Below are positions 1 through 64,000 of a stretch of 64,000 bases of DNA, one piece after another. The first letter of the stretch is position 1. Each line of letters opens with the position of its first letter. A program made the translations under genes and the position numbers. A model generated the notes under the pieces. The model was not told where the DNA came from. It was given only the letters and a program-made list of their open reading frames with translations, and did no database searches. This DNA is from an uncultured Flavobacteriaceae bacterium (GTDB lineage: Bacteria > Bacteroidota > Bacteroidia > Flavobacteriales > Flavobacteriaceae): assembly GCA_947494325.1 (NCBI GenBank), contig CANLUS010000006.1, positions 186,001-250,000 of the forward strand, written 5' to 3'.

Positions 1-1211
1 TTGAAAAAATGAAACAAGGTTTGGTTCCCATATATGAACCAAATTTAGACGAACTATTTCATAAAAACATACAAGGTAAGAGACTTCATTTTACGACGAA
101 GTTAGAAGAAGCAATTAAACATTCAAATGTAATCTTTCTGGCATTACCAACACCGCAAGGTGAGGATGGGTCAGCAGATTTGTCTTATGTTGAAAGCGTA
201 GCGCATGAGCTGGGGACGTTGATTGAAGATTATAAAATTATTATCAATAAGAGTACGGTACCCATTGGAACCTCTGATCTTGTAAAGAAAATAATTTCGA
301 GTCACACGAAGGTTCCATTTGATGTTGTGTCCAACCCAGAATTCTTACGAGAAGGATTTGCAGTTAAAGATTTTATGGAACCTCAGCGTATTATCATTGG
401 ATCGTCTAGTGAAAAGGCAAAAGAGGTTTTAACTCAGCTATATAAACCTTTCATAGATGTTAATAGACCTATTATTTTTATGGATGAACGTTCTTCAGAA
501 TTAACCAAGTATGCTTCCAATAACTTTTTGGCTACCAAGATTACTTTTATGAATGAAATTGCCAATTTATGCGAAATTATAGGGGCTGATGTTGATAAAG
601 TGCGAATGGGTATGGGTTCGGATAACAGAATAGGAAATCGGTTTTTATATCCGGGAATTGGTTATGGAGGCTCTTGCTTTCCAAAAGATGTGAATGCTCT
701 TGTAAAATCGAGTGATGAATCTGGATATGATTTTAAAATTTTAAAGTCAGTACTTGAAATAAATAGAAAACAAAAAAAATCTTTAGTTCCTAAGCTTTTA
801 AAGTACTTTGAAAACGATTTATCAAATAGAAAAATTGCCATATGGGGTTTAGCATTTAAACCGAATACAGATGACATAAGAGAAGCACCGGCTATAGATG
901 TAATTAATGAACTTTTATTAATGAAGGCTTCAATTTCAGTTTATGATCCAAAGGCAATGCCGAATATGAAATGTATCTATGATGATAAAATCCATTTTGG
1001 TGAAAACGCCTATGATATATTGGAAGATGCTGACTGTTTGTTAGTTTGTACAGAATGGAGTGAATTCATTTCTCCTGATTTTAATAAAATGAAAGTATTA
1101 CTGAAAGAACCTGTTATTTTTGACGGCAGAAACATTTTTGATCTAGAAACAATGAGGAAAAATGAGTTTCATTATGTCTCAGTCGGTAGACGAATTATTC
1201 AAGGTGATTAA
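1..1211 (+). CDS. ugd: UDP-glucose 6-dehydrogenase, 5'-truncated
   Basis: Oxidises UDP-glucose to UDP-glucuronic acid with two NAD+ in the cytoplasm. The reading frame is open to the first base, and the ATG at 9 is preceded in frame by Glu-Lys, so the gene begins upstream of the window. The N-terminal Rossmann GxGYVG motif, roughly the first 35 to 40 residues, is missing. What remains shows the family well: a PTP segment near residue 48 counted from the ATG at 9, a STVPIGT segment near 82-88, and the active-site GGSCFPKD with the catalytic Cys at about 223. The GSDNRIG segment before it fits UDP-glucose rather than UDP-ManNAc dehydrogenases. The next gene uses its product, so the two probably supply GlcA and GalA to the polysaccharide. 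Confidence 0.93.
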   Translation, partial: EKMKQGLVPIYEPNLDELFHKNIQGKRLHFTTKLEEAIKHSNVIFLALPTPQGEDGSADLSYVESVAHELGTLIEDYKIIINKSTVPIGTSDLVKKIISSHTKVPFDVVSNPEFLREGFAVKDFMEPQRIIIGSSSEKAKEVLTQLYKPFIDVNRPIIFMDERSSELTKYASNNFLATKITFMNEIANLCEIIGADVDKVRMGMGSDNRIGNRFLYPGIGYGGSCFPKDVNALVKSSDESGYDFKILKSVLEINRKQKKSLVPKLLKYFENDLSNRKIAIWGLAFKPNTDDIREAPAIDVINELLLMKASISVYDPKAMPNMKCIYDDKIHFGENAYDILEDADCLLVCTEWSEFISPDFNKMKVLLKEPVIFDGRNIFDLETMRKNEFHYVSVGRRIIQGD

Positions 1212-1231
1212 TTATATAATTATAATAAGAA

Positions 1232-2275
1232 ATGGAAAAAATATTAGTTACAGGTGCAGCAGGATTTATAGGACATCATCTTTCGAAACTTCTCGTGGAG
1301 AATGATTATGAAGTTGTAGGTATCGATAATATTAATGATTACTACGATCAAAAATTAAAACTTGCACGCCTGGAGGATATGTCTATAAATACTTCTCAAA
1401 TTGATTATAACGTTCCATTACAGGGGAAAATCAAATTTGTCAAGTTAGATCTTCAAGATCGAGAGAACATTTTTAAACTTTTTAATGAAGAAAAGTTTGA
1501 TTACGTTGTGAATCTTGCAGCACAAGCAGGTGTAAGATATTCTTTAGAAAATCCGCAATCTTATATTGATAATAATATAACAGGTTTCTTATCAATTTTA
1601 GAAGCATGTAGAAACTACCCAGTAAAACATTTGGTATATGCGTCTTCGAGTTCTGTTTATGGATTAAGTGAAGAAATTCCTTTTTCTACGAGTAGTCATA
1701 CGGATCATCCATTAGCGATGTATGCAGCGAGTAAAAAGGCAAATGAAATGATGGCGCATTCGTATTCACATTTATTTAATATTCCAAGTACTGGTTTGCG
1801 TTTCTTTACGGTATATGGTCCTTGGGGTAGACCAGACATGGCTTTGCATATTTTTACGAAAGCTATTGTAGAGGATAAAGAATTTGAAGTTTTTAACAAT
1901 GGAAATATGAGTAGAGATTTTACATATGTTGGAGATATTGTTGAAAGTATAAAGCGTTTGGTGCCTAAAGCTCCAAAAGCAAATACTCCTAAATTTGACG
2001 CTTCAAAACCTGATCCGTCTTTGAGTTCTGCACCTTATCAAATTTTTAACATTGGTAATAATAGTCCTGTTGCTTTGATGGATTATGTAAGAGCTGTAGA
2101 AAAAGCTTTAGGAAAAAAAGGCAAAATAGTATATAAACCCTTGCAACCAGGAGATGTGCCTAGGACGTATGCGAACGTTGAAAGCTTATTTGAATATATT
2201 GATTTCAAACCTTCCACAAAGGTAGAAGATGGAATACAAGCTTTTGTAGATAAATATTTAGAACTCGACTCGTAA
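1232..2275 (+). CDS. UDP-glucuronate 4-epimerase (extended SDR)
   Basis: Interconverts UDP-glucuronic and UDP-galacturonic acid through a 4-keto intermediate. At 347 residues it has the size of the extended short-chain dehydrogenase family. The NAD-binding GAAGFIG lies at residues 8-14, the IDNINDYYD segment follows beta-2, and the catalytic YAASK sits after a SSSSVYG segment. The stretch RFFTVYGPWGRPDMA is a strong mark of UDP-uronate epimerases (CapI/LspL type) as opposed to GalE. It starts 20 bases after the UDP-glucose dehydrogenase, whose product is its expected substrate. A UDP-GlcNAcA epimerase cannot be fully ruled out from sequence alone. Confidence 0.88.
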   Translation: MEKILVTGAAGFIGHHLSKLLVENDYEVVGIDNINDYYDQKLKLARLEDMSINTSQIDYNVPLQGKIKFVKLDLQDRENIFKLFNEEKFDYVVNLAAQAGVRYSLENPQSYIDNNITGFLSILEACRNYPVKHLVYASSSSVYGLSEEIPFSTSSHTDHPLAMYAASKKANEMMAHSYSHLFNIPSTGLRFFTVYGPWGRPDMALHIFTKAIVEDKEFEVFNNGNMSRDFTYVGDIVESIKRLVPKAPKANTPKFDASKPDPSLSSAPYQIFNIGNNSPVALMDYVRAVEKALGKKGKIVYKPLQPGDVPRTYANVESLFEYIDFKPSTKVEDGIQAFVDKYLELDS

Positions 2276-2279
2276 AAAA

Positions 2280-3068
2280 ATGAAAGAAAATTTAAGGATT
2301 GCTATTGAAGCATCTATTGATGCAGGTGAAGAAATTATGAAAATTTATGGTAAGGAATTTAACTATGAATTGAAAAAAGATGCTTCGCCACTAACCATTG
2401 CGGATAAAAATGCAAATGATATAATAAATAATTATTTAACAAAAACTGCTATTCCGATTATAAGTGAAGAAAATGCTGAGATTGATTATTCGATAAGAAA
2501 AGAATGGAACCAATGTTGGATTGTAGATCCTCTTGATGGTACTAAAGAATTTATAAAAAGAAATGGTGAATTTACGGTAAATATAGCGTTAACTAAAAAC
2601 GGAGTACCAATATTGGGGGTTGTATATGTTCCTGTTGAGAAAAAGTTATATTATGCTGACGTTGAAACCAAAGAATCTTTTTCAACAATACTTCTTGACG
2701 GTTTGACGTTAGATGAACAATTGAAACTTAGTATAAGAATAACATCAAAAAAAGAGAATGATGTAATTAGATTGGTTGGAAGTCGTTCTCATATGAATGA
2801 GGAAACAAAAAACTTTGTTAATATGCTTAAAAAAGGGAATGACAAAGTTGAAGTTGTATCGAAAGGAAGTTCACTTAAGTTTTGCTTAGTTGCAGAAGGA
2901 AAGGCAGACATATATCCTAGATTTGCTCCAACTATGGAATGGGATACGGCGGCAGCGCATGCTGTTTGCACAGCTGCGGGCGTTAATGTAATATCTGAAG
3001 AATCAAAAAAAGAACTAACTTACAACAAAAAGAATTTATTAAACCCCTGGTTTATTTGCAAAAATTAA
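2280..3068 (+). CDS. cysQ: 3'(2'),5'-bisphosphate nucleotidase CysQ
   Basis: Hydrolyses 3'-phosphoadenosine 5'-phosphate (PAP), the by-product of sulfotransferases and PAPS reductase, to AMP and phosphate. The 262-residue protein has the inositol-monophosphatase-family metal motifs: a SEE segment near residues 61-63, DPLDGTKEF near 82-90 and EWDTAAAHA near 220-228. It begins 4 bases after the epimerase and is followed by the PAPS-forming genes, so synthesis of the sulfate donor and clearance of its spent form are encoded together. That arrangement favours a role in sulfating the polysaccharide over plain cysteine synthesis, but this is inference because no sulfotransferase was found here. Confidence 0.92.
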   Translation: MKENLRIAIEASIDAGEEIMKIYGKEFNYELKKDASPLTIADKNANDIINNYLTKTAIPIISEENAEIDYSIRKEWNQCWIVDPLDGTKEFIKRNGEFTVNIALTKNGVPILGVVYVPVEKKLYYADVETKESFSTILLDGLTLDEQLKLSIRITSKKENDVIRLVGSRSHMNEETKNFVNMLKKGNDKVEVVSKGSSLKFCLVAEGKADIYPRFAPTMEWDTAAAHAVCTAAGVNVISEESKKELTYNKKNLLNPWFICKN

Positions 3069-3075
3069 AGTTATT

Positions 3076-3303
3076 ATGAAAAATATTTCAAGAAAAAGGC
3101 ATATCGCAAAAACATTTACTTGGAGACTAATTGCGACAGGAACAACAGTAATACTTGCTTGGCTTATTTCTGGTGATCCTATGATTGGTTTACAAGTAGG
3201 AGGCTGGGAATTCTTTATTAAAATGTTCCTTTATTATGTACATGAAAGAGCCTGGTATAAAATAAATTTCGGTGTTGGTTCAAGAGAGAAAAAAGATGAA
3301 TAA
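3076..3303 (+). CDS. DUF2061 family small membrane protein
   Basis: A 75-residue protein of unknown biochemical function. It reads as two short hydrophobic segments (about residues 17-32 and 42-52) with a conserved KTFTWR start and a HERAWYKI segment near the end, which I recognise as the DUF2061 family. Members often sit beside cysC or cysN in bacteria, and here the gene lies between cysQ and cysC, overlapping cysC by 8 bases. That position suggests a link to sulfate activation or uptake, but nothing in the sequence shows a mechanism. Confidence 0.8.
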   Translation: MKNISRKRHIAKTFTWRLIATGTTVILAWLISGDPMIGLQVGGWEFFIKMFLYYVHERAWYKINFGVGSREKKDE

Positions 3304-3889
3304 TATTATTCCCCATTCTTACGTCATAACGAGGAAAGATAGAAACTTAAAAAATAATCATAAATCGTTTCTGATTTGGTTTACAGGATTATCTGGCTCC
3401 GGAAAGTCGACTATTGCAAATGCGCTAGAGAAAAAATTATTAGAAGAAAAGGTATCGACCTATACGTTAGATGGAGATAATGTTAGAAATGGGATTAATA
3501 ATGATCTGACTTTTACGCCAGAAGATCGCAAGGAAAACATTCGTAGAATAGCTGAAATTTCAAATCTTTTAGTGGATGCTGGAATTGTGACCTTGGCGGC
3601 GTTTGTTTCGCCATATCGTAACGATAGAAGTAATATCAAAGAGATTCTAGGGGAAGATAGTTTTATTGAAGTTTATGTAAACACGTCGCTCGAGGCGTGT
3701 GAATTAAGAGATGTAAAAGGGTTATACAAAAAAGCTAGAAAAGGAGAAATTAAAAATATGACAGGTATTGATGCACCTTACGAGGCACCTATCGATCCTG
3801 ATATTGAAATTAAAACAGAAGAAATGACGATTGAAGAATCTGTTATAGAAATAATGAATATAATAAAAAAAAAATTGAAAAATGAGTAA
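3296..3889 (+). CDS. cysC: Adenylyl-sulfate kinase (APS kinase)
   Basis: Phosphorylates adenylyl sulfate at the 3' position with ATP to give PAPS, the universal sulfate donor. The Walker A loop GLSGSGKST is at residues 31-39, DGDNVRNGIN follows near 62-71, and the family segments FVSPYR and GLYKKAR are present. At 197 residues the length is normal for a stand-alone kinase. I chose the ATG at 3296, preceded by a purine-rich stretch, over an in-frame GTG at 3272 that would deepen the overlap with the gene before. It overlaps cysD by 8 bases, consistent with translational coupling. Confidence 0.95.
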   Translation: MNNIIPHSYVITRKDRNLKNNHKSFLIWFTGLSGSGKSTIANALEKKLLEEKVSTYTLDGDNVRNGINNDLTFTPEDRKENIRRIAEISNLLVDAGIVTLAAFVSPYRNDRSNIKEILGEDSFIEVYVNTSLEACELRDVKGLYKKARKGEIKNMTGIDAPYEAPIDPDIEIKTEEMTIEESVIEIMNIIKKKLKNE

Positions 3890-4787
3890 GTATTTTTTGA
3901 ATTATTTAGATGAATTGGAATCTGAAGCAATTTTCGTTTTCAGAGAAGTCTATGCACAATTTAGGAATCCAGTCATACTATTTTCTGGAGGTAAAGATTC
4001 TATTTTACTAACACATTTGGCAAAAAAAGCATTTTTCCCGAGTAAGATACCTTTCTCATTAATGCACATCGATACGGGACATAATTTCCCAGAAACAATT
4101 CAGTTTAGGGATGATCTAGTAAAGGAATTAGGGGTGGATTTATTAGTAGGTTCTGTTCAAGAGGCAATTGAAGATGGAAGAGTCCTAGAAGAAAAGGGTA
4201 AGAATGCAACAAGAAATAGCCTTCAGATAACGACATTGTTAGATGCAATAGAAGATAATAAAATTGATTGTGCTATTGGAGGAGGTCGTAGAGATGAAGA
4301 AAAAGCACGAGCTAAGGAACGTTTCTTCTCTCATAGAGATGAGTTCGGTCAATGGACACCAAAAAATCAACGACCAGAACTTTGGAATCTTTTTAACGGT
4401 AAGATGCGACAGGGAGAACATTTTAGAGTGTTTCCAATCAGTAATTGGACAGAAATGGATGTTTGGAATTATATAAAGAGAGAAAATATTGCGATTCCAT
4501 CATTGTACTTTGCCCATGAAAGAAAAGTTGTTTGGAGAAGTGATAGTTGGATTCCAGTTTCAGAGTATTTACCGAAAATTGAAAATGAACAGGTATTTAC
4601 CAAGAAGATCCGATTTAGAACTCTTGGGGATATTACGATAACAGGTGGAATAGAAAGTGATGCAGATACCTTAAGTAAGATAGTAGATGAGGTATCATCA
4701 ATGCGAGAAACGGAAAGAGGGAATAGATCTGATGATAAGCGCTCAGAAACTGCAATGGAAGATAGAAAAAAACAAGGGTACTTCTAG
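3882..4787 (+). CDS. cysD: Sulfate adenylyltransferase small subunit CysD
   Basis: Catalytic subunit of ATP sulfurylase, which makes adenylyl sulfate (APS) and pyrophosphate from ATP and sulfate together with CysN. The 301-residue protein has the PP-loop SGGKDS near residues 35-40, the HIDTGHNFPET segment, the GGGRRDEEKARAKER segment and the C-terminal arginine-rich tail ending in KKQGYF, all typical of CysD. It starts inside the end of cysC and is followed after 50 bases by cysN. With cysC it completes the route from sulfate to PAPS. Confidence 0.96.
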   Translation: MSKYFLNYLDELESEAIFVFREVYAQFRNPVILFSGGKDSILLTHLAKKAFFPSKIPFSLMHIDTGHNFPETIQFRDDLVKELGVDLLVGSVQEAIEDGRVLEEKGKNATRNSLQITTLLDAIEDNKIDCAIGGGRRDEEKARAKERFFSHRDEFGQWTPKNQRPELWNLFNGKMRQGEHFRVFPISNWTEMDVWNYIKRENIAIPSLYFAHERKVVWRSDSWIPVSEYLPKIENEQVFTKKIRFRTLGDITITGGIESDADTLSKIVDEVSSMRETERGNRSDDKRSETAMEDRKKQGYF

Positions 4788-4837
4788 GAAGGTCAAGTAC
4801 ACCAAGTATGCTTTATAAAAATTAAGAGAATAATAAT

Positions 4838-6094
4838 ATGAAAATAGATAAAAATCAATTATTGCGTTTTACAACAGCCGGGAGTGTTGATGATGGAAAA
4901 AGTACCTTAATCGGTAGGTTGTTATACGATTCTAAATCAATTTTTGAAGATCAATTAGATGCCATTGAAAAAACAAGCAAAAGAAAAGGTCATGAAACTG
5001 TTGATTTGGCTTTATTTACAGATGGGCTAAAAGATGAGCGTGAGCAAGGTATCACCATTGATGTTGCTTACCGATATTTTACAACGCCTAAACGTAAGTT
5101 TATAATTGCTGATACACCTGGTCACATTCAGTATACAAGAAACATGGTTACAGGAGCTTCTACTGCAAATGTAGCGCTCATATTGATTGATGCTAGAAAA
5201 GGAGTAATAGAGCAAACAAAACGACATTCATATATTGCTTCGTTATTACAGATATCTCATGTAATTGTTTGTGTGAATAAGATGGATTTAGTTGATTATA
5301 AAGAAGATGTATTCAACAGTATAGTACATCAATATGAAGATTTATCATCTAAAATGATGATTAAAGATGTTAGATATATACCTATTAGTGCATTAGAAGG
5401 AGATAATGTTGTACATAGATCAGAAAATATGAAATGGTACCAAAATGCACCTTTATTACACACGTTAGAAACAGTTCATATTAGTAGCGATAATAATATG
5501 ATAGATGCTCGTTTTCCAGTGCAGACTGTATTGAGACCTCAAAATGATGAACATAGAGATTACAGAGGATATGTGGGTAGAATTTCAAGTGGAATTTTTA
5601 GAGTTGGTGATAAAATAAAAGTTTTGCCATCCGGGTTTACTTCAACAATTAAATCAATGAATATCCATGATAAACAGTTAGAAGAAGCGTTTTCAGAAAT
5701 GTCTGTTGCAATGACATTAGAAGACGAAATTGATGTGAGCAGAGGCGATATGTTGGTGAAAGTGAATAATTCTCCTGAGGTAACACAAGATATCACGGCA
5801 ATGTTATGTTGGTTTAATGAAGAAAACGCGCGTCCAAGGGCTAAATATATATTAAAACATACCACAAACGATCAAAAGGCAATAATTAAAGAAGTCTTAT
5901 ATAAGGTAGATGTAAATACTATTAAAAGGTTGGAAGATGATAAAGAGTTGAGTATGAATGATATTTGTAAAGTCAAAATTAGAACTACTGCACCTTTAAT
6001 GGTCGACGAATACATACAGAACAGAAATACTGGAAGTTTTGTTTTAATTGATGAAGCGACGAATGAAACTGTTGGAGCGGGGATGATTATGTAA
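4838..6094 (+). CDS. cysN: Sulfate adenylyltransferase large subunit CysN (GTPase)
   Basis: GTPase subunit that drives APS formation by CysD. G1 is GSVDDGKST near residues 16-24, G3 is DTPGH, and the NKMD segment gives G4; the beta-barrel domains typical of EF-Tu-like translation GTPases follow. At 418 residues it is the plain CysN form; there is no fused APS kinase domain, which matches the separate cysC two genes upstream. The 50-base gap before it shows no hairpin with a T run, so co-transcription with cysD is likely. Confidence 0.95.
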   Translation: MKIDKNQLLRFTTAGSVDDGKSTLIGRLLYDSKSIFEDQLDAIEKTSKRKGHETVDLALFTDGLKDEREQGITIDVAYRYFTTPKRKFIIADTPGHIQYTRNMVTGASTANVALILIDARKGVIEQTKRHSYIASLLQISHVIVCVNKMDLVDYKEDVFNSIVHQYEDLSSKMMIKDVRYIPISALEGDNVVHRSENMKWYQNAPLLHTLETVHISSDNNMIDARFPVQTVLRPQNDEHRDYRGYVGRISSGIFRVGDKIKVLPSGFTSTIKSMNIHDKQLEEAFSEMSVAMTLEDEIDVSRGDMLVKVNNSPEVTQDITAMLCWFNEENARPRAKYILKHTTNDQKAIIKEVLYKVDVNTIKRLEDDKELSMNDICKVKIRTTAPLMVDEYIQNRNTGSFVLIDEATNETVGAGMIM

Positions 6095-6127
6095 TGATTT
6101 AAATTTTTAATAATCAGAATTAAGATA

Positions 6128-7243
6128 ATGTCTAAAGTAGCATTAATTACTGGAGTTACTGGCCAAGATGGTGCTTATTTAAGTGAGTTTTTACTAAAAA
6201 AAGGATATATAGTTCATGGCTTAAAGAGACGATCTTCATTATTCAATACAAACAGAATAGATCATCTATATCAAGATCCTCATTTAGAAAATAAGAATTT
6301 TATTTTACATTATGGGGATATGACAGATAGTACGAATTTGATTCGTATTATTCAAGAAATACAACCTACAGAAATTTATAACTTGGCTGCTATGAGTCAT
6401 GTGCGAGTTTCATTTGAAATGCCAGAATATACAGCCAATGCAGATGGTATTGGAACATTAAGGCTATTGGAGGCAATTCGGATTTTAAAAATGGAACGCA
6501 AAGTAAAAATCTATCAAGCATCAACTTCAGAATTATACGGGAAAGCGAAAGAAGTTCCGCAAACAGAAGACACACCGTTCTATCCACGTAGTCCCTATGG
6601 GGTTGCGAAGTTATATGCATATTGGATTACTGTAAATTATAGAGAAGCCTATGGAATGTATGCGTGTAATGGAATTTTATTTAATCATGAATCACCTGTA
6701 AGAGGAGAAACTTTCGTGACCAGAAAAATAACAAGAGCCGTTGCTAAGATTGCACTTGGATTTCAAGACAAGTTTTATTTGGGAAACTTAGATGCAAAAA
6801 GAGATTGGGGGCATGCCAAAGATTATGTGAGAATGATGTGGATGCTTTTGCAGCATGAAGAAGCGCAAGATTGGGTTATTGCCACTGGAAGAACAACTTC
6901 AGTAAGAGAATTAGTAAGATTGGCATTTAGTGAAATTGGTGTTCTATTAGAATTTAAAGGAAATGGAGCAGAAGAAAAGGGATATGTTAAAGAGTCAACA
7001 AATTCAAAATACAAATTGAAAATTGGGCAGGAGATATTAGCAATAGATTCTAGATATTTTAGACCTACAGAAGTAGACTTGTTAGTTGGTGATGCTACTA
7101 AAGCGAAAGAAAAGCTAGGATGGTTGCCAGAATATAGTTTAGAAGATTTAATTAAAGAGATGATGGAGAATGATTTAAAATTGATGCAAAAGAACCAATA
7201 TTTGAAAGATGGGGGACATTCGATTTTAAATTACTATGAATAA
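6128..7243 (+). CDS. gmd: GDP-mannose 4,6-dehydratase
   Basis: Converts GDP-D-mannose to GDP-4-keto-6-deoxy-D-mannose, the first step to GDP-L-fucose. The 371-residue enzyme has GVTGQDG at residues 8-14, the [12 protein letters not shown] segment, catalytic YGVAK near 157-161 and the substrate-binding [17 protein letters not shown]. It overlaps the fucose synthase gene by 8 bases. The product could also feed rhamnose or perosamine formation, but the immediately following gene points to fucose. Confidence 0.96.
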
Positions 7244-8363
7244 AAATTCCAAAATTTATGTAGCAGGCCATAAAGGTTTAGTAGGAAGTGCTATTTTAAA
7301 TCACTTATCATCAAATGGTTATGTAAATTGTCTTACCCGTACACATGAGGAACTTGATTTAATAGATCAAAATGCAGTAGCTAACTTCTTTAAAGCAGAA
7401 AATCCCGAATATGTTTTTTTAGCTGCGGCTAAGGTTGGAGGAATTGTAGCTAATAATATATATAGAGCCGATTTTATGTATGAGAATTTGATGATACAAA
7501 ATAATGTGATTCATCAATCGTATGTCCATGATGTGAAAAAGCTACTGTTTTTAGGGAGTACTTGCATATATCCTAAGAATTGCCCTCAACCCATGAAGGA
7601 AGAGTATCTATTGACAGATACTTTAGAGTATACGAATGAACCTTATGCAATCGCCAAGATTGCGGGTATAAAGATGTGCGAAAGTTATAATATACAGTAT
7701 GGTACAAACTTTATTTCCGTTCAACCAACCAACTTATATGGGCCAAATGATAATTTTGATTTAGAAAAGTCTCATGTAATACCAGCGTTAGTTCGTAAGA
7801 TGCATTTAGGAATGGCTTTGGAAAATATGGATTGGCATTCTATTCGTAAAGATTTTAATATATTACCAATCGAAAAGGTTTCAGGAAGTAGTAGTGTTGA
7901 TGAAATTTTATCTATTTTAGATAAATATGGTGTAAGGTCTAGGATAAATGAAGATGGTCAGTCGTTGATAGAAGTTGAAATTTGGGGCTCAGGGAAACCA
8001 AAGCGCGAATTTTTATGGAGTGAGGATATGGCAGAGGCATGTGTCCATTTAATGGAGAACAACGATTTTAACGACATTGTGAGACTTGGTAAAAGTGGTG
8101 ATTTTATAGATGAAAAGAATGAAGTGAGCAATGCACATATAAATATTGGTACTGGTATAGATGTTTCAATAAAGAAATTAGCAAGTATGATTAAACAGAT
8201 GGTTGGCTTTAAGGGCAATTTAGTTTTTGATCAAAACAAGCCTGATGGTTCTAGAAGAAAATTAACTGATTCGTCAAAATTACATAGCTTGGGATGGAAA
8301 CATCGAGTTGAATTAGAAGAGGGAATTAGAAAAATGTATAAATGGTATATAAAGCAAAATTGA
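7236..8363 (+). CDS. fcl: GDP-L-fucose synthase
   Basis: A 3,5-epimerase/4-reductase that turns GDP-4-keto-6-deoxymannose into GDP-L-fucose using [15 protein letters not shown] near residues 11-20 is the dinucleotide loop, [16 protein letters not shown] and catalytic YAIAK follow. At 375 residues it is longer than the E. coli enzyme by roughly 50 residues because of an insert around residues 205-245 ([10 protein letters not shown] to SLIEVEI), which I recall as common in Bacteroidota forms. Translationally coupled to gmd by an 8-base overlap. Confidence 0.94.
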
Positions 8364-8393
8364 ACTTATTAATTAAAGAATTCTATAAATAAC

Positions 8394-9413
8394 ATGTTAA
8401 ATTTAAACGGAAAATCAATTTTAATAACTGGGGGTACAGGTTCTTTTGGTAAAATGTTTACTAAATTAATCTTAGAAAGAAATCCGGATGTAAAGAGGTT
8501 GGTTATACTATCTCGAGATGAGCAAAAACACTTCCATATGGCTATGGAGTTTCCAGACCATAAATTTCCGGCGATTCGATATTTTATAGGAGACGTTAGA
8601 GATAGAGAACGTTTATTTCGGGCTTTTGAAGGTATAGATATTGTAATTCATGCTGCAGCTATGAAACATGTGCATTTAGCAGAATACAACCCTATGGAGT
8701 GTGTAAAAACGAATATTTTAGGAGCTGAGAATGTTATTGCAGCGGCATTACATTGTGGTATAGAAAATGTTGTTGCATTATCCACAGATAAAGCAGCGGC
8801 ACCGATAAATTTATATGGAGCGACAAAACTTGCTTCAGATAAATTATTCATTGCAGCAAATAATATAAAAGGAAAAAGAGACATTAAATTTTCAGTTGTG
8901 AGATATGGTAATGTAATGGGGTCAAACGGTTCGGTTATGCCATTTTTTTTAAAGAAACGAGGAGAAGGAGTTTTACCAATTACACATGAGAAAATGACCC
9001 GTTTTAATATCTCCTTAGAAGATGGATGTCAAATGGTTTTTGATGCCATTGAAAATGCTTGGGGGGGAGAGGTGTTTGTACCGAAAATCCCGTCATATAA
9101 AATTATAGATGTAGCCACTGCTATTGGTCCAAGTTGTAAACAAGAAGTAGTAGGTATTCGTCCTGGCGAAAAATTGCATGAAGAAATGATTACCGTCTCA
9201 GATGCTATGAATACATACGACTTAGGTAAATATTATACAATTTTACCTCAAAAAACGGTATTTGACTTAAACAAATTCATTGCACATTTTGATGCTAAAA
9301 TAGTCGATGAAGAATTCAGCTATAATTCAGGCAATAATACAGATTGGGAAACCGTTGAAAGTTTGCGAGTATTAGTAAAGAAACATGTAGACCCTAATTT
9401 TTTTGTAGAATGA
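8394..9413 (+). CDS. pseB: UDP-GlcNAc 4,6-dehydratase (inverting), pseudaminic acid step 1
   Basis: Converts UDP-GlcNAc to UDP-2-acetamido-2,6-dideoxy-beta-L-arabino-hexos-4-ulose, with C5 inversion. The 339-residue protein has GGTGSFG at residues 13-19, AAMKHVHLAEYNP, and STDKAAAPINLYGATK with the catalytic Tyr-Lys pair. It lacks the N-terminal membrane part of PglF/WbpM types, unlike the longer relative at 37366-39255. It is the first of five consecutive genes for CMP-pseudaminic acid and overlaps the next by 4 bases (ATGA). Confidence 0.95.
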   Translation: MLNLNGKSILITGGTGSFGKMFTKLILERNPDVKRLVILSRDEQKHFHMAMEFPDHKFPAIRYFIGDVRDRERLFRAFEGIDIVIHAAAMKHVHLAEYNPMECVKTNILGAENVIAAALHCGIENVVALSTDKAAAPINLYGATKLASDKLFIAANNIKGKRDIKFSVVRYGNVMGSNGSVMPFFLKKRGEGVLPITHEKMTRFNISLEDGCQMVFDAIENAWGGEVFVPKIPSYKIIDVATAIGPSCKQEVVGIRPGEKLHEEMITVSDAMNTYDLGKYYTILPQKTVFDLNKFIAHFDAKIVDEEFSYNSGNNTDWETVESLRVLVKKHVDPNFFVE

Positions 9414-10549
9414 AATCAATACCTTACGGGAGACAAAATATAGAAAAAGACGATATTGATGCTGTTGTGCAAACATTGACTGCTGATTTTTTAACACAGG
9501 GCCCCAAGGTTAAGGAATTTGAAGATATGTTTGCCACATATGTTGATGCAAAGTATGCTGTGGCTGTAAATAATGCTACTGCCGGCCTTCATCTTGCTGT
9601 TTTAGCTTTAGGTTTAAAAGAAGGTGAGCGCGTCATTACCACACCAATTACATTTGCGGCATCTGCGAACTGTGTTAGGTATGCCGGAGGAGAAGTCTGG
9701 TTTGCCGATATAGATCCAAACACTTATTTGTTATCCTTACAGAGTACGAGAGAACTTATCGAAAGCAAGCCCAAAGGTTATTTTAAAGGAATTATTCCGG
9801 TCGATTTTGCCGGTCTACCGGTAAACTTAGAAGAGTTTAAAGAATTGGCTGACGAACACGAATTATGGATAATTGAAGATGCTTGTCATGCTCCAGGAGG
9901 TTATTTTTATGATAGTAATGAAACAAAGCAATTATGTGGTAATGGAAACTTTGCAGATATTGGAATATTTTCGTTTCACCCCGTAAAGCATATTGCATGT
10001 GGAGAAGGGGGAATGATCACCACTAATTCAAAAGAAGTTTATGAAAAATTATTGTTATTAAGAACACATGGTATCACGAAAAAAGATATGAATGAAAACC
10101 ATGGAGGTTGGTACTATGAAATGAAAAGGTTAGGTTTCAATTACCGACTTACCGATATTCAATCAGCTTTGGGAATTACACAATTATCTAAGAATAAAAT
10201 TGGCGTAAAAAGAAGAAATGAAATTGCCGAAACCTATAAAATAGCTTTCAAAAATAAAATCAAATACCAAAGTCTGCCGAATAACACATTAAACGCTCAT
10301 CATTTATTTATTATAGAAATTGAGAATAGAAAAGGTTTGTATGATTTTTTGAAAGAGCATAACATTCACGCTCAAATACACTATATCCCATTACACACCT
10401 TACCGTATTACAAGGAAATTGGTTATGACCATGCGAATTTAGACAATGCTGAAAGGTATTATTCAAACTGTATCAGCTTACCAATGTTTCCGACATTGAG
10501 TCACCAGGAACAAGCATATGTCATTGAAAAGGTCTTAGAATTCATTTAA
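9410..10549 (+). CDS. pseC: UDP-4-amino-4,6-dideoxy-N-acetyl-beta-L-altrosamine transaminase
   Basis: PLP-dependent aminotransferase of the DegT/DnrJ/EryC1/StrS family that aminates C4 of the PseB product using glutamate. At 379 residues the length is typical. IEDACHAPGG carries the Asp that pairs with the PLP pyridine nitrogen, and FSFHPVKHI near residues 188-196 carries the PLP Lys. The opening SIPYGRQNI followed by DFLTQGP is usual for PseC. It shares an ATGA junction with pseB, its substrate supplier. Confidence 0.94.
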   Translation: MKSIPYGRQNIEKDDIDAVVQTLTADFLTQGPKVKEFEDMFATYVDAKYAVAVNNATAGLHLAVLALGLKEGERVITTPITFAASANCVRYAGGEVWFADIDPNTYLLSLQSTRELIESKPKGYFKGIIPVDFAGLPVNLEEFKELADEHELWIIEDACHAPGGYFYDSNETKQLCGNGNFADIGIFSFHPVKHIACGEGGMITTNSKEVYEKLLLLRTHGITKKDMNENHGGWYYEMKRLGFNYRLTDIQSALGITQLSKNKIGVKRRNEIAETYKIAFKNKIKYQSLPNNTLNAHHLFIIEIENRKGLYDFLKEHNIHAQIHYIPLHTLPYYKEIGYDHANLDNAERYYSNCISLPMFPTLSHQEQAYVIEKVLEFI

Positions 10550-10553
10550 AACA

Positions 10554-11252
10554 ATGAAAAAGAATAAGAATATAGCAATTATTCCGGCGAGAGGAGGAAG
10601 TAAGAGAATCAAGAAGAAAAATATTAAACTCTTTTTAGGAAAACCGATTATATCATATTCAATTGAAGCTGCTCTAGCCAGCCAATTATTTGATGAAGTA
10701 ATGGTATCAACTGATGATATTGAAATTAAGGAAATTGCTAAATCTTTTGGTGCAAGTGTACCATTTTTGAGAAGTGACGTCAATGCCAATGATTTTGCCA
10801 TTCTAGCAGATGTTATTGAAGAGGTCGTTTTGAACTATAAAAAAGAGGGAATTGAATTTAATAATGTTTGTTGTATACTCCCAACAGCTCCTTTCGTAAA
10901 TGCGACTAATTTGGAAAATGCTTATGCACAGTTAATGAATAAGAATTTCGACAGTGTATTTCCTATGTTGGAATTTTCGTTTCCTATTCAGCGCTCCCTA
11001 GAATTTAAGGACCATAAAGTGAAAATGGTCTGGGAAGAACATATGAATACTCGATCTCAGGATTTAGAACTAAGATATCATGATGCAGGTCAATTTTACT
11101 GGATTAGAACTAAAAGATTCTTGAGAGACAAGAAAATATTTACAGACAATTCTGGAGGACTTGTTATTTCCGAGTTGTTAGCACAGGATATTGATACAGA
11201 AACAGATTTTAAATTGGCCGAGATGAAATACAAATTAATGCTGGATGCCTGA
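10554..11252 (+). CDS. pseF: Pseudaminic acid cytidylyltransferase
   Basis: Activates pseudaminic acid with CTP to CMP-pseudaminic acid, the donor used by glycosyltransferases. The 232-residue protein opens with the nucleotide-binding IIPARGGSKRIKKKN at about residues 8-22 and has the SIEAAL and STDD segments of the CMP-sialate synthetase family, plus LPTAPF. Neighbours show the acid is pseudaminic rather than sialic or legionaminic. Overlaps the next gene by 8 bases. Confidence 0.92.
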   Translation: MKKNKNIAIIPARGGSKRIKKKNIKLFLGKPIISYSIEAALASQLFDEVMVSTDDIEIKEIAKSFGASVPFLRSDVNANDFAILADVIEEVVLNYKKEGIEFNNVCCILPTAPFVNATNLENAYAQLMNKNFDSVFPMLEFSFPIQRSLEFKDHKVKMVWEEHMNTRSQDLELRYHDAGQFYWIRTKRFLRDKKIFTDNSGGLVISELLAQDIDTETDFKLAEMKYKLMLDA

Positions 11253-12699
11253 AAAAATAATTCTTCGAGTAGATGGGAATTCTGAAATAGGTTTGGGACA
11301 TTTGTATCGTGGAATGGCCCTTTTAGATATTCTCAAAGATCACTATAGTTGCAGTTTTTTGATTAGAAAGAATACTACAATATCTCCTTTGAAGAATGCC
11401 AAAATCTCTTTTCAATATATCCCTGACGAAATAGAACTAGAAGATGAACCTGAATGGATTTGTGCTAGTTTACAGGAGTTCGATACGATTGTATTAGATG
11501 GGTATCAGTTTAGAGAAGAATATCAAACTAAAATAAAACTATATGGGAAAAGACTCGTTTATGTTGACGACCTAGCTAGAGACGTACAAAAGGCCGACGT
11601 TGTAATCAATCATAGTCCAAACATAAAAAAAGAAGACTATAACAAAGAAGATTATACGCAATTAGCTTTGGGTCTTGAATATGCAATCTTGAGAAAAACG
11701 TTTATCAATTGCATTAAAGAAAAACGAGAAGTGAACAGAACAATCAAAAATGTTTTTATTTTATTTGGAGGATCAGACCCTGATGATTTTACTTTTCAAG
11801 CCGCGCGAAATATAGTAAAATTAGAAAGTATAAACTCCGTTACTATTGTGCTGGGTGCAGCTTACATACATTCTGAAATTTTCAAAATTAAAAATGACAA
11901 ATTAAACATATACAGAAATCAATCTGAAGAGGAGGTTTTTGATTTAATGAATCAATCAGATGTTGCAATCGCACCTGCTAGTACAACATCCCTTGAATTG
12001 GCTTCTGTTGGTGTGCCAATTATCTTAGGTTTTTTTGTAGAGAATCAAAAGAAAATATATTCAGGTTTTGTTAAGAATAATGCAATTTTCCCAATAGGAA
12101 ATCTTAATACTTTTGACTTTTCTCGGCTAAATGGAATTATTAAATCTATTGATTCAAAAGCGATTTTACAGCAGAAGTCAAAAGCATTAAAACATATGTT
12201 TATAGGGCATGATAAAAAAAGAATACTTAATTTATTCCAAAATAAAGTAATCTCTATAAGAAATGTGGAAGAATCAGATATGAATTTTGTTTTTAGTTTA
12301 TCGAATGAACTTGAAGTAAGACGTAATTCCTTTAATTCCGATCCAATTCTTTTAGAAGACCATAAAAAGTGGTTTGCAGATATATTAAAAAGTAAAAATT
12401 TATATTACATTATTGAGTTTAATGAGAACCCAGTTGGTCAAATAAGATTTAAATATCAGGAAAAATTTTCTGTTATTGGTATTTCAGTTTCGAATAAATA
12501 TAGGGGCAAAGGACTTGCCACAATAAGCTTAAAACAAGCTGTCAAAGAATATTTCAAGAAAAATTCGAAACCAATTTTAGCATACATTAAAAAAACAAAC
12601 ACTGCATCAATCAATGTTTTTAAAAGAGTGGATTTCTTGCACTATAAGGAAGATTTTATTGATGGAGAACACAGTGTTGTATATATAAGAAGAAAATGA
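11245..12699 (+). CDS. pseG: PseG nucleotide-sugar hydrolase fused to a GNAT acetyltransferase (PseH-like)
   Basis: A 484-residue two-domain protein. Residues 1 to about 330 match PseG, which removes UDP from UDP-2,4-diacetamido-2,4,6-trideoxy-beta-L-altropyranose: the opening LRVDGNSEIGLGHLYR carries the conserved His, and ILFGGSDPDD plus APASTTSLELASVGVP form a GT-B-like nucleotide site. Residues about 335-484 (from ISIRNVEESD) are a GNAT domain with the acetyl-CoA segment NKYRGKGLA. The usual separate acetyltransferase PseH is otherwise absent from this run, so the second domain very likely performs N4-acetylation, just before the hydrolysis done by the first. The domain roles are inference from order and family. 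Confidence 0.9.
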   Translation: MPEKIILRVDGNSEIGLGHLYRGMALLDILKDHYSCSFLIRKNTTISPLKNAKISFQYIPDEIELEDEPEWICASLQEFDTIVLDGYQFREEYQTKIKLYGKRLVYVDDLARDVQKADVVINHSPNIKKEDYNKEDYTQLALGLEYAILRKTFINCIKEKREVNRTIKNVFILFGGSDPDDFTFQAARNIVKLESINSVTIVLGAAYIHSEIFKIKNDKLNIYRNQSEEEVFDLMNQSDVAIAPASTTSLELASVGVPIILGFFVENQKKIYSGFVKNNAIFPIGNLNTFDFSRLNGIIKSIDSKAILQQKSKALKHMFIGHDKKRILNLFQNKVISIRNVEESDMNFVFSLSNELEVRRNSFNSDPILLEDHKKWFADILKSKNLYYIIEFNENPVGQIRFKYQEKFSVIGISVSNKYRGKGLATISLKQAVKEYFKKNSKPILAYIKKTNTASINVFKRVDFLHYKEDFIDGEHSVVYIRRK

Positions 12700-13730
12700 A
12701 AATAGATAATTTTGAATTAGGGAAAGGAAAAACATTTATCATTGCAGAAATGTCGGCAAATCATGGCCATGATATAGAGATTGCTAAAGAAACGGTACGT
12801 GCTGCAAAAAGAAGTGGTGCTGATGCAATCAAATTGCAAACATATACCCCAGATACAATTACTATAGATTCAAAAAAGGAAGATTTTATTATTAAAGGAA
12901 CTATTTGGGAAGGTAAGAATTTGTATGATTTATATAAAGAAGCTTATTTACCTTGGGATTGGCATAAACCTCTTTTTGATGTGGCTAAGGAAGAAGGATT
13001 GATTTGTTTTTCTTCTCCATTCGATAAGACGGCTGTTGATTATTTGGAAAAGCTTAATGTTCCCGCATATAAAATTGCCTCATTCGAAATCACGGATATT
13101 CCACTCATAAAATATACAGCAGGTAAAGGAAAACCTATAATAATTTCTACAGGCATTGCAGATGAAAAGGATATTGAGCTAGCGGTAGAAAGTTGTCGAG
13201 CTGTTGGTAATAATGATATTATTTTATTAAAGACATCTTCTCAATATCCGGCAAAGATAGAAGATGCTAATCTTACAATGATACCAGAATTAGAAAGCAG
13301 GTTTGATGTAATCGCCGGTTTATCAGATCATACCTCTGGGGAATTAGTGCCAATAATTGCAACTTCATTAGGCGCTAAGGTTATTGAAAAACATTTTATT
13401 CTAGATAGATCTATTGGAGGTCCAGACGCTTCCTTCTCGTTGAACGAATCGGAATTCAGATCAATGGTTGATGCTGTAAGGTCTACCGAGAAAGGAATTG
13501 GAAAAATAGATTTTTCTTTGTCCGAAAAAGCTAAAAAAAGTAAAAGTTTTTCTAGATCTCTTTATGTCGTACAAGATATGAAAGCTGGAGATTTATTTAC
13601 AGAAGAGAATGTAAAATCTATTCGTCCAGGATATGGAATGCATCCAAAACATCTAAGCAATGTTTTAGGTAAAGAAGCTACCATAGATATCGAAAAAGGA
13701 ACTAGGCTAAGTTTTGAACATTTTAGTTAA
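12696..13730 (+). CDS. pseI: Pseudaminic acid synthase
   Basis: Condenses 2,4-diacetamido-2,4,6-trideoxy-L-altrose with phosphoenolpyruvate to give pseudaminic acid. The 344-residue protein has the NeuB-family TIM-barrel start (EMSANHGHD, then GADAIKLQTY), the LKTSSQYPA and GLSDHTSG segments, the metal-binding EKHF, and a C-terminal SAF (antifreeze-like) domain at about 285-344 starting at SRSLYVV. LKTSSQYP with the PseBCFG context favours PseI over NeuB or LegI. It overlaps the previous gene by 4 bases and abuts the flippase gene directly. Confidence 0.95.
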   Translation: MKIDNFELGKGKTFIIAEMSANHGHDIEIAKETVRAAKRSGADAIKLQTYTPDTITIDSKKEDFIIKGTIWEGKNLYDLYKEAYLPWDWHKPLFDVAKEEGLICFSSPFDKTAVDYLEKLNVPAYKIASFEITDIPLIKYTAGKGKPIIISTGIADEKDIELAVESCRAVGNNDIILLKTSSQYPAKIEDANLTMIPELESRFDVIAGLSDHTSGELVPIIATSLGAKVIEKHFILDRSIGGPDASFSLNESEFRSMVDAVRSTEKGIGKIDFSLSEKAKKSKSFSRSLYVVQDMKAGDLFTEENVKSIRPGYGMHPKHLSNVLGKEATIDIEKGTRLSFEHFS

Positions 13731-15020
13731 ATGAAAATAAATTTAAACTTTTTTAAGTCTAAACTAGCAAAAGATTCGCTGATTTATACAATTTCCGATG
13801 TCATAAACATGGCATTGCCTTTTCTTTTGCTTCCAATTCTTACACAATACTTAACTCCCGACGACTACGGAACGTTAAATGGTTTTTCATCAATAATAGC
13901 AGGAGTTTCAATCTTGGTCAGCTTAAACGTTAGTGCCGCGATTAATGTAATGTACTATAAGTTAAAGAAAGAGGAACTTGCAATTTATATTGGTAATACA
14001 TTAATTATTGCTTTTTCAAGCTTTATGACACTACTAATAATAGCATTAATTTTCAGAAATTATATTGAAGTGTCTTTTCAAATCCCCTTTTTGTGGATAT
14101 TTTTAGGTGTTATATTATCGTTCACTAACTTCCTTTCTGTTATAAATACCAACTTATGGATTATGGAACAAAAACCGATGCTATTTGGAGGATTTAAAAT
14201 TTCAAATACTATGGTGAATTTTGGCATTTCCCTTTTTCTCGTAGTTGTGCTATTGATGTCATGGAAGGGTAGGGCTTTAGGAATTTTCATTTCAGGAATA
14301 TTATACTCTATAATTAGTTTTATGCTATTATTTAGAAGAGGGTACTTGAAATTTAATTTCAATATAGACTATATTAAAGATGCTTTGAAATTTGGAATTC
14401 CTTTAATCCCATATCAATTAAGCGGATGGATTAGAAATGGAGGAATAGTGTTCCTTTTGATTTTTCTAGTAGGAAAGAACGAAACAGGCTTGTACGGAGT
14501 AGGGAGCAAATTTGCTTTGTTGATAATTGTTTTGTCGTTAGCCTTTAGTAAAGCTTGGGCTCCATATTTATTCCGTGAATTATCGAAGGAATTAACGAGA
14601 AGTAAAAAACAAAAAATAGTAAAATTCACCTATCTTATTTTTGCTTTTTACCTAGTTGCAGCGTTAATTTTAACCTTAATAGCTCCTTTTATTATAGATT
14701 TGGTTTTCCCAGAAAGTTATACCGATTCGTATAACTATGTCGGATATTTAGTTTTTGGCGCTGCCTTTCAAGGGATGTATTTAATGGTTGTGCAATTTAT
14801 TTATTTTAAAAAGAAAACAAAGTATGTTGCATACATAACTTTTGCAGTGTCAATAGTGAACTTTCTCCTGGCTTATCTACTAATAAAATTTAATGGATCT
14901 ATTGGAGCAGCTCAAGCTACAGTGATTAGCTTTTTTTTATCTTTTGTTCTAATTTGGTTTTATAGTGATAAGGTATATGACATGCCTTGGAATATTTTAA
15001 AGAAAGAAACTACCATATGA
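13731..15020 (+). CDS. wzx: Wzx-type polysaccharide flippase
   Basis: A 429-residue polytopic inner-membrane protein of the MATE/MVF-related polysaccharide-synthesis superfamily, predicted to flip undecaprenyl-linked repeat units to the periplasm. About twelve hydrophobic stretches can be counted, beginning with ALPFLLLPILTQYLTPDDYG, whose TPDDYG end is a common feature of Wzx proteins. It begins the base after the pseI stop codon and ends in an ATGA overlap with the next gene. With the EpsG-type polymerase downstream it marks the locus as Wzx/Wzy dependent. Confidence 0.9.
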   Translation: MKINLNFFKSKLAKDSLIYTISDVINMALPFLLLPILTQYLTPDDYGTLNGFSSIIAGVSILVSLNVSAAINVMYYKLKKEELAIYIGNTLIIAFSSFMTLLIIALIFRNYIEVSFQIPFLWIFLGVILSFTNFLSVINTNLWIMEQKPMLFGGFKISNTMVNFGISLFLVVVLLMSWKGRALGIFISGILYSIISFMLLFRRGYLKFNFNIDYIKDALKFGIPLIPYQLSGWIRNGGIVFLLIFLVGKNETGLYGVGSKFALLIIVLSLAFSKAWAPYLFRELSKELTRSKKQKIVKFTYLIFAFYLVAALILTLIAPFIIDLVFPESYTDSYNYVGYLVFGAAFQGMYLMVVQFIYFKKKTKYVAYITFAVSIVNFLLAYLLIKFNGSIGAAQATVISFFLSFVLIWFYSDKVYDMPWNILKKETTI

Positions 15021-16237
15021 GATTCAATAGCTTTAAGTATTTAGATAAAGTACTTCATATAATTGATGTGGGTTTAATCGACGCATTAAACAATACTCCA
15101 GACAGTAAGAACAAAAAAACAACAAGTACTACTAAGATTGTTTTAAAAAGAGTCAATGATAAATTGAACCAAATTTTATGGTTTCCTTTGGGGTTACTGT
15201 TTAAGTCAAATGATAAGCAGGATGACGAACTTTTAAAAAGAAACTGGCTTATTTATGAATCTCGGAACAATTTTAATACGTTATCACCATTAAAAAAAGA
15301 TCAGAATATTTTTGTTAAGCCAAATAAGACAATTATTTTCAGGTATTTGATTTTTTACAAAATAATTTATGTCATTCCATTAATAGTTTGGTTGCTTAAA
15401 AGAAATAAACTACGAAGATTCTTTTTATATTATGAGGTATTAGGAATAGTAGAGGAAAGTAGACGATTAATAAAAAAATATCAACCGAATAAAGTCATTT
15501 TTGCAAATGATATTAATCCGTATCAGATCGCATTAAAAATTGCAGCAATGAATCAAAAAGTAAAAACATATTATTTTCAACATGCCAGTATTTCTGGCTA
15601 TATGCCGCCTCTTGATTTTGATGTTTCATTTCTGGAAGGTCAAGACTCTTATGATAAGTACAAAAAAATTGGCGAAATTAAAGGTGAAGTAGAATTAATA
15701 GGAATGATAAAATATCAATCTAAGAACTACCTCATGAACGAAAATAATGATGTCCGTAAAATTGGTATTGCGTTAAATTTAATTGATAATTTGTATGATG
15801 TTCGGGATGTTGTAGAGAAAATAACTAAGATGTTTCCTGAGCTTGAAATTTGTATTAGACAGCACCCGAGAGATTATCGTATTTTGCCTTTTAATAATGA
15901 AAAGATTAGACTTAGCTCTTCAAAAACTGAAGATGTATTCAAGTTTTTAGAAAAGGTGGATTTATTAATTGCAGGAGATTCTTCAATTCATTTGGAAGCG
16001 GCACTATTAAACGTAGTTTCAATTTATTATAAATTCACGGCATCTGATTTTTTTGATGTTTATAAATTTGTTGAAAATGATTTGGTCGATTTTGCGAAGA
16101 ATATTGACATTTTATTGGCGTTCATTGGAAAACAGAAAGATAAAAAAACAAATGTTATTGATAGAACTAAATATTATAATGAATATCAAAAAAGTAAAAT
16201 TGATTTTAGAGTCGTTTTGGAAAAATATGACTTATAA
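15017..16237 (+). CDS. Putative GT-B glycosyltransferase of capsule type, acceptor unknown
   Basis: A 406-residue protein that I cannot place in a named family with certainty. One hydrophobic stretch (about residues 113-127) may anchor it to the membrane. The second half looks like a GT-B nucleotide-sugar site: YYFQHASISGYMPP, IRQHPRD near 285, and LIAGDSSIHLEAALL near 317-331, a pattern shared with capsule-synthesis, CDP-glycerol-transferase-like and sialyltransferase-like proteins. It starts with an ATG in an ATGA junction with wzx; an in-frame TTG at 14987 was rejected because it lies deep in wzx. Lying next after the pseudaminic acid genes and flippase, it is a candidate pseudaminic acid transferase, which is inference only. 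Confidence 0.6.
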   Translation: MRFNSFKYLDKVLHIIDVGLIDALNNTPDSKNKKTTSTTKIVLKRVNDKLNQILWFPLGLLFKSNDKQDDELLKRNWLIYESRNNFNTLSPLKKDQNIFVKPNKTIIFRYLIFYKIIYVIPLIVWLLKRNKLRRFFLYYEVLGIVEESRRLIKKYQPNKVIFANDINPYQIALKIAAMNQKVKTYYFQHASISGYMPPLDFDVSFLEGQDSYDKYKKIGEIKGEVELIGMIKYQSKNYLMNENNDVRKIGIALNLIDNLYDVRDVVEKITKMFPELEICIRQHPRDYRILPFNNEKIRLSSSKTEDVFKFLEKVDLLIAGDSSIHLEAALLNVVSIYYKFTASDFFDVYKFVENDLVDFAKNIDILLAFIGKQKDKKTNVIDRTKYYNEYQKSKIDFRVVLEKYDL

Positions 16238-16258
16238 CTTGATAGACAATTAAATTTT

Positions 16259-17374
16259 ATGCCAAAGAAAATACTTATAGTTTCAACCTCATTTTATCCG
16301 TTGAATTCACCAAGATCTTTTAGAACAACTGAATTGGTTAAAGAATTTTCCCGTCAAGGCCATGACCTTACGATAGTAACCCCGAAAGATCAAAAAATAC
16401 ATGCTAAATTTGAAGAAGATTATAATGTAAAAATTATCGATTTAAAACTTAAAAAAAATGCAACGTTCCGCTACACAGGAAATATAAAGATTATTTCTCT
16501 TCTTAAAAGAGTGTTGAATAGATTACTTCAAGTTTTATTTGAATATCCAGATATTCAAATATTTTTTAAATTAAAAAACAGTCTTAAAGGTTTAAACAAT
16601 TTTGATTTGCTAATTTCTATTGCCACACCGCATCAAGTACATTGGGGGATATCACGTGTTTGGAGAAAGAAGAAAACGCCATTAGCAAAAAAATGGATAG
16701 CAGATTGTGGTGATCCTTTTATGGGGGCAACCCTGGAAACCTTTAAAAAAATGTTCTATTTCAAATACGTTGAAAAGTGGTGGTGTGATAAAGTCGATCA
16801 TATAACAGTCCCTTTTGACGGCGCGAAAAATGCGTATTATAAAGAGTTTCATGATAAGATAAGTGTAATTCCTCAAGGATTTAATTTTGAAAAATCTCAG
16901 GATGGCTTTACCAAATACAATAAGAATATTATACCGACCTTTGCTTATGCTGGTAGCTTTATTCCAAATGGTAGAGATCCACAAGAATTTATTGAATATT
17001 TACTTGAACTGGACTTAGATTTTAAATTTATCATATTTACGAATAATAAAAATTTAGTTGAACAATATTTGGAAAAAGCAAAAGGTAAGATTGAAGTTAG
17101 AAACTATATGCCAAGAAAAGACCTATTACTTTTTTTAAGTCAAATGGACTTTGTATTAAATATTAACAATAGTATTTCTACGCAATCACCGAGTAAATTG
17201 ATAGATTATTATTTAACGAAGAGACCTATACTGTCTATCGATTCTAAAGATTTTAATAAAAATACTGTTGATTTATTTTTAAATGGGAATTATAGCGAGC
17301 AATTAGTCATAGATAATGTTGATCAATATCGAATTGAAAATGTTTGCACAAATTTTTTAAATTTAGGTAATTAA
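16259..17374 (+). CDS. GT4-like glycosyltransferase
   Basis: A 371-residue cytoplasmic GT-B protein. The N-terminal acceptor half opens with IVSTSFYPLNSPRSFRTTEL, typical of GT4-like enzymes that bind the acceptor near the first loop. The C-terminal half has FAYAGSF near residue 223 and a terminal ISTQSPSKLIDYYLTKRPIL segment where the nucleotide-sugar-binding acid cluster normally lies; the classical E-x7-E is replaced by a shorter SPSKL-type motif. Sugar specificity cannot be told. Its TAA stop overlaps the ATG of the polymerase gene by one base. Confidence 0.8.
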   Translation: MPKKILIVSTSFYPLNSPRSFRTTELVKEFSRQGHDLTIVTPKDQKIHAKFEEDYNVKIIDLKLKKNATFRYTGNIKIISLLKRVLNRLLQVLFEYPDIQIFFKLKNSLKGLNNFDLLISIATPHQVHWGISRVWRKKKTPLAKKWIADCGDPFMGATLETFKKMFYFKYVEKWWCDKVDHITVPFDGAKNAYYKEFHDKISVIPQGFNFEKSQDGFTKYNKNIIPTFAYAGSFIPNGRDPQEFIEYLLELDLDFKFIIFTNNKNLVEQYLEKAKGKIEVRNYMPRKDLLLFLSQMDFVLNINNSISTQSPSKLIDYYLTKRPILSIDSKDFNKNTVDLFLNGNYSEQLVIDNVDQYRIENVCTNFLNLGN

Positions 17375-18603
17375 TGCGTTTTAAATTTTCTCAAACTAGT
17401 GTTTATGTTAGTGGATTATTTCTGCTTTGGCCTTTTCTGAGTATATTTTTTGCTTTTGGGAATTATAAAGAAAGTTGGGCGAAAAACGTTTTCTGGTTTT
17501 TTGTAGCGTTTTTTGGTTATACAATGGTTATATCAAATTCGGAAATAGATGCAAACAGATTAGTTGCCGATTTCGAATTTTACAAGGATAATGTTCAAAG
17601 TTTGGATGACCTCTTTGATATTTTAAAAACGCAACCAGATTTTTTTATTCAAACCTATAATTATTTTATAACCCGAATTGTCGAGAACGTACGAATTTAT
17701 TTGTTATCTCTAGCTTTAATCTTTGGTTATTTTTATTCAAGAAACATATGGTTTTTGTTAGATCGAAAAAAAGGGGACTTTAAGCTGTTAACCTTCTTTT
17801 TATTTCTTTTGTTTGTTTTTGTGGTACCTATGTGGAATATTAATGGTTTTAGATTTTGGACCGCGACCAGTATTTTCGTATTTGGAATTTTTAATTATTT
17901 CGATAAAAAACAATTGAAGTTTTTGTTATTTCCATTATTCACTATTTTAATTCATTATTCTTTTATACTTCCAGTAGCTATTCTCGCGCTTTATTTACTT
18001 TTAGGAAAAAGAACAAAGTCATATTACATCTTATATATTGTTTCATTCTTTTTTTTATCGATATCACCGAAGTTCGTTAATTCTTCGATTTCATCACTTA
18101 ATTTACCTGTTTCAATTGAAAATGAAATCTCCATCTATTCAAGTGAAGAGTATGTTGCACAAAGACAAGAAAGAAGGGCAGGAGCTATGGGTTGGTATGT
18201 GACCCTAGGGCCGGAAACTGCGAAATATATATCTTTAATATTAATATCGATTGTTTTTTTTAAGTATAGACCTTTTTTAAAAAAAGAAAAGTTGGAGTCC
18301 ATGTTTGCATTTAGTTTACTAATGTCCAGTGCTGCTTTCTTATTTTCAACCGTGCCTTCCGGCTCAAGATTTATAGCAGTTGCCTATTTATTTGTTTTCG
18401 CAACACTCTTTCTTGTCATTCAAAATAGAAATATTAAAATTAATAGCCTGATCCGAAATGCATCCATTGTGTCAATAGTTTTATATGTTCTACTAATCTT
18501 AAGAGTAGGTCTTGAAACTATTGGGGTATCGGCAATTATAGGGAATCCGATGTTTTCTTTTATCGGGAACGTTGATTTTGCCTTAATAGAGCTAATAAAA
18601 TAA
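17374..18603 (+). CDS. wzy: EpsG-type polysaccharide polymerase (Wzy)
   Basis: A 409-residue membrane protein with about ten hydrophobic segments and a large loop around residues 245-285. The order of features fits the EpsG family of Wzy-like polymerases: a first segment ending LLWPFLSIFFAF, the EIDANRLVADFEFYKD stretch, and the NGFRFWTATSIFVFG segment in mid-protein that carries the conserved Arg-Phe-Trp. It would join lipid-linked repeat units in the periplasm after flipping. It lies between two glycan-assembly genes. Wzy proteins are poorly conserved, so assignment rests on topology plus these short motifs. Confidence 0.82.
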   Translation: MRFKFSQTSVYVSGLFLLWPFLSIFFAFGNYKESWAKNVFWFFVAFFGYTMVISNSEIDANRLVADFEFYKDNVQSLDDLFDILKTQPDFFIQTYNYFITRIVENVRIYLLSLALIFGYFYSRNIWFLLDRKKGDFKLLTFFLFLLFVFVVPMWNINGFRFWTATSIFVFGIFNYFDKKQLKFLLFPLFTILIHYSFILPVAILALYLLLGKRTKSYYILYIVSFFFLSISPKFVNSSISSLNLPVSIENEISIYSSEEYVAQRQERRAGAMGWYVTLGPETAKYISLILISIVFFKYRPFLKKEKLESMFAFSLLMSSAAFLFSTVPSGSRFIAVAYLFVFATLFLVIQNRNIKINSLIRNASIVSIVLYVLLILRVGLETIGVSAIIGNPMFSFIGNVDFALIELIK

Positions 18604-18610
18604 ATATGCG

Positions 18611-19744
18611 ATGAGACTAAGTGAAATTAAATCTTTTATTGGACGTAATTATCACAATAGATTGGGCTGGCGCTCAAATAGAAAAATTGTAGTAATAGAA
18701 TCTGATGATTGGGGGAGTATAAGGATGCCATCATTAAAAGTGTTTAGAGAATTAAAGAATCTTAATATTGATGTGAGTTCAGATGAATTTACCAGTTATG
18801 ATTCATTGGCGAGCTATAGTGATTTGGAAATACTGTTTGAAACGTTGTATAAACATAAGGATTCCGAGAACAACCCTGCTGTAATAACGGCAAATACAAT
18901 TGTAGCAAATCCCAATTTCGAAAAAATCAAAGAATCCGGTTACAGAAATTATTTTTATGAAAATTTCACAGAGACTTTAAAGAGATATTCTCAACATGCA
19001 TCTTCTTTTGAATTATGGAAACAGGGTATGAGTGAAGGGGTTTTTCACCCTCAATTGCATGGACGAGAACATGTAAACGTTGCATTGTGGCTTAATCATT
19101 TGAGAAGAGATGTGAAGTTTATTGAGGAAGCGTTCAAATTTGAAATGTTTGGTCTGTCTTCGAAATTATATTCGAAATCAGGAGAGAGCTATATGGCTGC
19201 TTTTGATTATGATGAGCAAGAAACATTAAATTTTATTCAACAGGCAATTAAAGATGCCCAGAATATTTTCGCTGAGATATTTGGCTATCAATCGAAATCT
19301 TTTATTGCTCCTAATTATATATGGAGTAACCAAATAGAAAATTTTTTAGCTGAAGTTGGAATCAAATATATTCAATCTTCGAGATATCAAATTTCTCCTA
19401 GATTTGAGAAGCGTAATGGAATCGCAAATTCGAAGCATAACTTGGGGGAAATAAATTCAAATAACCAAATATATTTAGTAAGAAATTGTATTTTTGAACC
19501 TTCGTTAAGGACAAGTATTAATCCAGTAGAAAATACATTGAAACAGGTAGAGACTTCTTTTTTTTGGAAAAAACCTGCCATTATATCGTCGCATAGATTA
19601 AATTATATTGGTTATATTAACCAAGAAAATAGAAATAAAAATATAAAATATTTGGACCTACTATTAAAGGGCATTTTAAAAAAGTGGCCTGATGTTCAAT
19701 TTATGACATCTGATATGCTAGGGCATACTATTGAATTCGATTGA
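18611..19744 (+). CDS. Polysaccharide (de)acetylase-like protein, copy 1
   Basis: A 377-residue protein with no signal peptide, so probably cytoplasmic. It has features of a NodB-like carbohydrate esterase: a beta-strand ending in VVIESDDWGS near residues 27-36 (candidate metal Asp), FHPQLHGREHVN near 148-159 (candidate metal His residues), IAPNYIWSN, and ISSHRLNYIGYI near the end. A paralogue with the same motif order is at 29288-30415. It likely removes or adds an acyl group on a sugar intermediate, but the substrate is unknown. It is followed after 3 bases by an asparagine-synthase-type gene. Confidence 0.72.
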   Translation: MRLSEIKSFIGRNYHNRLGWRSNRKIVVIESDDWGSIRMPSLKVFRELKNLNIDVSSDEFTSYDSLASYSDLEILFETLYKHKDSENNPAVITANTIVANPNFEKIKESGYRNYFYENFTETLKRYSQHASSFELWKQGMSEGVFHPQLHGREHVNVALWLNHLRRDVKFIEEAFKFEMFGLSSKLYSKSGESYMAAFDYDEQETLNFIQQAIKDAQNIFAEIFGYQSKSFIAPNYIWSNQIENFLAEVGIKYIQSSRYQISPRFEKRNGIANSKHNLGEINSNNQIYLVRNCIFEPSLRTSINPVENTLKQVETSFFWKKPAIISSHRLNYIGYINQENRNKNIKYLDLLLKGILKKWPDVQFMTSDMLGHTIEFD

Positions 19745-19747
19745 TAT

Positions 19748-21640
19748 ATGTGCGGAATAGCAGGGTTTATAGATTTTAAGGGAAGATCTAATCAAGAAAT
19801 GCTTGATTCAATGGTTACTACATTGAATCATAGAGGGCCAGATGATAGTGGGTCTGAATTATACTCATTCAACGATACCCAGATTGGCTTTGGTCATGCT
19901 AGATTAAGCATTATCGATTTAAGTATGGCTGGTCATCAGCCAATGCATTTTGAAGGGTTTTCTATTTTATTGAATGGAGAAATATATAATTACGAAGAAA
20001 TTCGAAAAGTTCTTGTAGAAAAAGGACATAAGTTCACTTCAACGTCAGATACAGAAGTTGTTTTGAAATCTTTTATTGAGTGGGGTAAAAGTTGTGTACA
20101 GCGATTTATAGGAATGTTCGTGTTCGTTATCTATAATAGAGAAGAGCAGAAAATTTACTTCTGCAGAGATAGAGCAGGTGTAAAGCCATGCTACATATAT
20201 AACAATAATGGATTGATATTGTTCGCATCAGAGCTTAAAGCTTTTCATGAACATCCTCATTTTATAAAGGAAATTGATCATTTTGCATTATATAACTATA
20301 TGCAATATGGATATGTAATTGAAAATGATTCTATTTTTAAATTTTGTAAAAAATTGCCCCCTTCAAATTGGCTTACTATAGATTTGGAATCAAAAGAAGT
20401 CGAGAATTATAAATATTGGGATCTACTTGAGCATTTTAAGAAGCCAATTTTGAAGTTGGATCCTGTTGAGATTACTGAAACTGTAGAGTCTGTTCTGAAA
20501 TCTTCGTGTAACTATAGAATGGTGGCTGACGTGCCGGTTGGAGTGTTCTTGAGCGGTGGGTATGATAGTTCGTTAGTAACTGCAGTTTTGCAAAAAGATA
20601 GAACGGAAAAAATTAAAACTTTTACCATTGGTTTTCCCGATGGAATAGATGAATCTGAGTATGCTCGAAAAGTAGCTGATCATTTAGGTACTGATCACAC
20701 AGTCTACAATTGTACACACAAAGACGCTCAAGAAATAATACCTGATTTACCGTATTATTATGATGAGCCTTTTGCCGATATATCTTCAATTCCGAGTATT
20801 TTAGTTAGTAGGTTGGCAAGAGAAAAGGTTACCGTAGCTTTATCCGCAGATGGAGGAGATGAATTGTTTGCAGGATATTCTTGGTACAGTAATTTTTATA
20901 AAAGACTCGGAGAAATTAATACTGTTCCAGAGAGGTTGAAAATGGCCTCTTCAATAGGGCTAAATATTGCTGAAAAAATTATCCCAAATGGATTTATCCA
21001 ATTAAATCATCGAGTGTTAGGACTAAGTGAAATTTTACGTTCAAAGAAAGACCAACGGCTAATTGAGTTGATGTACCATTCGAGGCGATTACCTAACGGT
21101 TTTAACAAGAGACTTTTCCTTGATATGAAAAGCTCAAAGCCTCAAATTTTTTCTAAATCATATGAAGGACTAAACTCAGAATTTGGATCGATGTTAGCTC
21201 TTGATTATCAAATGAACTTAACGGACTGTCTATTGGTCAAAGTTGATAGAGCAACAATGTCAACATCCTTAGAAGGTCGAGAACCCTTAATGGATCATAG
21301 ATTGGCAGAAACTGCTGCCGTACTGCCGATGGAATATAAATATGATGGGAGTACATACAAAAAAATTTTAAGGGACATAACTCATAAATATATACCTTCT
21401 GAAATTATGGAACGACCAAAAGTTGGATTTGATTTGCCAGTTTTTGATTACTTAAATAAAGAATTATCTTATTTAGTAGAAGAATATTTATCAGATAGTT
21501 CAATTAAGGAATCACAAATTTTCAATCCAGTTTTTATATCTCAAATAGTATCTAAGTTTAAAGAAGGAACGCTTTTATACAAAACCGTAATTTGGAGGGT
21601 TTTAATGTTTCAAATGTGGTATGCTAAATGGATGAAATAG
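19748..21640 (+). CDS. asnB: Asparagine synthase-type glutamine amidotransferase, copy 1
   Basis: A 630-residue class II glutamine-dependent ligase. Cys2 (MCGIAGF) is the glutaminase nucleophile; NHRGPDD, FGHARLSI and LNGEIYN complete the N-terminal domain. The synthetase domain has the PPi loop SGGYDSS near residues 268-274, then DGGDELFAGY. All catalytic elements look intact. In polysaccharide loci such proteins (for example WbpS in Pseudomonas aeruginosa O-antigen clusters) amidate uronic acids, so a sugar carboxylate such as GlcA or GalA made by the first two genes is a plausible acceptor. True asparagine synthesis cannot be excluded. A second copy lies at 26223-28103. Confidence 0.85.
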   Translation: MCGIAGFIDFKGRSNQEMLDSMVTTLNHRGPDDSGSELYSFNDTQIGFGHARLSIIDLSMAGHQPMHFEGFSILLNGEIYNYEEIRKVLVEKGHKFTSTSDTEVVLKSFIEWGKSCVQRFIGMFVFVIYNREEQKIYFCRDRAGVKPCYIYNNNGLILFASELKAFHEHPHFIKEIDHFALYNYMQYGYVIENDSIFKFCKKLPPSNWLTIDLESKEVENYKYWDLLEHFKKPILKLDPVEITETVESVLKSSCNYRMVADVPVGVFLSGGYDSSLVTAVLQKDRTEKIKTFTIGFPDGIDESEYARKVADHLGTDHTVYNCTHKDAQEIIPDLPYYYDEPFADISSIPSILVSRLAREKVTVALSADGGDELFAGYSWYSNFYKRLGEINTVPERLKMASSIGLNIAEKIIPNGFIQLNHRVLGLSEILRSKKDQRLIELMYHSRRLPNGFNKRLFLDMKSSKPQIFSKSYEGLNSEFGSMLALDYQMNLTDCLLVKVDRATMSTSLEGREPLMDHRLAETAAVLPMEYKYDGSTYKKILRDITHKYIPSEIMERPKVGFDLPVFDYLNKELSYLVEEYLSDSSIKESQIFNPVFISQIVSKFKEGTLLYKTVIWRVLMFQMWYAKWMK

Positions 21641-21670
21641 TGACTTATAACATTCTTAAAAAGTTTAATA

Positions 21671-22573
21671 ATGAATTTACGATATGGCGCATTGTTTAAA
21701 GGAGTTAGAAAGTTAGCAAAATACTTTTTATCTTCTTTATATCCAGTTACAATAAGGATATTTCCTTTACCTAAAGTAAAGTCAATAGAAGAAACTTTAG
21801 ATAAGATTATAAGAGATAAATCGTCTATATCACGTTTTGGAGATGGTGAGTTTCTATATTTAATGGATAAACTAAATTTACCATTTCAAAAATATGATGC
21901 GAATTTAGCGGAAAGGATGAAGATGATTTTGAAATCTAAGCATTCTAATTGTTTAGTAGGGTTACCTATTGGATATTACTCGTTAGAAAATCTTCATAAA
22001 GAAAGTAAAAGAACTTGGAAATCTCAAGTTAGCTGGATTTACCCACGATTAAGAAAATATTTAGATTTAAATAAGACATATTACAACTCTAGCATGACAA
22101 GGGTCTATGCTCCTTATGAAGATAAAACATATAGTAAAGAGTACTTTAAAAAACTTATGAAAATATGGGAAAGTCGAGAAGTGCTTTTAATTGAAGGTGA
22201 AAAAAGTAGATTAGGAGTTGGGAATAATTTATTCAGTAAGGCAGTTAAACTCGAAAGAATTATTGCACCCATGCATCACGCTTTTGAAAGATATGAGGAT
22301 TTGTTTAACGCGTCACTCAAACATTCTAAAGATAAACTGATTTTAATTGCTTTAGGTCCAACAGCAACTGCCTTATCATTTGATTTGGCGCAGAAGGGAT
22401 ATCAGGCGATCGATATTGGAAACGTTGATATTGAGTATGAATGGTTTTTAAGAGGAGCCAAATCAAAGGTTAAAATTCAAGGAAAGTATACAAGTGAAGC
22501 AATTGGAGGTCGAGATGTCGAGGAAATTGTTGATGAGAAGTACGAAAATGAAATTATTGCTAGAATAATATAA
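21671..22573 (+). CDS. GT-D fold glycosyltransferase (DUF1792-like)
   Basis: A 300-residue protein resembling the GT-D (DUF1792) glycosyltransferases first described from streptococcal adhesin glycosylation. The diagnostic segment is SISRFGDGEFLYL near residues 51-63, with the metal-binding D-x-E in FGDGE. LVGLPIGYY, LLIEGEKSRLGVGNNLF and LIALGPTATALSFDLAQKGYQAIDIGNVDIEYEW follow in the family order. The sugar transferred is unknown. It begins 31 bases after the amidotransferase, and its stop lies only 9 bases before the ATG of the next, unusual gene. Confidence 0.82.
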   Translation: MNLRYGALFKGVRKLAKYFLSSLYPVTIRIFPLPKVKSIEETLDKIIRDKSSISRFGDGEFLYLMDKLNLPFQKYDANLAERMKMILKSKHSNCLVGLPIGYYSLENLHKESKRTWKSQVSWIYPRLRKYLDLNKTYYNSSMTRVYAPYEDKTYSKEYFKKLMKIWESREVLLIEGEKSRLGVGNNLFSKAVKLERIIAPMHHAFERYEDLFNASLKHSKDKLILIALGPTATALSFDLAQKGYQAIDIGNVDIEYEWFLRGAKSKVKIQGKYTSEAIGGRDVEEIVDEKYENEIIARII

Positions 22574-22582
22574 TTGTTTAGA

Positions 22583-24076
22583 ATGGATAAGGTATATAAA
22601 GAAATTTCGATTAGAGAAATGGAAGGAATAATTGAGCCGACAATTCATGATAGACTTTCAAAAGAATCCTACCAGATATTTAGGACTCAAGGGGTTAATT
22701 TGTTGACATATAGCAGATTCGATCTAGCATTCAAACTTTATTTTCTAGAAACGTTTAGTAAAAATAGTCAACATGCAGCTAAAGTCTACTTAGAACATAT
22801 AAGAGCATTTAGTTTTGGAAGTTTCAAAGAACCAAATAATGAAGATAAAAATAGTAAATCGAAGTTTATTGATACATTTTTGCAGTTATCCAATGATATT
22901 TCGAATATAGATTTTGACCCAAATAAATCCATACTCCCTTTATCGAAGAATGGCTTTATATTAAATGGAGCACATAGATTAGCATCAGCGATAAATAGTA
23001 ATAAAGAAGTATTTTACATAAATACTACTGATGAAGGTACTAGTTTTACATATAATTTTTTTTATGAAAGGAATGTATCAGAAACGTATTTAGATATGGC
23101 CGCAACAATGTTTGCGAAAAAAGATACTCATACTTTTATAGCATTGGTTTGGCCATCAGCAAAAAGTAAGGATACTGAAATAGAAAATATACTTGATAAG
23201 GTCGTTTATAAGAAAAATGTTTTTTTGAATTTGAACGGGGCCCATAATTTGATGTCTAAAGTGTATAAAAATGAAAAATGGTTGGGCACCATTGAAGATG
23301 ATTTTAAAGGTACCAAACCAAAAGTAATGGAATGCTTTAAAGATATCGATAATCCCTTGAGAGCTTATTTATTTCAAGCTGATACCTTGGAGGACGTTTT
23401 AAAAAAGAAAGATGATATTCGAGATGTTTTTAACATCGATAAGCATTCAATACATATAACAGATACACATGAAGAAGTAGTTGAGCTGTCGAAACTATTA
23501 TTTAATAATAACAGTATTCATTTTTTAAATAATGCCAAACCAAATACGTTTATTACTTTTCATAAAAAACTGGATAAATTTAAACGTTTTGTAAGTGCAA
23601 ATGAAATAAACGCTGAGGACATTATACTCGATTCAGGAATGGTACTGTCGTTATATGGGATCAGAAAGTCTGACGACATAGATTATATTATTAATGATAG
23701 GTATTCTATAACTTCAGATGATTCCGGTATAAATTCTCATAATTCTGAAATCAATTTCTATAACAAAGCATCAGACGAACTCTTGTATAATAGTGAAAAC
23801 TATTTTTATTTTAATGACATTAAATTCATATCATTTAATCAATTATATCTATTTAAGAAAAATCGAAATGGAGAAAAAGATAGAAATGATCTTTTGTTAA
23901 TGGACGCTGTATCAGAAAAAGATTCAAAAAAGATGAAATCGGCTAAAGTGAAACAAAAAATGTTCTATCTAAAGCATAGGATAAAATATGCCCCTATTAT
24001 TTTGTCTATTAAATTATTAAAAAAAATAGGAATGTATGATTCAATTCGCCAAATCTATCACAGGCTTAAAAACTAA
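22583..24076 (+). CDS. Three-part protein: ParB/sulfiredoxin-like motif, middle region, nucleotidyltransferase-like C-terminus
   Basis: A 497-residue protein that I do not recognise as any named enzyme. Residues about 124-137 read GFILNGAHRLASAI, a DGxHR-like motif of the ParB/sulfiredoxin/serine-kinase fold. Residues about 180-340 form a middle region with IRDVFNIDKHSIHITDTHEE. Residues about 347-440 have GMVLSLYGIRKSDDIDYI, with paired acids as in minimal nucleotidyltransferases, then KDRNDLLLM, resembling the end of such domains. No signal peptide or membrane segment. I chose the ATG at 22583; a TTG three codons earlier is possible. Location beside a GT-D transferase suggests it makes or attaches a phosphorylated or nucleotidylated substituent. 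Function is undetermined. Confidence 0.7.
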   Translation: MDKVYKEISIREMEGIIEPTIHDRLSKESYQIFRTQGVNLLTYSRFDLAFKLYFLETFSKNSQHAAKVYLEHIRAFSFGSFKEPNNEDKNSKSKFIDTFLQLSNDISNIDFDPNKSILPLSKNGFILNGAHRLASAINSNKEVFYINTTDEGTSFTYNFFYERNVSETYLDMAATMFAKKDTHTFIALVWPSAKSKDTEIENILDKVVYKKNVFLNLNGAHNLMSKVYKNEKWLGTIEDDFKGTKPKVMECFKDIDNPLRAYLFQADTLEDVLKKKDDIRDVFNIDKHSIHITDTHEEVVELSKLLFNNNSIHFLNNAKPNTFITFHKKLDKFKRFVSANEINAEDIILDSGMVLSLYGIRKSDDIDYIINDRYSITSDDSGINSHNSEINFYNKASDELLYNSENYFYFNDIKFISFNQLYLFKKNRNGEKDRNDLLLMDAVSEKDSKKMKSAKVKQKMFYLKHRIKYAPIILSIKLLKKIGMYDSIRQIYHRLKN

Positions 24077-24090
24077 TAATTTTTATAGAA

Positions 24091-25155
24091 ATGAAAAAAA
24101 TATGCATTATTGGGCCTTGTTTAAAAATGGGAGGTATTGAAAGATCAAGTTGTAATTTCGCAAATTCATTATACGACCGAAATAATAAAGTAACATTTAT
24201 TGCTATTTTTAACCAAACAAAGTTTTTCAAACTTAACAAAGGAGTTGGTTTCAAAGAACCTGAAGATTTTAATAAAACAAATTTGAATTTTTTGAAAACA
24301 GTTTTTTGGTTAAGGAAGGTTATCAAAGAAGAAAGGCCCGATAGTATTTTTGTTCTAAATAAGTTCTATGCTGCGATTGTGTTGTTGTCTGTATCATTTC
24401 TGAATTTTCCGGTGTATATATCTGAAAGATCCAGTCCTTTTTTTAAATGGGATAAAAAGATAGATTTTTTTAGCCGTTTAATTTTTAGAATCTTTCCTCC
24501 AAAAGGAGTTGTGGCGCAAACAATGATTGCCATGAAAGTTCAAAAAAAGTTTCATAGAAATTCGGTTAAATTTAAGGTAATCCCTAATGCAGTAAGAAAG
24601 ATAAATTATTATAACTTGAAGAAAGAGAATCATATTTTGGCCGTTGGTCGTTTTAATGATCCTAATAAAGGATTTGATAGATTGATAGATGCTTTTGCCG
24701 GAATTAAAAGTAAAGGGTGGAATCTAATTTTTGCAGGGGGAGATGAAGATGGTGATTACCTAAAAAAACAAGCCAAAGAATTAGGTGTTTTAGATAGCGT
24801 TAAATTCCTAGGGAAGGTGAAGGAAATTGATAAGGTTTTTGCATCATCCGAAATTTTCGTTATGCCATCCAGAAGTGAAGGTTTTCCTAATGCACTATGC
24901 GAAGCAATGGCCGCTGGACTTGCTTGTATTTCCTTTGATTTTGATGCTGGACCCAGGGATATTATTGTTCATAACACGAATGGTTTGTTAGTTGAAAATA
25001 ATAATATAGCTGCATTGTCAGAGAGTATTGATGAACTTATTATGAATGAAAAAAAGAGAACATATCTGGCATCTAATGCTATAAATATAAAAGATCAACT
25101 AGACAGCGCAAAAATAGGCAATGAGCTTATGGATTTCCTTTTATTTCAAAAGTAA
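24091..25155 (+). CDS. GT4 family glycosyltransferase
   Basis: A 354-residue cytoplasmic retaining glycosyltransferase. The N-terminal GPCLKMGGIERSS loop binds the acceptor side; the C-terminal half has ILAVGRFNDPNKGFDRLI near residues 188-205, FLGKVKEI, and the donor-binding SEGFPNALCEAMA with the E-x7-E pair. The GIERSS and FDFDAGPRDII segments resemble GalNAc/GlcNAc transferases of the PglH/PglJ and capsule type, but donor identity is not secure. It starts 14 bases after the preceding gene and ends 4 bases before a GT2 gene. Confidence 0.88.
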   Translation: MKKICIIGPCLKMGGIERSSCNFANSLYDRNNKVTFIAIFNQTKFFKLNKGVGFKEPEDFNKTNLNFLKTVFWLRKVIKEERPDSIFVLNKFYAAIVLLSVSFLNFPVYISERSSPFFKWDKKIDFFSRLIFRIFPPKGVVAQTMIAMKVQKKFHRNSVKFKVIPNAVRKINYYNLKKENHILAVGRFNDPNKGFDRLIDAFAGIKSKGWNLIFAGGDEDGDYLKKQAKELGVLDSVKFLGKVKEIDKVFASSEIFVMPSRSEGFPNALCEAMAAGLACISFDFDAGPRDIIVHNTNGLLVENNNIAALSESIDELIMNEKKRTYLASNAINIKDQLDSAKIGNELMDFLLFQK

Positions 25156-25159
25156 TTAA

Positions 25160-26218
25160 ATGAAAAATAAACCCAACGTTAGCATTGTTGTACCAATTTA
25201 TAATGTCGAGTTATATCTTGAAAAGTGTGTAGATAGTTTGCTTGCCCAAACGATGTCTAATATTGAAATAATACTTGTAGATGACGGTTCAACCGATGGA
25301 TCAAGAAGGATTTGCGAAAAGTATTCAAAAGTTGATCAAAGAGTACAGGTCATAAATCAGCAAAATGGAGGATTATCGAGTGCTCGAAATACCGGAACAA
25401 TTGTAGCCAAGGGCACATATATTACGTATGTAGATGCTGATGATTGGCTAGAACATGAAACTTGTGAAAAGGTATATAATATTGCTGAAGAAGGGGAGTA
25501 TGATTTGGTTTTTTGGCAGATGATAAAAGAGTATGAAAATGATTCAGTGTTTGTTCTCGGTCCCTTTGGAAAGGATGTTGAATTCGATGGAGCAGAAATG
25601 AAAAAGCTTCAAAGAAGAATTGCTGGTCCAATTGGGACTGAAATGAAAAAGCCTCAACTAATTGATTCTTTTGCTTCTGCATGGGGTAAGTTTTATAAAA
25701 ATGAGATTATTAAGAGTAATAATTTAAAATTTGTAGATACCAAAATTATAGGTTCAGAAGATATTTTTTTCAACTTTCAATATTTCGGATGTATTAAAAA
25801 AGCCTATTATTTACATCGACATTTTATTCACTATCGTAAAGACAATTTAACATCTCTAACCAAAACGCACGGTTCAACTTTGTTTCCTAGGTTTTTAGAA
25901 CTTTTTAACTATTTAGGAAATGAAATAGAAGAGAAGGTGTTGGATAACATATTTAAGGAAGCATTAAAAAATAGAATTGGCATTTCAATGATGAATGTGG
26001 GACTGAGTGAAGTAAGTCCAAGAAATAAAAAAAGTGCTTTGGCGCAAATAAAAAGTTTAAATGCATATTTATCCGAACCTGTTTATGTCGATAGTTTTGT
26101 CAACTTTTCCTTTAAACATTTTCCAATGCATTGGAAGTTGTTTTTTTATTTCTGTAAAATAAAATTTGGATTTGGGGTTTTTTTAATGTTAAAAGGGATG
26201 AGAGTAATTATAAAATAG
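25160..26218 (+). CDS. GT2 family glycosyltransferase
   Basis: A 352-residue inverting GT-A enzyme. The start VSIVVPIYNVELYLEKCVDS, then LVDDGSTDGS near residues 39-48, NGGLSSARN, and the metal-binding DADDW near 92-96 define family 2. The C-terminal part from about 270 onward is variable and includes a hydrophobic stretch near residues 315-345 that may hold the protein at the membrane. It is one of five or six assembly transferases in the locus. Sugar and linkage cannot be assigned. Confidence 0.88.
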   Translation: MKNKPNVSIVVPIYNVELYLEKCVDSLLAQTMSNIEIILVDDGSTDGSRRICEKYSKVDQRVQVINQQNGGLSSARNTGTIVAKGTYITYVDADDWLEHETCEKVYNIAEEGEYDLVFWQMIKEYENDSVFVLGPFGKDVEFDGAEMKKLQRRIAGPIGTEMKKPQLIDSFASAWGKFYKNEIIKSNNLKFVDTKIIGSEDIFFNFQYFGCIKKAYYLHRHFIHYRKDNLTSLTKTHGSTLFPRFLELFNYLGNEIEEKVLDNIFKEALKNRIGISMMNVGLSEVSPRNKKSALAQIKSLNAYLSEPVYVDSFVNFSFKHFPMHWKLFFYFCKIKFGFGVFLMLKGMRVIIK

Positions 26219-26222
26219 AAAT

Positions 26223-28103
26223 ATGTGTGGTATAGTTGGGATTATACAAAAAGATAAACCGGTTGATTTTTCAACCCTAGAAGACATGTGCAATTCCTTG
26301 TCGTTAAGAGGACCAGATGCTGGTAATTTATGGATAAAAGACAATATTGGTTTAGGACACAGAAGACTTTCCATAATTGATTTAGAGACGGGTGATCAAC
26401 CCATGATGACAGAAGATAAAAACCTTATTATTGTATATAATGGGGAGGTTTATAACTTTAAAGAACTGCGTGAAGAGCTAATTAAAGCAGGTTACAATTT
26501 TACAACTAGTAGTGATACCGAAGTGGTATTGAAGGGATACCTACATTTTGGCATCGACAAGCTTCTTTTGCGCTTAGAAGGAATGTTTGCTTTCGCTCTT
26601 TATGATAAGTTAAAAGAGGAAGCTTTTATAGTAAGGGATAAATTCGGAGAAAAACCCCTTTATTATTGTGAAGAGAATAATTCATTGCAATTTGCTTCGG
26701 AATTAAAAGCTTTGAAATCAAAATTTAATAAAAATGAAATAGATGAAATAGGTTTGAATTTTTTTCTTTCTCTATCATACATTCCAGCACCTTACACGAT
26801 CTATAAGGGTATAAAAAAGCTCAAGCCCGGGAATTACCTTCATATTAATAAAAATAAGGAAGTAAAAAGTTTTGAATATTATAATTTACAAAAGCAATTA
26901 AAGGATTATATTCCAGAATCGGATTTTGATAACGCCTCTCGAAAACTAAATAAATTGCTTAGCGATTCAGTAAAGAAGAGAATGGTATCAGATGTGCCTG
27001 TTGGAGCATTTTTAAGTGGAGGTATTGATTCGAGTATTGTAAGTTCCTTAATGGCAAATCATTCGAATGATCCAATAAATACATTCTCAATTGGGTTTAA
27101 TGAAAAAGCGTATGATGAGAGCCAAAGGGCCCAGATTATAGCAGATAGAATAAAATCTAATCATAAGACACATTTTTTAGATTATAAAGATGTGGTCGAG
27201 TTAGTTGACGAAATTGTTTTATATTTCGATGAACCTTTCGGTGATTCTTCTGCGTTGCCTTCTTACTATGTAGCGAAGCTGGCACGAGAGTCAGTTAAGG
27301 TGGTTTTAACTGGGGATGCGGCCGATGAATTATTTGGAGGTTACGAAAAATACCTAAGCCAGTATTATATTTCTAAGTTTAAGAAATTACCAAAATTTTC
27401 TCAAAAACTGTTTAAAAGTATCATCCAAATAATTCCTCATACAAAGATCACCAATTCGCTGTTGAGGAAAATAAAAAAAGTTATAAATAATGCCGAAAAG
27501 TCAGAGTTTGATGTACATTATAACATGATGTGTTTAGGCTTTAATGATCTTGAGAGAAATGCTATTCTGAAGAATAATCTATACGTAGATAACATTAAAA
27601 GCGAGGTAAACGAAACCTATAAATCTTTTAAGTCCTCTACGGTAATGGAGAAAGGTTTTTATACTGATTTGAAATTTGTCTTAGAAGGAGATATGCTTAC
27701 GAAAGTCGATAGAGTGTGCATGATGAATTCATTGGAAGCTAGGGTTCCTTTTTTAGACTCTAGGATAGTAGAATTGGCTTATAATATTCCGCTAAGCTTT
27801 AAAATTAAAGGAAGAAATAAAAAATATATTCTGAAAGAAACTTTCCGTAACCTGTTGCCTCCGGCAACGGTAAATTTCAGAAAAAAAGGGTTTGGTGTAC
27901 CTGTCGATTCGTGGTTTAAAAATGAGTTGAGAAATGAAATAAGTTCATTACTATCAAAAGAAGTGATTATTGAACAAGGAATTTTTAATTATGAAGAAGT
28001 TAAGAAACTTTTAGATGAACACCTTGATGAAAAAGAAAACCATAAAGGGAAATTATGGAATTTATTTGTTTTCCAGAAATGGTATTTGAATAAGATTTCA
28101 TGA
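26223..28103 (+). CDS. asnB: Asparagine synthase-type glutamine amidotransferase, copy 2
   Basis: A 626-residue protein with the same architecture as the copy at 19748-21640. Cys2 (MCGIVGI), SLRGPDAG, LGHRRLSI and YNGEVYN make an intact glutaminase domain; SGGIDSS near residues 265-271 and TGDAADELFGGYEKY form the ATP-dependent ligase site. The copies differ through much of the synthetase domain, so this is an older duplication or separate acquisition rather than a recent one. A carbohydrate amidotransferase role is inferred from the locus. It overlaps the next glycosyltransferase gene by 4 bases and stands two genes upstream of the second deacetylase-like copy. Confidence 0.85.
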   Translation: MCGIVGIIQKDKPVDFSTLEDMCNSLSLRGPDAGNLWIKDNIGLGHRRLSIIDLETGDQPMMTEDKNLIIVYNGEVYNFKELREELIKAGYNFTTSSDTEVVLKGYLHFGIDKLLLRLEGMFAFALYDKLKEEAFIVRDKFGEKPLYYCEENNSLQFASELKALKSKFNKNEIDEIGLNFFLSLSYIPAPYTIYKGIKKLKPGNYLHINKNKEVKSFEYYNLQKQLKDYIPESDFDNASRKLNKLLSDSVKKRMVSDVPVGAFLSGGIDSSIVSSLMANHSNDPINTFSIGFNEKAYDESQRAQIIADRIKSNHKTHFLDYKDVVELVDEIVLYFDEPFGDSSALPSYYVAKLARESVKVVLTGDAADELFGGYEKYLSQYYISKFKKLPKFSQKLFKSIIQIIPHTKITNSLLRKIKKVINNAEKSEFDVHYNMMCLGFNDLERNAILKNNLYVDNIKSEVNETYKSFKSSTVMEKGFYTDLKFVLEGDMLTKVDRVCMMNSLEARVPFLDSRIVELAYNIPLSFKIKGRNKKYILKETFRNLLPPATVNFRKKGFGVPVDSWFKNELRNEISSLLSKEVIIEQGIFNYEEVKKLLDEHLDEKENHKGKLWNLFVFQKWYLNKIS

Positions 28104-29287
28104 AAAATAAACCAAAACTAATTCGAGTCACTACGGTACCAATTTCAATGAATATTTTATTGAAAGGGCAATTGTCTTTTATGAATGAATTTTTTAATGT
28201 TATTGGTGTTACGGGTTATGATGAAAAACACTATAATGAAGTCAAAGAGAGAGAAGGTATTAGCTTGCATCGTGTTGAAATGAAAAGAACAATTTCTTTA
28301 CTACATGATTTAAAGGCGCTTTGGAAACTCTATATTTTATTTAGACGAGAAAAGCCCCAGATTGTCCATACCCATACGCCAAAAGCCGGATTATTGGGAA
28401 TGCTTGCATCTAAAATGGCTAAAGTTCCGATCAGATTACATACAGTAGCCGGAATGCCGTTGACCGAAGTTAAAGGTTTAAAACGGATAATATTAAATAC
28501 GACTGAAAGAATCACCTATTTTAGTGCGCACAAAATTTATCCGAATTCAGTTGGTCTAAAAGATATTATTTTAGAAAATAAATTTTGCCGTAGAGAAAAA
28601 CTTGAAGTATTGGCCAACGGTAGTTCAAACGGAATTGATACAGAATATTTCACACGTAATTTTGTTAAAGACCAAGATCTATTCAAATCTAATTTAAGAA
28701 AGGAGTTGGGGATCAGAAATGAGGATAATGTGTTTTGTTTTGTTGGAAGACTTTGCATTGAGAAAGGGATAGCCGAATTAGTAAATTCATTTTTAAAATT
28801 ATTGAATACATATCCAGATAAGAAAATGAAACTGCTGCTTGTTGGACCTTTAGAAAAACAGAATGGTGCTTTGAGCGGAGCAACGATGGATATAATCAAT
28901 AACACAAAAGAAATTCTGGCAGTGGGGCGTCATGATGATATAAGGCCATATCTATTTATTAGTGATATCTTTGTTTTCCCAAGTTACCGCGAAGGATTTC
29001 CAAATGTTGTATTACAAGCTGGTGCCATGGGATTGCCTTGTATTGTTAGTGATATAAATGGCTGTAATGAAATTATAGAAGATGGTAAAAATGGAATTGT
29101 TGTTACTCCTAAAGATGAAGAAAACCTATTTAATTCAATGAAACTTCTTTTGAATAATGATGGTACAAAGAAGAAATTTTCAAAAGATATAAGAAAGGAT
29201 ATAGTGGAGAAGTATCAAAGAGAAATAGTTTGGCATGCGCTTCGAAATACGTATAATAAAAGATTAAGAACTACTGAACAAAAATAA
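28100..29287 (+). CDS. GT4 family glycosyltransferase with E-x7-Q donor motif
   Basis: A 395-residue GT-B enzyme. VHTHTPKAGLLGMLASK near residues 89-105 is typical of GT4 members related to PglA and other early-acting UDP-sugar transferases. FCFVGRLCIEKGI starts the donor domain. The usual second glutamate of E-x7-E appears as glutamine (EGFPNVVLQAG), which I recall as normal in this subfamily rather than a lesion. DINGCNEII follows. The subfamily commonly adds the second sugar on a PglC-primed lipid, and pglC-like is two genes downstream, so a second-sugar role is plausible. It ends exactly where the next gene begins. Confidence 0.86.
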   Translation: MKNKPKLIRVTTVPISMNILLKGQLSFMNEFFNVIGVTGYDEKHYNEVKEREGISLHRVEMKRTISLLHDLKALWKLYILFRREKPQIVHTHTPKAGLLGMLASKMAKVPIRLHTVAGMPLTEVKGLKRIILNTTERITYFSAHKIYPNSVGLKDIILENKFCRREKLEVLANGSSNGIDTEYFTRNFVKDQDLFKSNLRKELGIRNEDNVFCFVGRLCIEKGIAELVNSFLKLLNTYPDKKMKLLLVGPLEKQNGALSGATMDIINNTKEILAVGRHDDIRPYLFISDIFVFPSYREGFPNVVLQAGAMGLPCIVSDINGCNEIIEDGKNGIVVTPKDEENLFNSMKLLLNNDGTKKKFSKDIRKDIVEKYQREIVWHALRNTYNKRLRTTEQK

Positions 29288-30415
29288 ATGAATCTTTTTG
29301 AATTAAAACGAACATTAAATCTGACCATTAAAAATCAGTTCGGATGGAAGACAAAAAGAAAAATTGTCGTTTTTTCTGTTGATGATTATGGAAATGTAAG
29401 AATGGGTTCGAAAGAAGCCAGAAGACAGATGCAGTTGGAGGGTCTAGATACTGAATCCAATAGATTTGATAAATTAGACGCGCTCGAAGATGCTGAGGAT
29501 TTAGAACAACTTTATGACAGTTTATCTTCTGTTAAGGATAAAAACGGAAAATCTGCAATTTTCACTACGTTTTCGCTCCCAGCGAATCCTAATTTCGAAA
29601 AAATTATAGCGTCTAATTATTCTGAATATTTTTTTGAAACTCTATCAGAGACCCACCAAAAGATTAAAGGTTATGAAAATGTTTTAGAATTAATTCATGA
29701 AGGGGTAGAAAAAAAATTGATTTTTCCGGAATTCCATGGAAGAGAACATTTAAATATTAAAACTTTCTTAGAGTTATTGAGGAAAAAAGATAAAGAGATT
29801 TTGTGCGCTATTGATAATAAGTCATATGCATCTATATCTTCGAAACCTTTTCCAAATATAAGTTATGCATCGGCTTTTGGATTCGAATCATTTTCTGAAG
29901 TTGAAAATCATAAAAAAATACTTGTTGATGGTTTGAATTTGTTCGAGGAAGTATATGGTTATAGAGCAAGACATTTTACAGCTCCAGAAACACATGCACA
30001 TGGAAGTTTAGAAGAACTACTGCAGAAGGAAGGTATTGATTTTATAGATACAGATTTCATTAAAAGAGAACATCAAGGAGAAGGAACGTATAAGAAATCC
30101 TTTAATTATCTCGGAAAGAAGAATAAATTTAAGCAGCGGTATATTCTACGAAATTGTGTTTATGAACCGTTATTAATGCCCAATTTAAATTGGGAAGATT
30201 ATTGTATGAAACAGATTGAAATTGCCTTTAAATTCAATAAACCAGCCAATATAAGTTCGCATAGAGTAAATTTCAGTGGGCATATTGAGTCAAGTAATAG
30301 AGATAAAGGATTAAAAGGACTGAGAGGTCTTTTAAAGAAAATAGTTGAAAAATGGCCTGAAGTTGAGTTTATGACTACTCGAGAGGTTGGAGATTTAATG
30401 AACCAACAAAAATAA
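29288..30415 (+). CDS. Polysaccharide (de)acetylase-like protein, copy 2
   Basis: A 375-residue paralogue of the protein at 18611-19744 with the same length and motif order: VVFSVDDYGNVRMGS near residues 28-42, LPANPNFEKI, FPEFHGREHLN near 147-157, FTAPETHAHGS, and ISSHRVNFSGHI. The signature DDWGS of copy 1 is DDYGN here, so metal-site surroundings differ slightly. No signal peptide, implying action on cytoplasmic sugar nucleotides or lipid-linked intermediates. It starts the base after the GT4 stop codon and ends one base before the initiating sugar transferase gene. Confidence 0.72.
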   Translation: MNLFELKRTLNLTIKNQFGWKTKRKIVVFSVDDYGNVRMGSKEARRQMQLEGLDTESNRFDKLDALEDAEDLEQLYDSLSSVKDKNGKSAIFTTFSLPANPNFEKIIASNYSEYFFETLSETHQKIKGYENVLELIHEGVEKKLIFPEFHGREHLNIKTFLELLRKKDKEILCAIDNKSYASISSKPFPNISYASAFGFESFSEVENHKKILVDGLNLFEEVYGYRARHFTAPETHAHGSLEELLQKEGIDFIDTDFIKREHQGEGTYKKSFNYLGKKNKFKQRYILRNCVYEPLLMPNLNWEDYCMKQIEIAFKFNKPANISSHRVNFSGHIESSNRDKGLKGLRGLLKKIVEKWPEVEFMTTREVGDLMNQQK

Positions 30416-30416
30416 C

Positions 30417-31022
30417 ATGTATAGATTTTTTTTTAAGAGGTGTATAGATTTACTTTTAAGTTTGATAGTTCTCATTTTGGTTCTGCCAATAATTTTTGTG
30501 GTATATCTTCTTCTTTTATTTCAAAATAAAGGTAATCCGTTTTTTTTCCAAAATAGACCTGGTAAGAATCAAAAAACGATTAGAATTATAAAATTCAAAT
30601 CTATGACTGACGAAAAAGACGAGTTTGGCGTCTTGCTACCTGATAATCTTAGAATCACTAAATTAGGATCTTTTATTAGAAAGACTTCAATTGATGAACT
30701 TCCACAATTATTTAATGTTTTGAAAGGTGATATGAGTTTAATAGGTCCAAGACCTCTCTTATTCAAGTATATCCCCTTATATTCAAAAGAACAATTAAGG
30801 AGACATATTGTCAAACCTGGTATTACAGGTTGGGCACAAGTAAATGGGAGAAATAGTATTTCTTGGACAAAAAAATTTGAGTATGATGTGTATTATGTAG
30901 ACAATATTTCTTTTTTATTTGATTTAAAAATTTTATACTACACCTTTCTTAAAGTGTTTAAACGGGAGGGAATAAACCAAAGTGATGACAGACCAATGTC
31001 ACCTTTTACAGGAAATAATTAG
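30417..31022 (+). CDS. pglC: Initiating sugar-phosphate transferase (PglC-like)
   Basis: A 201-residue monotopic phosphoglycosyl transferase that moves a sugar-1-phosphate from its UDP form to undecaprenyl phosphate, the first step of repeat-unit building. One re-entrant hydrophobic helix lies at about residues 8-34, followed by FFFQNRPGKNQKTIRIIKFK (basic-rich), the catalytic TSIDELPQLFNVLKGDMSLIGPRPLL with the Asp-Glu pair, and KPGITGWAQVNGRNS. The small size matches PglC rather than WbaP/WcaJ types. The PglD, PglE and PglF homologues downstream suggest the first sugar is diacetamido-bacillosamine or similar. Confidence 0.9.
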   Translation: MYRFFFKRCIDLLLSLIVLILVLPIIFVVYLLLLFQNKGNPFFFQNRPGKNQKTIRIIKFKSMTDEKDEFGVLLPDNLRITKLGSFIRKTSIDELPQLFNVLKGDMSLIGPRPLLFKYIPLYSKEQLRRHIVKPGITGWAQVNGRNSISWTKKFEYDVYYVDNISFLFDLKILYYTFLKVFKREGINQSDDRPMSPFTGNN

Positions 31023-31024
31023 AT

Positions 31025-32029
31025 ATGTTGAAACGACTTATTTACTTCGCTTATTATTTGAAAAATTTAAACAGGAAGAAATTTTCTGATTTTTTGACAT
31101 TTGTCAGTAGTGATTACAAAATTTCTAAAACTCATCTAATAGTTGATGTTTTTATATCTTCTATAAAATATAATGTTTCAATACTAGATTATTTTTATTT
31201 TAAATTTTACAACTTAAATAAAAAAGAGAAAGAATCATTTGCTGGTACCGGTTATATGTATGAATACCAATTACAAATGAACCCTAAACAGAATAGAAAT
31301 GTTTTAGAAAATAAATTACTTTTCTTAGAGAAGTATGCAAAATTTATAAGACATAGACATAGCAGTAAAGACAATTTTTTGAAGGATAAAACAGTTCAAG
31401 AGAATTTGTTGAACAATCCTTCAAATCGGTTAGTGCTTAAGTCCTCTGACGGGCAGTGTGGTGAAGGTGTTGAAGTGCTGAAATTAGATCAAATGAAAGG
31501 AAAAGAATTATTGTCAGTCATTGAAAATAGTGACAATGATCTTATTGAAGAGTTTATACTTCAGCATGACGCGTTAATGAACCTTTCACCTTCAGGTTTA
31601 AATACGGTTAGAATTTTTACCCAATTAAATAAAGATGGCGAAGTTGATTTACTTGGGTGTAGATTGCGAATTACTGTTGATTCTTATGTTGATAATTTAG
31701 CTGCGGGTAATATTGCAGCTCCTATTGATTGTTTTAGTGGGGTGGTTAACGGAGTTGGAGTTTATAGCGATATAACAAAGAATGATGAAGATAGACACCC
31801 GGTTACAAATGTAAAAATTAAAGGTTTTCAAGTCCCGTTTTGGGAAGAGTCGGTTGCCATGGCTAAGTCGGCTGCCTTAATGAATACAAACAATACCTCT
31901 ATAGGATGGGATATAGCAATCACCAATGATGGGCCAGAATTATTGGAAGGAAATCATAATTGGTGTAAATTGCTATGGCAGCTTCCTGTAAAGCAAGGTT
32001 TGAAATCTAATCTTGAAAAATATTTATAA
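31025..32029 (+). CDS. Sugar-transfer-associated ATP-grasp protein
   Basis: A 334-residue protein resembling the sugar-transfer-associated ATP-grasp family (ATPgrasp_ST). Features are LVLKSSDGQCGEGV near residues 137-150 as the ATP-binding lid, LIEEFILQHD near 178-187, SPSGLNTVRIFT, and the C-terminal GWDIAITNDGPELLEGNHNW, where Asp and Glu-x-Asn would bind Mg-ATP. ATP-grasp enzymes join a carboxylate to an amine or thiol, so this one could attach an amino acid or amidate a sugar acid; no substrate is known. It starts 2 bases after the initiating transferase and overlaps the next gene by 1 base, a very tight coupling. Confidence 0.82.
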   Translation: MLKRLIYFAYYLKNLNRKKFSDFLTFVSSDYKISKTHLIVDVFISSIKYNVSILDYFYFKFYNLNKKEKESFAGTGYMYEYQLQMNPKQNRNVLENKLLFLEKYAKFIRHRHSSKDNFLKDKTVQENLLNNPSNRLVLKSSDGQCGEGVEVLKLDQMKGKELLSVIENSDNDLIEEFILQHDALMNLSPSGLNTVRIFTQLNKDGEVDLLGCRLRITVDSYVDNLAAGNIAAPIDCFSGVVNGVGVYSDITKNDEDRHPVTNVKIKGFQVPFWEESVAMAKSAALMNTNNTSIGWDIAITNDGPELLEGNHNWCKLLWQLPVKQGLKSNLEKYL

Positions 32030-32658
32030 TGGACGATTTAATAATTATAGGTGCGGGTAATGTTGGAGGATTTTTGGCTTTAAATCAAGATCTATTTGAC
32101 AAGAAATATAATATAATCGGGTTTTTAGATGACGATGAAACTAAGATTGGGAAACAATTTTGGAACATTCCAGTACTTGGAAAGATTGAGGACATTAATA
32201 ATTATAAAGATGCATCAATTGTGATAGGTATATCTAATCCAATTGCTAAAAGAAAAATTCTCGATAAAATAGGTAGCAACTATCATTTTCCAAACTTTAT
32301 TGCCTCAAATGCTTGGATTTCCAATGAAGTTATTGTTGGAAAAGGTGTCATAATTTATCCCGGGGTATCGATAAATCATGAATCAGAGATTAACGATTTT
32401 GTAGTAATAAATATGAATTGTGCAATTGGTCATAACAGTATTATTGAAAAATGTTGCTCACTGGCACCAAGTGTTAGTTTTGGAGGCTTTTCTCACGTAG
32501 AATCTTACGTACAAATTGGAATTGGATCTTCAACGATACAGCAGATTAGAATTGGGGAGTGCTCAATAATTGGCGGACAGAGTATCTTGATAAATAATGT
32601 CGAAGCATATTCGCTTTATACCGGTGTTCCGGCTGTTAAAAAGAAATCACTCAGGTAA
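32029..32658 (+). CDS. pglD: PglD/NeuD-type sugar acetyltransferase
   Basis: A 209-residue acetyl-CoA-dependent N-acetyltransferase. The N-terminal part binds the UDP-sugar (IIGAGNVGGFLA near residues 5-16, then GFLDDDE). The C-terminal left-handed beta-helix has hexapeptide repeats including the catalytic His in CAIGHNS near 127-133. The likely substrate is UDP-2-acetamido-4-amino-2,4,6-trideoxyglucose made by the PglE and PglF homologues downstream. The related NeuD family acetylates sialic acid precursors, so the assignment rests partly on the neighbours. Confidence 0.85.
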   Translation: MDDLIIIGAGNVGGFLALNQDLFDKKYNIIGFLDDDETKIGKQFWNIPVLGKIEDINNYKDASIVIGISNPIAKRKILDKIGSNYHFPNFIASNAWISNEVIVGKGVIIYPGVSINHESEINDFVVINMNCAIGHNSIIEKCCSLAPSVSFGGFSHVESYVQIGIGSSTIQQIRIGECSIIGGQSILINNVEAYSLYTGVPAVKKKSLR

Positions 32659-32671
32659 TTCATTATTTCCT

Positions 32672-34111
32672 ATGTTTTTTAACTCTATAGACTTCGCAGT
32701 ATTCTTGCCAATAGTATTCGTATTATATTGGTTTGTTACGCAACGTAATTTGAAATTACAAAATATACTGCTACTTGCTGCGAGTTATGTATTTTATGGT
32801 TGGTGGGATTGGAGATTTTTGTCGTTAATTGCTTTTAGTTCGTGTGTTGATTATTTCGTAGGTACTAGTTTAGCATCTGCTAACAATATCAAAAAGAGAA
32901 AAGTGTTATTATGGGTGAGTATAGTAGTCAATTTAGGTTTTTTAGGTTTCTTCAAGTATTATAATTTTTTTGCTGAAAGTTTTGCGGATGCTTTTACGTT
33001 GTTTGGGAGTCAAATGAATGTCTCTAGATTAAATATTGTATTACCAGTTGGAATCAGTTTTTATACATTTCAAACATTGAGTTACTCAATAGATGTTTAT
33101 AAAAAGAAATTAGAGCCTACAAAGGACATTATTGCTTTCTTTTCTTTTGTAAGCTTTTTTCCTCAATTAGTTGCGGGTCCTATAGAGAGAGCAAAAAATC
33201 TATTACCGCAGTTTTATTCGAAAAGACACTTTGTATATTCAGATGCTGTTAATGGAATGCGTCAGATTTTATGGGGATTGTTCAAAAAAGTTGTGATTGC
33301 AGATAATTGCGCAACTTTTGCTAATATGATATTTGATAACTCTGGAGATTATTCGGGAAGTACTCTACTGTTAGGAGCCGTGTTTTTTGCATTTCAGATA
33401 TATGGCGATTTTTCAGGATATTCTGATATTGCTATAGGTACTTCGCGTTTATTTGGTTTTAATCTGATGCAAAATTTTGCTTTCCCGTATTTTTCAAGAG
33501 ATATTGCTGAATTTTGGAGGCGATGGCATATTTCTCTGTCGACTTGGTTTAGAGATTATTTATATATTCCTCTTGGCGGGAGTAGAGGAGGAACATGGAT
33601 GAAAATTCGTAATACTTTCGTGATATTTATAGTGAGTGGTTTTTGGCATGGCGCCAATTGGACATTCATTGCTTGGGGTTTTATAAATGCATTATACTTT
33701 TTACCACTAATGCTAAATAATTCAAATAGAACAAACACAAATACTATTGCCTTGGGAAAGGTATTTCCGAATCTAAAAGAAGTTGCTCAAGTTTGCTTTA
33801 CTTTTTTTATTACAACAATAGCTTGGGTATTTTTTAGAGCGGAAAATATTAACCAAGCATGGGATTATACTTTAGGAATTTTTTCATCTTCACTTTTTTC
33901 GAAACCAGAACTATCTGAAAATGCAATTATGTCATTGAGCTTAATATGTTTTTTTTTAATTGTTGAATGGTTTGGAAGAAATAAACAATTTGCAATACAA
34001 GGTGTTGACGTGTTACCAATTTATGTTAGATGGCCTTTTTATATTGGGATTATTGTTATGTTATTTGTATTCACTGGTGAAGAACAAGCTTTTATTTATT
34101 TTCAATTTTAA
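32672..34111 (+). CDS. MBOAT family O-acyltransferase (AlgI-like)
   Basis: A 479-residue polytopic membrane-bound O-acyltransferase. FWRRWHISLSTWFRDYLYIP carries one conserved His at about 286, and SGFWHGANWTF carries the catalytic His at about 326; the proteins's overall pattern matches AlgI, DltB and PatA. It would pass acetyl groups across the inner membrane for transfer to polysaccharide. I chose the ATG at 32672; an earlier in-frame start at 32597 lies inside the previous gene and adds a charged, unlikely N-terminus. It is followed after 6 bases by an SGNH-type protein, the usual partner. Confidence 0.92.
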   Translation: MFFNSIDFAVFLPIVFVLYWFVTQRNLKLQNILLLAASYVFYGWWDWRFLSLIAFSSCVDYFVGTSLASANNIKKRKVLLWVSIVVNLGFLGFFKYYNFFAESFADAFTLFGSQMNVSRLNIVLPVGISFYTFQTLSYSIDVYKKKLEPTKDIIAFFSFVSFFPQLVAGPIERAKNLLPQFYSKRHFVYSDAVNGMRQILWGLFKKVVIADNCATFANMIFDNSGDYSGSTLLLGAVFFAFQIYGDFSGYSDIAIGTSRLFGFNLMQNFAFPYFSRDIAEFWRRWHISLSTWFRDYLYIPLGGSRGGTWMKIRNTFVIFIVSGFWHGANWTFIAWGFINALYFLPLMLNNSNRTNTNTIALGKVFPNLKEVAQVCFTFFITTIAWVFFRAENINQAWDYTLGIFSSSLFSKPELSENAIMSLSLICFFLIVEWFGRNKQFAIQGVDVLPIYVRWPFYIGIIVMLFVFTGEEQAFIYFQF

Positions 34112-34117
34112 GGATAT

Positions 34118-35035
34118 ATGAGTAAATTTCTTTTAAGAATTTTCATTTTAATAGCTATGGTCTATTGTTGTGGAGAAATTATTGTTCGAGTTTATAGACT
34201 CACTCCGGATATCCCGAGACGACTTATAGATAATTCTGGTATTCAACGGTATAAACCTGGTCAATCAGGTTATTATGCGAAATCAGATCATAAATGGAAT
34301 GTAAATGATTTTGGATGGCTGGGAGTTGCAGAGATCAATTATGATAAAACCATTGGGATAATCGGTGATTCATATATCGAAAATATCATGAATCCAATTG
34401 ATTGTAATCAAGGTACTCAATTGAAACAATATGTTGACAATGTTGGCTTTTTCGAAGCAGGGCGATCGGGAGTTTCATTTATAGAAGCTATGGAAATTAC
34501 AAAAATGTTGGATACTCTGATTAGTACTGAGTACAATTTGATATATGTTAGTTCGAATGACTTTTACGAAAGTTTCTCGAGTAATAAAAGATACAAAGAT
34601 CGGATCCAAGTAGATTTACAGAAAGATTCTATTTTAAAAGCTAAAATGAAGGCTCCGAAACTTAAAAATTTGATTTATAACTTTAAGTTAATTTATTATT
34701 TGTATTTGAGATTTCCACTGTTTGTAAATCAGGAGAATAAGAATGTTATTCAGACAACTAAAGTAAATAATGGTTTTGATTTTGTAAAATTTAGTGGTTT
34801 ATTTGAATTCTGTAAGAAGAATTATAATTTTGAGAAGAACATATTGGTTTTTCATCCAGGTACAGAAGAAGAAATAATTGAGATTTCAAAAAATAATGGA
34901 TTTAAAGTCATTGAATTAAATTCAGAAGGCGATAAGAGTTGGGTTTTAGGGAAACATGAAGGGCATTGGTCTTGTTATGGACATACTCAGGTTGCAAAAC
35001 AGGTGCAAGCTTATCTGAAACCACTAATTAAATAA
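34118..35035 (+). CDS. SGNH/AlgJ-AlgX-like O-acetyltransferase partner
   Basis: A 305-residue protein with one N-terminal membrane anchor (residues about 5-20) and a domain predicted to face the periplasm. The SGNH block I is GIIGDSYIE with Ser at about 85, and the block V-type end is HEGHWSCYGH near residues 281-290. These match the acetyl-transfer partners that take acetyl groups from an MBOAT protein and place them on a glycan. It directly follows the MBOAT gene, supporting a two-part O-acetylation module. A plain esterase role is less likely given that pairing. Confidence 0.8.
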   Translation: MSKFLLRIFILIAMVYCCGEIIVRVYRLTPDIPRRLIDNSGIQRYKPGQSGYYAKSDHKWNVNDFGWLGVAEINYDKTIGIIGDSYIENIMNPIDCNQGTQLKQYVDNVGFFEAGRSGVSFIEAMEITKMLDTLISTEYNLIYVSSNDFYESFSSNKRYKDRIQVDLQKDSILKAKMKAPKLKNLIYNFKLIYYLYLRFPLFVNQENKNVIQTTKVNNGFDFVKFSGLFEFCKKNYNFEKNILVFHPGTEEEIIEISKNNGFKVIELNSEGDKSWVLGKHEGHWSCYGHTQVAKQVQAYLKPLIK

Positions 35036-35057
35036 TTAAATAATTTAAAAAAATAGC

Positions 35058-36137
35058 ATGATGAAATTGGATATTATTGCAGGTGCAAGACCAAATTTTA
35101 TGAAAATTGCTCCTATTGTCGAGGAACTTAAAAAAGTGAAGGATAGGATTCAATTTCGACTAATCCATACAGGGCAGCATTACGATAAAAAAATGTCTGG
35201 TAATTTCTTTGAACAATTGGGGATTCCAGAGCCTGATGTAAATTTAGAAGTAGGTTCAGGAACTCAAGCTGAACAAACAGCTCGTATTATGGAGCGATAC
35301 GAAGCTCTTTTACTCAAAGATATGGCAGATTGGAGCCTTGTAGTTGGAGATGTGACTTCAACAATGGCATGCAGTATTGCTGCTAAAAAATTGAATGTTG
35401 GTGTGATTCATGTTGAAGGAGGTATACGTTCAAACGATATATCAATGCCAGAAGAAATCAATCGAATGGTTACAGATGCAATTACAGATGTTTTTTATAC
35501 AACAAGTGAAGTTGCAAATGATAATTTGAGAAAACTTGGGCATGAGGAAAGTAAAATAAGATTTGTTGGTAATACCATGATCGATACGTTATTAAAAAAT
35601 ATTTCACGTTTTAATCAGCCACCAGCCTGGAAAGACTTTAACCTTGTGGAAAATGGTTATTTCGTAATGACGCTACATCGTCCGGCGAATGTCGATGAAG
35701 AAGAAAAGTTAAAAAAATTAATTGATGAAATCATAAAGGGAGCCAAAGGTTTTCCTATTGTTTTTCCCGTTCACCCTCGTACAGCTAAAATTTTAAAGGG
35801 TATAGGTATAGAAGCCGATAATTTACATATGATAGAACCTCTCGGATATTTAGAGTTTAATTATTTAGTTCAACATGCTTTTGCTGTTGTTACCGATTCA
35901 GGAGGGATAACAGAAGAAACCACCGTAATGAAGGTTCCTTGTATGACACTACGTGATAATACTGAACGACCAGAAACAATTACAGTTGGAACTAATGAAT
36001 TAGTAGGTACTAATCCCGATAATGTCGCCCCTTTTATGGAAAAATTACATAAAGGAGAGTGGAAGTCTGGAGAGATCCCTCACTTATGGGATGGTCATAC
36101 CGCCGAAAGAATAGTTCAGGATTTATTGACTTTATAA
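35058..36137 (+). CDS. wecB: UDP-N-acetylglucosamine 2-epimerase (non-hydrolysing)
   Basis: Interconverts UDP-GlcNAc and UDP-ManNAc. The 359-residue protein has GARPNFMKIAPIVEEL at about residues 8-23, THTGQHYD-type HTGQHYD, HVEGGIRS near 119-126, TLHRPANVD, and TDSGGITEE near 277-285, all family marks. The HVEGG and THRPANVD signatures fit the non-hydrolysing WecB form. No UDP-ManNAc dehydrogenase (WecC) was recognised, so UDP-ManNAc or a related 2-epimer of a trideoxy sugar may be used directly. It lies between the O-acetylation pair and an aminotransferase. Confidence 0.9.
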   Translation: MMKLDIIAGARPNFMKIAPIVEELKKVKDRIQFRLIHTGQHYDKKMSGNFFEQLGIPEPDVNLEVGSGTQAEQTARIMERYEALLLKDMADWSLVVGDVTSTMACSIAAKKLNVGVIHVEGGIRSNDISMPEEINRMVTDAITDVFYTTSEVANDNLRKLGHEESKIRFVGNTMIDTLLKNISRFNQPPAWKDFNLVENGYFVMTLHRPANVDEEEKLKKLIDEIIKGAKGFPIVFPVHPRTAKILKGIGIEADNLHMIEPLGYLEFNYLVQHAFAVVTDSGGITEETTVMKVPCMTLRDNTERPETITVGTNELVGTNPDNVAPFMEKLHKGEWKSGEIPHLWDGHTAERIVQDLLTL

Positions 36138-36141
36138 AAGA

Positions 36142-37260
36142 ATGAAAGAAAAAATTTGGTTATCATCTCCTCATTTAACTGGTGAAGAACAAAAATATGT
36201 CAAAGAGGCATTCGATACGAATTGGGTTGCGCCATTAGGCCCAAACGTAAATGGATTTGAGCAAGAAATTTGTGATTATACTGGTATAAAATCTTGTGCC
36301 GTTTTGAGTTCAGGTACTGCCGCGATACACTTAGCATTAATTCTCCTTGGAATTAAAGATGGTGATGAAGTATTATGTTCCACTTTTACTTTTTCCGCGA
36401 CTGCAAATCCGATTAGATATGAAAGAGCGATTCCTGTATTTATTGATTCCGAAAGAGATACATGGAATATGTGCCCTAAATTATTAGAAAAGGCGATTCA
36501 AGATAGAATAAAAAAAGGAAAAACACCAAAAGCAATTTTGGTCGTACATTTATATGGAATGCCTTCTAAAATGAATGAAATCATGGCTATTGCAGAAAAG
36601 TATGAGATTCCTTTAATTGAAGATGCAGCAGAAGCTATTGGTTCTAAATATGAAAAAAAGGCCATGGGAACTTTTGGCGAAATTGGCATATTTTCCTTTA
36701 ATGGTAACAAAATAATTACAACCTCTGGCGGAGGTGCAATGGTTTCAAACAACTCTGAGTTTTGTAAAAAGGCAACTTTTCTGGCGACTCAAGCTAGAGA
36801 TGAAGCTCCACATTACCAACATTCACATATTGGTTATAATTATCGGATGTCTAATATTTGTGCTGGAATTGGTAGGGGGCAGTTAGAAGTTTTAGATGAT
36901 CGCGTAGCATCGCGTCGAAGGAATTTTGAATTTTATAAGGAAAAACTTAATGATATTGATCAGATATCGTTTCTCAATGAGCCAGTGGGATTCTATTCTA
37001 ATAGATGGTTAAGCGCAATATTAACAGATAGTTATGATACTCGTGAAAGAATACGACTTTCTTTGGAAGGTAAAAATATCGAATCAAGACCTTTATGGAA
37101 ACCGATGCATTTACAACCTGTTTTTAGTAGTTTTCCTTCGTACGATAACGGAATTTCTGAAGAACTATTTAATAATGGGCTATGTTTACCGAGTGGGTCC
37201 GATTTAACAAATAAAGAATTAAGTAGAGTTACTGATGCTATTTTATCGATTTTTGAATAA
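36142..37260 (+). CDS. pglE: Sugar aminotransferase (PglE-like, DegT/DnrJ/EryC1/StrS)
   Basis: A 372-residue PLP enzyme that aminates C4 of a 4-keto-6-deoxy amino sugar. IEDAAEAIGSKY near residues 160-171 holds the pyridine-binding Asp and FSFNGNKIITTSGGG near 185-199 holds the PLP Lys. It follows wecB by 4 bases, and the PglF-type dehydratase gene comes next, so together with the pglD homologue the set would make UDP-N,N'-diacetylbacillosamine. It differs from pseC in the Lys segment, consistent with opposite C5 configuration. Confidence 0.88.
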   Translation: MKEKIWLSSPHLTGEEQKYVKEAFDTNWVAPLGPNVNGFEQEICDYTGIKSCAVLSSGTAAIHLALILLGIKDGDEVLCSTFTFSATANPIRYERAIPVFIDSERDTWNMCPKLLEKAIQDRIKKGKTPKAILVVHLYGMPSKMNEIMAIAEKYEIPLIEDAAEAIGSKYEKKAMGTFGEIGIFSFNGNKIITTSGGGAMVSNNSEFCKKATFLATQARDEAPHYQHSHIGYNYRMSNICAGIGRGQLEVLDDRVASRRRNFEFYKEKLNDIDQISFLNEPVGFYSNRWLSAILTDSYDTRERIRLSLEGKNIESRPLWKPMHLQPVFSSFPSYDNGISEELFNNGLCLPSGSDLTNKELSRVTDAILSIFE

Positions 37261-37312
37261 CTTTATAAAGTTTTTGCAATGTTTTAATATGTAGAAACTA
37301 TGAGATAGTTAT

Positions 37313-37320
37313 TACCTTTG
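37313..37320 (+). promoter_or_regulatory. Possible -7 promoter element (TACCTTTG) before the pglF-like gene
   Basis: TACCTTTG matches the Bacteroidota -7 consensus TAnnTTTG and lies in the 105-base gap at 37261-37365, the widest gap inside the polysaccharide locus. No clear TTTG stands 17-20 bases upstream, so the -33 part is weak. It would start RNA about 40 bases before the ATG at 37366 and could give the dehydratase gene its own transcript. Confidence 0.35.
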
Positions 37321-37365
37321 ATGTCAAGTCAATTATTCTTAATTTAGTTACTTTAAAATCTACAA

Positions 37366-39255
37366 ATGTTCAAATCCATTTTTTTAAAAGGAGCAAATGC
37401 GAATGTATCTCGTATTGTTGTGCTATTGATAGATGTTTTTATAGTTCTGCAAGCATTTTTCATTGCTTATATCATTAATTTTAATTTTACACTAAGTTTT
37501 CAAAAGTTTGGTTTTTTCTCTCAGATACCTTTAGTGGCGGTCATTGCGACGTTGTGTTTTTTAATTGTTGGCTCTTATAAAGGAACGGTTCGACAGACAG
37601 GCTCTAAAGACGCGGCAAATGTCTTTTACGGTGTGACAATTTTATTTGTCATTTTAGTTTTTATAACATTTCTGGATAGAAAATATGACGTAACCAAAAG
37701 ATTTGCGGTACCATATTCTGTAATAACAATAAATTACTTATTGAATATTATTTTTCTTATATCAAGTAGATATATTTTTAAAAACTTTGTTCAAAAAGTG
37801 CTAACCGAATATAAAGCTCCAAAAAATACGTTGATTTATGGAGCCGGAGATTCAGGATTGTTAACCTATTCAACAATTAGCAATGACGTTAAAAACAGCT
37901 CGAATGTAGTTGGTTTTATAGATGATGATAAAAACAAAATAGGGAAAAAATTTAATCGAATAAAGGTATATCCTTCTACCGTTTTACATAAAGATTTTTT
38001 GGAAAGAAAGGAGATTGAAGAAGTAATCGTTTCTATTCAAAATATAGAGTCTTATAAGCTATTACAAATTGTGGACTCTATAATAGAATTACCAGTAAAA
38101 GTAAAGATTGTTCCATCTGTTGATAAATGGATAAATGGTGACTTAAGTATTGGCCAAATTGAGGAGGTAAGGATAGAAGACCTACTAGATAGAACACCAA
38201 TAAAAATAAAGAATCCAATTCTCCAAAAAGAATTGAATGATAAATCAATTTTAATTACAGGTGCTGCCGGGTCTATCGGAAGTGAGATTGCCACACAGAT
38301 AAGTAATTATAATTACAAGCAGTTGGTTATTTTAGATCAAGCCGAGTCAGATTTATATAATGTTCAACAGTCGTTTGTAAGAAATGGCATTGATAAGTAT
38401 TCAGTAATAATAGCAGATGTTAGGAATGAGGAACGATTAAAGGAGATTTTTAGCGAACATAATTTTGACATTGTCTTTCATGCGGCTGCATATAAGCACG
38501 TTCCCTTAATGGAAGATAATCCTTATGAGGCGGTAAAAGTAAATGTATATGGAACCAAATTGTTGATGGATCTTTCCGTTGAATACAACGTAGATAAATT
38601 CGTAATGGTTTCTACTGATAAAGCAGTTAACCCTACCAATGTGATGGGAGCTACGAAGCGAATTGCTGAAATCTATGCAAGTTGTCTTAATTATGAAAGT
38701 AAAACAAAGTTTGTGACCACTAGATTTGGTAACGTGTTGGGCTCTAATGGTTCCGTAATTCCTTTGTTTAAAAAGCAAATTAAAGAAGGCGGTCCTCTAA
38801 CAGTAACTCATAAAGAGATAACTAGGTATTTTATGACTATACCTGAGGCATGTCAATTGGTGCTAGAAGCAGGAGTGATGGGTAAAGGTGGTGAGATCTT
38901 TGTATTTGATATGGGAGAATCCGTTAAGATATTTGATATCGCAAAAAAAATGATCAATCTCTCTGGACTGAAATACCCTGATGATATTGATATAAAAATT
39001 GTTGGACTACGACCTGGTGAAAAATTGTATGAAGAGCTGTTAAGTGACAAAGAAAATACAATGCCAACATACAATGATAAAATAATGATTGCGAAGACTG
39101 ATACGCTAGATTATACTAGCTTAAAACAAGCGATTGTCAGATTATCACTTTTAAGAGAAAAGAATAAACATGAAATTGTCTCTCAACTGAAAGACATAGT
39201 GCCTGAATATATTTCTAATAATTCTGACTTTGAAGAACTTGATAAGGTCGTTTAA
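37366..39255 (+). CDS. pglF: Membrane-bound UDP-GlcNAc 4,6-dehydratase (PglF/WbpM/CapD type)
   Basis: A 629-residue inner-membrane enzyme that converts UDP-GlcNAc to UDP-4-keto-6-deoxy-GlcNAc with retention. Four hydrophobic segments occupy residues 1 to about 140, then a first Rossmann-like domain with LIYGAGDSG near 155-163, and the catalytic SDR domain with ILITGAAGSIGSEI near 299-312. The active site has STDKAVNPTNVMGATKR, where Met replaces the usual catalytic Tyr, as in PglF and WbpM. It closes the polysaccharide locus; its stop codon overlaps the stop codon of the opposite-strand gene. Confidence 0.93.
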   Translation: MFKSIFLKGANANVSRIVVLLIDVFIVLQAFFIAYIINFNFTLSFQKFGFFSQIPLVAVIATLCFLIVGSYKGTVRQTGSKDAANVFYGVTILFVILVFITFLDRKYDVTKRFAVPYSVITINYLLNIIFLISSRYIFKNFVQKVLTEYKAPKNTLIYGAGDSGLLTYSTISNDVKNSSNVVGFIDDDKNKIGKKFNRIKVYPSTVLHKDFLERKEIEEVIVSIQNIESYKLLQIVDSIIELPVKVKIVPSVDKWINGDLSIGQIEEVRIEDLLDRTPIKIKNPILQKELNDKSILITGAAGSIGSEIATQISNYNYKQLVILDQAESDLYNVQQSFVRNGIDKYSVIIADVRNEERLKEIFSEHNFDIVFHAAAYKHVPLMEDNPYEAVKVNVYGTKLLMDLSVEYNVDKFVMVSTDKAVNPTNVMGATKRIAEIYASCLNYESKTKFVTTRFGNVLGSNGSVIPLFKKQIKEGGPLTVTHKEITRYFMTIPEACQLVLEAGVMGKGGEIFVFDMGESVKIFDIAKKMINLSGLKYPDDIDIKIVGLRPGEKLYEELLSDKENTMPTYNDKIMIAKTDTLDYTSLKQAIVRLSLLREKNKHEIVSQLKDIVPEYISNNSDFEELDKVV

Positions 39256-40427
39256 TATGTTGTACTCTTCATATATTTTATTAAGTATAAGTATCTAACA
39301 CCTAATAGCACTATTATTGGGATTAGTGCGATTGAAAATACTTGAATTTTCAACACCCAAAGTAGTATGGTAATCGATAGACATACAAGTAATACAATCA
39401 AATACTTTTCTATCCAAGGTCTTAACTGTTTTTTTAATAACAAAAAACCTACAAACACATTAGGCACAAAAGCCCATAAAGAATTAAAATTTTGCTGAGT
39501 AGCTGTATGATCCGTTGCGAACCACAGTAAGATGACTAATAATCCTATGATACCAGTCAAAAAGAACAAAAAGAAATCCAACCATTTGCTTCTTGACTTC
39601 CTTTTGAAATCTCGATAGGTAATTACTAGTACTAATAAACTAAGACCTATAAAAACAAGTAACGGGGTGAAATAGGTGCTACTTTTCTTTTCAGGAATTG
39701 ATTCAAATATGGTTTTTTCAGATCGCACTAACGGCTTGTCTAAAATACGTCCTTTTTCAAATGACTTAAAGACATAATCTGGTAAAAAAAGAAATTCTTG
39801 CGGTGTTGCCTTCCTATCTATGACAGATCCAAGAGCCAAATCAATACCGAATTTTCCCCATGCCTGATTATCTAAATATTTATGAATTAAATCTCTAAAA
39901 GTTAGGTCTAATTCATCAAAATCATAAGACAAATGAAGGCTTTGCGTAAGAACTTTATCAGATACATCCCTCAATCTAGTTGCGCAATTGTCAAAGAAAA
40001 AATCGTAAAGATAACTACGGTTATCAGGTCTCGCATTGAGTTGTAAAAACTCAAAAAAAGCCTGTTTCTGGGTAGTTGATAAATTCAATATTTGTTCAAC
40101 AATTGTTCTGTTTTGCGCTTTATAACTGTTCAGAAAACTGTCAAATTTTGAGACACCTAGGATATAGAGGAGTTTACCTTGAGCGAACTTTGCATAAAAA
40201 TTTGGGGTGTTAAAATCATAAACACCATAATTGTAAATGATATCAATACTTAAAAAAGGATCTCTGACTCTAAAAGCACTATGACCAAAAGAATCAACTA
40301 ATTCATCACCCGGAGCAATAGTAATAATACTTATTTGCGCATTTGGGGTAAGTTTCAACTGTTGCTGAGCGTTTGTTGAATAAACGAAGGTTAATACCGC
40401 GATAAAAAGTAAAACTATTTTTTTCAT
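39252..40427 (-). CDS. Lnb-type lipoprotein N-acyltransferase candidate (DUF4105)
   Basis: A 391-residue protein with a signal peptide (residues 1-20, then QQQL), a periplasmic domain to about 250, and five hydrophobic helices to the end. DSFGHSAFRV holds His49 and FFFDNCATRL holds Cys148, a His/Cys pair in the order expected for the permuted NlpC/P60-like DUF4105 domain. This domain heads the Lnb proteins reported to N-acylate lipoproteins in Bacteroides, which lack Lnt. The role here is inferred from that similarity. Two genes for outer-membrane or lipoprotein traffic (PorV/PorQ protein, LolD type) lie close on the same strand. Confidence 0.75.
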   Translation of the reverse strand: MKKIVLLFIAVLTFVYSTNAQQQLKLTPNAQISIITIAPGDELVDSFGHSAFRVRDPFLSIDIIYNYGVYDFNTPNFYAKFAQGKLLYILGVSKFDSFLNSYKAQNRTIVEQILNLSTTQKQAFFEFLQLNARPDNRSYLYDFFFDNCATRLRDVSDKVLTQSLHLSYDFDELDLTFRDLIHKYLDNQAWGKFGIDLALGSVIDRKATPQEFLFLPDYVFKSFEKGRILDKPLVRSEKTIFESIPEKKSSTYFTPLLVFIGLSLLVLVITYRDFKRKSRSKWLDFFLFFLTGIIGLLVILLWFATDHTATQQNFNSLWAFVPNVFVGFLLLKKQLRPWIEKYLIVLLVCLSITILLWVLKIQVFSIALIPIIVLLGVRYLYLIKYMKSTTY

Positions 40428-40430
40428 AAT

Positions 40431-41546
40431 TTATCTAAAGAAACTAAAATCTGCTTTAATAGAAAAAACATTAGAAAATAACGTTCCACTAGCGCCTCCA
40501 ATGTTTGTCAGTGCATAATCTATTTGAATTCCATTATATTTAAATCCAACACCAAAATTTGGTTCTAAGGTGAGTGATTGACTTGCGTCAAAATTTGTTT
40601 GATTTTGTAAATTGTTAATGCCACCTCTTAGATATACTAAATCTGTGTAATCAACTTGAAATCCGAAAGAAGGTGAAATACTCACAAAAGATGATGAAAT
40701 AATATCATTAGTTTGTGTAAACCTCATGTTTAAATCTAAAGCAGTTAACAATCCGAAATCTCTAGAAAGCGCAAATCTTCTGGCAACACCAAGTTGTAAT
40801 TTGGGCTTGGTAATTTCAATTTTTTCTGGCACGACTGTAGGAATTATTTCACCATCATTATTTGGGTCACCATCATTTAAAATAACGGCATTTAGATCGT
40901 CATAAATAGCAATTATAGTATTGAGTTGATCATCGTCAAAAGACCAGGCGTTAAAGGTTGTAGTTACATCTCGTAACATAAGACCAAATTGCCAGCTATT
41001 TTTCTTGTATTGCAGTCCAGCATCAAACCCGAACCCAATCGATGAGGCAAAATCTCCAATTTTTCTTCTAACTACTTTTGCATTAACCCCAAAATTAAAG
41101 TGTTTATTTTTTAATTTTCTGGCATAGGCAACGTTAACTGCCCAATCTGCGGCAGAAAATAAACTTACCCTATTAAAATCAATCGTTCCATCAACAATCA
41201 AATTTGTTGTATTTAGGATGTCATCAACACCAAAACGAATAACGGCAATGGCAAAAGCACTATGCGAATCTATTGGTTTTGCAAATGCTGCATAATCATA
41301 TTTGGCAATTCCTTGAAAATATTCGGCGTGCATAAGAGCCCCTTGATAATCATTAATTTCTACAAGTCCGGCCGGATTCCAGTAAATAGAATTGACATCA
41401 TTCGTCGTTGCACTAACGGCATTTCCCATACCAAATGCAGCAGCGTCAACTCCTATATTCAAAAACTCGTTCGAGAATCCTCTAATGGCTTGTCCATAGG
41501 AACTCCCTAAAGAAAATATAAATATGATAATAATTATTTTTTTCAA
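40431..41546 (-). CDS. PorV/PorQ family outer-membrane protein
   Basis: A 371-residue beta-barrel protein of the FadL-like superfamily. A signal peptide ends near residue 18 (SYGQ); GVDAAAFGMGNA and NDVNSIYWNPAGL near residues 32-60 are the PorV/PorQ hallmark, and an alternating hydrophobic pattern runs to the terminal Phe-Arg. PorV shuttles type IX secretion substrates; this one may be a PorV2- or PorQ-like accessory. The start is TTG (plus-strand 41544-41546): an in-frame TAG lies three codons upstream and the first ATG would remove the signal peptide. It ends 3 bases before the Lnb-like gene. Confidence 0.8.
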   Translation of the reverse strand: MKKIIIIIFIFSLGSSYGQAIRGFSNEFLNIGVDAAAFGMGNAVSATTNDVNSIYWNPAGLVEINDYQGALMHAEYFQGIAKYDYAAFAKPIDSHSAFAIAVIRFGVDDILNTTNLIVDGTIDFNRVSLFSAADWAVNVAYARKLKNKHFNFGVNAKVVRRKIGDFASSIGFGFDAGLQYKKNSWQFGLMLRDVTTTFNAWSFDDDQLNTIIAIYDDLNAVILNDGDPNNDGEIIPTVVPEKIEITKPKLQLGVARRFALSRDFGLLTALDLNMRFTQTNDIISSSFVSISPSFGFQVDYTDLVYLRGGINNLQNQTNFDASQSLTLEPNFGVGFKYNGIQIDYALTNIGGASGTLFSNVFSIKADFSFFR

Positions 41547-41637
41547 AAAACGCTATTTAAGGCAAATATCTTATTTTCAAAGTAAACTTATAGTTATTTA
41601 ACTATTTATTCTTTATTCTAGTGTATGACGTAGCAAT

Positions 41638-42600
41638 TTAAACACCCTTGCTAAGAAATGATAAAATTCTATGTTCACACCATAGTAATTTTGAAATGTT
41701 CAAATGAGATACAAATCCAACATGCCCTCCATATTTCGGCGTTTCCAGATGAAAGTTTTTATGATTTTTAGCCTCTGAAATAGGAAAGCATTCAGGCGTT
41801 AAAAAAGGATCGTCTAAGGCATTGATAAGTAAAGATTTAGTTTTGATCATCGGAATGAATTGTTTACAACTGTTTTTTAGATAATAGTCGTCGGCATCTA
41901 TAAATCCGTTGGCCGGAGCAGTATATAAATCATCGAAATTTCTAAAATTTTTAACGGCTAGAATTGCATCTTTCGTTAAAAATGAATCCGGGAATTGTTC
42001 TAATTTTTGAAATGCCTTTTGCTTCAAGGTTTTTAAAAATTGCAGCAGATAAAGTTTATTCGAAAATCGATTCAATGCTACCGATGAGGCCGTAAGATCA
42101 CAGGGAACAGAAATAGCGATGGCAGTATTAATATATGGCCTGTTGTCTTCACCAATATATTTTAAGGTGAGATTACCTCCCAAACTAAAGCCAACAATAT
42201 TGATCTCGTCATATTTGTGGTTTTGTTGTATGTATTGCACTACATCATGAACGTCTTCTGTCTTACCGCTGTGATATGAGCACATAAGTCGATTTGGTTC
42301 ACCACTACAACCTCTTAAATTAATCGCTGCAGTGTCATATCCATTTTCATTTAATACGTTGGATAGTGACACAATATACGTTGAAGAGGAACTTCCTTCT
42401 AAGCCATGAATAAGAATAGTGACTTTTTTAGAATTAATTTTAGAAAAATCTAAATCAATAAAATCTCCATCGGTTAGCTCAACTCTTTCTCGGTTGAAAT
42501 TTGCCTTGGAATTACCAAAGCCAACGCGATACATCGTGTTAAAATGAGCATTCTTAAATAGGAGAGAAGGAGCGTATGTTGAATTTTCTAAAAGTGGCAT
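41638..42600 (-). CDS. YheT-type alpha/beta hydrolase
   Basis: A 320-residue soluble alpha/beta hydrolase. ILIHGLEGSS near residues 61-70 precedes the oxyanion region, VGFSLGGNL near 135-143 holds the nucleophile Ser, NALDDPFL near 262-269 the Asp, and YGGHVGF near 289-295 the His. The RGCSG segment and the DAAINLRG-type context fit the YheT/ABHD1-3 group, whose substrates are poorly known but often ester lipids. It lies 20 bases downstream of the LolD-type gene on the same strand, so the two probably share a transcript. Confidence 0.85.
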   Translation of the reverse strand: MPLLENSTYAPSLLFKNAHFNTMYRVGFGNSKANFNRERVELTDGDFIDLDFSKINSKKVTILIHGLEGSSSSTYIVSLSNVLNENGYDTAAINLRGCSGEPNRLMCSYHSGKTEDVHDVVQYIQQNHKYDEINIVGFSLGGNLTLKYIGEDNRPYINTAIAISVPCDLTASSVALNRFSNKLYLLQFLKTLKQKAFQKLEQFPDSFLTKDAILAVKNFRNFDDLYTAPANGFIDADDYYLKNSCKQFIPMIKTKSLLINALDDPFLTPECFPISEAKNHKNFHLETPKYGGHVGFVSHLNISKLLWCEHRILSFLSKGV

Positions 42601-42620
42601 ATCGTACTTTTCTTACTATT

Positions 42621-43295
42621 TTAAACCGTTGGACTATTGATAATAACGCCGTCTTGCATTTCTAACTTTCTATCGGTCATATTGGCGAGCTCTTCATTAT
42701 GTGTTACAATAACGAAAGTTTGATTGAATTCATCTCTTAATTTAAAAAAAAGCTCATGTAAATTTTTAGCAGATCCTGAATCAAGGTTCCCACTTGGTTC
42801 ATCGGCAAAAATAACTTTTGGGTTATTAATGAGTGCGCGAGCTACTGCTACACGTTGTTGCTCTCCGCCAGAGAGCTCATTAGGTTTATGATCAATTCTA
42901 TGGGATAATCCTAAAAAATCGAGTAACTTTTTAGCAGCTGCTATGACTTCCTTTTTCGGTCTTTTTCCTATAAATCCAGGAATACAAACATTCTCCAGGG
43001 CTGTAAATTCAGGTAACAATTGGTGAAACTGAAAAATAAAACCAATATGTTGGTTTCTAAAGTTAGATAAACTTTTATCTTTTAAATTCAAAATACTATC
43101 ACCATTTAGCGTAAGATAATTATCCGCAGAAGGTGTCGGTTTGTCGAGGGTACCTAAAATTTGCAACAAGGTAGTTTTTCCCGCACCAGATGGTCCTACA
43201 ATTGCAATAACTTCTCCTTTCTTAATATGAAGATCTACTCCTTTTAAGACTTGCAAGTCTCCATAATATTTAGTGATATTTTTTGCTTCAATCAT
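42621..43295 (-). CDS. lolD: LolD-type ABC transporter ATP-binding protein
   Basis: A 224-residue ATPase that probably powers release of lipoproteins from the inner membrane with a LolC/E-type partner. Walker [10 protein letters not shown] near residues 34-42, the Q-loop in [13 protein letters not shown] signature LSGGEQQR near 141-148 and Walker [13 protein letters not shown] are all present. The short form with [12 protein letters not shown] fits the LolD/MacB class. No permease gene adjoins it, so the partner is elsewhere. A promoter-like site sits right at its start. Confidence 0.83.
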
Positions 43296-43299
43296 AGTT

Positions 43300-43328
43300 C
43301 AAAAATAGATGATGTGAAAATAATCAAA
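43300..43328 (-). promoter_or_regulatory. Promoter-like site for the lolD-type gene
   Basis: Read on the minus strand this is TTTG, a 17-base spacer, then TATTTTTG (plus 43300-43307), matching the Bacteroidota -33/-7 pattern. The expected RNA start would fall at or within a few bases of the ATG at 43295, which would give a leaderless or nearly leaderless message. The match is good, but such short sites are common in AT-rich DNA. Confidence 0.4.
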
Positions 43329-43398
43329 ATCGTTAGAACTAATAACACTTTTGTGTAAAGTTTATCCCAAAAGCAAGGGATATTTTGAAATGGTTTGT

Positions 43399-43406
43399 TA
43401 TTTTTG
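43399..43406 (+). promoter_or_regulatory. Possible -7 element (TATTTTTG) of sucC
   Basis: TATTTTTG matches TAnnTTTG and lies 26 bases before the sucC ATG, giving a leader of about 20 bases. I see no good TTTG at 17-20 bases upstream, so only the -7 part supports it. The 137-base gap is shared with the divergent lolD-type promoter. Confidence 0.4.
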
Positions 43407-43432
43407 TCCTGACTTTATTCAAAAATTAACAA

Positions 43433-44626
43433 ATGAATTTACACGAATATCAAGGAAAAGAAATTTTAAACAGCTTTGGCGTTAGAATACAACGCGGTAT
43501 AGTTGCACATAATCATAAAGAAGCTGTAGATGCAGCAAAACAATTAGCTACCGAAACAGGTACGGGATGGTGGGTTATAAAAGCTCAAATTCATGCTGGC
43601 GGTCGAGGTAAAGGTGGTGGTGTTAAATTGGCTAAAAGTTTAGCCGAGGTTGAATCTATTTCAGAAAACATTATTGGAATGATGTTGAAAACACCTCAAA
43701 CACCTCCAGAAGGTAAAAAAGTAAATCAGGTATTAATTGCAGAAGATGTGTATTACCCAGGTGATAATGAGCCAGAAGAATATTACATGTCTGTATTATT
43801 GAATAGAGCGACAGGTAAGAATATGATCATGTATTCTACCGAAGGAGGAATGGATATTGAAACTGTAGCTGAAGAAACACCTCACTTAATATACACTGAA
43901 GAAATTGATCCCTTAATTGGATTATTACCTTTTCAAGCACGTAAAGTGGCCTTTAATTTAGGCTTGTCAGGAGGAGCACTCAAAGAGATGGTGAAATTTG
44001 TAACGGCGTTATACACTGCTTTTATGAAATCTGATTCATCAATGTTTGAGATTAACCCAGTACTAAAAACTTCTGATGATAAAATTATGGCAGTTGATGC
44101 CAAAGTATCTTTAGATGAAAATGCCTTATTTAGACATAAGGATTATGCCGAAATGCGTGATTTACGTGAGGAAAATCCTATCGAGGTTGAAGCAAAAGCG
44201 GCAGGATTGAATTATGTTGATCTTGACGGTAATGTAGGTTGTATGGTAAATGGTGCAGGTTTAGCTATGGGTACCATGGATTTAATCAAACAAGCAGGTG
44301 GAGAGCCAGCGAACTTTTTAGATGTTGGTGGAACAGCCGATGCAAAGCGAGTAGAGACCGCTTTTAGAATTATCTTAAAAGATGATAATGTGAAAGCTAT
44401 TTTAGTAAATATTTTTGGCGGAATTGTGCGATGTGATCGTGTGGCACAAGGAGTTGTTGACGCATATACAAATATGGGAGATGCCATTAAAGTACCTATT
44501 ATTGTGCGTTTACAAGGAACCAATGCTAAAGAAGCGAAAGAATTAATTGACAACAGCGGAATGGAAATTATTTCAGCCACTGAGTTTCAAGAAGCAGCGG
44601 ACAAAGTACAAGAGGTGCTAGCTTAA
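43433..44626 (+). CDS. sucC: Succinate-CoA ligase (ADP-forming) beta subunit
   Basis: Beta subunit of succinyl-CoA synthetase of the citric acid cycle, which makes ATP (or GTP) from succinyl-CoA. The 397-residue protein has the N-terminal ATP-grasp domain (MNLHEYQGKEIL, GGRGKGGGVKLAKS near residues 56-69) and the C-terminal ligase domain with GNVGCMVNGAGLAMGTMD and FGGIVRCD. The alpha subunit gene sucD is not adjacent, as often in Bacteroidota. The gene is alone on + between minus-strand genes and ends at a strong two-way terminator. Confidence 0.97.
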   Translation: MNLHEYQGKEILNSFGVRIQRGIVAHNHKEAVDAAKQLATETGTGWWVIKAQIHAGGRGKGGGVKLAKSLAEVESISENIIGMMLKTPQTPPEGKKVNQVLIAEDVYYPGDNEPEEYYMSVLLNRATGKNMIMYSTEGGMDIETVAEETPHLIYTEEIDPLIGLLPFQARKVAFNLGLSGGALKEMVKFVTALYTAFMKSDSSMFEINPVLKTSDDKIMAVDAKVSLDENALFRHKDYAEMRDLREENPIEVEAKAAGLNYVDLDGNVGCMVNGAGLAMGTMDLIKQAGGEPANFLDVGGTADAKRVETAFRIILKDDNVKAILVNIFGGIVRCDRVAQGVVDAYTNMGDAIKVPIIVRLQGTNAKEAKELIDNSGMEIISATEFQEAADKVQEVLA

Positions 44627-44670
44627 TTTAAGTTTAACAAAACCTTTTTTTCAACAGAAATTCATAAATA

Positions 44671-44702
44671 AAAAAGAGCGACCAATTGGTCGCTCTTTTT
44701 TT
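44671..44702. terminator. Two-way intrinsic terminator between sucC and the M14 peptidase
   Basis: A perfect 30-base palindrome at 44671-44700: a GAGCGACC arm, an AATT centre, then GGTCGCTC, flanked by A5 on the left and a T run on the right. Read from either strand it forms a stable hairpin followed by U residues, so it should end both sucC and the convergent peptidase transcripts. Confidence 0.9.
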
Positions 44703-44720
44703 CATTTTCATGTTGCTTTT

Positions 44721-47216
44721 CTACATAAACTTGCCAAAGAAAATGGCATTCATCATTAATTTGTTGGTACCATACCAAAATGCTCTAAAGTTGGTATTAT
44801 CGGTAAACACAATAACTTTTCCACGTCCCATATTGGCTGTTTTAAACGGTAATGATCCAGATAATTGCTTGAGGTTCTCTTTAGAAATATAACCACTCAT
44901 TAACGGATTTTTGGTGTACTGTAGTGGGTTTTTATAGGTACCTGAACTATCAGGTTTTACAAAAACCGTGGTATTTCTAAATAAAGCTATTTTGGAATCA
45001 TTGTATCCAAAATTTATAGGATGCGTTCTATCTACATCGGCCTCGAAAATAGCACCACCAATTACTTGGGCACCTCTAAAGTTCTGACGCTGATCGAAAG
45101 AAATATTTTTGGTTTCTGCTTTTGATTTTTTAAAATCTAATTTGATAAACTTATTTTTAGCCAACCAACGCAGACTGTTTCTGTATCCTATTAAGGTTCC
45201 TCCATTTTGAACGAATGTTTTCAGCTTTTTTGTACTCGAGTTTAAGGTGTTTCCAGAAGTATTCGGTACAATGATCGCAGTATAACTACTTAAATTTGCC
45301 CAATTTAAATTTTTGGTACTCAATTTCGTAACTGGAATATCATATCTCGTATCCAGCACATGCCAAATTTCACCAGCATCATAAGAATTGATTCCATCTC
45401 CGACTAAAATCGCTATTTTTGGCTTTTTTAAGGCTCTAAAATTTGAACTTCCTAAGTCTATACCTTCTGTTAATCCGGTATTGGCAGCATCGATATTAAC
45501 CCCAGTTTCCTTAGCAATAGTTGTCATCAACGAATACATTGCATTCGCATCTTTCTTCTGATTCTGCAACGGAATCATAATCGTTCCATAATCATATCTC
45601 TTCCCGTTTAGGGTAAAAGGTTTCATAGCTACTTTCGCGCGAAGTCCTTTTTTAAGAATCTGATATAAGGCCTTAGGAGTGTAATATTCGTCCCACTCAA
45701 ATAAATAGGCATACGTACTTTTGGCAGATACTTTTCCTTCTGGAAATGAGATATCGGTCACTTGACTTCCCATATTTGCTGTTGAAGAACTATAACTATA
45801 ATTGATATCGAAAGCCAACGGTAATGTCCATGCCGAGACATCATAAAATAAACTATCTTGAAATTTTGTACGTTTCTCAAACATCCCTTTAATCATACGA
45901 TAGTTAGGCTGATTCATCGGTACAACGAAACTATGTTCCTTTTTACTATTTTTATGAAATTTAATTTTCTGACGCTTTAGCATTTCAGTAAAATGAAATG
46001 TTTTGGTTTTATCAGCAGCATCTCCAAAAACAATCGCTTTTGTTCTGTCTTTTGCAATTTCTTTTTGTGCATTTTTATAAAAATTACGTTGATAATTCAA
46101 TAAATCAGTACGCATATTTTTACCTGCTCTCATTGTAGAAAGGGCCGTGGTAAATTGGTTCCTTATAGCGAAAGGAAAGGTTACTACACCATTGTCGCTA
46201 TTCTGTGCATGCCCACGAGCACTTGCTTGTTCGAATAAAATACCAATTCCACCATTAATATCAGGGAAGGTTGATCCTTTTCCATAATAAAAGTCATCAA
46301 AACTTTCTTCAGAGTAATACAGAGACCCAATTTTATCAAAAGCTTTTGCATGATACGTGGCAATTTCTTTTGTAAGTTGTTGGTTTAACTTTGGTGTTAA
46401 AGGATGAGTTCTAGAAGGAATGCCTGGCTGAAAGAAAAAAGATGAGTTGGTTCCCATTTCATGATGATCGGTTAGAATATTTGGTTTCCATTGGTGAAAA
46501 CTCTTAATTCTTGCTTGAGATTCCGGTAATTGACCAACAAGCCAGTCTCTATTCATGTCAAACCAGTAATGGTTAGTTCTTCCTCTAGGCCATGCTTCGT
46601 CATATTCACGATCATTATTATCACTGGTAATATTTTGATTTTTATGAGTATTTACCCAAGAGGCAAATCTATTTAATCCGTCAGGATTGTAAGAAGGATC
46701 AAATAAAATCACCGTATTATCCAATAGTTCGGTAATATAAGTGCCTTGTGCTGCAGCTAAATAATAAGCAACTAATAAACCGGCATTCGCACCACTTGGT
46801 TCATTACCATGAATAGAGTATCCTTGATAAATCACTAATGGCATATTTTCAACGACTGTAGAGGAAGATTTAGAAGCATCAGAAAGTTTTAAGTGCTCAC
46901 TCCTTATGGCCTCTAAATTCTGATGATTTTTTGGAGAAGTTATGGTAAGCAATAGTAAAGGTCTACCTTCATACGTAGTGCCTCGGTTTTCAATAGTGAT
47001 TCTATCGGAAGACTTTGCCAATGCCTTCATATATTCAGCTAGCTTGTCATGCGAAACATGCCATTCGCCAACTTGAAAACCCAATATACTCTCTGGTGTT
47101 GGGATATTTTTGTCGTAAGATGTGTCTTGAGGGAGGTAATAATTTAAATCAACTTTTTGAGCCGTTGCTGAAAAAAACAAGCAGCTTAAAGTAAGTAAGG
47201 AAAGAAATTTTTTCAT
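44721..47216 (-). CDS. Secreted M14 family zinc carboxypeptidase
   Basis: An 831-residue exported metallopeptidase. A signal peptide ends near residue 20 (SATAQ). The M14 zinc site shows YSIHGNEPSG with His136 and Glu139, and a later DHHEMG near 250-255 supplies the third ligand; SYNPDGLNRF and the NRDW segment also fit. The C-terminal half (about 610-760, from IAILVGDGINSYDAGEIW) looks like a glutamine-amidotransferase-like beta/alpha domain, common in large Bacteroidota M14 proteins. It likely trims peptides in the periplasm or outside. It stands alone between two terminators. Confidence 0.88.
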   Translation of the reverse strand: MKKFLSLLTLSCLFFSATAQKVDLNYYLPQDTSYDKNIPTPESILGFQVGEWHVSHDKLAEYMKALAKSSDRITIENRGTTYEGRPLLLLTITSPKNHQNLEAIRSEHLKLSDASKSSSTVVENMPLVIYQGYSIHGNEPSGANAGLLVAYYLAAAQGTYITELLDNTVILFDPSYNPDGLNRFASWVNTHKNQNITSDNNDREYDEAWPRGRTNHYWFDMNRDWLVGQLPESQARIKSFHQWKPNILTDHHEMGTNSSFFFQPGIPSRTHPLTPKLNQQLTKEIATYHAKAFDKIGSLYYSEESFDDFYYGKGSTFPDINGGIGILFEQASARGHAQNSDNGVVTFPFAIRNQFTTALSTMRAGKNMRTDLLNYQRNFYKNAQKEIAKDRTKAIVFGDAADKTKTFHFTEMLKRQKIKFHKNSKKEHSFVVPMNQPNYRMIKGMFEKRTKFQDSLFYDVSAWTLPLAFDINYSYSSSTANMGSQVTDISFPEGKVSAKSTYAYLFEWDEYYTPKALYQILKKGLRAKVAMKPFTLNGKRYDYGTIMIPLQNQKKDANAMYSLMTTIAKETGVNIDAANTGLTEGIDLGSSNFRALKKPKIAILVGDGINSYDAGEIWHVLDTRYDIPVTKLSTKNLNWANLSSYTAIIVPNTSGNTLNSSTKKLKTFVQNGGTLIGYRNSLRWLAKNKFIKLDFKKSKAETKNISFDQRQNFRGAQVIGGAIFEADVDRTHPINFGYNDSKIALFRNTTVFVKPDSSGTYKNPLQYTKNPLMSGYISKENLKQLSGSLPFKTANMGRGKVIVFTDNTNFRAFWYGTNKLMMNAIFFGKFM

Positions 47217-47287
47217 GGAATTGTTAAGGTTAAATGATTGATTAAAATTACTGTTTAAAGTTGAACTGTCAAAATGATAGGTTCAAT

Positions 47288-47321
47288 AAAAAAAGCCCCA
47301 ACAGAACGTTGAGGCTTTTTT
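47288..47321 (-). terminator. Intrinsic terminator after the DUF2911 pair
   Basis: An inverted repeat AAAAAGCCCCAAC / GTTGAGGCTTTTT with a 5-base loop and one mismatch. On the minus strand the stem is followed by a run of T residues, 16 bases after the DUF2911 stop codon. It also reads as a hairpin with T run on the plus strand, but no plus-strand gene ends here. Confidence 0.8.
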
Positions 47322-47336
47322 ATTATTTATAAGATT

Positions 47337-47831
47337 TTATTTTACTGGAATTGAAAGTCTAGCTTTTTCCCAAGCAAAGTCTAATGAGCTTTTTCCAACA
47401 TTAAATTGCATGCCTTCTTGAACATCAGCTACAAAAGTTGGAGCTATCTTCACTCGAACGACATCATTGGTCGCGCTATATTTATTTGAACCCCAGGCAT
47501 TATTAACTGAGCTAAAAATGGCTACCCAATCACTATCTTTATTAGGAATAATGAAGAAACCATATTTTCCAGCTTTTAATTCTTTACCACCAATGGTTAC
47601 ATTTTTATCGAAAGAAACTGTTGTGTTTTCATTAGCACCCGCGCGCCATACTTTACCATAAGGTACAAGACCTCCCCATATTGTACGACCCTTTACGCTT
47701 GGAGAACCATAATCGGCAATAATAGTTGTTTTACTTATCATACCTTTTGCCTCTTTTCGAGGACTTTTTTGCGCACAACTAATAGAAGTTACAAGCACAA
47801 ATAACAATAATAATTTAAATTTTTGCATCAT
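47337..47831 (-). CDS. DUF2911 family lipoprotein
   Basis: A 164-residue protein of unknown function. The start MMQKFKLLLLF leads to the lipobox-like TSISC-AQ, so it should be lipid-anchored. The DUF2911 domain shows YGSPSVKGRTIWG, LVPYGKVWRAGANENT and GKYGFFIIP. I chose the ATG at 47831, which gives a normal lipoprotein signal; an in-frame ATG at 47855 would overlap the upstream gene and bury it. The neighbouring gene encodes a longer DUF2911 protein, so this is a tandem pair. Confidence 0.85.
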   Translation of the reverse strand: MMQKFKLLLLFVLVTSISCAQKSPRKEAKGMISKTTIIADYGSPSVKGRTIWGGLVPYGKVWRAGANENTTVSFDKNVTIGGKELKAGKYGFFIIPNKDSDWVAIFSSVNNAWGSNKYSATNDVVRVKIAPTFVADVQEGMQFNVGKSSLDFAWEKARLSIPVK

Positions 47832-47835
47832 CTTT

Positions 47836-48675
47836 TTATTTAGACCATTCAGCAATGGATTCTTTATTCATTTTTACATAATTCGCGTTACCTGCAGCTT
47901 CCGCTAAGGCCATAGATTTTTTAGCCGCTTCTATCGCACCTTTTTTATCTTTCATAGCAGCATGAACTAATGATTTTTCTCTCATCATCCAAAAGGCCTT
48001 TTTGTTTAATTCAGTTGCTTTCGTTACCCAAACTAACGCTTGCTTTAAATCTTTGCCATTTTTTCTATAGTAACTTGCTGCGTTAAAGTAGTCATTCGCT
48101 GATGGACCACTCATAACGGCCTCAATACTTTTCGAAGCGATAGCATCCGTAGGTACCGTAAAAGGAACCCCGATATAGGTGTTTTCCCACATAATACCAA
48201 TAGACGCGCCATTATCTGTCATATCATCAAATGTGATCGTAAAAGTTTCTATTGGCATTGGTATTGGTAATGGCTTTATAGTTGTTTTCAATGCTACTTT
48301 ACTATCATCCCAATTTCTTGGTGCACCACCCCCGGCATATTCAGTATAGAAATAAACTTCCCAAGCTTCTTGATTTGGTTTGGTGAATATTGCATACGTT
48401 CCTTTTTTCAATGTTTTTCCATCAATGGTAACATCATCACCAAAGGTAATTTTAGTTCGAGCATTAGCACCAGTACGCCAAACAACATCCCACGATTCGA
48501 GACCTCCAAATATTTTTCTACCTTTCATAGAAGGACGAGAATACTCAACACTTACGTCAGTTAGACCAACGACTTGTGTCACCTTAGAAAATGGACTTGG
48601 AGCGGGTGTTGAAATTTGCGCATTAGCGCTTAGTATTCCTGCAAAGAGGAATAAAAACAATAATTTTTTAGACAT
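47836..48675 (-). CDS. DUF2911 protein with C-terminal TPR-like helices
   Basis: A 279-residue exported protein; the signal peptide ends near residue 19 (SANAQ). Residues about 25-165 are a DUF2911 domain (YSRPSMKGRKIFGGL, WDVVWRTGANART, GTYAIFTKP). Residues about 185-279 are helical with TPR-like spacing (YFNAASYYRKNGKDLKQALVW, then ALAEAAGN). Function is unknown; the domain arrangement suggests a periplasmic binding or scaffold role. It is transcribed before the shorter DUF2911 lipoprotein, with a 4-base gap to the chosen start. Confidence 0.85.
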   Translation of the reverse strand: MSKKLLFLFLFAGILSANAQISTPAPSPFSKVTQVVGLTDVSVEYSRPSMKGRKIFGGLESWDVVWRTGANARTKITFGDDVTIDGKTLKKGTYAIFTKPNQEAWEVYFYTEYAGGGAPRNWDDSKVALKTTIKPLPIPMPIETFTITFDDMTDNGASIGIMWENTYIGVPFTVPTDAIASKSIEAVMSGPSANDYFNAASYYRKNGKDLKQALVWVTKATELNKKAFWMMREKSLVHAAMKDKKGAIEAAKKSMALAEAAGNANYVKMNKESIAEWSK

Positions 48676-48703
48676 GGTTATAAATTTAGAATTTTAAGTT
48701 TTC

Positions 48704-48711
48704 CAAAGATA
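48704..48711 (-). promoter_or_regulatory. Possible -7 element (TATCTTTG, minus strand) of the DUF2911 pair
   Basis: On the minus strand the bases read TATCTTTG, a match to TAnnTTTG, 28 bases before the ATG at 48675. No convincing TTTG is seen at the -33 distance. It lies in the 74-base gap after gldG. Confidence 0.35.
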
Positions 48712-48749
48712 CTACAATGGTTCACCTTTGTGAAGTCTTTAACTTTTCT

Positions 48750-50387
48750 TTAACTATATCTACGCTTTCTCAAAAAGCTAAAAATAAATCCAAATAATCC
48801 TAGCAGAAGAACTGGAGCTAATACATTGATAAGTTGCCATTTAGTTCTATTGGCAATTACTTTTTGTTTATCTAAAAACTGAAGATCAATAGTCTTGGAT
48901 CGAAGTTCTATTAAGCCAGAATCATCTAATAAATAATTTACAGCGTTTAATAAGAACGTCTTATTGCCATATTGTTGATTTGTCCATTTGTCCAATCCTA
49001 ATTCTAGAGGCTGTCCTTGATGGATTTGATTTGCTATGATATCTCCATCGGAAATCAAGATCATTTTATTTTGTTCACTCTTACTTTTATATAAATCACT
49101 TTTAAAAGGCTGAACTCTGTTCGCATAGGCAGAATTGAACTGCCCCTCTAATAATACCCCTAGTATTTTATTACCATTGTTATAGTCGGTCGGAATTGGT
49201 TTTTTGGAAATTTCCTCAAGTGCAATAATTTTAGGCGTGCCTTGTGGTTTAGATAAAGGTGAACTTTGCAATAATACGGTTTTGTTGATACCATTTTTTA
49301 ACGTATCAATAGAACTAGCAAATTTAAGATTTACGGCCTCAATATTTGTCGTGATAGGGTGTTCGTTTTTGGAATTTATTACAGGATGATATTGCCATAA
49401 AAAGTCTTGAAATTGAGTCTGATCTCCAACATTTCCGGCAGCTAATCGTATGGTCGAACTATACATATCTTTAATAACATCATAATTCAATCGTACTCCG
49501 TAACTGAAGAGCAAATCTGTAATATTAAGATCTCGATTATACGCCAATGTTTCGCCGGTATCCATCAAACTGTCCATTTCAGCAACGATATTATCAACAA
49601 GCCATAAGGATTTACCTCCATTGGTTATATATTGATCTAGTGTAAACTTTTCTTTCTCACTAAATCGTTGCGTTGGTTTGGCAATAATTGATAAATCGTA
49701 TCTGTTTAGAAGTTCTAAAGTTTGCTGTGGATTACGTTCTACAGAATCTAAGGTAAAGGAGGCTAGTCTATAGTATTGGCCTAATTTTCGCAGGAAACTT
49801 GCTACATAAATATCATCTAATTCACCATTACCCTTTATGACAGCGATGGTTTGTTTCTTTTCTGAAGAAACTTTATGAAGGGCATCTGCGAAAGCATATT
49901 CTAAGTTCTGAATCGAACTCTGCAATTGTTGCTCTTGGGTTGTAGTTGTCTGAGTCGCCAGTAATGATATATTTTCAACCTTGTTTTTATATGAAACAGT
50001 TGCCCAGGGAAATATGATGGTTTCTGAAACATTGCCTGCTTCTTGAGTAGAAAGTCTACTAGGTTGTAATCCTGCTTCCATCAATTCTTCAGCTTTGTCT
50101 AAAGGGTCAATAAACCGAAATCTAACATTTTTATTAATTGCTTTTAATTCTTCTAAATGTTGACGAGTCTCTGTTTGAAGACGCTTGAATTCTGACGGAA
50201 AATCACCTTCTAAATATACATTCACAGTAATGGTTTCATCCATTGGGTTGAGAATATTCTTTGTGGTGTCAGAAAGTGTATATCGTTTGTCGTTTGTAAG
50301 GTCAAAACGCTTATAGAATGAATTCGCTAGTACATTCAAAACGACTAATATCGCTGCTAAAACTATTATTTTAGAATACTTTTTCAT
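48750..50387 (-). CDS. gldG: Gliding motility ABC transporter auxiliary protein GldG
   Basis: A 545-residue membrane-anchored protein of the GldA-GldF-GldG ABC system needed for gliding in Flavobacterium johnsoniae. An N-terminal helix (about residues 7-24) is followed by KRFDLTNDKRYTLSDTT, the start of the ABC-type uncharacterised auxiliary domain, a long extracytoplasmic part, and a C-terminal helix (about 520-540) before a basic tail. ESL-type motifs of DUF4350-like domains are seen in NGELDDIYVASFLRKLGQYY. It starts 2 bases after gldF, so the two are co-translated. No gldA is in the window. Confidence 0.93.
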   Translation of the reverse strand: MKKYSKIIVLAAILVVLNVLANSFYKRFDLTNDKRYTLSDTTKNILNPMDETITVNVYLEGDFPSEFKRLQTETRQHLEELKAINKNVRFRFIDPLDKAEELMEAGLQPSRLSTQEAGNVSETIIFPWATVSYKNKVENISLLATQTTTTQEQQLQSSIQNLEYAFADALHKVSSEKKQTIAVIKGNGELDDIYVASFLRKLGQYYRLASFTLDSVERNPQQTLELLNRYDLSIIAKPTQRFSEKEKFTLDQYITNGGKSLWLVDNIVAEMDSLMDTGETLAYNRDLNITDLLFSYGVRLNYDVIKDMYSSTIRLAAGNVGDQTQFQDFLWQYHPVINSKNEHPITTNIEAVNLKFASSIDTLKNGINKTVLLQSSPLSKPQGTPKIIALEEISKKPIPTDYNNGNKILGVLLEGQFNSAYANRVQPFKSDLYKSKSEQNKMILISDGDIIANQIHQGQPLELGLDKWTNQQYGNKTFLLNAVNYLLDDSGLIELRSKTIDLQFLDKQKVIANRTKWQLINVLAPVLLLGLFGFIFSFLRKRRYS

Positions 50388-50389
50388 AC

Positions 50390-51103
50390 TTATTCTTGTG
50401 TTAATTTTAGGTTGGTTAAGAATAAAAAGAAAATGGTTGTACTCATAAAATAGATCAAATCTCTAGAATCTATTACGCCACGACTAATACTATCAAAATG
50501 TGATTTCATACCCAAGTTTTGAATACCAGGAACAAGGTCAAAATCTGCTAAAGCATCGAAACCAACATACAATAAAAAACAAATTATAATTGCTAGTAGA
50601 AATGCCACAATTTGATTGCTAGAAAGGGTAGAAGTAAACAGTCCAATACTGGTGTAGGTGCTCGCTAAAAATAAGAGCCCCACATATGAACCTATAGTGC
50701 TTCCTGAATCTAATCGACCTATTTCTCCGCCTAATGTATTAATACTTATTGTATAAATCAACGTTGGAAGGAGGGCCAATATGATTAAGGACAAGGCGCC
50801 AAAGAATTTTCCATTTACAATTTGCCAATTGGTAACAGGTTTAGTTTTTAAGATTTCAATGGTACCTAATCTAAACTCATCAGAAAAACTTCTCATCGTA
50901 ATAGCCGGAATTAGAAATAGAAAAAACCAGGGAGCAATGAAGAAGAAACTATTTAAATCAGCAAAACCAGCATCAAGGATATTGAAATCACCCTTGAAAA
51001 TCCATAAAAAAAGACCGTTGGTGATTAAGAAAACACCAATGACTAAGTAGCCAATAGGTGAAGAGAAGAATGAATTGAGTTCTTTTTTTAATATTGCAAA
51101 CAT
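50390..51103 (-). CDS. gldF: Gliding motility ABC transporter permease GldF
   Basis: A 237-residue inner-membrane protein with six hydrophobic segments, of the ABC-2 permease type. The opening MFAILKKELNSFFSSPIGYLVIGVFL and the DEFRLGTIEILKTKPVTNWQIV stretch between the second and third segments are typical of GldF. With GldG it should form the membrane part of a transporter whose ATPase GldA is encoded elsewhere. The substrate is unknown. Some species lack gliding yet keep these genes, so motility itself cannot be concluded. Confidence 0.93.
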   Translation of the reverse strand: MFAILKKELNSFFSSPIGYLVIGVFLITNGLFLWIFKGDFNILDAGFADLNSFFFIAPWFFLFLIPAITMRSFSDEFRLGTIEILKTKPVTNWQIVNGKFFGALSLIILALLPTLIYTISINTLGGEIGRLDSGSTIGSYVGLLFLASTYTSIGLFTSTLSSNQIVAFLLAIIICFLLYVGFDALADFDLVPGIQNLGMKSHFDSISRGVIDSRDLIYFMSTTIFFLFLTNLKLTQE

Positions 51104-51182
51104 TATTTTTTTGTTACATCTAAGTTGTTAAATCTATTCGATTTGATCTTTTTAAAAATCATTCGAAATTACTTTTTTTTTG

Positions 51183-51479
51183 CTAATCCATTACTACTAA
51201 TTTATCAACACTCCAAGCCTCTGGTTTATCACTAAAAAGCAGTTTTGTTTGTGCCCAAACATTTTTGAATAAATCAGAATTTCTATAGTTTTCTAAATGA
51301 TTTTCTTCTTGCCAATAACTGTAGGTAAAAAATACTGTAGGGTTGGCTTTATCTCTGTATAATTCTAATAATTCACAGCCTTCCGAGTTGCGAATTTTAA
51401 GTTGATTTTCATTAAAAATTGATATAAATCGTTCAATTTTATCAACATCAAATGTCATTTTTACAATTCTAACAAACAT
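51183..51479 (-). CDS. Antibiotic biosynthesis monooxygenase-fold (ABM) protein
   Basis: A 98-residue dimeric ferredoxin-like fold protein. FVRIVKMTFDVDKIERF, IRNSEGCELLELYRD and SYWQEENHLENYRNSDLF follow the ABM-domain pattern, with the tryptophan and the HL-x-Y-R segment that close the small active cavity. Relatives include quinol monooxygenases and stress proteins; nothing here fixes the substrate. It lies 2 bases downstream of the SAM hydroxide adenosyltransferase gene, so the two probably share a message. Confidence 0.82.
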   Translation of the reverse strand: MFVRIVKMTFDVDKIERFISIFNENQLKIRNSEGCELLELYRDKANPTVFFTYSYWQEENHLENYRNSDLFKNVWAQTKLLFSDKPEAWSVDKLVVMD

Positions 51480-51481
51480 AA

Positions 51482-52312
51482 CTATTTAAATCTTACGGTT
51501 ATACTATCTCTATAATCTAAGCCTAATAAACTAGATGCTCCTCCAACAGTTTTTAGATTACTTCTATAGATAGCTATTTCTAGAAAATTAGCTGAATTAA
51601 AAATAGCCAATCTTTTACCATCGTCTTGTCTATTCTGGGATGGTGTTTCAAAATTTACAACTTCGTTATATTGTTGTTGAATTTTTTCAAATGAATAACT
51701 TCTAGCTATAACTTCAAATTCTCGACCTTTTCCAATTTCTTGGAATAGTTTTTTACTAATATTGCTAATAATATTTCCATAATTATCAATATAAATGACA
51801 CTACCTACGATTTGTGTTTTGTCATCATTAATGAAGGGATGTACCTCTGTCAATTGTTTATAATTGTGAATTGTTTTCCCTATAACATCTAAAGTACCCC
51901 CTCGTGCTATATGCCCAGCAACTTTAACAAAAACGTCTAACACATTAAAACTACTAATCAACCTGTCGTGAATGGTAATTTCTACAATTTTTTCAGGCTT
52001 AATATCAGAGGCGATCATAGAGATCACACCATTGTCGGGACACACAAAATAATGGTCATCTAACAAAAGGGCAATATGCTTATTTTCAATGCTTAACTCT
52101 GAATCTACACCGATAATGTGAATACTTCCTTTCGGGAAATTTTGATAGGCGTTCTTTACAATATATGCCGTTTCAGTAATGTTGAAAGGTGAAATTTCAT
52201 GAGAAATGTCAATAATTTTGACATCTTCTAATTCACTAAAAATGGCTCCCTTAATGGCACCAACGAAATGGTCTTTCGTTCCAAAATCTGTTGTTAAAGT
52301 TATTAAGGGCAT
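51482..52312 (-). CDS. S-adenosyl-L-methionine hydrolase (adenosine-forming), DUF62 family
   Basis: A 276-residue protein of the SAM hydroxide adenosyltransferase family, which splits SAM with water to adenosine and methionine. The start LITLTTDFGTKDHFVGAIKG carries the conserved Asp, IDISHEISPFNITETAY follows, and FVCPDNGVIS and GSVIYIDNYGNIISNI lead into the C-terminal barrel. The fluorinase and chlorinase belong to the same superfamily, but the general length and absence of their extra loop favour the hydrolase. Its physiological purpose in Bacteroidota is not known. Confidence 0.9.
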   Translation of the reverse strand: MPLITLTTDFGTKDHFVGAIKGAIFSELEDVKIIDISHEISPFNITETAYIVKNAYQNFPKGSIHIIGVDSELSIENKHIALLLDDHYFVCPDNGVISMIASDIKPEKIVEITIHDRLISSFNVLDVFVKVAGHIARGGTLDVIGKTIHNYKQLTEVHPFINDDKTQIVGSVIYIDNYGNIISNISKKLFQEIGKGREFEVIARSYSFEKIQQQYNEVVNFETPSQNRQDDGKRLAIFNSANFLEIAIYRSNLKTVGGASSLLGLDYRDSITVRFK

Positions 52313-52359
52313 TTGTTAATTATTTCCTTTGATAGTTCGGCATCTAATAAAATAATTTA

Positions 52360-52380
52360 ATAGATTTGTTATACAAACGT
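52360..52380. promoter_or_regulatory. Face-to-face -7 elements for phoH and the SAM hydrolase gene
   Basis: On the plus strand TAGATTTG is at 52360-52367; on the minus strand TACGTTTG is at 52373-52380. Both fit TAnnTTTG and sit 5 bases apart in the 143-base divergent gap. Neither has a clear -33 TTTG at the usual distance, so both are tentative. If real, the two transcripts would begin within a few bases of each other. Confidence 0.3.
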
Positions 52381-52455
52381 ACACAAATTATCAATCAGCA
52401 TGACCCTGTTTACAGGCTAGTTTTTAACATATAATAAACATTAAAACGAATTCAT

Positions 52456-53403
52456 TTGAACGAAAGAATAATTGAGTTAACAGAAATCAATCCTAAAGAT
52501 TTTTTTGGTGCACAAAATAGTAATATTGAACAACTTAAGAAATACTTTCCCAAGCTAAAAGTTGTTGCACGAGGTAGCAAAATTAAAATATATGGTGAAA
52601 AAGAGCTGCTAGATGAGTTCGAAAAGAGGTTAAAAATGTTGATACAGCATTTTAATCGATATAATAAACTCGATGAAAATAGTATTGAGCGCTTGTTAAC
52701 ATCAAATGGTAATGAGTCTTCGTCTTCAAAAGCTGCTAGTGATGTATTGGTTCATGGTGTAAGCGGTAAATTGATCAAAGCCCAAACCGCAAATCAACGT
52801 AAGATGGTTGAGATGATGAAAAAGAACGATATGTTGTTCGCCGTTGGTCCAGCGGGTACCGGTAAAACGTATACTGCAGTGGCATTAGCGGTTAAAGCAC
52901 TAAAAGAAAAAGAGGTGCGAAAGATAATTTTAACAAGGCCGGCTGTTGAATCGGGCGAAAATTTAGGCTTTTTGCCAGGTGACTTAAAGGAAAAGTTAGA
53001 TCCATATATGCAACCTTTGTATGATGCTTTACGGGATATGATTCCTTATGAGAAGTTAGATTCTTATATTGAAAGTGGAGTGATTCAGATCGCGCCATTA
53101 GCATTTATGAGAGGAAGAACATTAGATAATGCTTTTGTTATTCTCGATGAGGCACAAAATACAACGCATTCGCAAATGAAAATGTTTTTGACTCGAATGG
53201 GTAAAAATGCCAAGTTTGTGATTAATGGAGATCCTGGACAAATCGACCTGCCGAGAAAACAGGTTTCTGGATTAAAAGAATCATTATTGGCATTAAAAGA
53301 TATTAAGGGAATTGCAATGATTTACCTTGACGATAAAGATGTTATACGACATCGTTTAGTAAAAGAAGTAATCGCAGCATATAAAAGTATTGAAACAGAG
53401 TAA
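52456..53403 (+). CDS. phoH: PhoH family ATPase
   Basis: A 315-residue cytoplasmic P-loop ATPase, probably linked to RNA processing. An N-terminal KH-like part (residues about 20-65) is followed by Walker A GPAGTGKTYTA near 134-144, LTRPAVESGENLGFLPGD, and Walker B FVILDEAQN near 226-234, then the FVINGDPGQIDLP sensor. The start is TTG: the reading LNERIIELTEINP begins like other flavobacterial PhoH proteins, and the first in-frame ATG would remove the KH-like part. The stop codon is followed at once by purC. Confidence 0.93.
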   Translation: MNERIIELTEINPKDFFGAQNSNIEQLKKYFPKLKVVARGSKIKIYGEKELLDEFEKRLKMLIQHFNRYNKLDENSIERLLTSNGNESSSSKAASDVLVHGVSGKLIKAQTANQRKMVEMMKKNDMLFAVGPAGTGKTYTAVALAVKALKEKEVRKIILTRPAVESGENLGFLPGDLKEKLDPYMQPLYDALRDMIPYEKLDSYIESGVIQIAPLAFMRGRTLDNAFVILDEAQNTTHSQMKMFLTRMGKNAKFVINGDPGQIDLPRKQVSGLKESLLALKDIKGIAMIYLDDKDVIRHRLVKEVIAAYKSIETE

Positions 53404-53406
53404 TTG

Positions 53407-54369
53407 ATGAATACTATTAATAATACAGATTTTAATTTTCCCAATCAAAAATCGATATACAAAGGTAAAGTTCGGGAGGTATATACAATTAAAGATGAAC
53501 TATTGGTAATGATAGCCACCGACAGACTTTCAGCGTTTGACGTGATTTTACCTAGACAGATTCCGTTTAAAGGACAAATATTAAATCAGATAGCGGCTAA
53601 AATGATGGAGGCAACTTCAGATATTGTTCCTAATTGGATACTTGCTACTCCAGATCCAAATGTAGCCATCGGTCACCTATGCGAACCTTTTAAGGTTGAG
53701 ATGGTGATTAGAGGTTATTTATCTGGTCATGCTGCACGCGAATATAAATTAGGTAAACGTCTACTTTGCGGTGTTCTTATGCCGGATGGAATGCAAGAAA
53801 ATGATAAATTTCCTGAGCCTATTATCACACCTTCTACTAAAGCAGATAATGGAGAACATGATGAAGACATTTCTAGAGAGGAGATTCTCTCGAAAGGAAT
53901 TGTCTCGGAAGCGGATTATATAATTTTAGAAGAATATACCAGAGCTCTATTTCAGAGAGGTTCGGAAATAGCTAAAGAACGGGGTTTAATTTTAGTAGAT
54001 ACGAAATATGAATTTGGTAAAACAAAAGATGGTAAAATTGTCTTGATAGATGAAATACATACTCCCGATTCGTCACGCTACTTTTATATAGATGGTTATA
54101 GAGAAAGACAAGATAGGGGTGAAGCTCAAAAACAATTGTCTAAGGAATTTGTGCGTCAATGGTTAATTGCCAATGGTTTTCAAGGGAAGGAAGGACAAGA
54201 AGTCCCAGTTATGAGAGACGAAAAAATTATTGAAATATCAGAACGGTATATTGAGTTATATGAAAATATTACTGGGGAAACTTTTGTTAAATCAGATACT
54301 TCCAATATCATGGAAAGAATAGAGGCTAACGTACAAGACTTTTTGAGTTCATCGGTAAAGAACTTGTAA
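53407..54369 (+). CDS. purC: Phosphoribosylaminoimidazole-succinocarboxamide synthase (SAICAR synthase)
   Basis: Joins aspartate to carboxyaminoimidazole ribotide with ATP in purine synthesis. The protein is about 320 residues, the longer form. [10 protein letters not shown] near residues 18-27, [42 protein letters not shown] and [11 protein letters not shown] give the SAICAR synthetase pattern. I chose the ATG at 53407; a TTG directly before it is possible but needless. It starts 3 bases after phoH, so the pair is likely co-transcribed. Confidence 0.95.
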
Positions 54370-54388
54370 GGGTATTAAATACTTTCAT

Positions 54389-54787
54389 ATGAACGATATT
54401 ACATTAACTACTCCAGGATTATTATTTTCTGCAATTTCGTTACTTCTTTTAGCATATACGAATAGGTTTTTGGCGCTAGCTGCTTTGATTCGAAAATTAC
54501 ATGCTGAGTATCAATTAAATCCTGATAAATTAGTTTTGTACCAAATTAAAAATTTGCGAAAGCGCGTTCAACTAATTAAAAGTATGCAAATATGGGGTGT
54601 AGCGAGTCTTTTTTTATGCGTTTTGTGTATGTTTTTAATCTTTTCGGAGAATCAAGTAATTGGCACATGGATTTTCGGACTAGGTCTCTTGTTGTTACTT
54701 GTTTCACTCGGAATTTCAATAAAGGAAATACAAATATCGGTCAAGGCGCTTAATATGCACTTAAAAAATATGGATCAGGATGAATAA
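54389..54787 (+). CDS. DUF2721 family membrane protein
   Basis: A 132-residue protein with three hydrophobic segments (about residues 8-20, 70-88 and 92-110). The TTPGLLFSAISLLLLAYTNR opening and FLALAALIRKLHAEY are the DUF2721 marks. Family function is unknown. It starts 19 bases after purC and may be the last gene of that run; it converges with the PLP enzyme gene across 35 bases in which I see no hairpin. Confidence 0.85.
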   Translation: MNDITLTTPGLLFSAISLLLLAYTNRFLALAALIRKLHAEYQLNPDKLVLYQIKNLRKRVQLIKSMQIWGVASLFLCVLCMFLIFSENQVIGTWIFGLGLLLLLVSLGISIKEIQISVKALNMHLKNMDQDE

Positions 54788-54822
54788 CTGATAGATAGGT
54801 ATTCTCAGGCTCAATAGAAAAT

Positions 54823-56022
54823 TTATAAAATTCCTATTTCGACCATACACTGCTTCATTTCTTCATAAGTACGTTCAATATCATTATCTAATCCAATAGA
54901 AAAACGAATCAAGCCGTCTGTTAATCCCATTTCTTCTTGTTCTTCTTCAGGAATTTCCGAAGATGTAGAAGTGCCAGGTGCAGAAAATAAGGTCTTGTAA
55001 AAGCCTAAACTCACTGCCAAGTATCCTAAATTTCTGTGCTGCATTAATTCCATGAGTTCATTGGCTTTTTCTAAAGAGCCGACATCAAGGGTAAGCATTC
55101 CTCCGAAGCCATATTCTACATTCATCATTTTTTTAAACAGCTCATGCGAAGGATGAGAGGCTAACCCAGGATATACTGTTTTGATGCCATCATCTTCAAA
55201 TTTTTTCGCTAAGTAGGCTCCGTTAGCACTATGCTGCTTCATTCTTATATGTAATGTTCGTAAATTTTTTAAGACAGACGCTGCTCTTAAACTATCCATA
55301 GTCGATCCCAAAAGCATACAAGCTCCATCATTCACATTACGCAATTCATCTATAAATTCTTGGGTACCGCAAACAACGCCTCCCACAGTGTCAGACGAGC
55401 CATTAATAAACTTGGTTAAACTATGAATTACCACGTCGGCGCCTAATTTTATTGGAGACACAGAGAGGGGAGAAAATGTATTGTCAACTACAAGTTTTAG
55501 ATTGTATTTTTTTGCCAAAGTTGCAAGTCCTTGAATATCTGCAACTTCTAATAAAGGATTACTAACAGTCTCACAATAAATCACTTTTGTTTTATCGGTA
55601 ATTGACGCTTCTACAGCAGCCAGTTTTGTTATGTCTACGAATGAAGTTTGAATAGATAATTTGGGAGTGAAATTCTTTAAAAAGGCATAGGTACCACCAT
55701 AGATTGTTCTGCTAGAAACGATATGATCACCAGCATCACATAGTTGTAATAATACAGGTGTAATTGCTCCCATTCCTGAGGCTGTTACGTTAGCGGTTTC
55801 GGTTCCTTCCATTGCCGCCAAAGCTTCTCCAAGATATAAATTTGAGGGAGTCGAATGACGCGAATACAAATAACAGCCGTCAGCGTTACCTTCAAATGTA
55901 TCGAACATTGTTTTTGCAGATAAAAAAGTATAGGTAGAAGAGTCTGATATTGATGGGTTTACACCTCCAAATTCTCCAAAATATTGTAGATCTTGTATTT
56001 TGTTTGCTGGCTTAAATTTCAT
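54823..56022 (-). CDS. Cys/Met metabolism PLP enzyme, methionine gamma-lyase-like
   Basis: A 399-residue PLP enzyme of the cystathionine-gamma family. YLYSRHSTPSN near residues 51-61 (Tyr and Arg that bind phosphate), ASGMGAI near 80-86, CETVSNPLLEVADI, the VDNTFSP Asp and HSLTKFINGSSD near 200-211 with the PLP Lys are present. The near-universal SLGG segment appears as SLGF, as in some methionine gamma-lyases. A methionine gamma-lyase or O-acetylhomoserine sulfhydrylase role fits; the divergent Lrp/AsnC gene suggests amino-acid-controlled degradation. Substrate is not certain. Confidence 0.82.
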   Translation of the reverse strand: MKFKPANKIQDLQYFGEFGGVNPSISDSSTYTFLSAKTMFDTFEGNADGCYLYSRHSTPSNLYLGEALAAMEGTETANVTASGMGAITPVLLQLCDAGDHIVSSRTIYGGTYAFLKNFTPKLSIQTSFVDITKLAAVEASITDKTKVIYCETVSNPLLEVADIQGLATLAKKYNLKLVVDNTFSPLSVSPIKLGADVVIHSLTKFINGSSDTVGGVVCGTQEFIDELRNVNDGACMLLGSTMDSLRAASVLKNLRTLHIRMKQHSANGAYLAKKFEDDGIKTVYPGLASHPSHELFKKMMNVEYGFGGMLTLDVGSLEKANELMELMQHRNLGYLAVSLGFYKTLFSAPGTSTSSEIPEEEQEEMGLTDGLIRFSIGLDNDIERTYEEMKQCMVEIGIL

Positions 56023-56053
56023 TATATTAATTTTATGCTAAATAACAATTATG

Positions 56054-56129
56054 TAGATTTAAAATCAATGAATGTAGTTAAATTTAGATATATAATCTAT
56101 AATTATTTATAAATTAGATATATTTTCTA
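56054..56129. promoter_or_regulatory. Three phased TAGA-N7-TCTA inverted repeats, likely Lrp/AsnC operators
   Basis: Between the PLP enzyme and the Lrp/AsnC gene are three 15-base sites: 56054-56068 (TAGA-N7-TCAA), 56085-56099 (TAGA-N7-TCTA) and 56115-56129 (TAGA-N7-TCTA). Starts are 31 and 30 bases apart, about three helical turns, placing them on one face of the DNA. A weaker TAGA-N7-TCAC is at 56156-56170. Size, symmetry and phasing are what is known for Lrp-family octamer binding, so control of both neighbours by the adjacent regulator is likely. Confidence 0.65.
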
Positions 56130-56137
56130 TAAATTTG
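56106..56137 (+). promoter_or_regulatory. Promoter-like site of the Lrp/AsnC gene
   Basis: TAAATTTG at 56130-56137 fits the -7 consensus, with TTTA at 56106-56109 as an imperfect -33 element and a 20-base spacer. The expected RNA start is about 30 bases before the ATG. The third operator-like repeat (56115-56129) fills the spacer exactly, which would suit autorepression. Confidence 0.5.
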
Positions 56138-56171
56138 ATTCGTTTTAATAATTGTTAGAAAAATATTCACA

Positions 56172-56630
56172 ATGGAATTTGATCATATAGACAGAAAACT
56201 ACTTTACTTTCTTCAAACGGATAGCAAGCTAACCACAAAGAACCTATCTCATCAACTTAATTTATCGGTAACGGCAGTGTATGAACGGATAAAAAAATTA
56301 GAAAGATCTGGTGTTATAGAACAATATGTTGCGGTCATTAACAAGGAAAAAGCAAATAAGTCTTTTATTGTGTTTTGCCATATTAAGCTCATTCAGCACA
56401 GTAATGAATATATTACGAAGTTTGAATCTGAAGTGATACGTTTGAACGAAGTGTTAGAATGTTTCAATGTTAGTGGTGATTATGACTATATTTTGAAAGT
56501 GGTGGTGAAAAACATGAAGGCTTATCGTGAGTTTATCAATGAGAAGCTTACAAAAATACAATACATAGGTAGCACTCATAGCACATTTATTATCAGTGAA
56601 CTAAAATATAGTACTCGAGTAGAGGTATAA
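56172..56630 (+). CDS. Lrp/AsnC family transcriptional regulator
   Basis: A 152-residue feast/famine regulator. The N-terminal helix-turn-helix spans about residues 5-55 (IDRKLLYFLQTDSKLTTKNL, then LSVTAVYERIKKLERSGVI). The C-terminal RAM effector domain (about 70-145) has the ECFNVSGDYDYILKV stretch that binds amino acids. It is divergent from a sulfur amino acid PLP enzyme and separated by phased operator-like repeats, so it most likely controls that gene in response to methionine or branched-chain amino acids; the effector is inference. Confidence 0.93.
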   Translation: MEFDHIDRKLLYFLQTDSKLTTKNLSHQLNLSVTAVYERIKKLERSGVIEQYVAVINKEKANKSFIVFCHIKLIQHSNEYITKFESEVIRLNEVLECFNVSGDYDYILKVVVKNMKAYREFINEKLTKIQYIGSTHSTFIISELKYSTRVEV

Positions 56631-56632
56631 AA

Positions 56633-56657
56633 AAAGCCTCGAAATTTTCGAGGCTTT
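56633..56657. terminator. Intrinsic terminator between the Lrp gene and the M1 peptidase
   Basis: A 25-base inverted repeat AAAGCCTCGAAA / TTTCGAGGCTTT around one central base, 2 bases after the Lrp stop codon and 6 bases beyond the M1 peptidase stop. On the minus strand the stem is followed by seven T residues, so it is stronger for the peptidase transcript, but should also stop the plus-strand one. Confidence 0.88.
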
Positions 56658-56663
56658 AAAAGT

Positions 56664-58925
56664 TTAATTTTTCAATTCTTTTTTAAATGAATCGAATTGT
56701 GAGTCTTGTTTTTTCTTGGGCCAACTGTTATTGGTCACATCAATATCGGCAGTTTCAAGATCGGGATCTACAATGATATTGGTTATCTTCTTTGCAGTCG
56801 CATATACTTTTTTCACTTCTTTATCATTCTTATTCCATACTTGTGCAGGATATTTTTTTCGTTCTTTAGTACCATCTTCATACGTCAATTCAACGATTAA
56901 AGGTAATACGAGTCCTCCAGGTTTTTCATAAGTGACTTCATAAAAATAATTTGGAATTTCTTTGAGTTCTGCTTTTTGAGCATCGGTCATTGAAGCCATA
57001 TGTTTTTTAATGACATCAATATCTGTTGCCTTTTTAGCATCTTTACTTGTGGCAGGATCTCCTTCTGCGTAAAAAACCAATTTATTTTTATATTCTTCTA
57101 ACGGTAAATTGAATCTTTTTAAGTCAGCGATTGCCTTTTCTGTTGGCTTATCTGTAGTATAGTAGCTTTTAACGGACTTAACGCCAACGTCACTATAATC
57201 TGTAGTATAAAACCATCCTCTCCAAAACCAATCCAGGTCCATTGCTGAAGCATCTTCCATTGTTCTGAAGAAATCTGCAGGTGTTGGATGTTTAAATTTC
57301 CATCTTCTCGAATAGGTTCTAAAAGCTTCATCGAATAGTTCAGGCCCCATAATCGTTTGACGCAGCATATATAATCCTGCAGCTGGTTTTGTATAGGCAT
57401 TTGGTCCAAAATTATATACATTGTCTCCTTGAGTCATAATTGGTGATAAACGATCTTGATCGATACTCATATAGCGAACAATGTCTTTTGGTAAGTTACC
57501 TGTGTCGAAATTAGGATCATAATCTAATTCTGCTAAAATTTCAACAAAAGAGTTAATACCTTCATCCATCCATGTCCACTGGCGCTCATCTGAATTCACA
57601 ATCATTGGAAAGAAATTATGACCAACTTCATGAGTAATTACACCGATCATTCCGTTTTTCACTCTATCAGAATAGGTACCATCAGCTTTTGGTCTTCCGT
57701 AATTAAAGCAAATCATTGGATATTCCATTCCTTGTCTTGCAGCATGAACAGAGATCGCCTTGCTATAAGGATAATCGAAAGTCAATTTCGAATATTCTTC
57801 TAAAGTATTTGCAACAACTCTAGTCGAATGTTCTTCCCATAGAGGGTTTCCTTCTTTTGGATATAAAGAAACGGCCATAACTGATTTACCGTTGATGTTA
57901 ACGGCCATAGCATCCCAAATATATTTACGTGAAGAAGCAAAGGCAAAATCACGCACATTCTTGGCGTTAAAATGCCATGTTTTGGTTTTAGTCGTACGTC
58001 CTTTTTCAGCTTTTTCAGCTTCTTCTTGCGTCACAATAAAAACAGGATCTTTGAATGACTTTCTGGCTTGCGCAAAACGTTTCCGTTGTTCTTTGGTAAG
58101 CACATCTTTTTCGTTTTGTAATTCACCAGTAGCATCTACAATATGATCAGCAGGAACTGTTAATTTAACATCGTAATCTCCAAATTCTAAGGCCCACTCG
58201 CTACGGCCCCAGAATTGCATATTTTGCCAACCTTCCACATTATCATAAACTGCTAACCTTGGAAAGAATTGGGCAATGGTATAGTTGTTATTTCCATCAG
58301 GAAAAGGTTCGTAACCTGAGCGACCACCTACTTCAATATACGGAGGCATATTAAACCACCATTTCATTTTAAATACGAAAGTGCCACCACTAGCCAGAGG
58401 AGTTGGTAAATTAATTTTCATCATTGTGCGATTCACCATATGGCTCAAATCTTTTCCTTGGGCATCCTTCACATAATCAATATTGAAACCCCCATCAAAA
58501 GGTTCCTTTAGATAAGAATTAGTAAAGCTAATCGGACCATTAAAGGCATTTCTAAAACTGCTTGATTGCGCGTCGGGTGTTTTAGAGTCTCTTGCTCTCA
58601 TGTTTTGATCTAACTGTACCCATAGATATTCTAAATTGTCTTTAGAATTGTTTTTATAAGTAATTGTCTGTTCTCCGAAAAGCTTATTGGTTTTTTCATC
58701 GATAGAAATATTCATAACATAATCTACCTTCTGCTGCGTATATTCGTGACCAGGAGCACCAGATGCAGTGTGCTGATTATTAGGATCTGGCAACTCTTGT
58801 TTTAGTTGTCTGAACTTACTTGTGTCACCGTGTCCCGGTTTTCTCTCTTTTTTTTCAGTTTCTTGCGCAAATGCTGCGACACTGATGAAAAGAAATGAAA
58901 GGAATAAATAACCTAATTTTTTCAT
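56664..58925 (-). CDS. Exported M1 family zinc aminopeptidase-like protein
   Basis: A 753-residue gluzincin. The signal peptide ends near residue 20 (AAFAQ). The N-terminal beta domain includes LFGEQTITYKN. The zinc site is HEVGH at 432-436 with catalytic Glu433, and Glu455 in WMDEGINSF is the third ligand. The GAMEN exopeptidase motif of classic M1 enzymes appears altered (AARQGMEYPM near 395-404 is the equivalent), as in many Bacteroidota members, so specificity is unclear. It is followed upstream on the same strand by a DUF6702 gene, an arrangement I recall as recurrent in Flavobacteriaceae. Confidence 0.9.
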   Translation of the reverse strand: MKKLGYLFLSFLFISVAAFAQETEKKERKPGHGDTSKFRQLKQELPDPNNQHTASGAPGHEYTQQKVDYVMNISIDEKTNKLFGEQTITYKNNSKDNLEYLWVQLDQNMRARDSKTPDAQSSSFRNAFNGPISFTNSYLKEPFDGGFNIDYVKDAQGKDLSHMVNRTMMKINLPTPLASGGTFVFKMKWWFNMPPYIEVGGRSGYEPFPDGNNNYTIAQFFPRLAVYDNVEGWQNMQFWGRSEWALEFGDYDVKLTVPADHIVDATGELQNEKDVLTKEQRKRFAQARKSFKDPVFIVTQEEAEKAEKGRTTKTKTWHFNAKNVRDFAFASSRKYIWDAMAVNINGKSVMAVSLYPKEGNPLWEEHSTRVVANTLEEYSKLTFDYPYSKAISVHAARQGMEYPMICFNYGRPKADGTYSDRVKNGMIGVITHEVGHNFFPMIVNSDERQWTWMDEGINSFVEILAELDYDPNFDTGNLPKDIVRYMSIDQDRLSPIMTQGDNVYNFGPNAYTKPAAGLYMLRQTIMGPELFDEAFRTYSRRWKFKHPTPADFFRTMEDASAMDLDWFWRGWFYTTDYSDVGVKSVKSYYTTDKPTEKAIADLKRFNLPLEEYKNKLVFYAEGDPATSKDAKKATDIDVIKKHMASMTDAQKAELKEIPNYFYEVTYEKPGGLVLPLIVELTYEDGTKERKKYPAQVWNKNDKEVKKVYATAKKITNIIVDPDLETADIDVTNNSWPKKKQDSQFDSFKKELKN

Positions 58926-58994
58926 TTTTTATATTGTTTTTTAAAAATTTCTGCTCGAAAATACTCAATTTTAATCTAGCTATGTTAATTTATG

Positions 58995-59486
58995 TTAAAA
59001 CTTTAACAAATCTTTATCACTCTCTTTCGAGAGGATAAATGACTTCTTTTTATCATTAATATTTAATTTTATAATATTTTGTTGCTCGTCAAATTGATCC
59101 ACCAAGATTCTATTTTGTATTTCTATGGATTTTATTTCACTGATGTTCTCAATTTCGGCAAATAGGTAAACAACATCGGTTTCATATTTTTTACCGAGGT
59201 AATTGAAGGATGTGGCCTTTTTGTTAATAGTAACCTTCAGTAAATCAGTTATATACATATTGATGTATTTATCAACATCTTTTGACTCTTGTTTTGTAGC
59301 CAATTCAAAAGATCTCGAATTCTTATCATTTAATGCAGTCTCTAAGTCATCAATAAAAATTCGGGCTGTAATCTGTACGGATTTTGAGTCTTTGATATAA
59401 TCAACTTTGGTAAGACTTAGGTAATATTTATGTGATTGAAATGCAAATAGAGGAATCAATAATAATAAAAGACAATATTTTTTCAT
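58995..59486 (-). CDS. DUF6702 family exported protein
   Basis: A 163-residue protein with a signal peptide (residues 1 to about 16, then FQSHKYYLSLTKVDYI). The HKYYLSLT start of the mature part, ITARIFIDDLETAL, and a final VDQFDEQQNIIKLNI segment correspond to the DUF6702 family, of unknown function. It lies 69 bases upstream of the M1 peptidase gene in the same direction, so it may be co-transcribed and act with it in the periplasm. Confidence 0.8.
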   Translation of the reverse strand: MKKYCLLLLLIPLFAFQSHKYYLSLTKVDYIKDSKSVQITARIFIDDLETALNDKNSRSFELATKQESKDVDKYINMYITDLLKVTINKKATSFNYLGKKYETDVVYLFAEIENISEIKSIEIQNRILVDQFDEQQNIIKLNINDKKKSFILSKESDKDLLKF

Positions 59487-59555
59487 TCGTTTTATATCAG
59501 ATTGTAAAAGTAAAAATTTATCTGTAGAAATGACAATACAATGATTGTTCCACTT

Positions 59556-60338
59556 TTAATTTTGATCTTTTAAAGTTTTCAAAAAATTGGGACTTTCTTT
59601 TATGAAAATATCAATTACTTCTAACTTCCGATTTTTACTTAATAAATAATCTATGTTTTTGCTATCGCAGAATTGAATAAAAGTATCAATTTCTTGAACC
59701 GGGATTTTTAGAGTTTTAATAAAGAAGGAATCTGTTAAGTGTGCCCTAATATTTTGCCGTTGTTCTTTTTTAAATGCTTCATTTTTATCTCTTTGTAAAA
59801 GGCTTGTTAATTTTCTGTCTTTTTTTCTGTCACCAGAAATAATATAATAGAGATTATCAATACCACCAGCGCCACCAATAAGCGTAAGTAAAACGGCAAC
59901 TGGTAAACTTGCTTTCGTATGAGCATTCAATCGACTTTCTACTTTTGTTAACGGTTTTTTGCCTGCATTTGGTAAGCCTAAGTCTCCTGCTATATTCCGT
60001 CGTTTTTCTATGGTCACTTCGTCGAGAGAATTGATTTCTTTTTCTAAAATTATTTTCAAATTTAATGATTTGATATTTAGATCATTAATTATAATTACTT
60101 TGTTTTTAAATTGAACTGATGAAATCAATAATTCATCGTTCTCTTTAACTGGAATTTCGAAGATTCCATTTGTACTGCTTATAGTTGCTTTTTTTGAAGT
60201 TTTATTGATTACATGAATGTTCTCTAATGAAATAGAATCACTATAAATCTGACCTGTAATTAAGACTCTTTTTTGTTGAGCCGAAACATCCAAACAAACA
60301 AGTATAACGAGAAAATAAAAAATAAGATTACTTTTCAT
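59556..60338 (-). CDS. Carboxypeptidase-regulatory-like domain protein, tandem copy A
   Basis: A 260-residue exported protein. A signal peptide ends near residue 20 (SAQQK). Residues about 23-110 form a CarboxypepD_reg-like beta-sandwich (ITGQIYSDSISLENIHVIN, then IFEIPVKENDELLISSVQF), the domain found at the start of TonB-dependent receptors, but no receptor barrel follows. The C-terminal half is helical and charged, with QEIDTFIQFCDSKNIDYLL and a final FLKTLKDQN. Function unknown. It overlaps copy B by 11 bases, sharing length, domain and tail motifs. Confidence 0.8.
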   Translation of the reverse strand: MKSNLIFYFLVILVCLDVSAQQKRVLITGQIYSDSISLENIHVINKTSKKATISSTNGIFEIPVKENDELLISSVQFKNKVIIINDLNIKSLNLKIILEKEINSLDEVTIEKRRNIAGDLGLPNAGKKPLTKVESRLNAHTKASLPVAVLLTLIGGAGGIDNLYYIISGDRKKDRKLTSLLQRDKNEAFKKEQRQNIRAHLTDSFFIKTLKIPVQEIDTFIQFCDSKNIDYLLSKNRKLEVIDIFIKESPNFLKTLKDQN

Positions 60339-61161
60339 CTTTTAGGTCTTTTAGATAAAATTTACTCTGTTCAATTAGTATATCAATGGCTTCAATTTTC
60401 TTACCGTCGATGTACTTTTTAATAACCCCTGTCGGTTTACAATATTTTATAAAATTATCAATATTTTTTGATGAAATTTTTAGAGCATCAACAAAGAAAT
60501 TATCTCCCAAATCATTTCTGATTTGATCACCACCGTTTAGAAGCTGTAGATCATATTTTTTCTGTTCTTTTTTTCTGATACGTTTTTTTCTCCCAATTTT
60601 AGAAACCTCTTTTCCGAGACCTGACAAAAGCCCCAAAATATTACCTTGAGCCGCTTGCTCAGTTGGATCTGTGAGTTTTCTTGAGCTCGGGGCTTTTTCT
60701 TTATCTATTGCATCAAAGTCATCAACAATTCTCATATCTACCTTCCATGGTTTTTTTAATGTTTCATTTATTTCATCCTTGATAACGGTATTTGAAGCAT
60801 CATTTTTTAAATTACCCGAGAGATCATGCTCTTTAATAGTAACAACATTCAATTTATTGATGCTAAGTTTTAAATTTATGATAAGTTGAAGATTATTCAT
60901 GTGATTTCCATCAATTATAATTTTTTGAGTTTCATATTGAATATCCGAAATTAACAAGGTGTCATTTTTTTTTATGGGTATCCTAAATTCTCCATATCTA
61001 TTACTGATGGTCCCTTTTCTTGAATTCAAATTAAATATATGCACGTCCTTAGTCGGAATTGAATCTGATACAATTTTACCAAAAAGAATTTTTCTCTCAT
61101 TTTGAGAAAAAGAATAGAAACTAAGAAAAATAAAAAGAGGAATGAGTAGTTTTTTTGGCAT
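60328..61161 (-). CDS. Carboxypeptidase-regulatory-like domain protein, tandem copy B
   Basis: A 277-residue paralogue of the following gene. Signal peptide to about residue 19 (YSFSQ), CarboxypepD_reg-like domain at about 23-112 (LFGKIVSDSIPTKDVHIFN, FRIPIKKNDTLLISDIQY), then a helical part with a basic patch (KIGRKKRIRKKEQKK) and the tail KNIDNFIKYCKPTGV to FYLKDLKDEK. The pair probably arose by tandem duplication. Their role is unknown; neither carries a lipobox. It is divergent from peptidase E across 113 bases. Confidence 0.8.
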   Translation of the reverse strand: MPKKLLIPLFIFLSFYSFSQNERKILFGKIVSDSIPTKDVHIFNLNSRKGTISNRYGEFRIPIKKNDTLLISDIQYETQKIIIDGNHMNNLQLIINLKLSINKLNVVTIKEHDLSGNLKNDASNTVIKDEINETLKKPWKVDMRIVDDFDAIDKEKAPSSRKLTDPTEQAAQGNILGLLSGLGKEVSKIGRKKRIRKKEQKKYDLQLLNGGDQIRNDLGDNFFVDALKISSKNIDNFIKYCKPTGVIKKYIDGKKIEAIDILIEQSKFYLKDLKDEK

Positions 61162-61227
61162 ATAATTTACTTGGTCTACAAATTAACCGATACAAGTCAT
61201 AAATAATTATTAAAATTAGTGTAAATT

Positions 61228-61258
61228 TTTGTTAAAGATTCGTGTTGTCTTACTTTTG
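61228..61258 (+). promoter_or_regulatory. Promoter of the peptidase E gene
   Basis: TTTG at 61228-61231, a 19-base spacer and TACTTTTG at 61251-61258 fit the Bacteroidota -33/-7 consensus fully, the best promoter match in the window. RNA would begin about 10 bases before the ATG at 61275, giving a short leader. Confidence 0.65.
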
Positions 61259-61274
61259 AATTTCTGCTAATTTA

Positions 61275-61994
61275 ATGTTCATGAAAAATTTAATTATTGC
61301 AAGTACCTCTACTATTCATGGGAGTGATTATCTTGAGTATATAAAAGAAGATATAAAACAGCTGTTTAATAATGTTGAAGACGTTGTTTTTATACCGTAT
61401 GCTCGACCCAGTGGTATTTCTTATAATGCCTATACCAACATTGCAGCTAAGGCCTTTGGGTCGATGGGTAAGAATTTACAAGGAATTCATACATTTAAGA
61501 ATCCGAAAGACGCTATTAAAAATGCTAATGGTGTTTTCGTTGGTGGTGGAAATACTTTCTTATTAGTCAATGAATTATATCAGGAAGGGCTCATTGATAT
61601 TTTAAAATTTAAAATAGAAGAAGGGATGCCTTATCTAGGAACTAGTGCAGGTAGCAATATTTGTGGGCCTACTATGAAAACAACAAATGATATGCCAATT
61701 ATCATGCCCCAAAGTTTTATAACAATGGGTGTAATTCCCTTTAATATTAATGCGCATTATTTAGATCCTGATCCCAAGTCTAAACATAAAGGGGAGACAA
61801 GGGAAACTAGAATCAAAGAGTTCCATGTTTTTAATGATACCCCAGTACTAGGACTTAGAGAAGGTAGCTGGTTGGAAGTAAAAAATCAATCCATTATTTT
61901 GAAGGGAACTTTGACTGCTAGATTGTTCAATAAAAAAGGACTTCCGATTGAACTTGAACCCCTTACTAATATTGCAGAGAAATTTACTCAATAG
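61275..61994 (+). CDS. pepE: Peptidase E (alpha-aspartyl dipeptidase)
   Basis: A 239-residue serine peptidase of family S51 that releases N-terminal aspartate from dipeptides in the cytoplasm. GVFVGGGNTFLL near residues 89-100 and YLGTSAGSNI near 124-133 hold the nucleophile Ser; VIPFNINAHYLDP supplies the His, and HKGETRETRIKEF follows as in E. coli PepE. The second Met (61281) could be the true start, since the family usually opens MKNLIIAS. It converges with the DUF4369 gene with an 11-base overlap of coding ends. Confidence 0.92.
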   Translation: MFMKNLIIASTSTIHGSDYLEYIKEDIKQLFNNVEDVVFIPYARPSGISYNAYTNIAAKAFGSMGKNLQGIHTFKNPKDAIKNANGVFVGGGNTFLLVNELYQEGLIDILKFKIEEGMPYLGTSAGSNICGPTMKTTNDMPIIMPQSFITMGVIPFNINAHYLDPDPKSKHKGETRETRIKEFHVFNDTPVLGLREGSWLEVKNQSIILKGTLTARLFNKKGLPIELEPLTNIAEKFTQ

Positions 61995-62718
61995 AATCCT
62001 TTCGAACTGTAGTATTTGAAGCTAGGAAGTTAAAAATATTTTTTGAATATTCACTTTTCTTAACATCTTCGGAGAAGCCAGAATAAATAATATTCACCTC
62101 CTCAACATCTACTTCAGGAATCCTCAAGACAGATTGTAAAACAATACTCGAAATGAACGAATTAGGATTGTTTTTAGCGTAATTGAGACTGTAACGTGTG
62201 TTTTCATCATTAATAGCTCTCATTTTGTTGTTTATTTCGTTGATTTTTTGCAAATCATTTTCTGCTCTCGCCTTTTGTATTTGAATAAATAAGTCACCTA
62301 TCTTCGAAACTATTTTTTCCGATCCTTTTTTGAACTCTTGCAGTTCATCATTTAGTTTAGAACCATTAATTGTTGGCGCAAATAAACTATCTTTATGTAC
62401 TGTAACAAAAGTGGTCCCTTGATCCACTAAGACTAATAATTTTCCTGGTATATCATCTAAAAAAACGCCTAACATTAAGGGTGTATCTATACTTCCTTTA
62501 AATTCAACTTTGTTTTGGTCTACAACCGCGGAATCCATTAAAATGGTTGAATTGCTTTCTTGTTTTTTTAGTAAAACTTTAGTGCCTTTACTTATCCCAT
62601 CAATTTCTATTTTTAAGTGAAACTTACCGGCATCAATTTGCTTGGAATTCGTATCGCATGAGAGTATTAAGAGAAAAATAAACGATAAAAAATAAAACGA
62701 TTTTTTAGAAGTTTGCAT
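61984..62718 (-). CDS. DUF4369 domain lipoprotein without thioredoxin domain
   Basis: A 244-residue exported protein. The chosen ATG at 62718 gives MQTSKKSFYFLSFIFLLILSC, a clear lipoprotein signal with a lipobox Cys near residue 21; an in-frame ATG at 62754 would add 12 residues before it. Residues about 30-125 are a DUF4369 domain (GTKVLLKKQESNSTILMDSA, then GVFLDDIPGKLLVLVDQG), the part that usually precedes a TlpA-like thioredoxin domain. Here a helical region follows and the protein ends, with no CxxC. It may be a reduced relative or a stand-alone form. Confidence 0.8.
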   Translation of the reverse strand: MQTSKKSFYFLSFIFLLILSCDTNSKQIDAGKFHLKIEIDGISKGTKVLLKKQESNSTILMDSAVVDQNKVEFKGSIDTPLMLGVFLDDIPGKLLVLVDQGTTFVTVHKDSLFAPTINGSKLNDELQEFKKGSEKIVSKIGDLFIQIQKARAENDLQKINEINNKMRAINDENTRYSLNYAKNNPNSFISSIVLQSVLRIPEVDVEEVNIIYSGFSEDVKKSEYSKNIFNFLASNTTVRKDSIE

Positions 62719-62954
62719 AATAAAATTGTATTTCTTAAACTGTATGTTGTGCATTAAATAAAGTTACTTTTTCTGTAGTAATAACTCTTAATTTCATTAA
62801 AAAGTACAATTAAGTTATTAACTATTTCGAGAGTTATTAACAAACTAAAGAAATACGAAGAAACCTTTAGATTTCCTTCAGATTTCAAAATTAGTTTCGC
62901 ACCAGATTATTTATTTCATAGCAGTTTTAAAAATCGATTTAAAATTTTTTTGTG

Positions 62955-62985
62955 TTGCACAATTTTAATAAGAAAAATACGTTTG
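62955..62985 (+). promoter_or_regulatory. Promoter-like site of the beta-helix gene
   Basis: TTG at 62955-62957, a 20-base spacer and TACGTTTG at 62978-62985 fit the Bacteroidota pattern. If used, the message would have a leader of about 155 bases before the ATG at 63148, long for this window. Confidence 0.45.
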
Positions 62986-63051
62986 GTATATGCTGTATAA
63001 GTATAGCTCCCCCAAAATTTTACGATTAAATGCACCTATTTCATTGAATGA

Positions 63052-63070
63052 CACTTCATTTTTTGAAGTG
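63052..63070 (+). promoter_or_regulatory. Small hairpin in the leader of the beta-helix gene
   Basis: A perfect inverted repeat CACTTCA-TTTTT-TGAAGTG, 7 base pairs with a 5-base loop, ends 77 bases before the ATG at 63148. It has no T run after it, so it is not a standard terminator; it could be a regulator-binding site or an RNA structure in the leader. Confidence 0.45.
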
Positions 63071-63147
63071 AACTATTGTCAAAAATCTGCTATGATTTTG
63101 AAATGTTATTGTTGATTACAAAGGTAATTAACGAATGAATATTTAAT

Positions 63148-64000
63148 ATGACAAAAAAATTATTTTTTATTATTCTTGTTTTTACAAGTTTAAATTTATT
63201 AGGGCAATCTGCAGTTTTATCTGATTTTAGGATAGATGAAACCAATAAAAATAGAGTTTACTTTAATACTTCTAAGATACTTTCATCATTGGAAACGTCG
63301 GGTTTTACTATTAGTGGTAAATCGATTTCAAGTGCTGAGATTAATGCAGGGCAGTTGACTAATCATTATTTTACAGTAACAGAACCATTTACTTTTTGGG
63401 ATAACAATACCATACGCTATAATGGTAATGATTCAAATATTGCCGCTTTTACCTTAACCTATATTTCAAATTTAATACCCGAACCTTCGAGTAATGTGGA
63501 TAGATATGTTTCAGCTTCGGCAGGTGGTGGTGGAGATGGTACCTCTGAAGGGTCAGCTTGGACTTTTGAGGAAGCTGCATTAAACGCTGAAGCAGGGCAG
63601 ACTGTTTGGATAAAGGCTGGAGAGTATGGTAATATAACAATTTCTATAGAGAATAGTGGAACGTCGAATAGTCCGATAAAATTCATTGGCTATACAAATA
63701 GCCCAGGTGATATTTTAGATGACATGCGTGATAGTTTTGTTTATTCAAGTAACGCACAAGCAACGGCATTTATAGATCCAAGTACGTATCCCGTAATTAG
63801 AGGCCGGAACTTAAAAGCGGGTTTTGGAATTAGAACAAGATCTAGTAGTAATATTGTTTTTAGAAATCTCTGTGTTACCAATAAAGAATATGGATTTTCG
63901 AATCATGGAACCAGTTCAAATATATTGTACGATAACTGTTTGGCAGGTAATAATTATAGAAGAGGCACGTTGTTTGGTCGAGGTTGGGACACAACAGCTG
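63148..64000 (+). CDS. Secreted right-handed parallel beta-helix protein, 3'-truncated
   Basis: The frame from the ATG at 63148 stays open to the window end, giving 284 residues of a longer protein. A signal peptide (MTKKLFFIILVFTSLNLLGQ) precedes an N-terminal module of about 100 residues, then DRYVSASAGGGGDGTSEGSA near residue 121 and AGQTVWIKAGEYGNI, the typical entry into a pectate-lyase-type beta-helix. Later turns show NIVFRNLCVTNKEYGF and NILYDNCLAGNN. Such proteins in Flavobacteriia are polysaccharide lyases or surface adhesins, often exported by the type IX system; a C-terminal sorting domain would be past the window end. Catalytic residues cannot yet be judged. Confidence 0.85.
   Translation, partial: MTKKLFFIILVFTSLNLLGQSAVLSDFRIDETNKNRVYFNTSKILSSLETSGFTISGKSISSAEINAGQLTNHYFTVTEPFTFWDNNTIRYNGNDSNIAAFTLTYISNLIPEPSSNVDRYVSASAGGGGDGTSEGSAWTFEEAALNAEAGQTVWIKAGEYGNITISIENSGTSNSPIKFIGYTNSPGDILDDMRDSFVYSSNAQATAFIDPSTYPVIRGRNLKAGFGIRTRSSSNIVFRNLCVTNKEYGFSNHGTSSNILYDNCLAGNNYRRGTLFGRGWDTTA

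Follow-up and report, generated by a model that had tools for sequence, protein, structure and literature searches.

What does a protein of no named family do inside a polysaccharide locus? The question is raised by the gene at positions 22583-24076 (forward strand, as are its parts and the gene before it) of the window, by which we mean the whole 64,000-nucleotide stretch of an uncultured Flavobacteriaceae genome analysed here. The window translation gives a frame that is open from ATG to stop over 497 codons, with an in-frame TTG at 22574 as an alternative start, while the one reverse frame that was read is closed by many stops; the gene is present in one copy in the 3.64-Mb genome. It is a real gene and, as a preliminary description had stated, starts nine bases after a GT-D glycosyltransferase gene of the SP_1767 family (21671-22573; PF08759, E 3.4e-82), which ends at 22573. 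The surroundings form a polysaccharide cluster. It holds a flippase-like gene (13731) and an EpsG family gene (17374), whose product we take, by its analogy to Wzy, to be a polymerase. Also present are GT4 and GT2 genes, genes for an initiating sugar transferase (30417) and for an ATP-grasp protein of the sugar-transfer type (31025), two asparagine-synthase-like amidotransferases, a DegT aminotransferase and acyltransferases of the PglD and MBOAT types. The two amidotransferases lie one on each side of the gene (19748-21640 and 26223-28103), and the top model of both is the XrtA/PEP-CTERM amidotransferase, with a score under its cut-off. A glycoside hydrolase family 57-like protein is encoded at 18611-19744 (28.4 bits, cut-off 21.2), and two further products of the same locus, from 29288-30415 (375 aa) and 34118-35035 (305 aa), have no Pfam match at E 0.001.

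Searches with family models returned little. The window protein has no Pfam match above cut-off and no NCBIfam match, its best match in PHROGs has an E value of 0.056, and its comparison with PDB sequences gave nothing usable; the whole-family profile and the three per-domain profiles likewise found no significant relative among PDB sequences. In the first family set, of 24 members, just one Pfam match has E < 0.001. It links a single protein to a hexapeptide family, and we take it as the acyltransferase end of the Eubacterium protein described below. Four PHROG families each match one member (E 2.8e-6 to 4.7e-11). The NDK model PF00334 does not match the window protein and reaches E 0.081 in the best of the 24 members; the ParB model PF02195 matches none of them at E up to 1; the DUF6036 and NTP_transf_5 models give no match above cut-off for the window protein, DUF6036 reaching E 0.054 in one of the 24 members. 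When the PDB was searched with Foldseek, using the whole model or the front domain, no match passed E 0.001. The names that we use for the three parts are thus putative, as they rest on fold and weak profile comparison. Among the open-licence full texts searched, no paper was recognisable as describing the three-part family, and a 2025 survey of ParB-fold fusions nowhere mentions polysaccharide, nucleotidyltransferase or nucleoside diphosphate in its main text (PMC12704722). Each of the three parts resembles a known fold; their combination is new.

The family extends well beyond its home genome, with relatives at 23 other bacterial loci from five phyla and at 68 loci in uncultivated viruses. 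Plasmid records yielded copies from Ilyobacter (43%) and Jannaschia and a truncated one from Paracoccus. A scan of one genome per species, covering 84,980 species, added 20 loci in Pseudomonadota, Campylobacterota, Bacteroidota and Bacillota, with Fusobacteriota (Ilyobacter) as the fifth phylum. Close to home the gene is rare, being found in 1 of 60 and 1 of 395 genomes, its own genome both times. A first scan of viral contigs with a three-row profile found none; later scans, with domain profiles and then with a viral-row profile, gave 1, 5 and 68 loci, the first six lying within the 68. Of these, 64 are complete and 39 are non-redundant at 95%. In phage records the module was not found with the window protein, L111 or L199 as queries. 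A GT2-fused viral protein (L108) matched 44 records, the best 30 of the 44 being confined to its residues 1-245, and a second one (L152) matched a single record over residues 9-236, so that no module copy was seen among the matches listed for any of the five queries. Searching BFVD with the whole 497-residue model returned six predicted giant-virus proteins (one from Mimivirus LCMiAC01, three from Yasminevirus and one each from Catovirus and Satyrvirus) over 313-352 alignment columns of unspecified domain (E 1.2e-14 to 1.7e-4); two of the six are named glycosyltransferase. In a tree of the family the viral rows are grouped (100/99), and the Fusobacteriota row falls together with those of Colwellia, Marinomonas and a flavobacterium (100/100), a grouping compatible with horizontal transfer; good support is confined to 7 of the 24 inner branches, and four rows stand out as very long.

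Conservation was counted in a set of 62 non-redundant sequences, 23 bacterial and 39 viral. The truncated Paracoccus copy (L004), with its degenerate middle, was left out of this set and of an earlier one of 27 rows. The 62 rows also exclude three frames cut by contig ends (L201-L203), 25 viral rows that are more than 95% alike and L173, which has two stops in the matched stretch, an open 388-aa frame being present from 4025; contigs that appear both as L107-L112 and among the 68 viral loci were counted once. Seventeen positions are invariant: R45, D47, K51, Y69, E83, K89, H131, R132, Y228, W233, K247, C251, K276, R280, H291, D294 and R361. For the first two domains a second aligner gave the same invariant positions with one exception, E83, at 61/62; this residue was found in 24/27 rows of the smaller alignment and in 62/62 and 61/62 in the two larger ones. 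The value of 62/62 for R361 includes a chance alignment in L022 and L023, both of which are without the third domain, and H291 becomes 62/63 once the truncated Paracoccus copy is counted. The segments singled out in the preliminary description, ILNGAHRLASAI (residues 126-137), HSIHITDTHEE (288-298), GIRKSDDIDYI (359-369) and KDRNDLLLM (432-440), are all present, and their conservation is far beyond chance, as H131, R132, H291 and D294 show. The motif residues are not lost in full-length relatives, nor did the domain predictions return unrelated folds.

AlphaFold2 predicts the whole protein with a pLDDT of 91.8 and a pTM of 0.88, and residues 1-180 modelled separately reach a pLDDT of 93.3. The N-terminal domain (residues 1-178; 22583-23116) was compared with ParB N-terminal profiles and scored 23.2, 22.5 and 21.5, with no shuffle as good in 100, 60 and 60 trials. 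In the profile alignment its NGAHR segment (residues 128-132; 22964-22978) falls on the GERR of ParB, where we place the GxxR phosphate motif (Box II) of the ParB fold. Foldseek of this domain against the PDB gave nothing confident, the ParB from Caulobacter coming third (probability 0.12), and the BFVD search with the whole model returned several ParB-like viral proteins (probability 0.09-0.85). We consider the assignment to the ParB/sulfiredoxin/SerK group, which had been suggested before, to be of moderate strength. The DGxHR motif on which that suggestion was built is right in its His-Arg; its usual form in the family, however, is N-G-[ASG]-H-R, with Asn in 58 and Asp in 4 of the 62 rows and G129 in 58. 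A helical stretch (residues 47-77) carries the invariant D47, K51 and Y69, with R45 just ahead of it. Glu83 (22829-22831) is a candidate catalytic acid/base and presumably equivalent to the SerK glutamate. Box II is used here as defined in section 9 of the ParB-fold survey (PMC12704722).

The middle part (residues 180-312; 23120-23518) is the best conserved of the three, with a mean column identity of 54% vs 45% and 44%. The preliminary description had noticed it as conserved and had pointed to the HSIHITDTHEE segment; it overlooked the predicted fold, which is NDK-like. In the AlphaFold2 model strands and helices follow the order b-a-b-a-a-b-a-b-a, which we take to be the NDK order. NDKs carry the pattern IR..F..NxxHGSD, and the segment IRDVF-NIDKHSIHITDT of the middle resembles it; from this segment an NDK identity was suspected before the structure search gave its result. 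In that search, by Foldseek against the PDB, ranks 1-5 are all NDKs (probability 0.98-1.00, E 0.03-0.27), and rank 6 has a probability of 0.11. Scores against NDK profiles rose with growing row number from 16.8 to 21.5 and 25.9, compared to 8.7-16.0 for control profile comparisons of wrong domains; NDK column shuffles reached the score in 5/100, 0/60 and 0/60 cases, with maxima of 28.7, 20.6 and 24.3. Since shuffles matched the first score, the sequence evidence for an NDK identity is weak when taken alone. Model and alignments together indicate an NDK fold for the middle, with the histidine kept in register: His291, within SIHITDT (residues 289-295; 23447-23467), aligns with the NDK phospho-histidine in every profile comparison.

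The catalytic lysine of NDKs is replaced. At its place, where KPD becomes WPS in the profile alignment, the window protein has Trp190 (23150-23152), and the position holds Trp in 23/23 bacterial and Phe in 39/39 viral rows. An ordinary NDK is therefore unlikely, and ordinary NTP-to-His transfer may be impossible in such a pocket. The similarity of the folds to those families could still mean that a housekeeping NDK or a chromosome-partition ParB has been misplaced in the locus, an explanation that we find hardly credible and reject on the loss of the lysine, the missing Pfam matches (no PF02195 match, and for PF00334 none better than 0.081, among 24 members) and the separate genomic copies. 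A separate NDK is encoded in the same genome, which has ParB_N matches elsewhere too, and in 13 of the 15 searched host genomes of relatives.

The C-terminal part (residues 326-445; 23558-23917) matches profiles of DUF6036 (28-30) and NTP_transf_5 (31-33), and no shuffle was as good, so that the nucleotidyltransferase-like end proposed earlier finds support. It carries DDID (residues 364-367; 23672-23683), a DxD motif expected to bind metal, and KDRND (residues 432-436; 23876-23890), a second conserved acidic motif. Of the 60 rows having the third domain, all but L021, which is without both residues, carry D365 and D367 (59/60 for each). With the largest row set NTP_transf_5 is the best match (33.4, 0/60 shuffles), and we take PsmN to be of this kind. 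This suggests another division of labour, in which the end would add a sugar, as has been suggested for PsmN, to a phosphorylated acceptor made by the first two domains. PsmN installs a hexose on phosphoserine according to the part of a review cited here, which also leaves that result open to another reading (PMC9266682), and the DUF6036 match, from a profile of ten rows of which one (L077) is apparently in the wrong frame, is nearly as good (29.9, 0/60 shuffles). We regard a sugar-adding end as quite improbable.

The invariant residues are nearly all polar or charged. That bacteria of five phyla and viruses share them speaks for functioning active sites, though it does not prove catalysis. 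This bears on the idea that the protein is a nucleotide-sensing regulator or scaffold of a glycosyltransferase complex, whose ParB-like and NDK-like folds bind nucleotides and whose nucleotidyltransferase part is dead or regulatory. ParB-fold domains are known NTP switches, as the survey describes in the part cited (PMC12704722), and both the missing NDK lysine and the loss of the DxD in L021 would suit such a role. The polar invariants and the nearly complete DxD, however, look like those of working sites, and a distribution over five phyla and viruses would suit a self-contained enzyme better. A regulator is accordingly rather improbable in our view.

If the protein is an enzyme, its genomic surroundings place it in glycan assembly. 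Glycan genes adjoin the gene in all 23 other bacterial loci, as judged from Pfam matches, from annotation or from resemblance to a scanned gene, which bears out the glycan setting first proposed for the window. With the chosen starts, 17 of the 24 bacterial loci show an overlap between the gene and the glycosyltransferase or Wzx-like gene ahead of it, of 4-14 bases in L002, L003, L005-L016, L018 and L020 and of 23 bases in L004; there are gaps instead in the window (nine bases) and in L021-L023 (20-73), and L017, L019 and L024 have no clear spacing to the preceding gene. The neighbours of L003 and L004 were taken from annotation, and for L019 the scripted calls gave overlapping false frames. 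Among ten scanned preceding genes there are three Wzx-like, two GT10, two GT2, one GT1_2 type, one GT4 type and one unrecognised gene. Apart from the module itself, no neighbour family is common to all bacterial loci, either by clustering (23 loci; GT2 in 14, initiating sugar transferase in 12) or by phmmer (22 loci; GT4-type in 17, GT2 in 14, initiating transferase in 11). A conserved partner gene was accordingly rejected as a clue to the substrate. The ATP-grasp gene of the home locus recurs in 1 of the 22 compared neighbourhoods, and a sugar-transfer ATP-grasp gene is annotated near L004. Across the bacterial neighbourhoods there is no conserved donor-making or dedicated transferase partner. 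The lack of a recurring dedicated transferase suggests that the protein completes its own reaction or pairs with the adjacent glycosyltransferase.

A homologue of a T4-type translation repressor and one of a clamp-loader subunit are encoded 1-3 genes upstream in 4 of 47 viral neighbourhoods (L145, L167, L169 and L198). Around other viral copies the genes scanned comprise glycosyltransferases, methyltransferases and a sugar epimerase, along with a weak match to a sulfotransferase. Three protein families, found in 20, 29 and 26 of the 47, accompany the form of the module that is commonest in viruses; the proteins that represent them (L184:3254-3985, L190:4335-5231 and L188:6659-7231) have neither a Pfam nor a PHROG match.

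The architecture was followed in 6,602 stop-to-stop frames from 205 loci, redundant ones included. The order front-middle-end occurs in 102 frames and front-middle in four, of which L201 and L203 are cut by contig ends and L022 and L023 are not; the L202 frame is cut at its start, and L004 has the front alone. In a Eubacterium MAG (L022:9935-11590) a hexapeptide-type acyltransferase end takes the place of the nucleotidyltransferase in one open frame, a single instance. A viral contig (L153:3995-6097, the same as L154) encodes front, NDK-like and nucleotidyltransferase-like parts followed by a second, diverged NDK-nucleotidyltransferase pair with the motifs FHVSD and YGIRDTSDVD and without a ParB-like front. 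On the plasmid of Paracoccus alcaliphilus (L004:7998-8903) the front is intact, the middle is shortened, and the histidine motif and nucleotidyltransferase part are lost. The natural variants L022, L023 and L153 point to the NDK-like part as the putative core. A GT2-type domain precedes the module in six viral proteins of the non-redundant 39 (L139, L142, L143, L149, L151 and L152). Compared with the extension of L142, those of the other five give E values of 7e-53 or better, and Pfam confirms GT2 in all three that were scanned (L108, which equals L142, L149 and L152). The 946-residue protein L149 (2402-5242; L150 and L159 are alike) has its GT2 domain at residues 293-426, then the module, and about 290 N-terminal residues that match no Pfam family at E 0.01.

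These fusions are relevant to the view taken in the preliminary description, namely that the protein makes a soluble donor: a SerK-like kinase would phosphorylate a small alcohol or sugar, and the nucleotidyltransferase-like part would nucleotidylate the product to an NDP-activated donor for a transferase of the locus. Kinase-like and nucleotidyltransferase-like parts do occur in one chain, fusion to GT2 could couple donor synthesis with transfer, and SerK, a ParB-annotated protein that is a free-serine kinase, sets a precedent in the part of the source cited (PMC5120207). A special donor, however, should bring along a special transferase that travels with it, and none recurs in all loci; moreover, L022 and L023 do without the nucleotidyltransferase part. 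We consider a donor-maker unlikely, yet deserving of weight.

We tentatively favour a glycan-associated phosphoryl or nucleotidyl transferase that would add a decoration to a surface polysaccharide or to the lipid-linked precursor, giving this reading somewhat less than even chances. It draws on the polar invariants, the predicted NDK fold with its histidine in register and the DxD, as well as on the glycan neighbours, gene overlaps, GT2 fusions and natural variants. The ParB/SerK-like front would bind a nucleotide via NG-HR and, with Glu83, remove or pass on a phosphate. In the middle, His291 may carry the phosphoryl (or nucleotidyl) group or hold it in position. The pocket would be altered, with the NDK lysine gone and with Arg280, Lys276 and Lys247, assumed to lie around His291, retained. 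The nucleotidyltransferase-like end, which can be lost or replaced, would complete a phosphodiester or a nucleotide-activated product, and the glycosyltransferase encoded upstream or fused would place the sugar that gets decorated. A precedent is found in PsmK/PsmN, where a kinase and then a nucleotidyltransferase homologue lead to a phosphate-linked sugar, as described in the cited part of the review (PMC9266682). Against this reading count the loss of the NDK lysine in all rows, the lack of a conserved partner, the missing DxD of L021 and the missing histidine and nucleotidyltransferase part of L004. Overall, the interpretation offered in the preliminary description is supported in part, for the three parts and for the glycan setting; it missed the NDK-like fold of the middle and the GT2-fused viral relatives.

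A bolder form of the favoured reading, possible though rather doubtful, is a new enzyme class, in which one polypeptide would combine a kinase-like site of ParB fold, a histidine site in an NDK fold without the lysine and a nucleotidyltransferase site to build and transfer a phosphate-linked decoration of a growing glycan. It would occur in five phyla, in phages, some near T4-type genes, and by predicted structure in giant viruses, and in some viruses it would be fused to the glycosyltransferase making its acceptor. Capsules and O-antigens commonly bear substituents with phosphate, and if a glycan-decorating transferase is the true reading, the family would represent a new route to them. It supplies named candidate active-site residues and several named strains. 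A predicted NDK fold that has kept the histidine and lost the lysine probably serves a different chemistry, and the frequency of the family in uncultivated viral contigs, in part fused to glycosyltransferases, points to glycan modification carried by the viruses themselves.

The comparison with known systems shows where each part departs from its nearest kin. With the ParB-fold NTP binders and kinases (ParB, SerK, SbnI and sulfiredoxin; PF02195) the front shares the succession of helix, strand, GxHR, helix and strand, in register with the ParB profiles, as well as the GxxR phosphate motif and an acidic residue ahead of the helix. It differs in the helical stretch with its invariant D-K-Y and, from ParB, in being without a recognisable DNA-binding part; it also lies under Pfam detection and has no strong PDB structural match, and its likeness to SerK and SbnI is a presumed one. 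With NDK (PF00334) the middle shares the predicted fold, the catalytic histidine in register followed by [TNS]-D, and the preceding IR..F segment. In contrast to NDK, Lys is found in 0/62 rows at the lysine position, NxxHGSD becomes xSIH-I-[TNS]-D, the stretch from helix 3 to the IR segment is shorter in the profile alignments, and the part sits inside a three-domain chain, again under Pfam detection. The end agrees with DUF6036 and NTP_transf_5 (PF19502, PF14907) in G...YGhR...DhD, which is in register in both profile alignments, and with DUF6036 also in the late K..R..KD..D motif; unlike them it is the third domain of a longer chain, and it is missing from L022 and L023. The LicD-type phosphotransferases are not known to carry the other two domains. 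If our reading holds, they would be like the family in having a nucleotidyltransferase-like fold that decorates glycans via phosphate.
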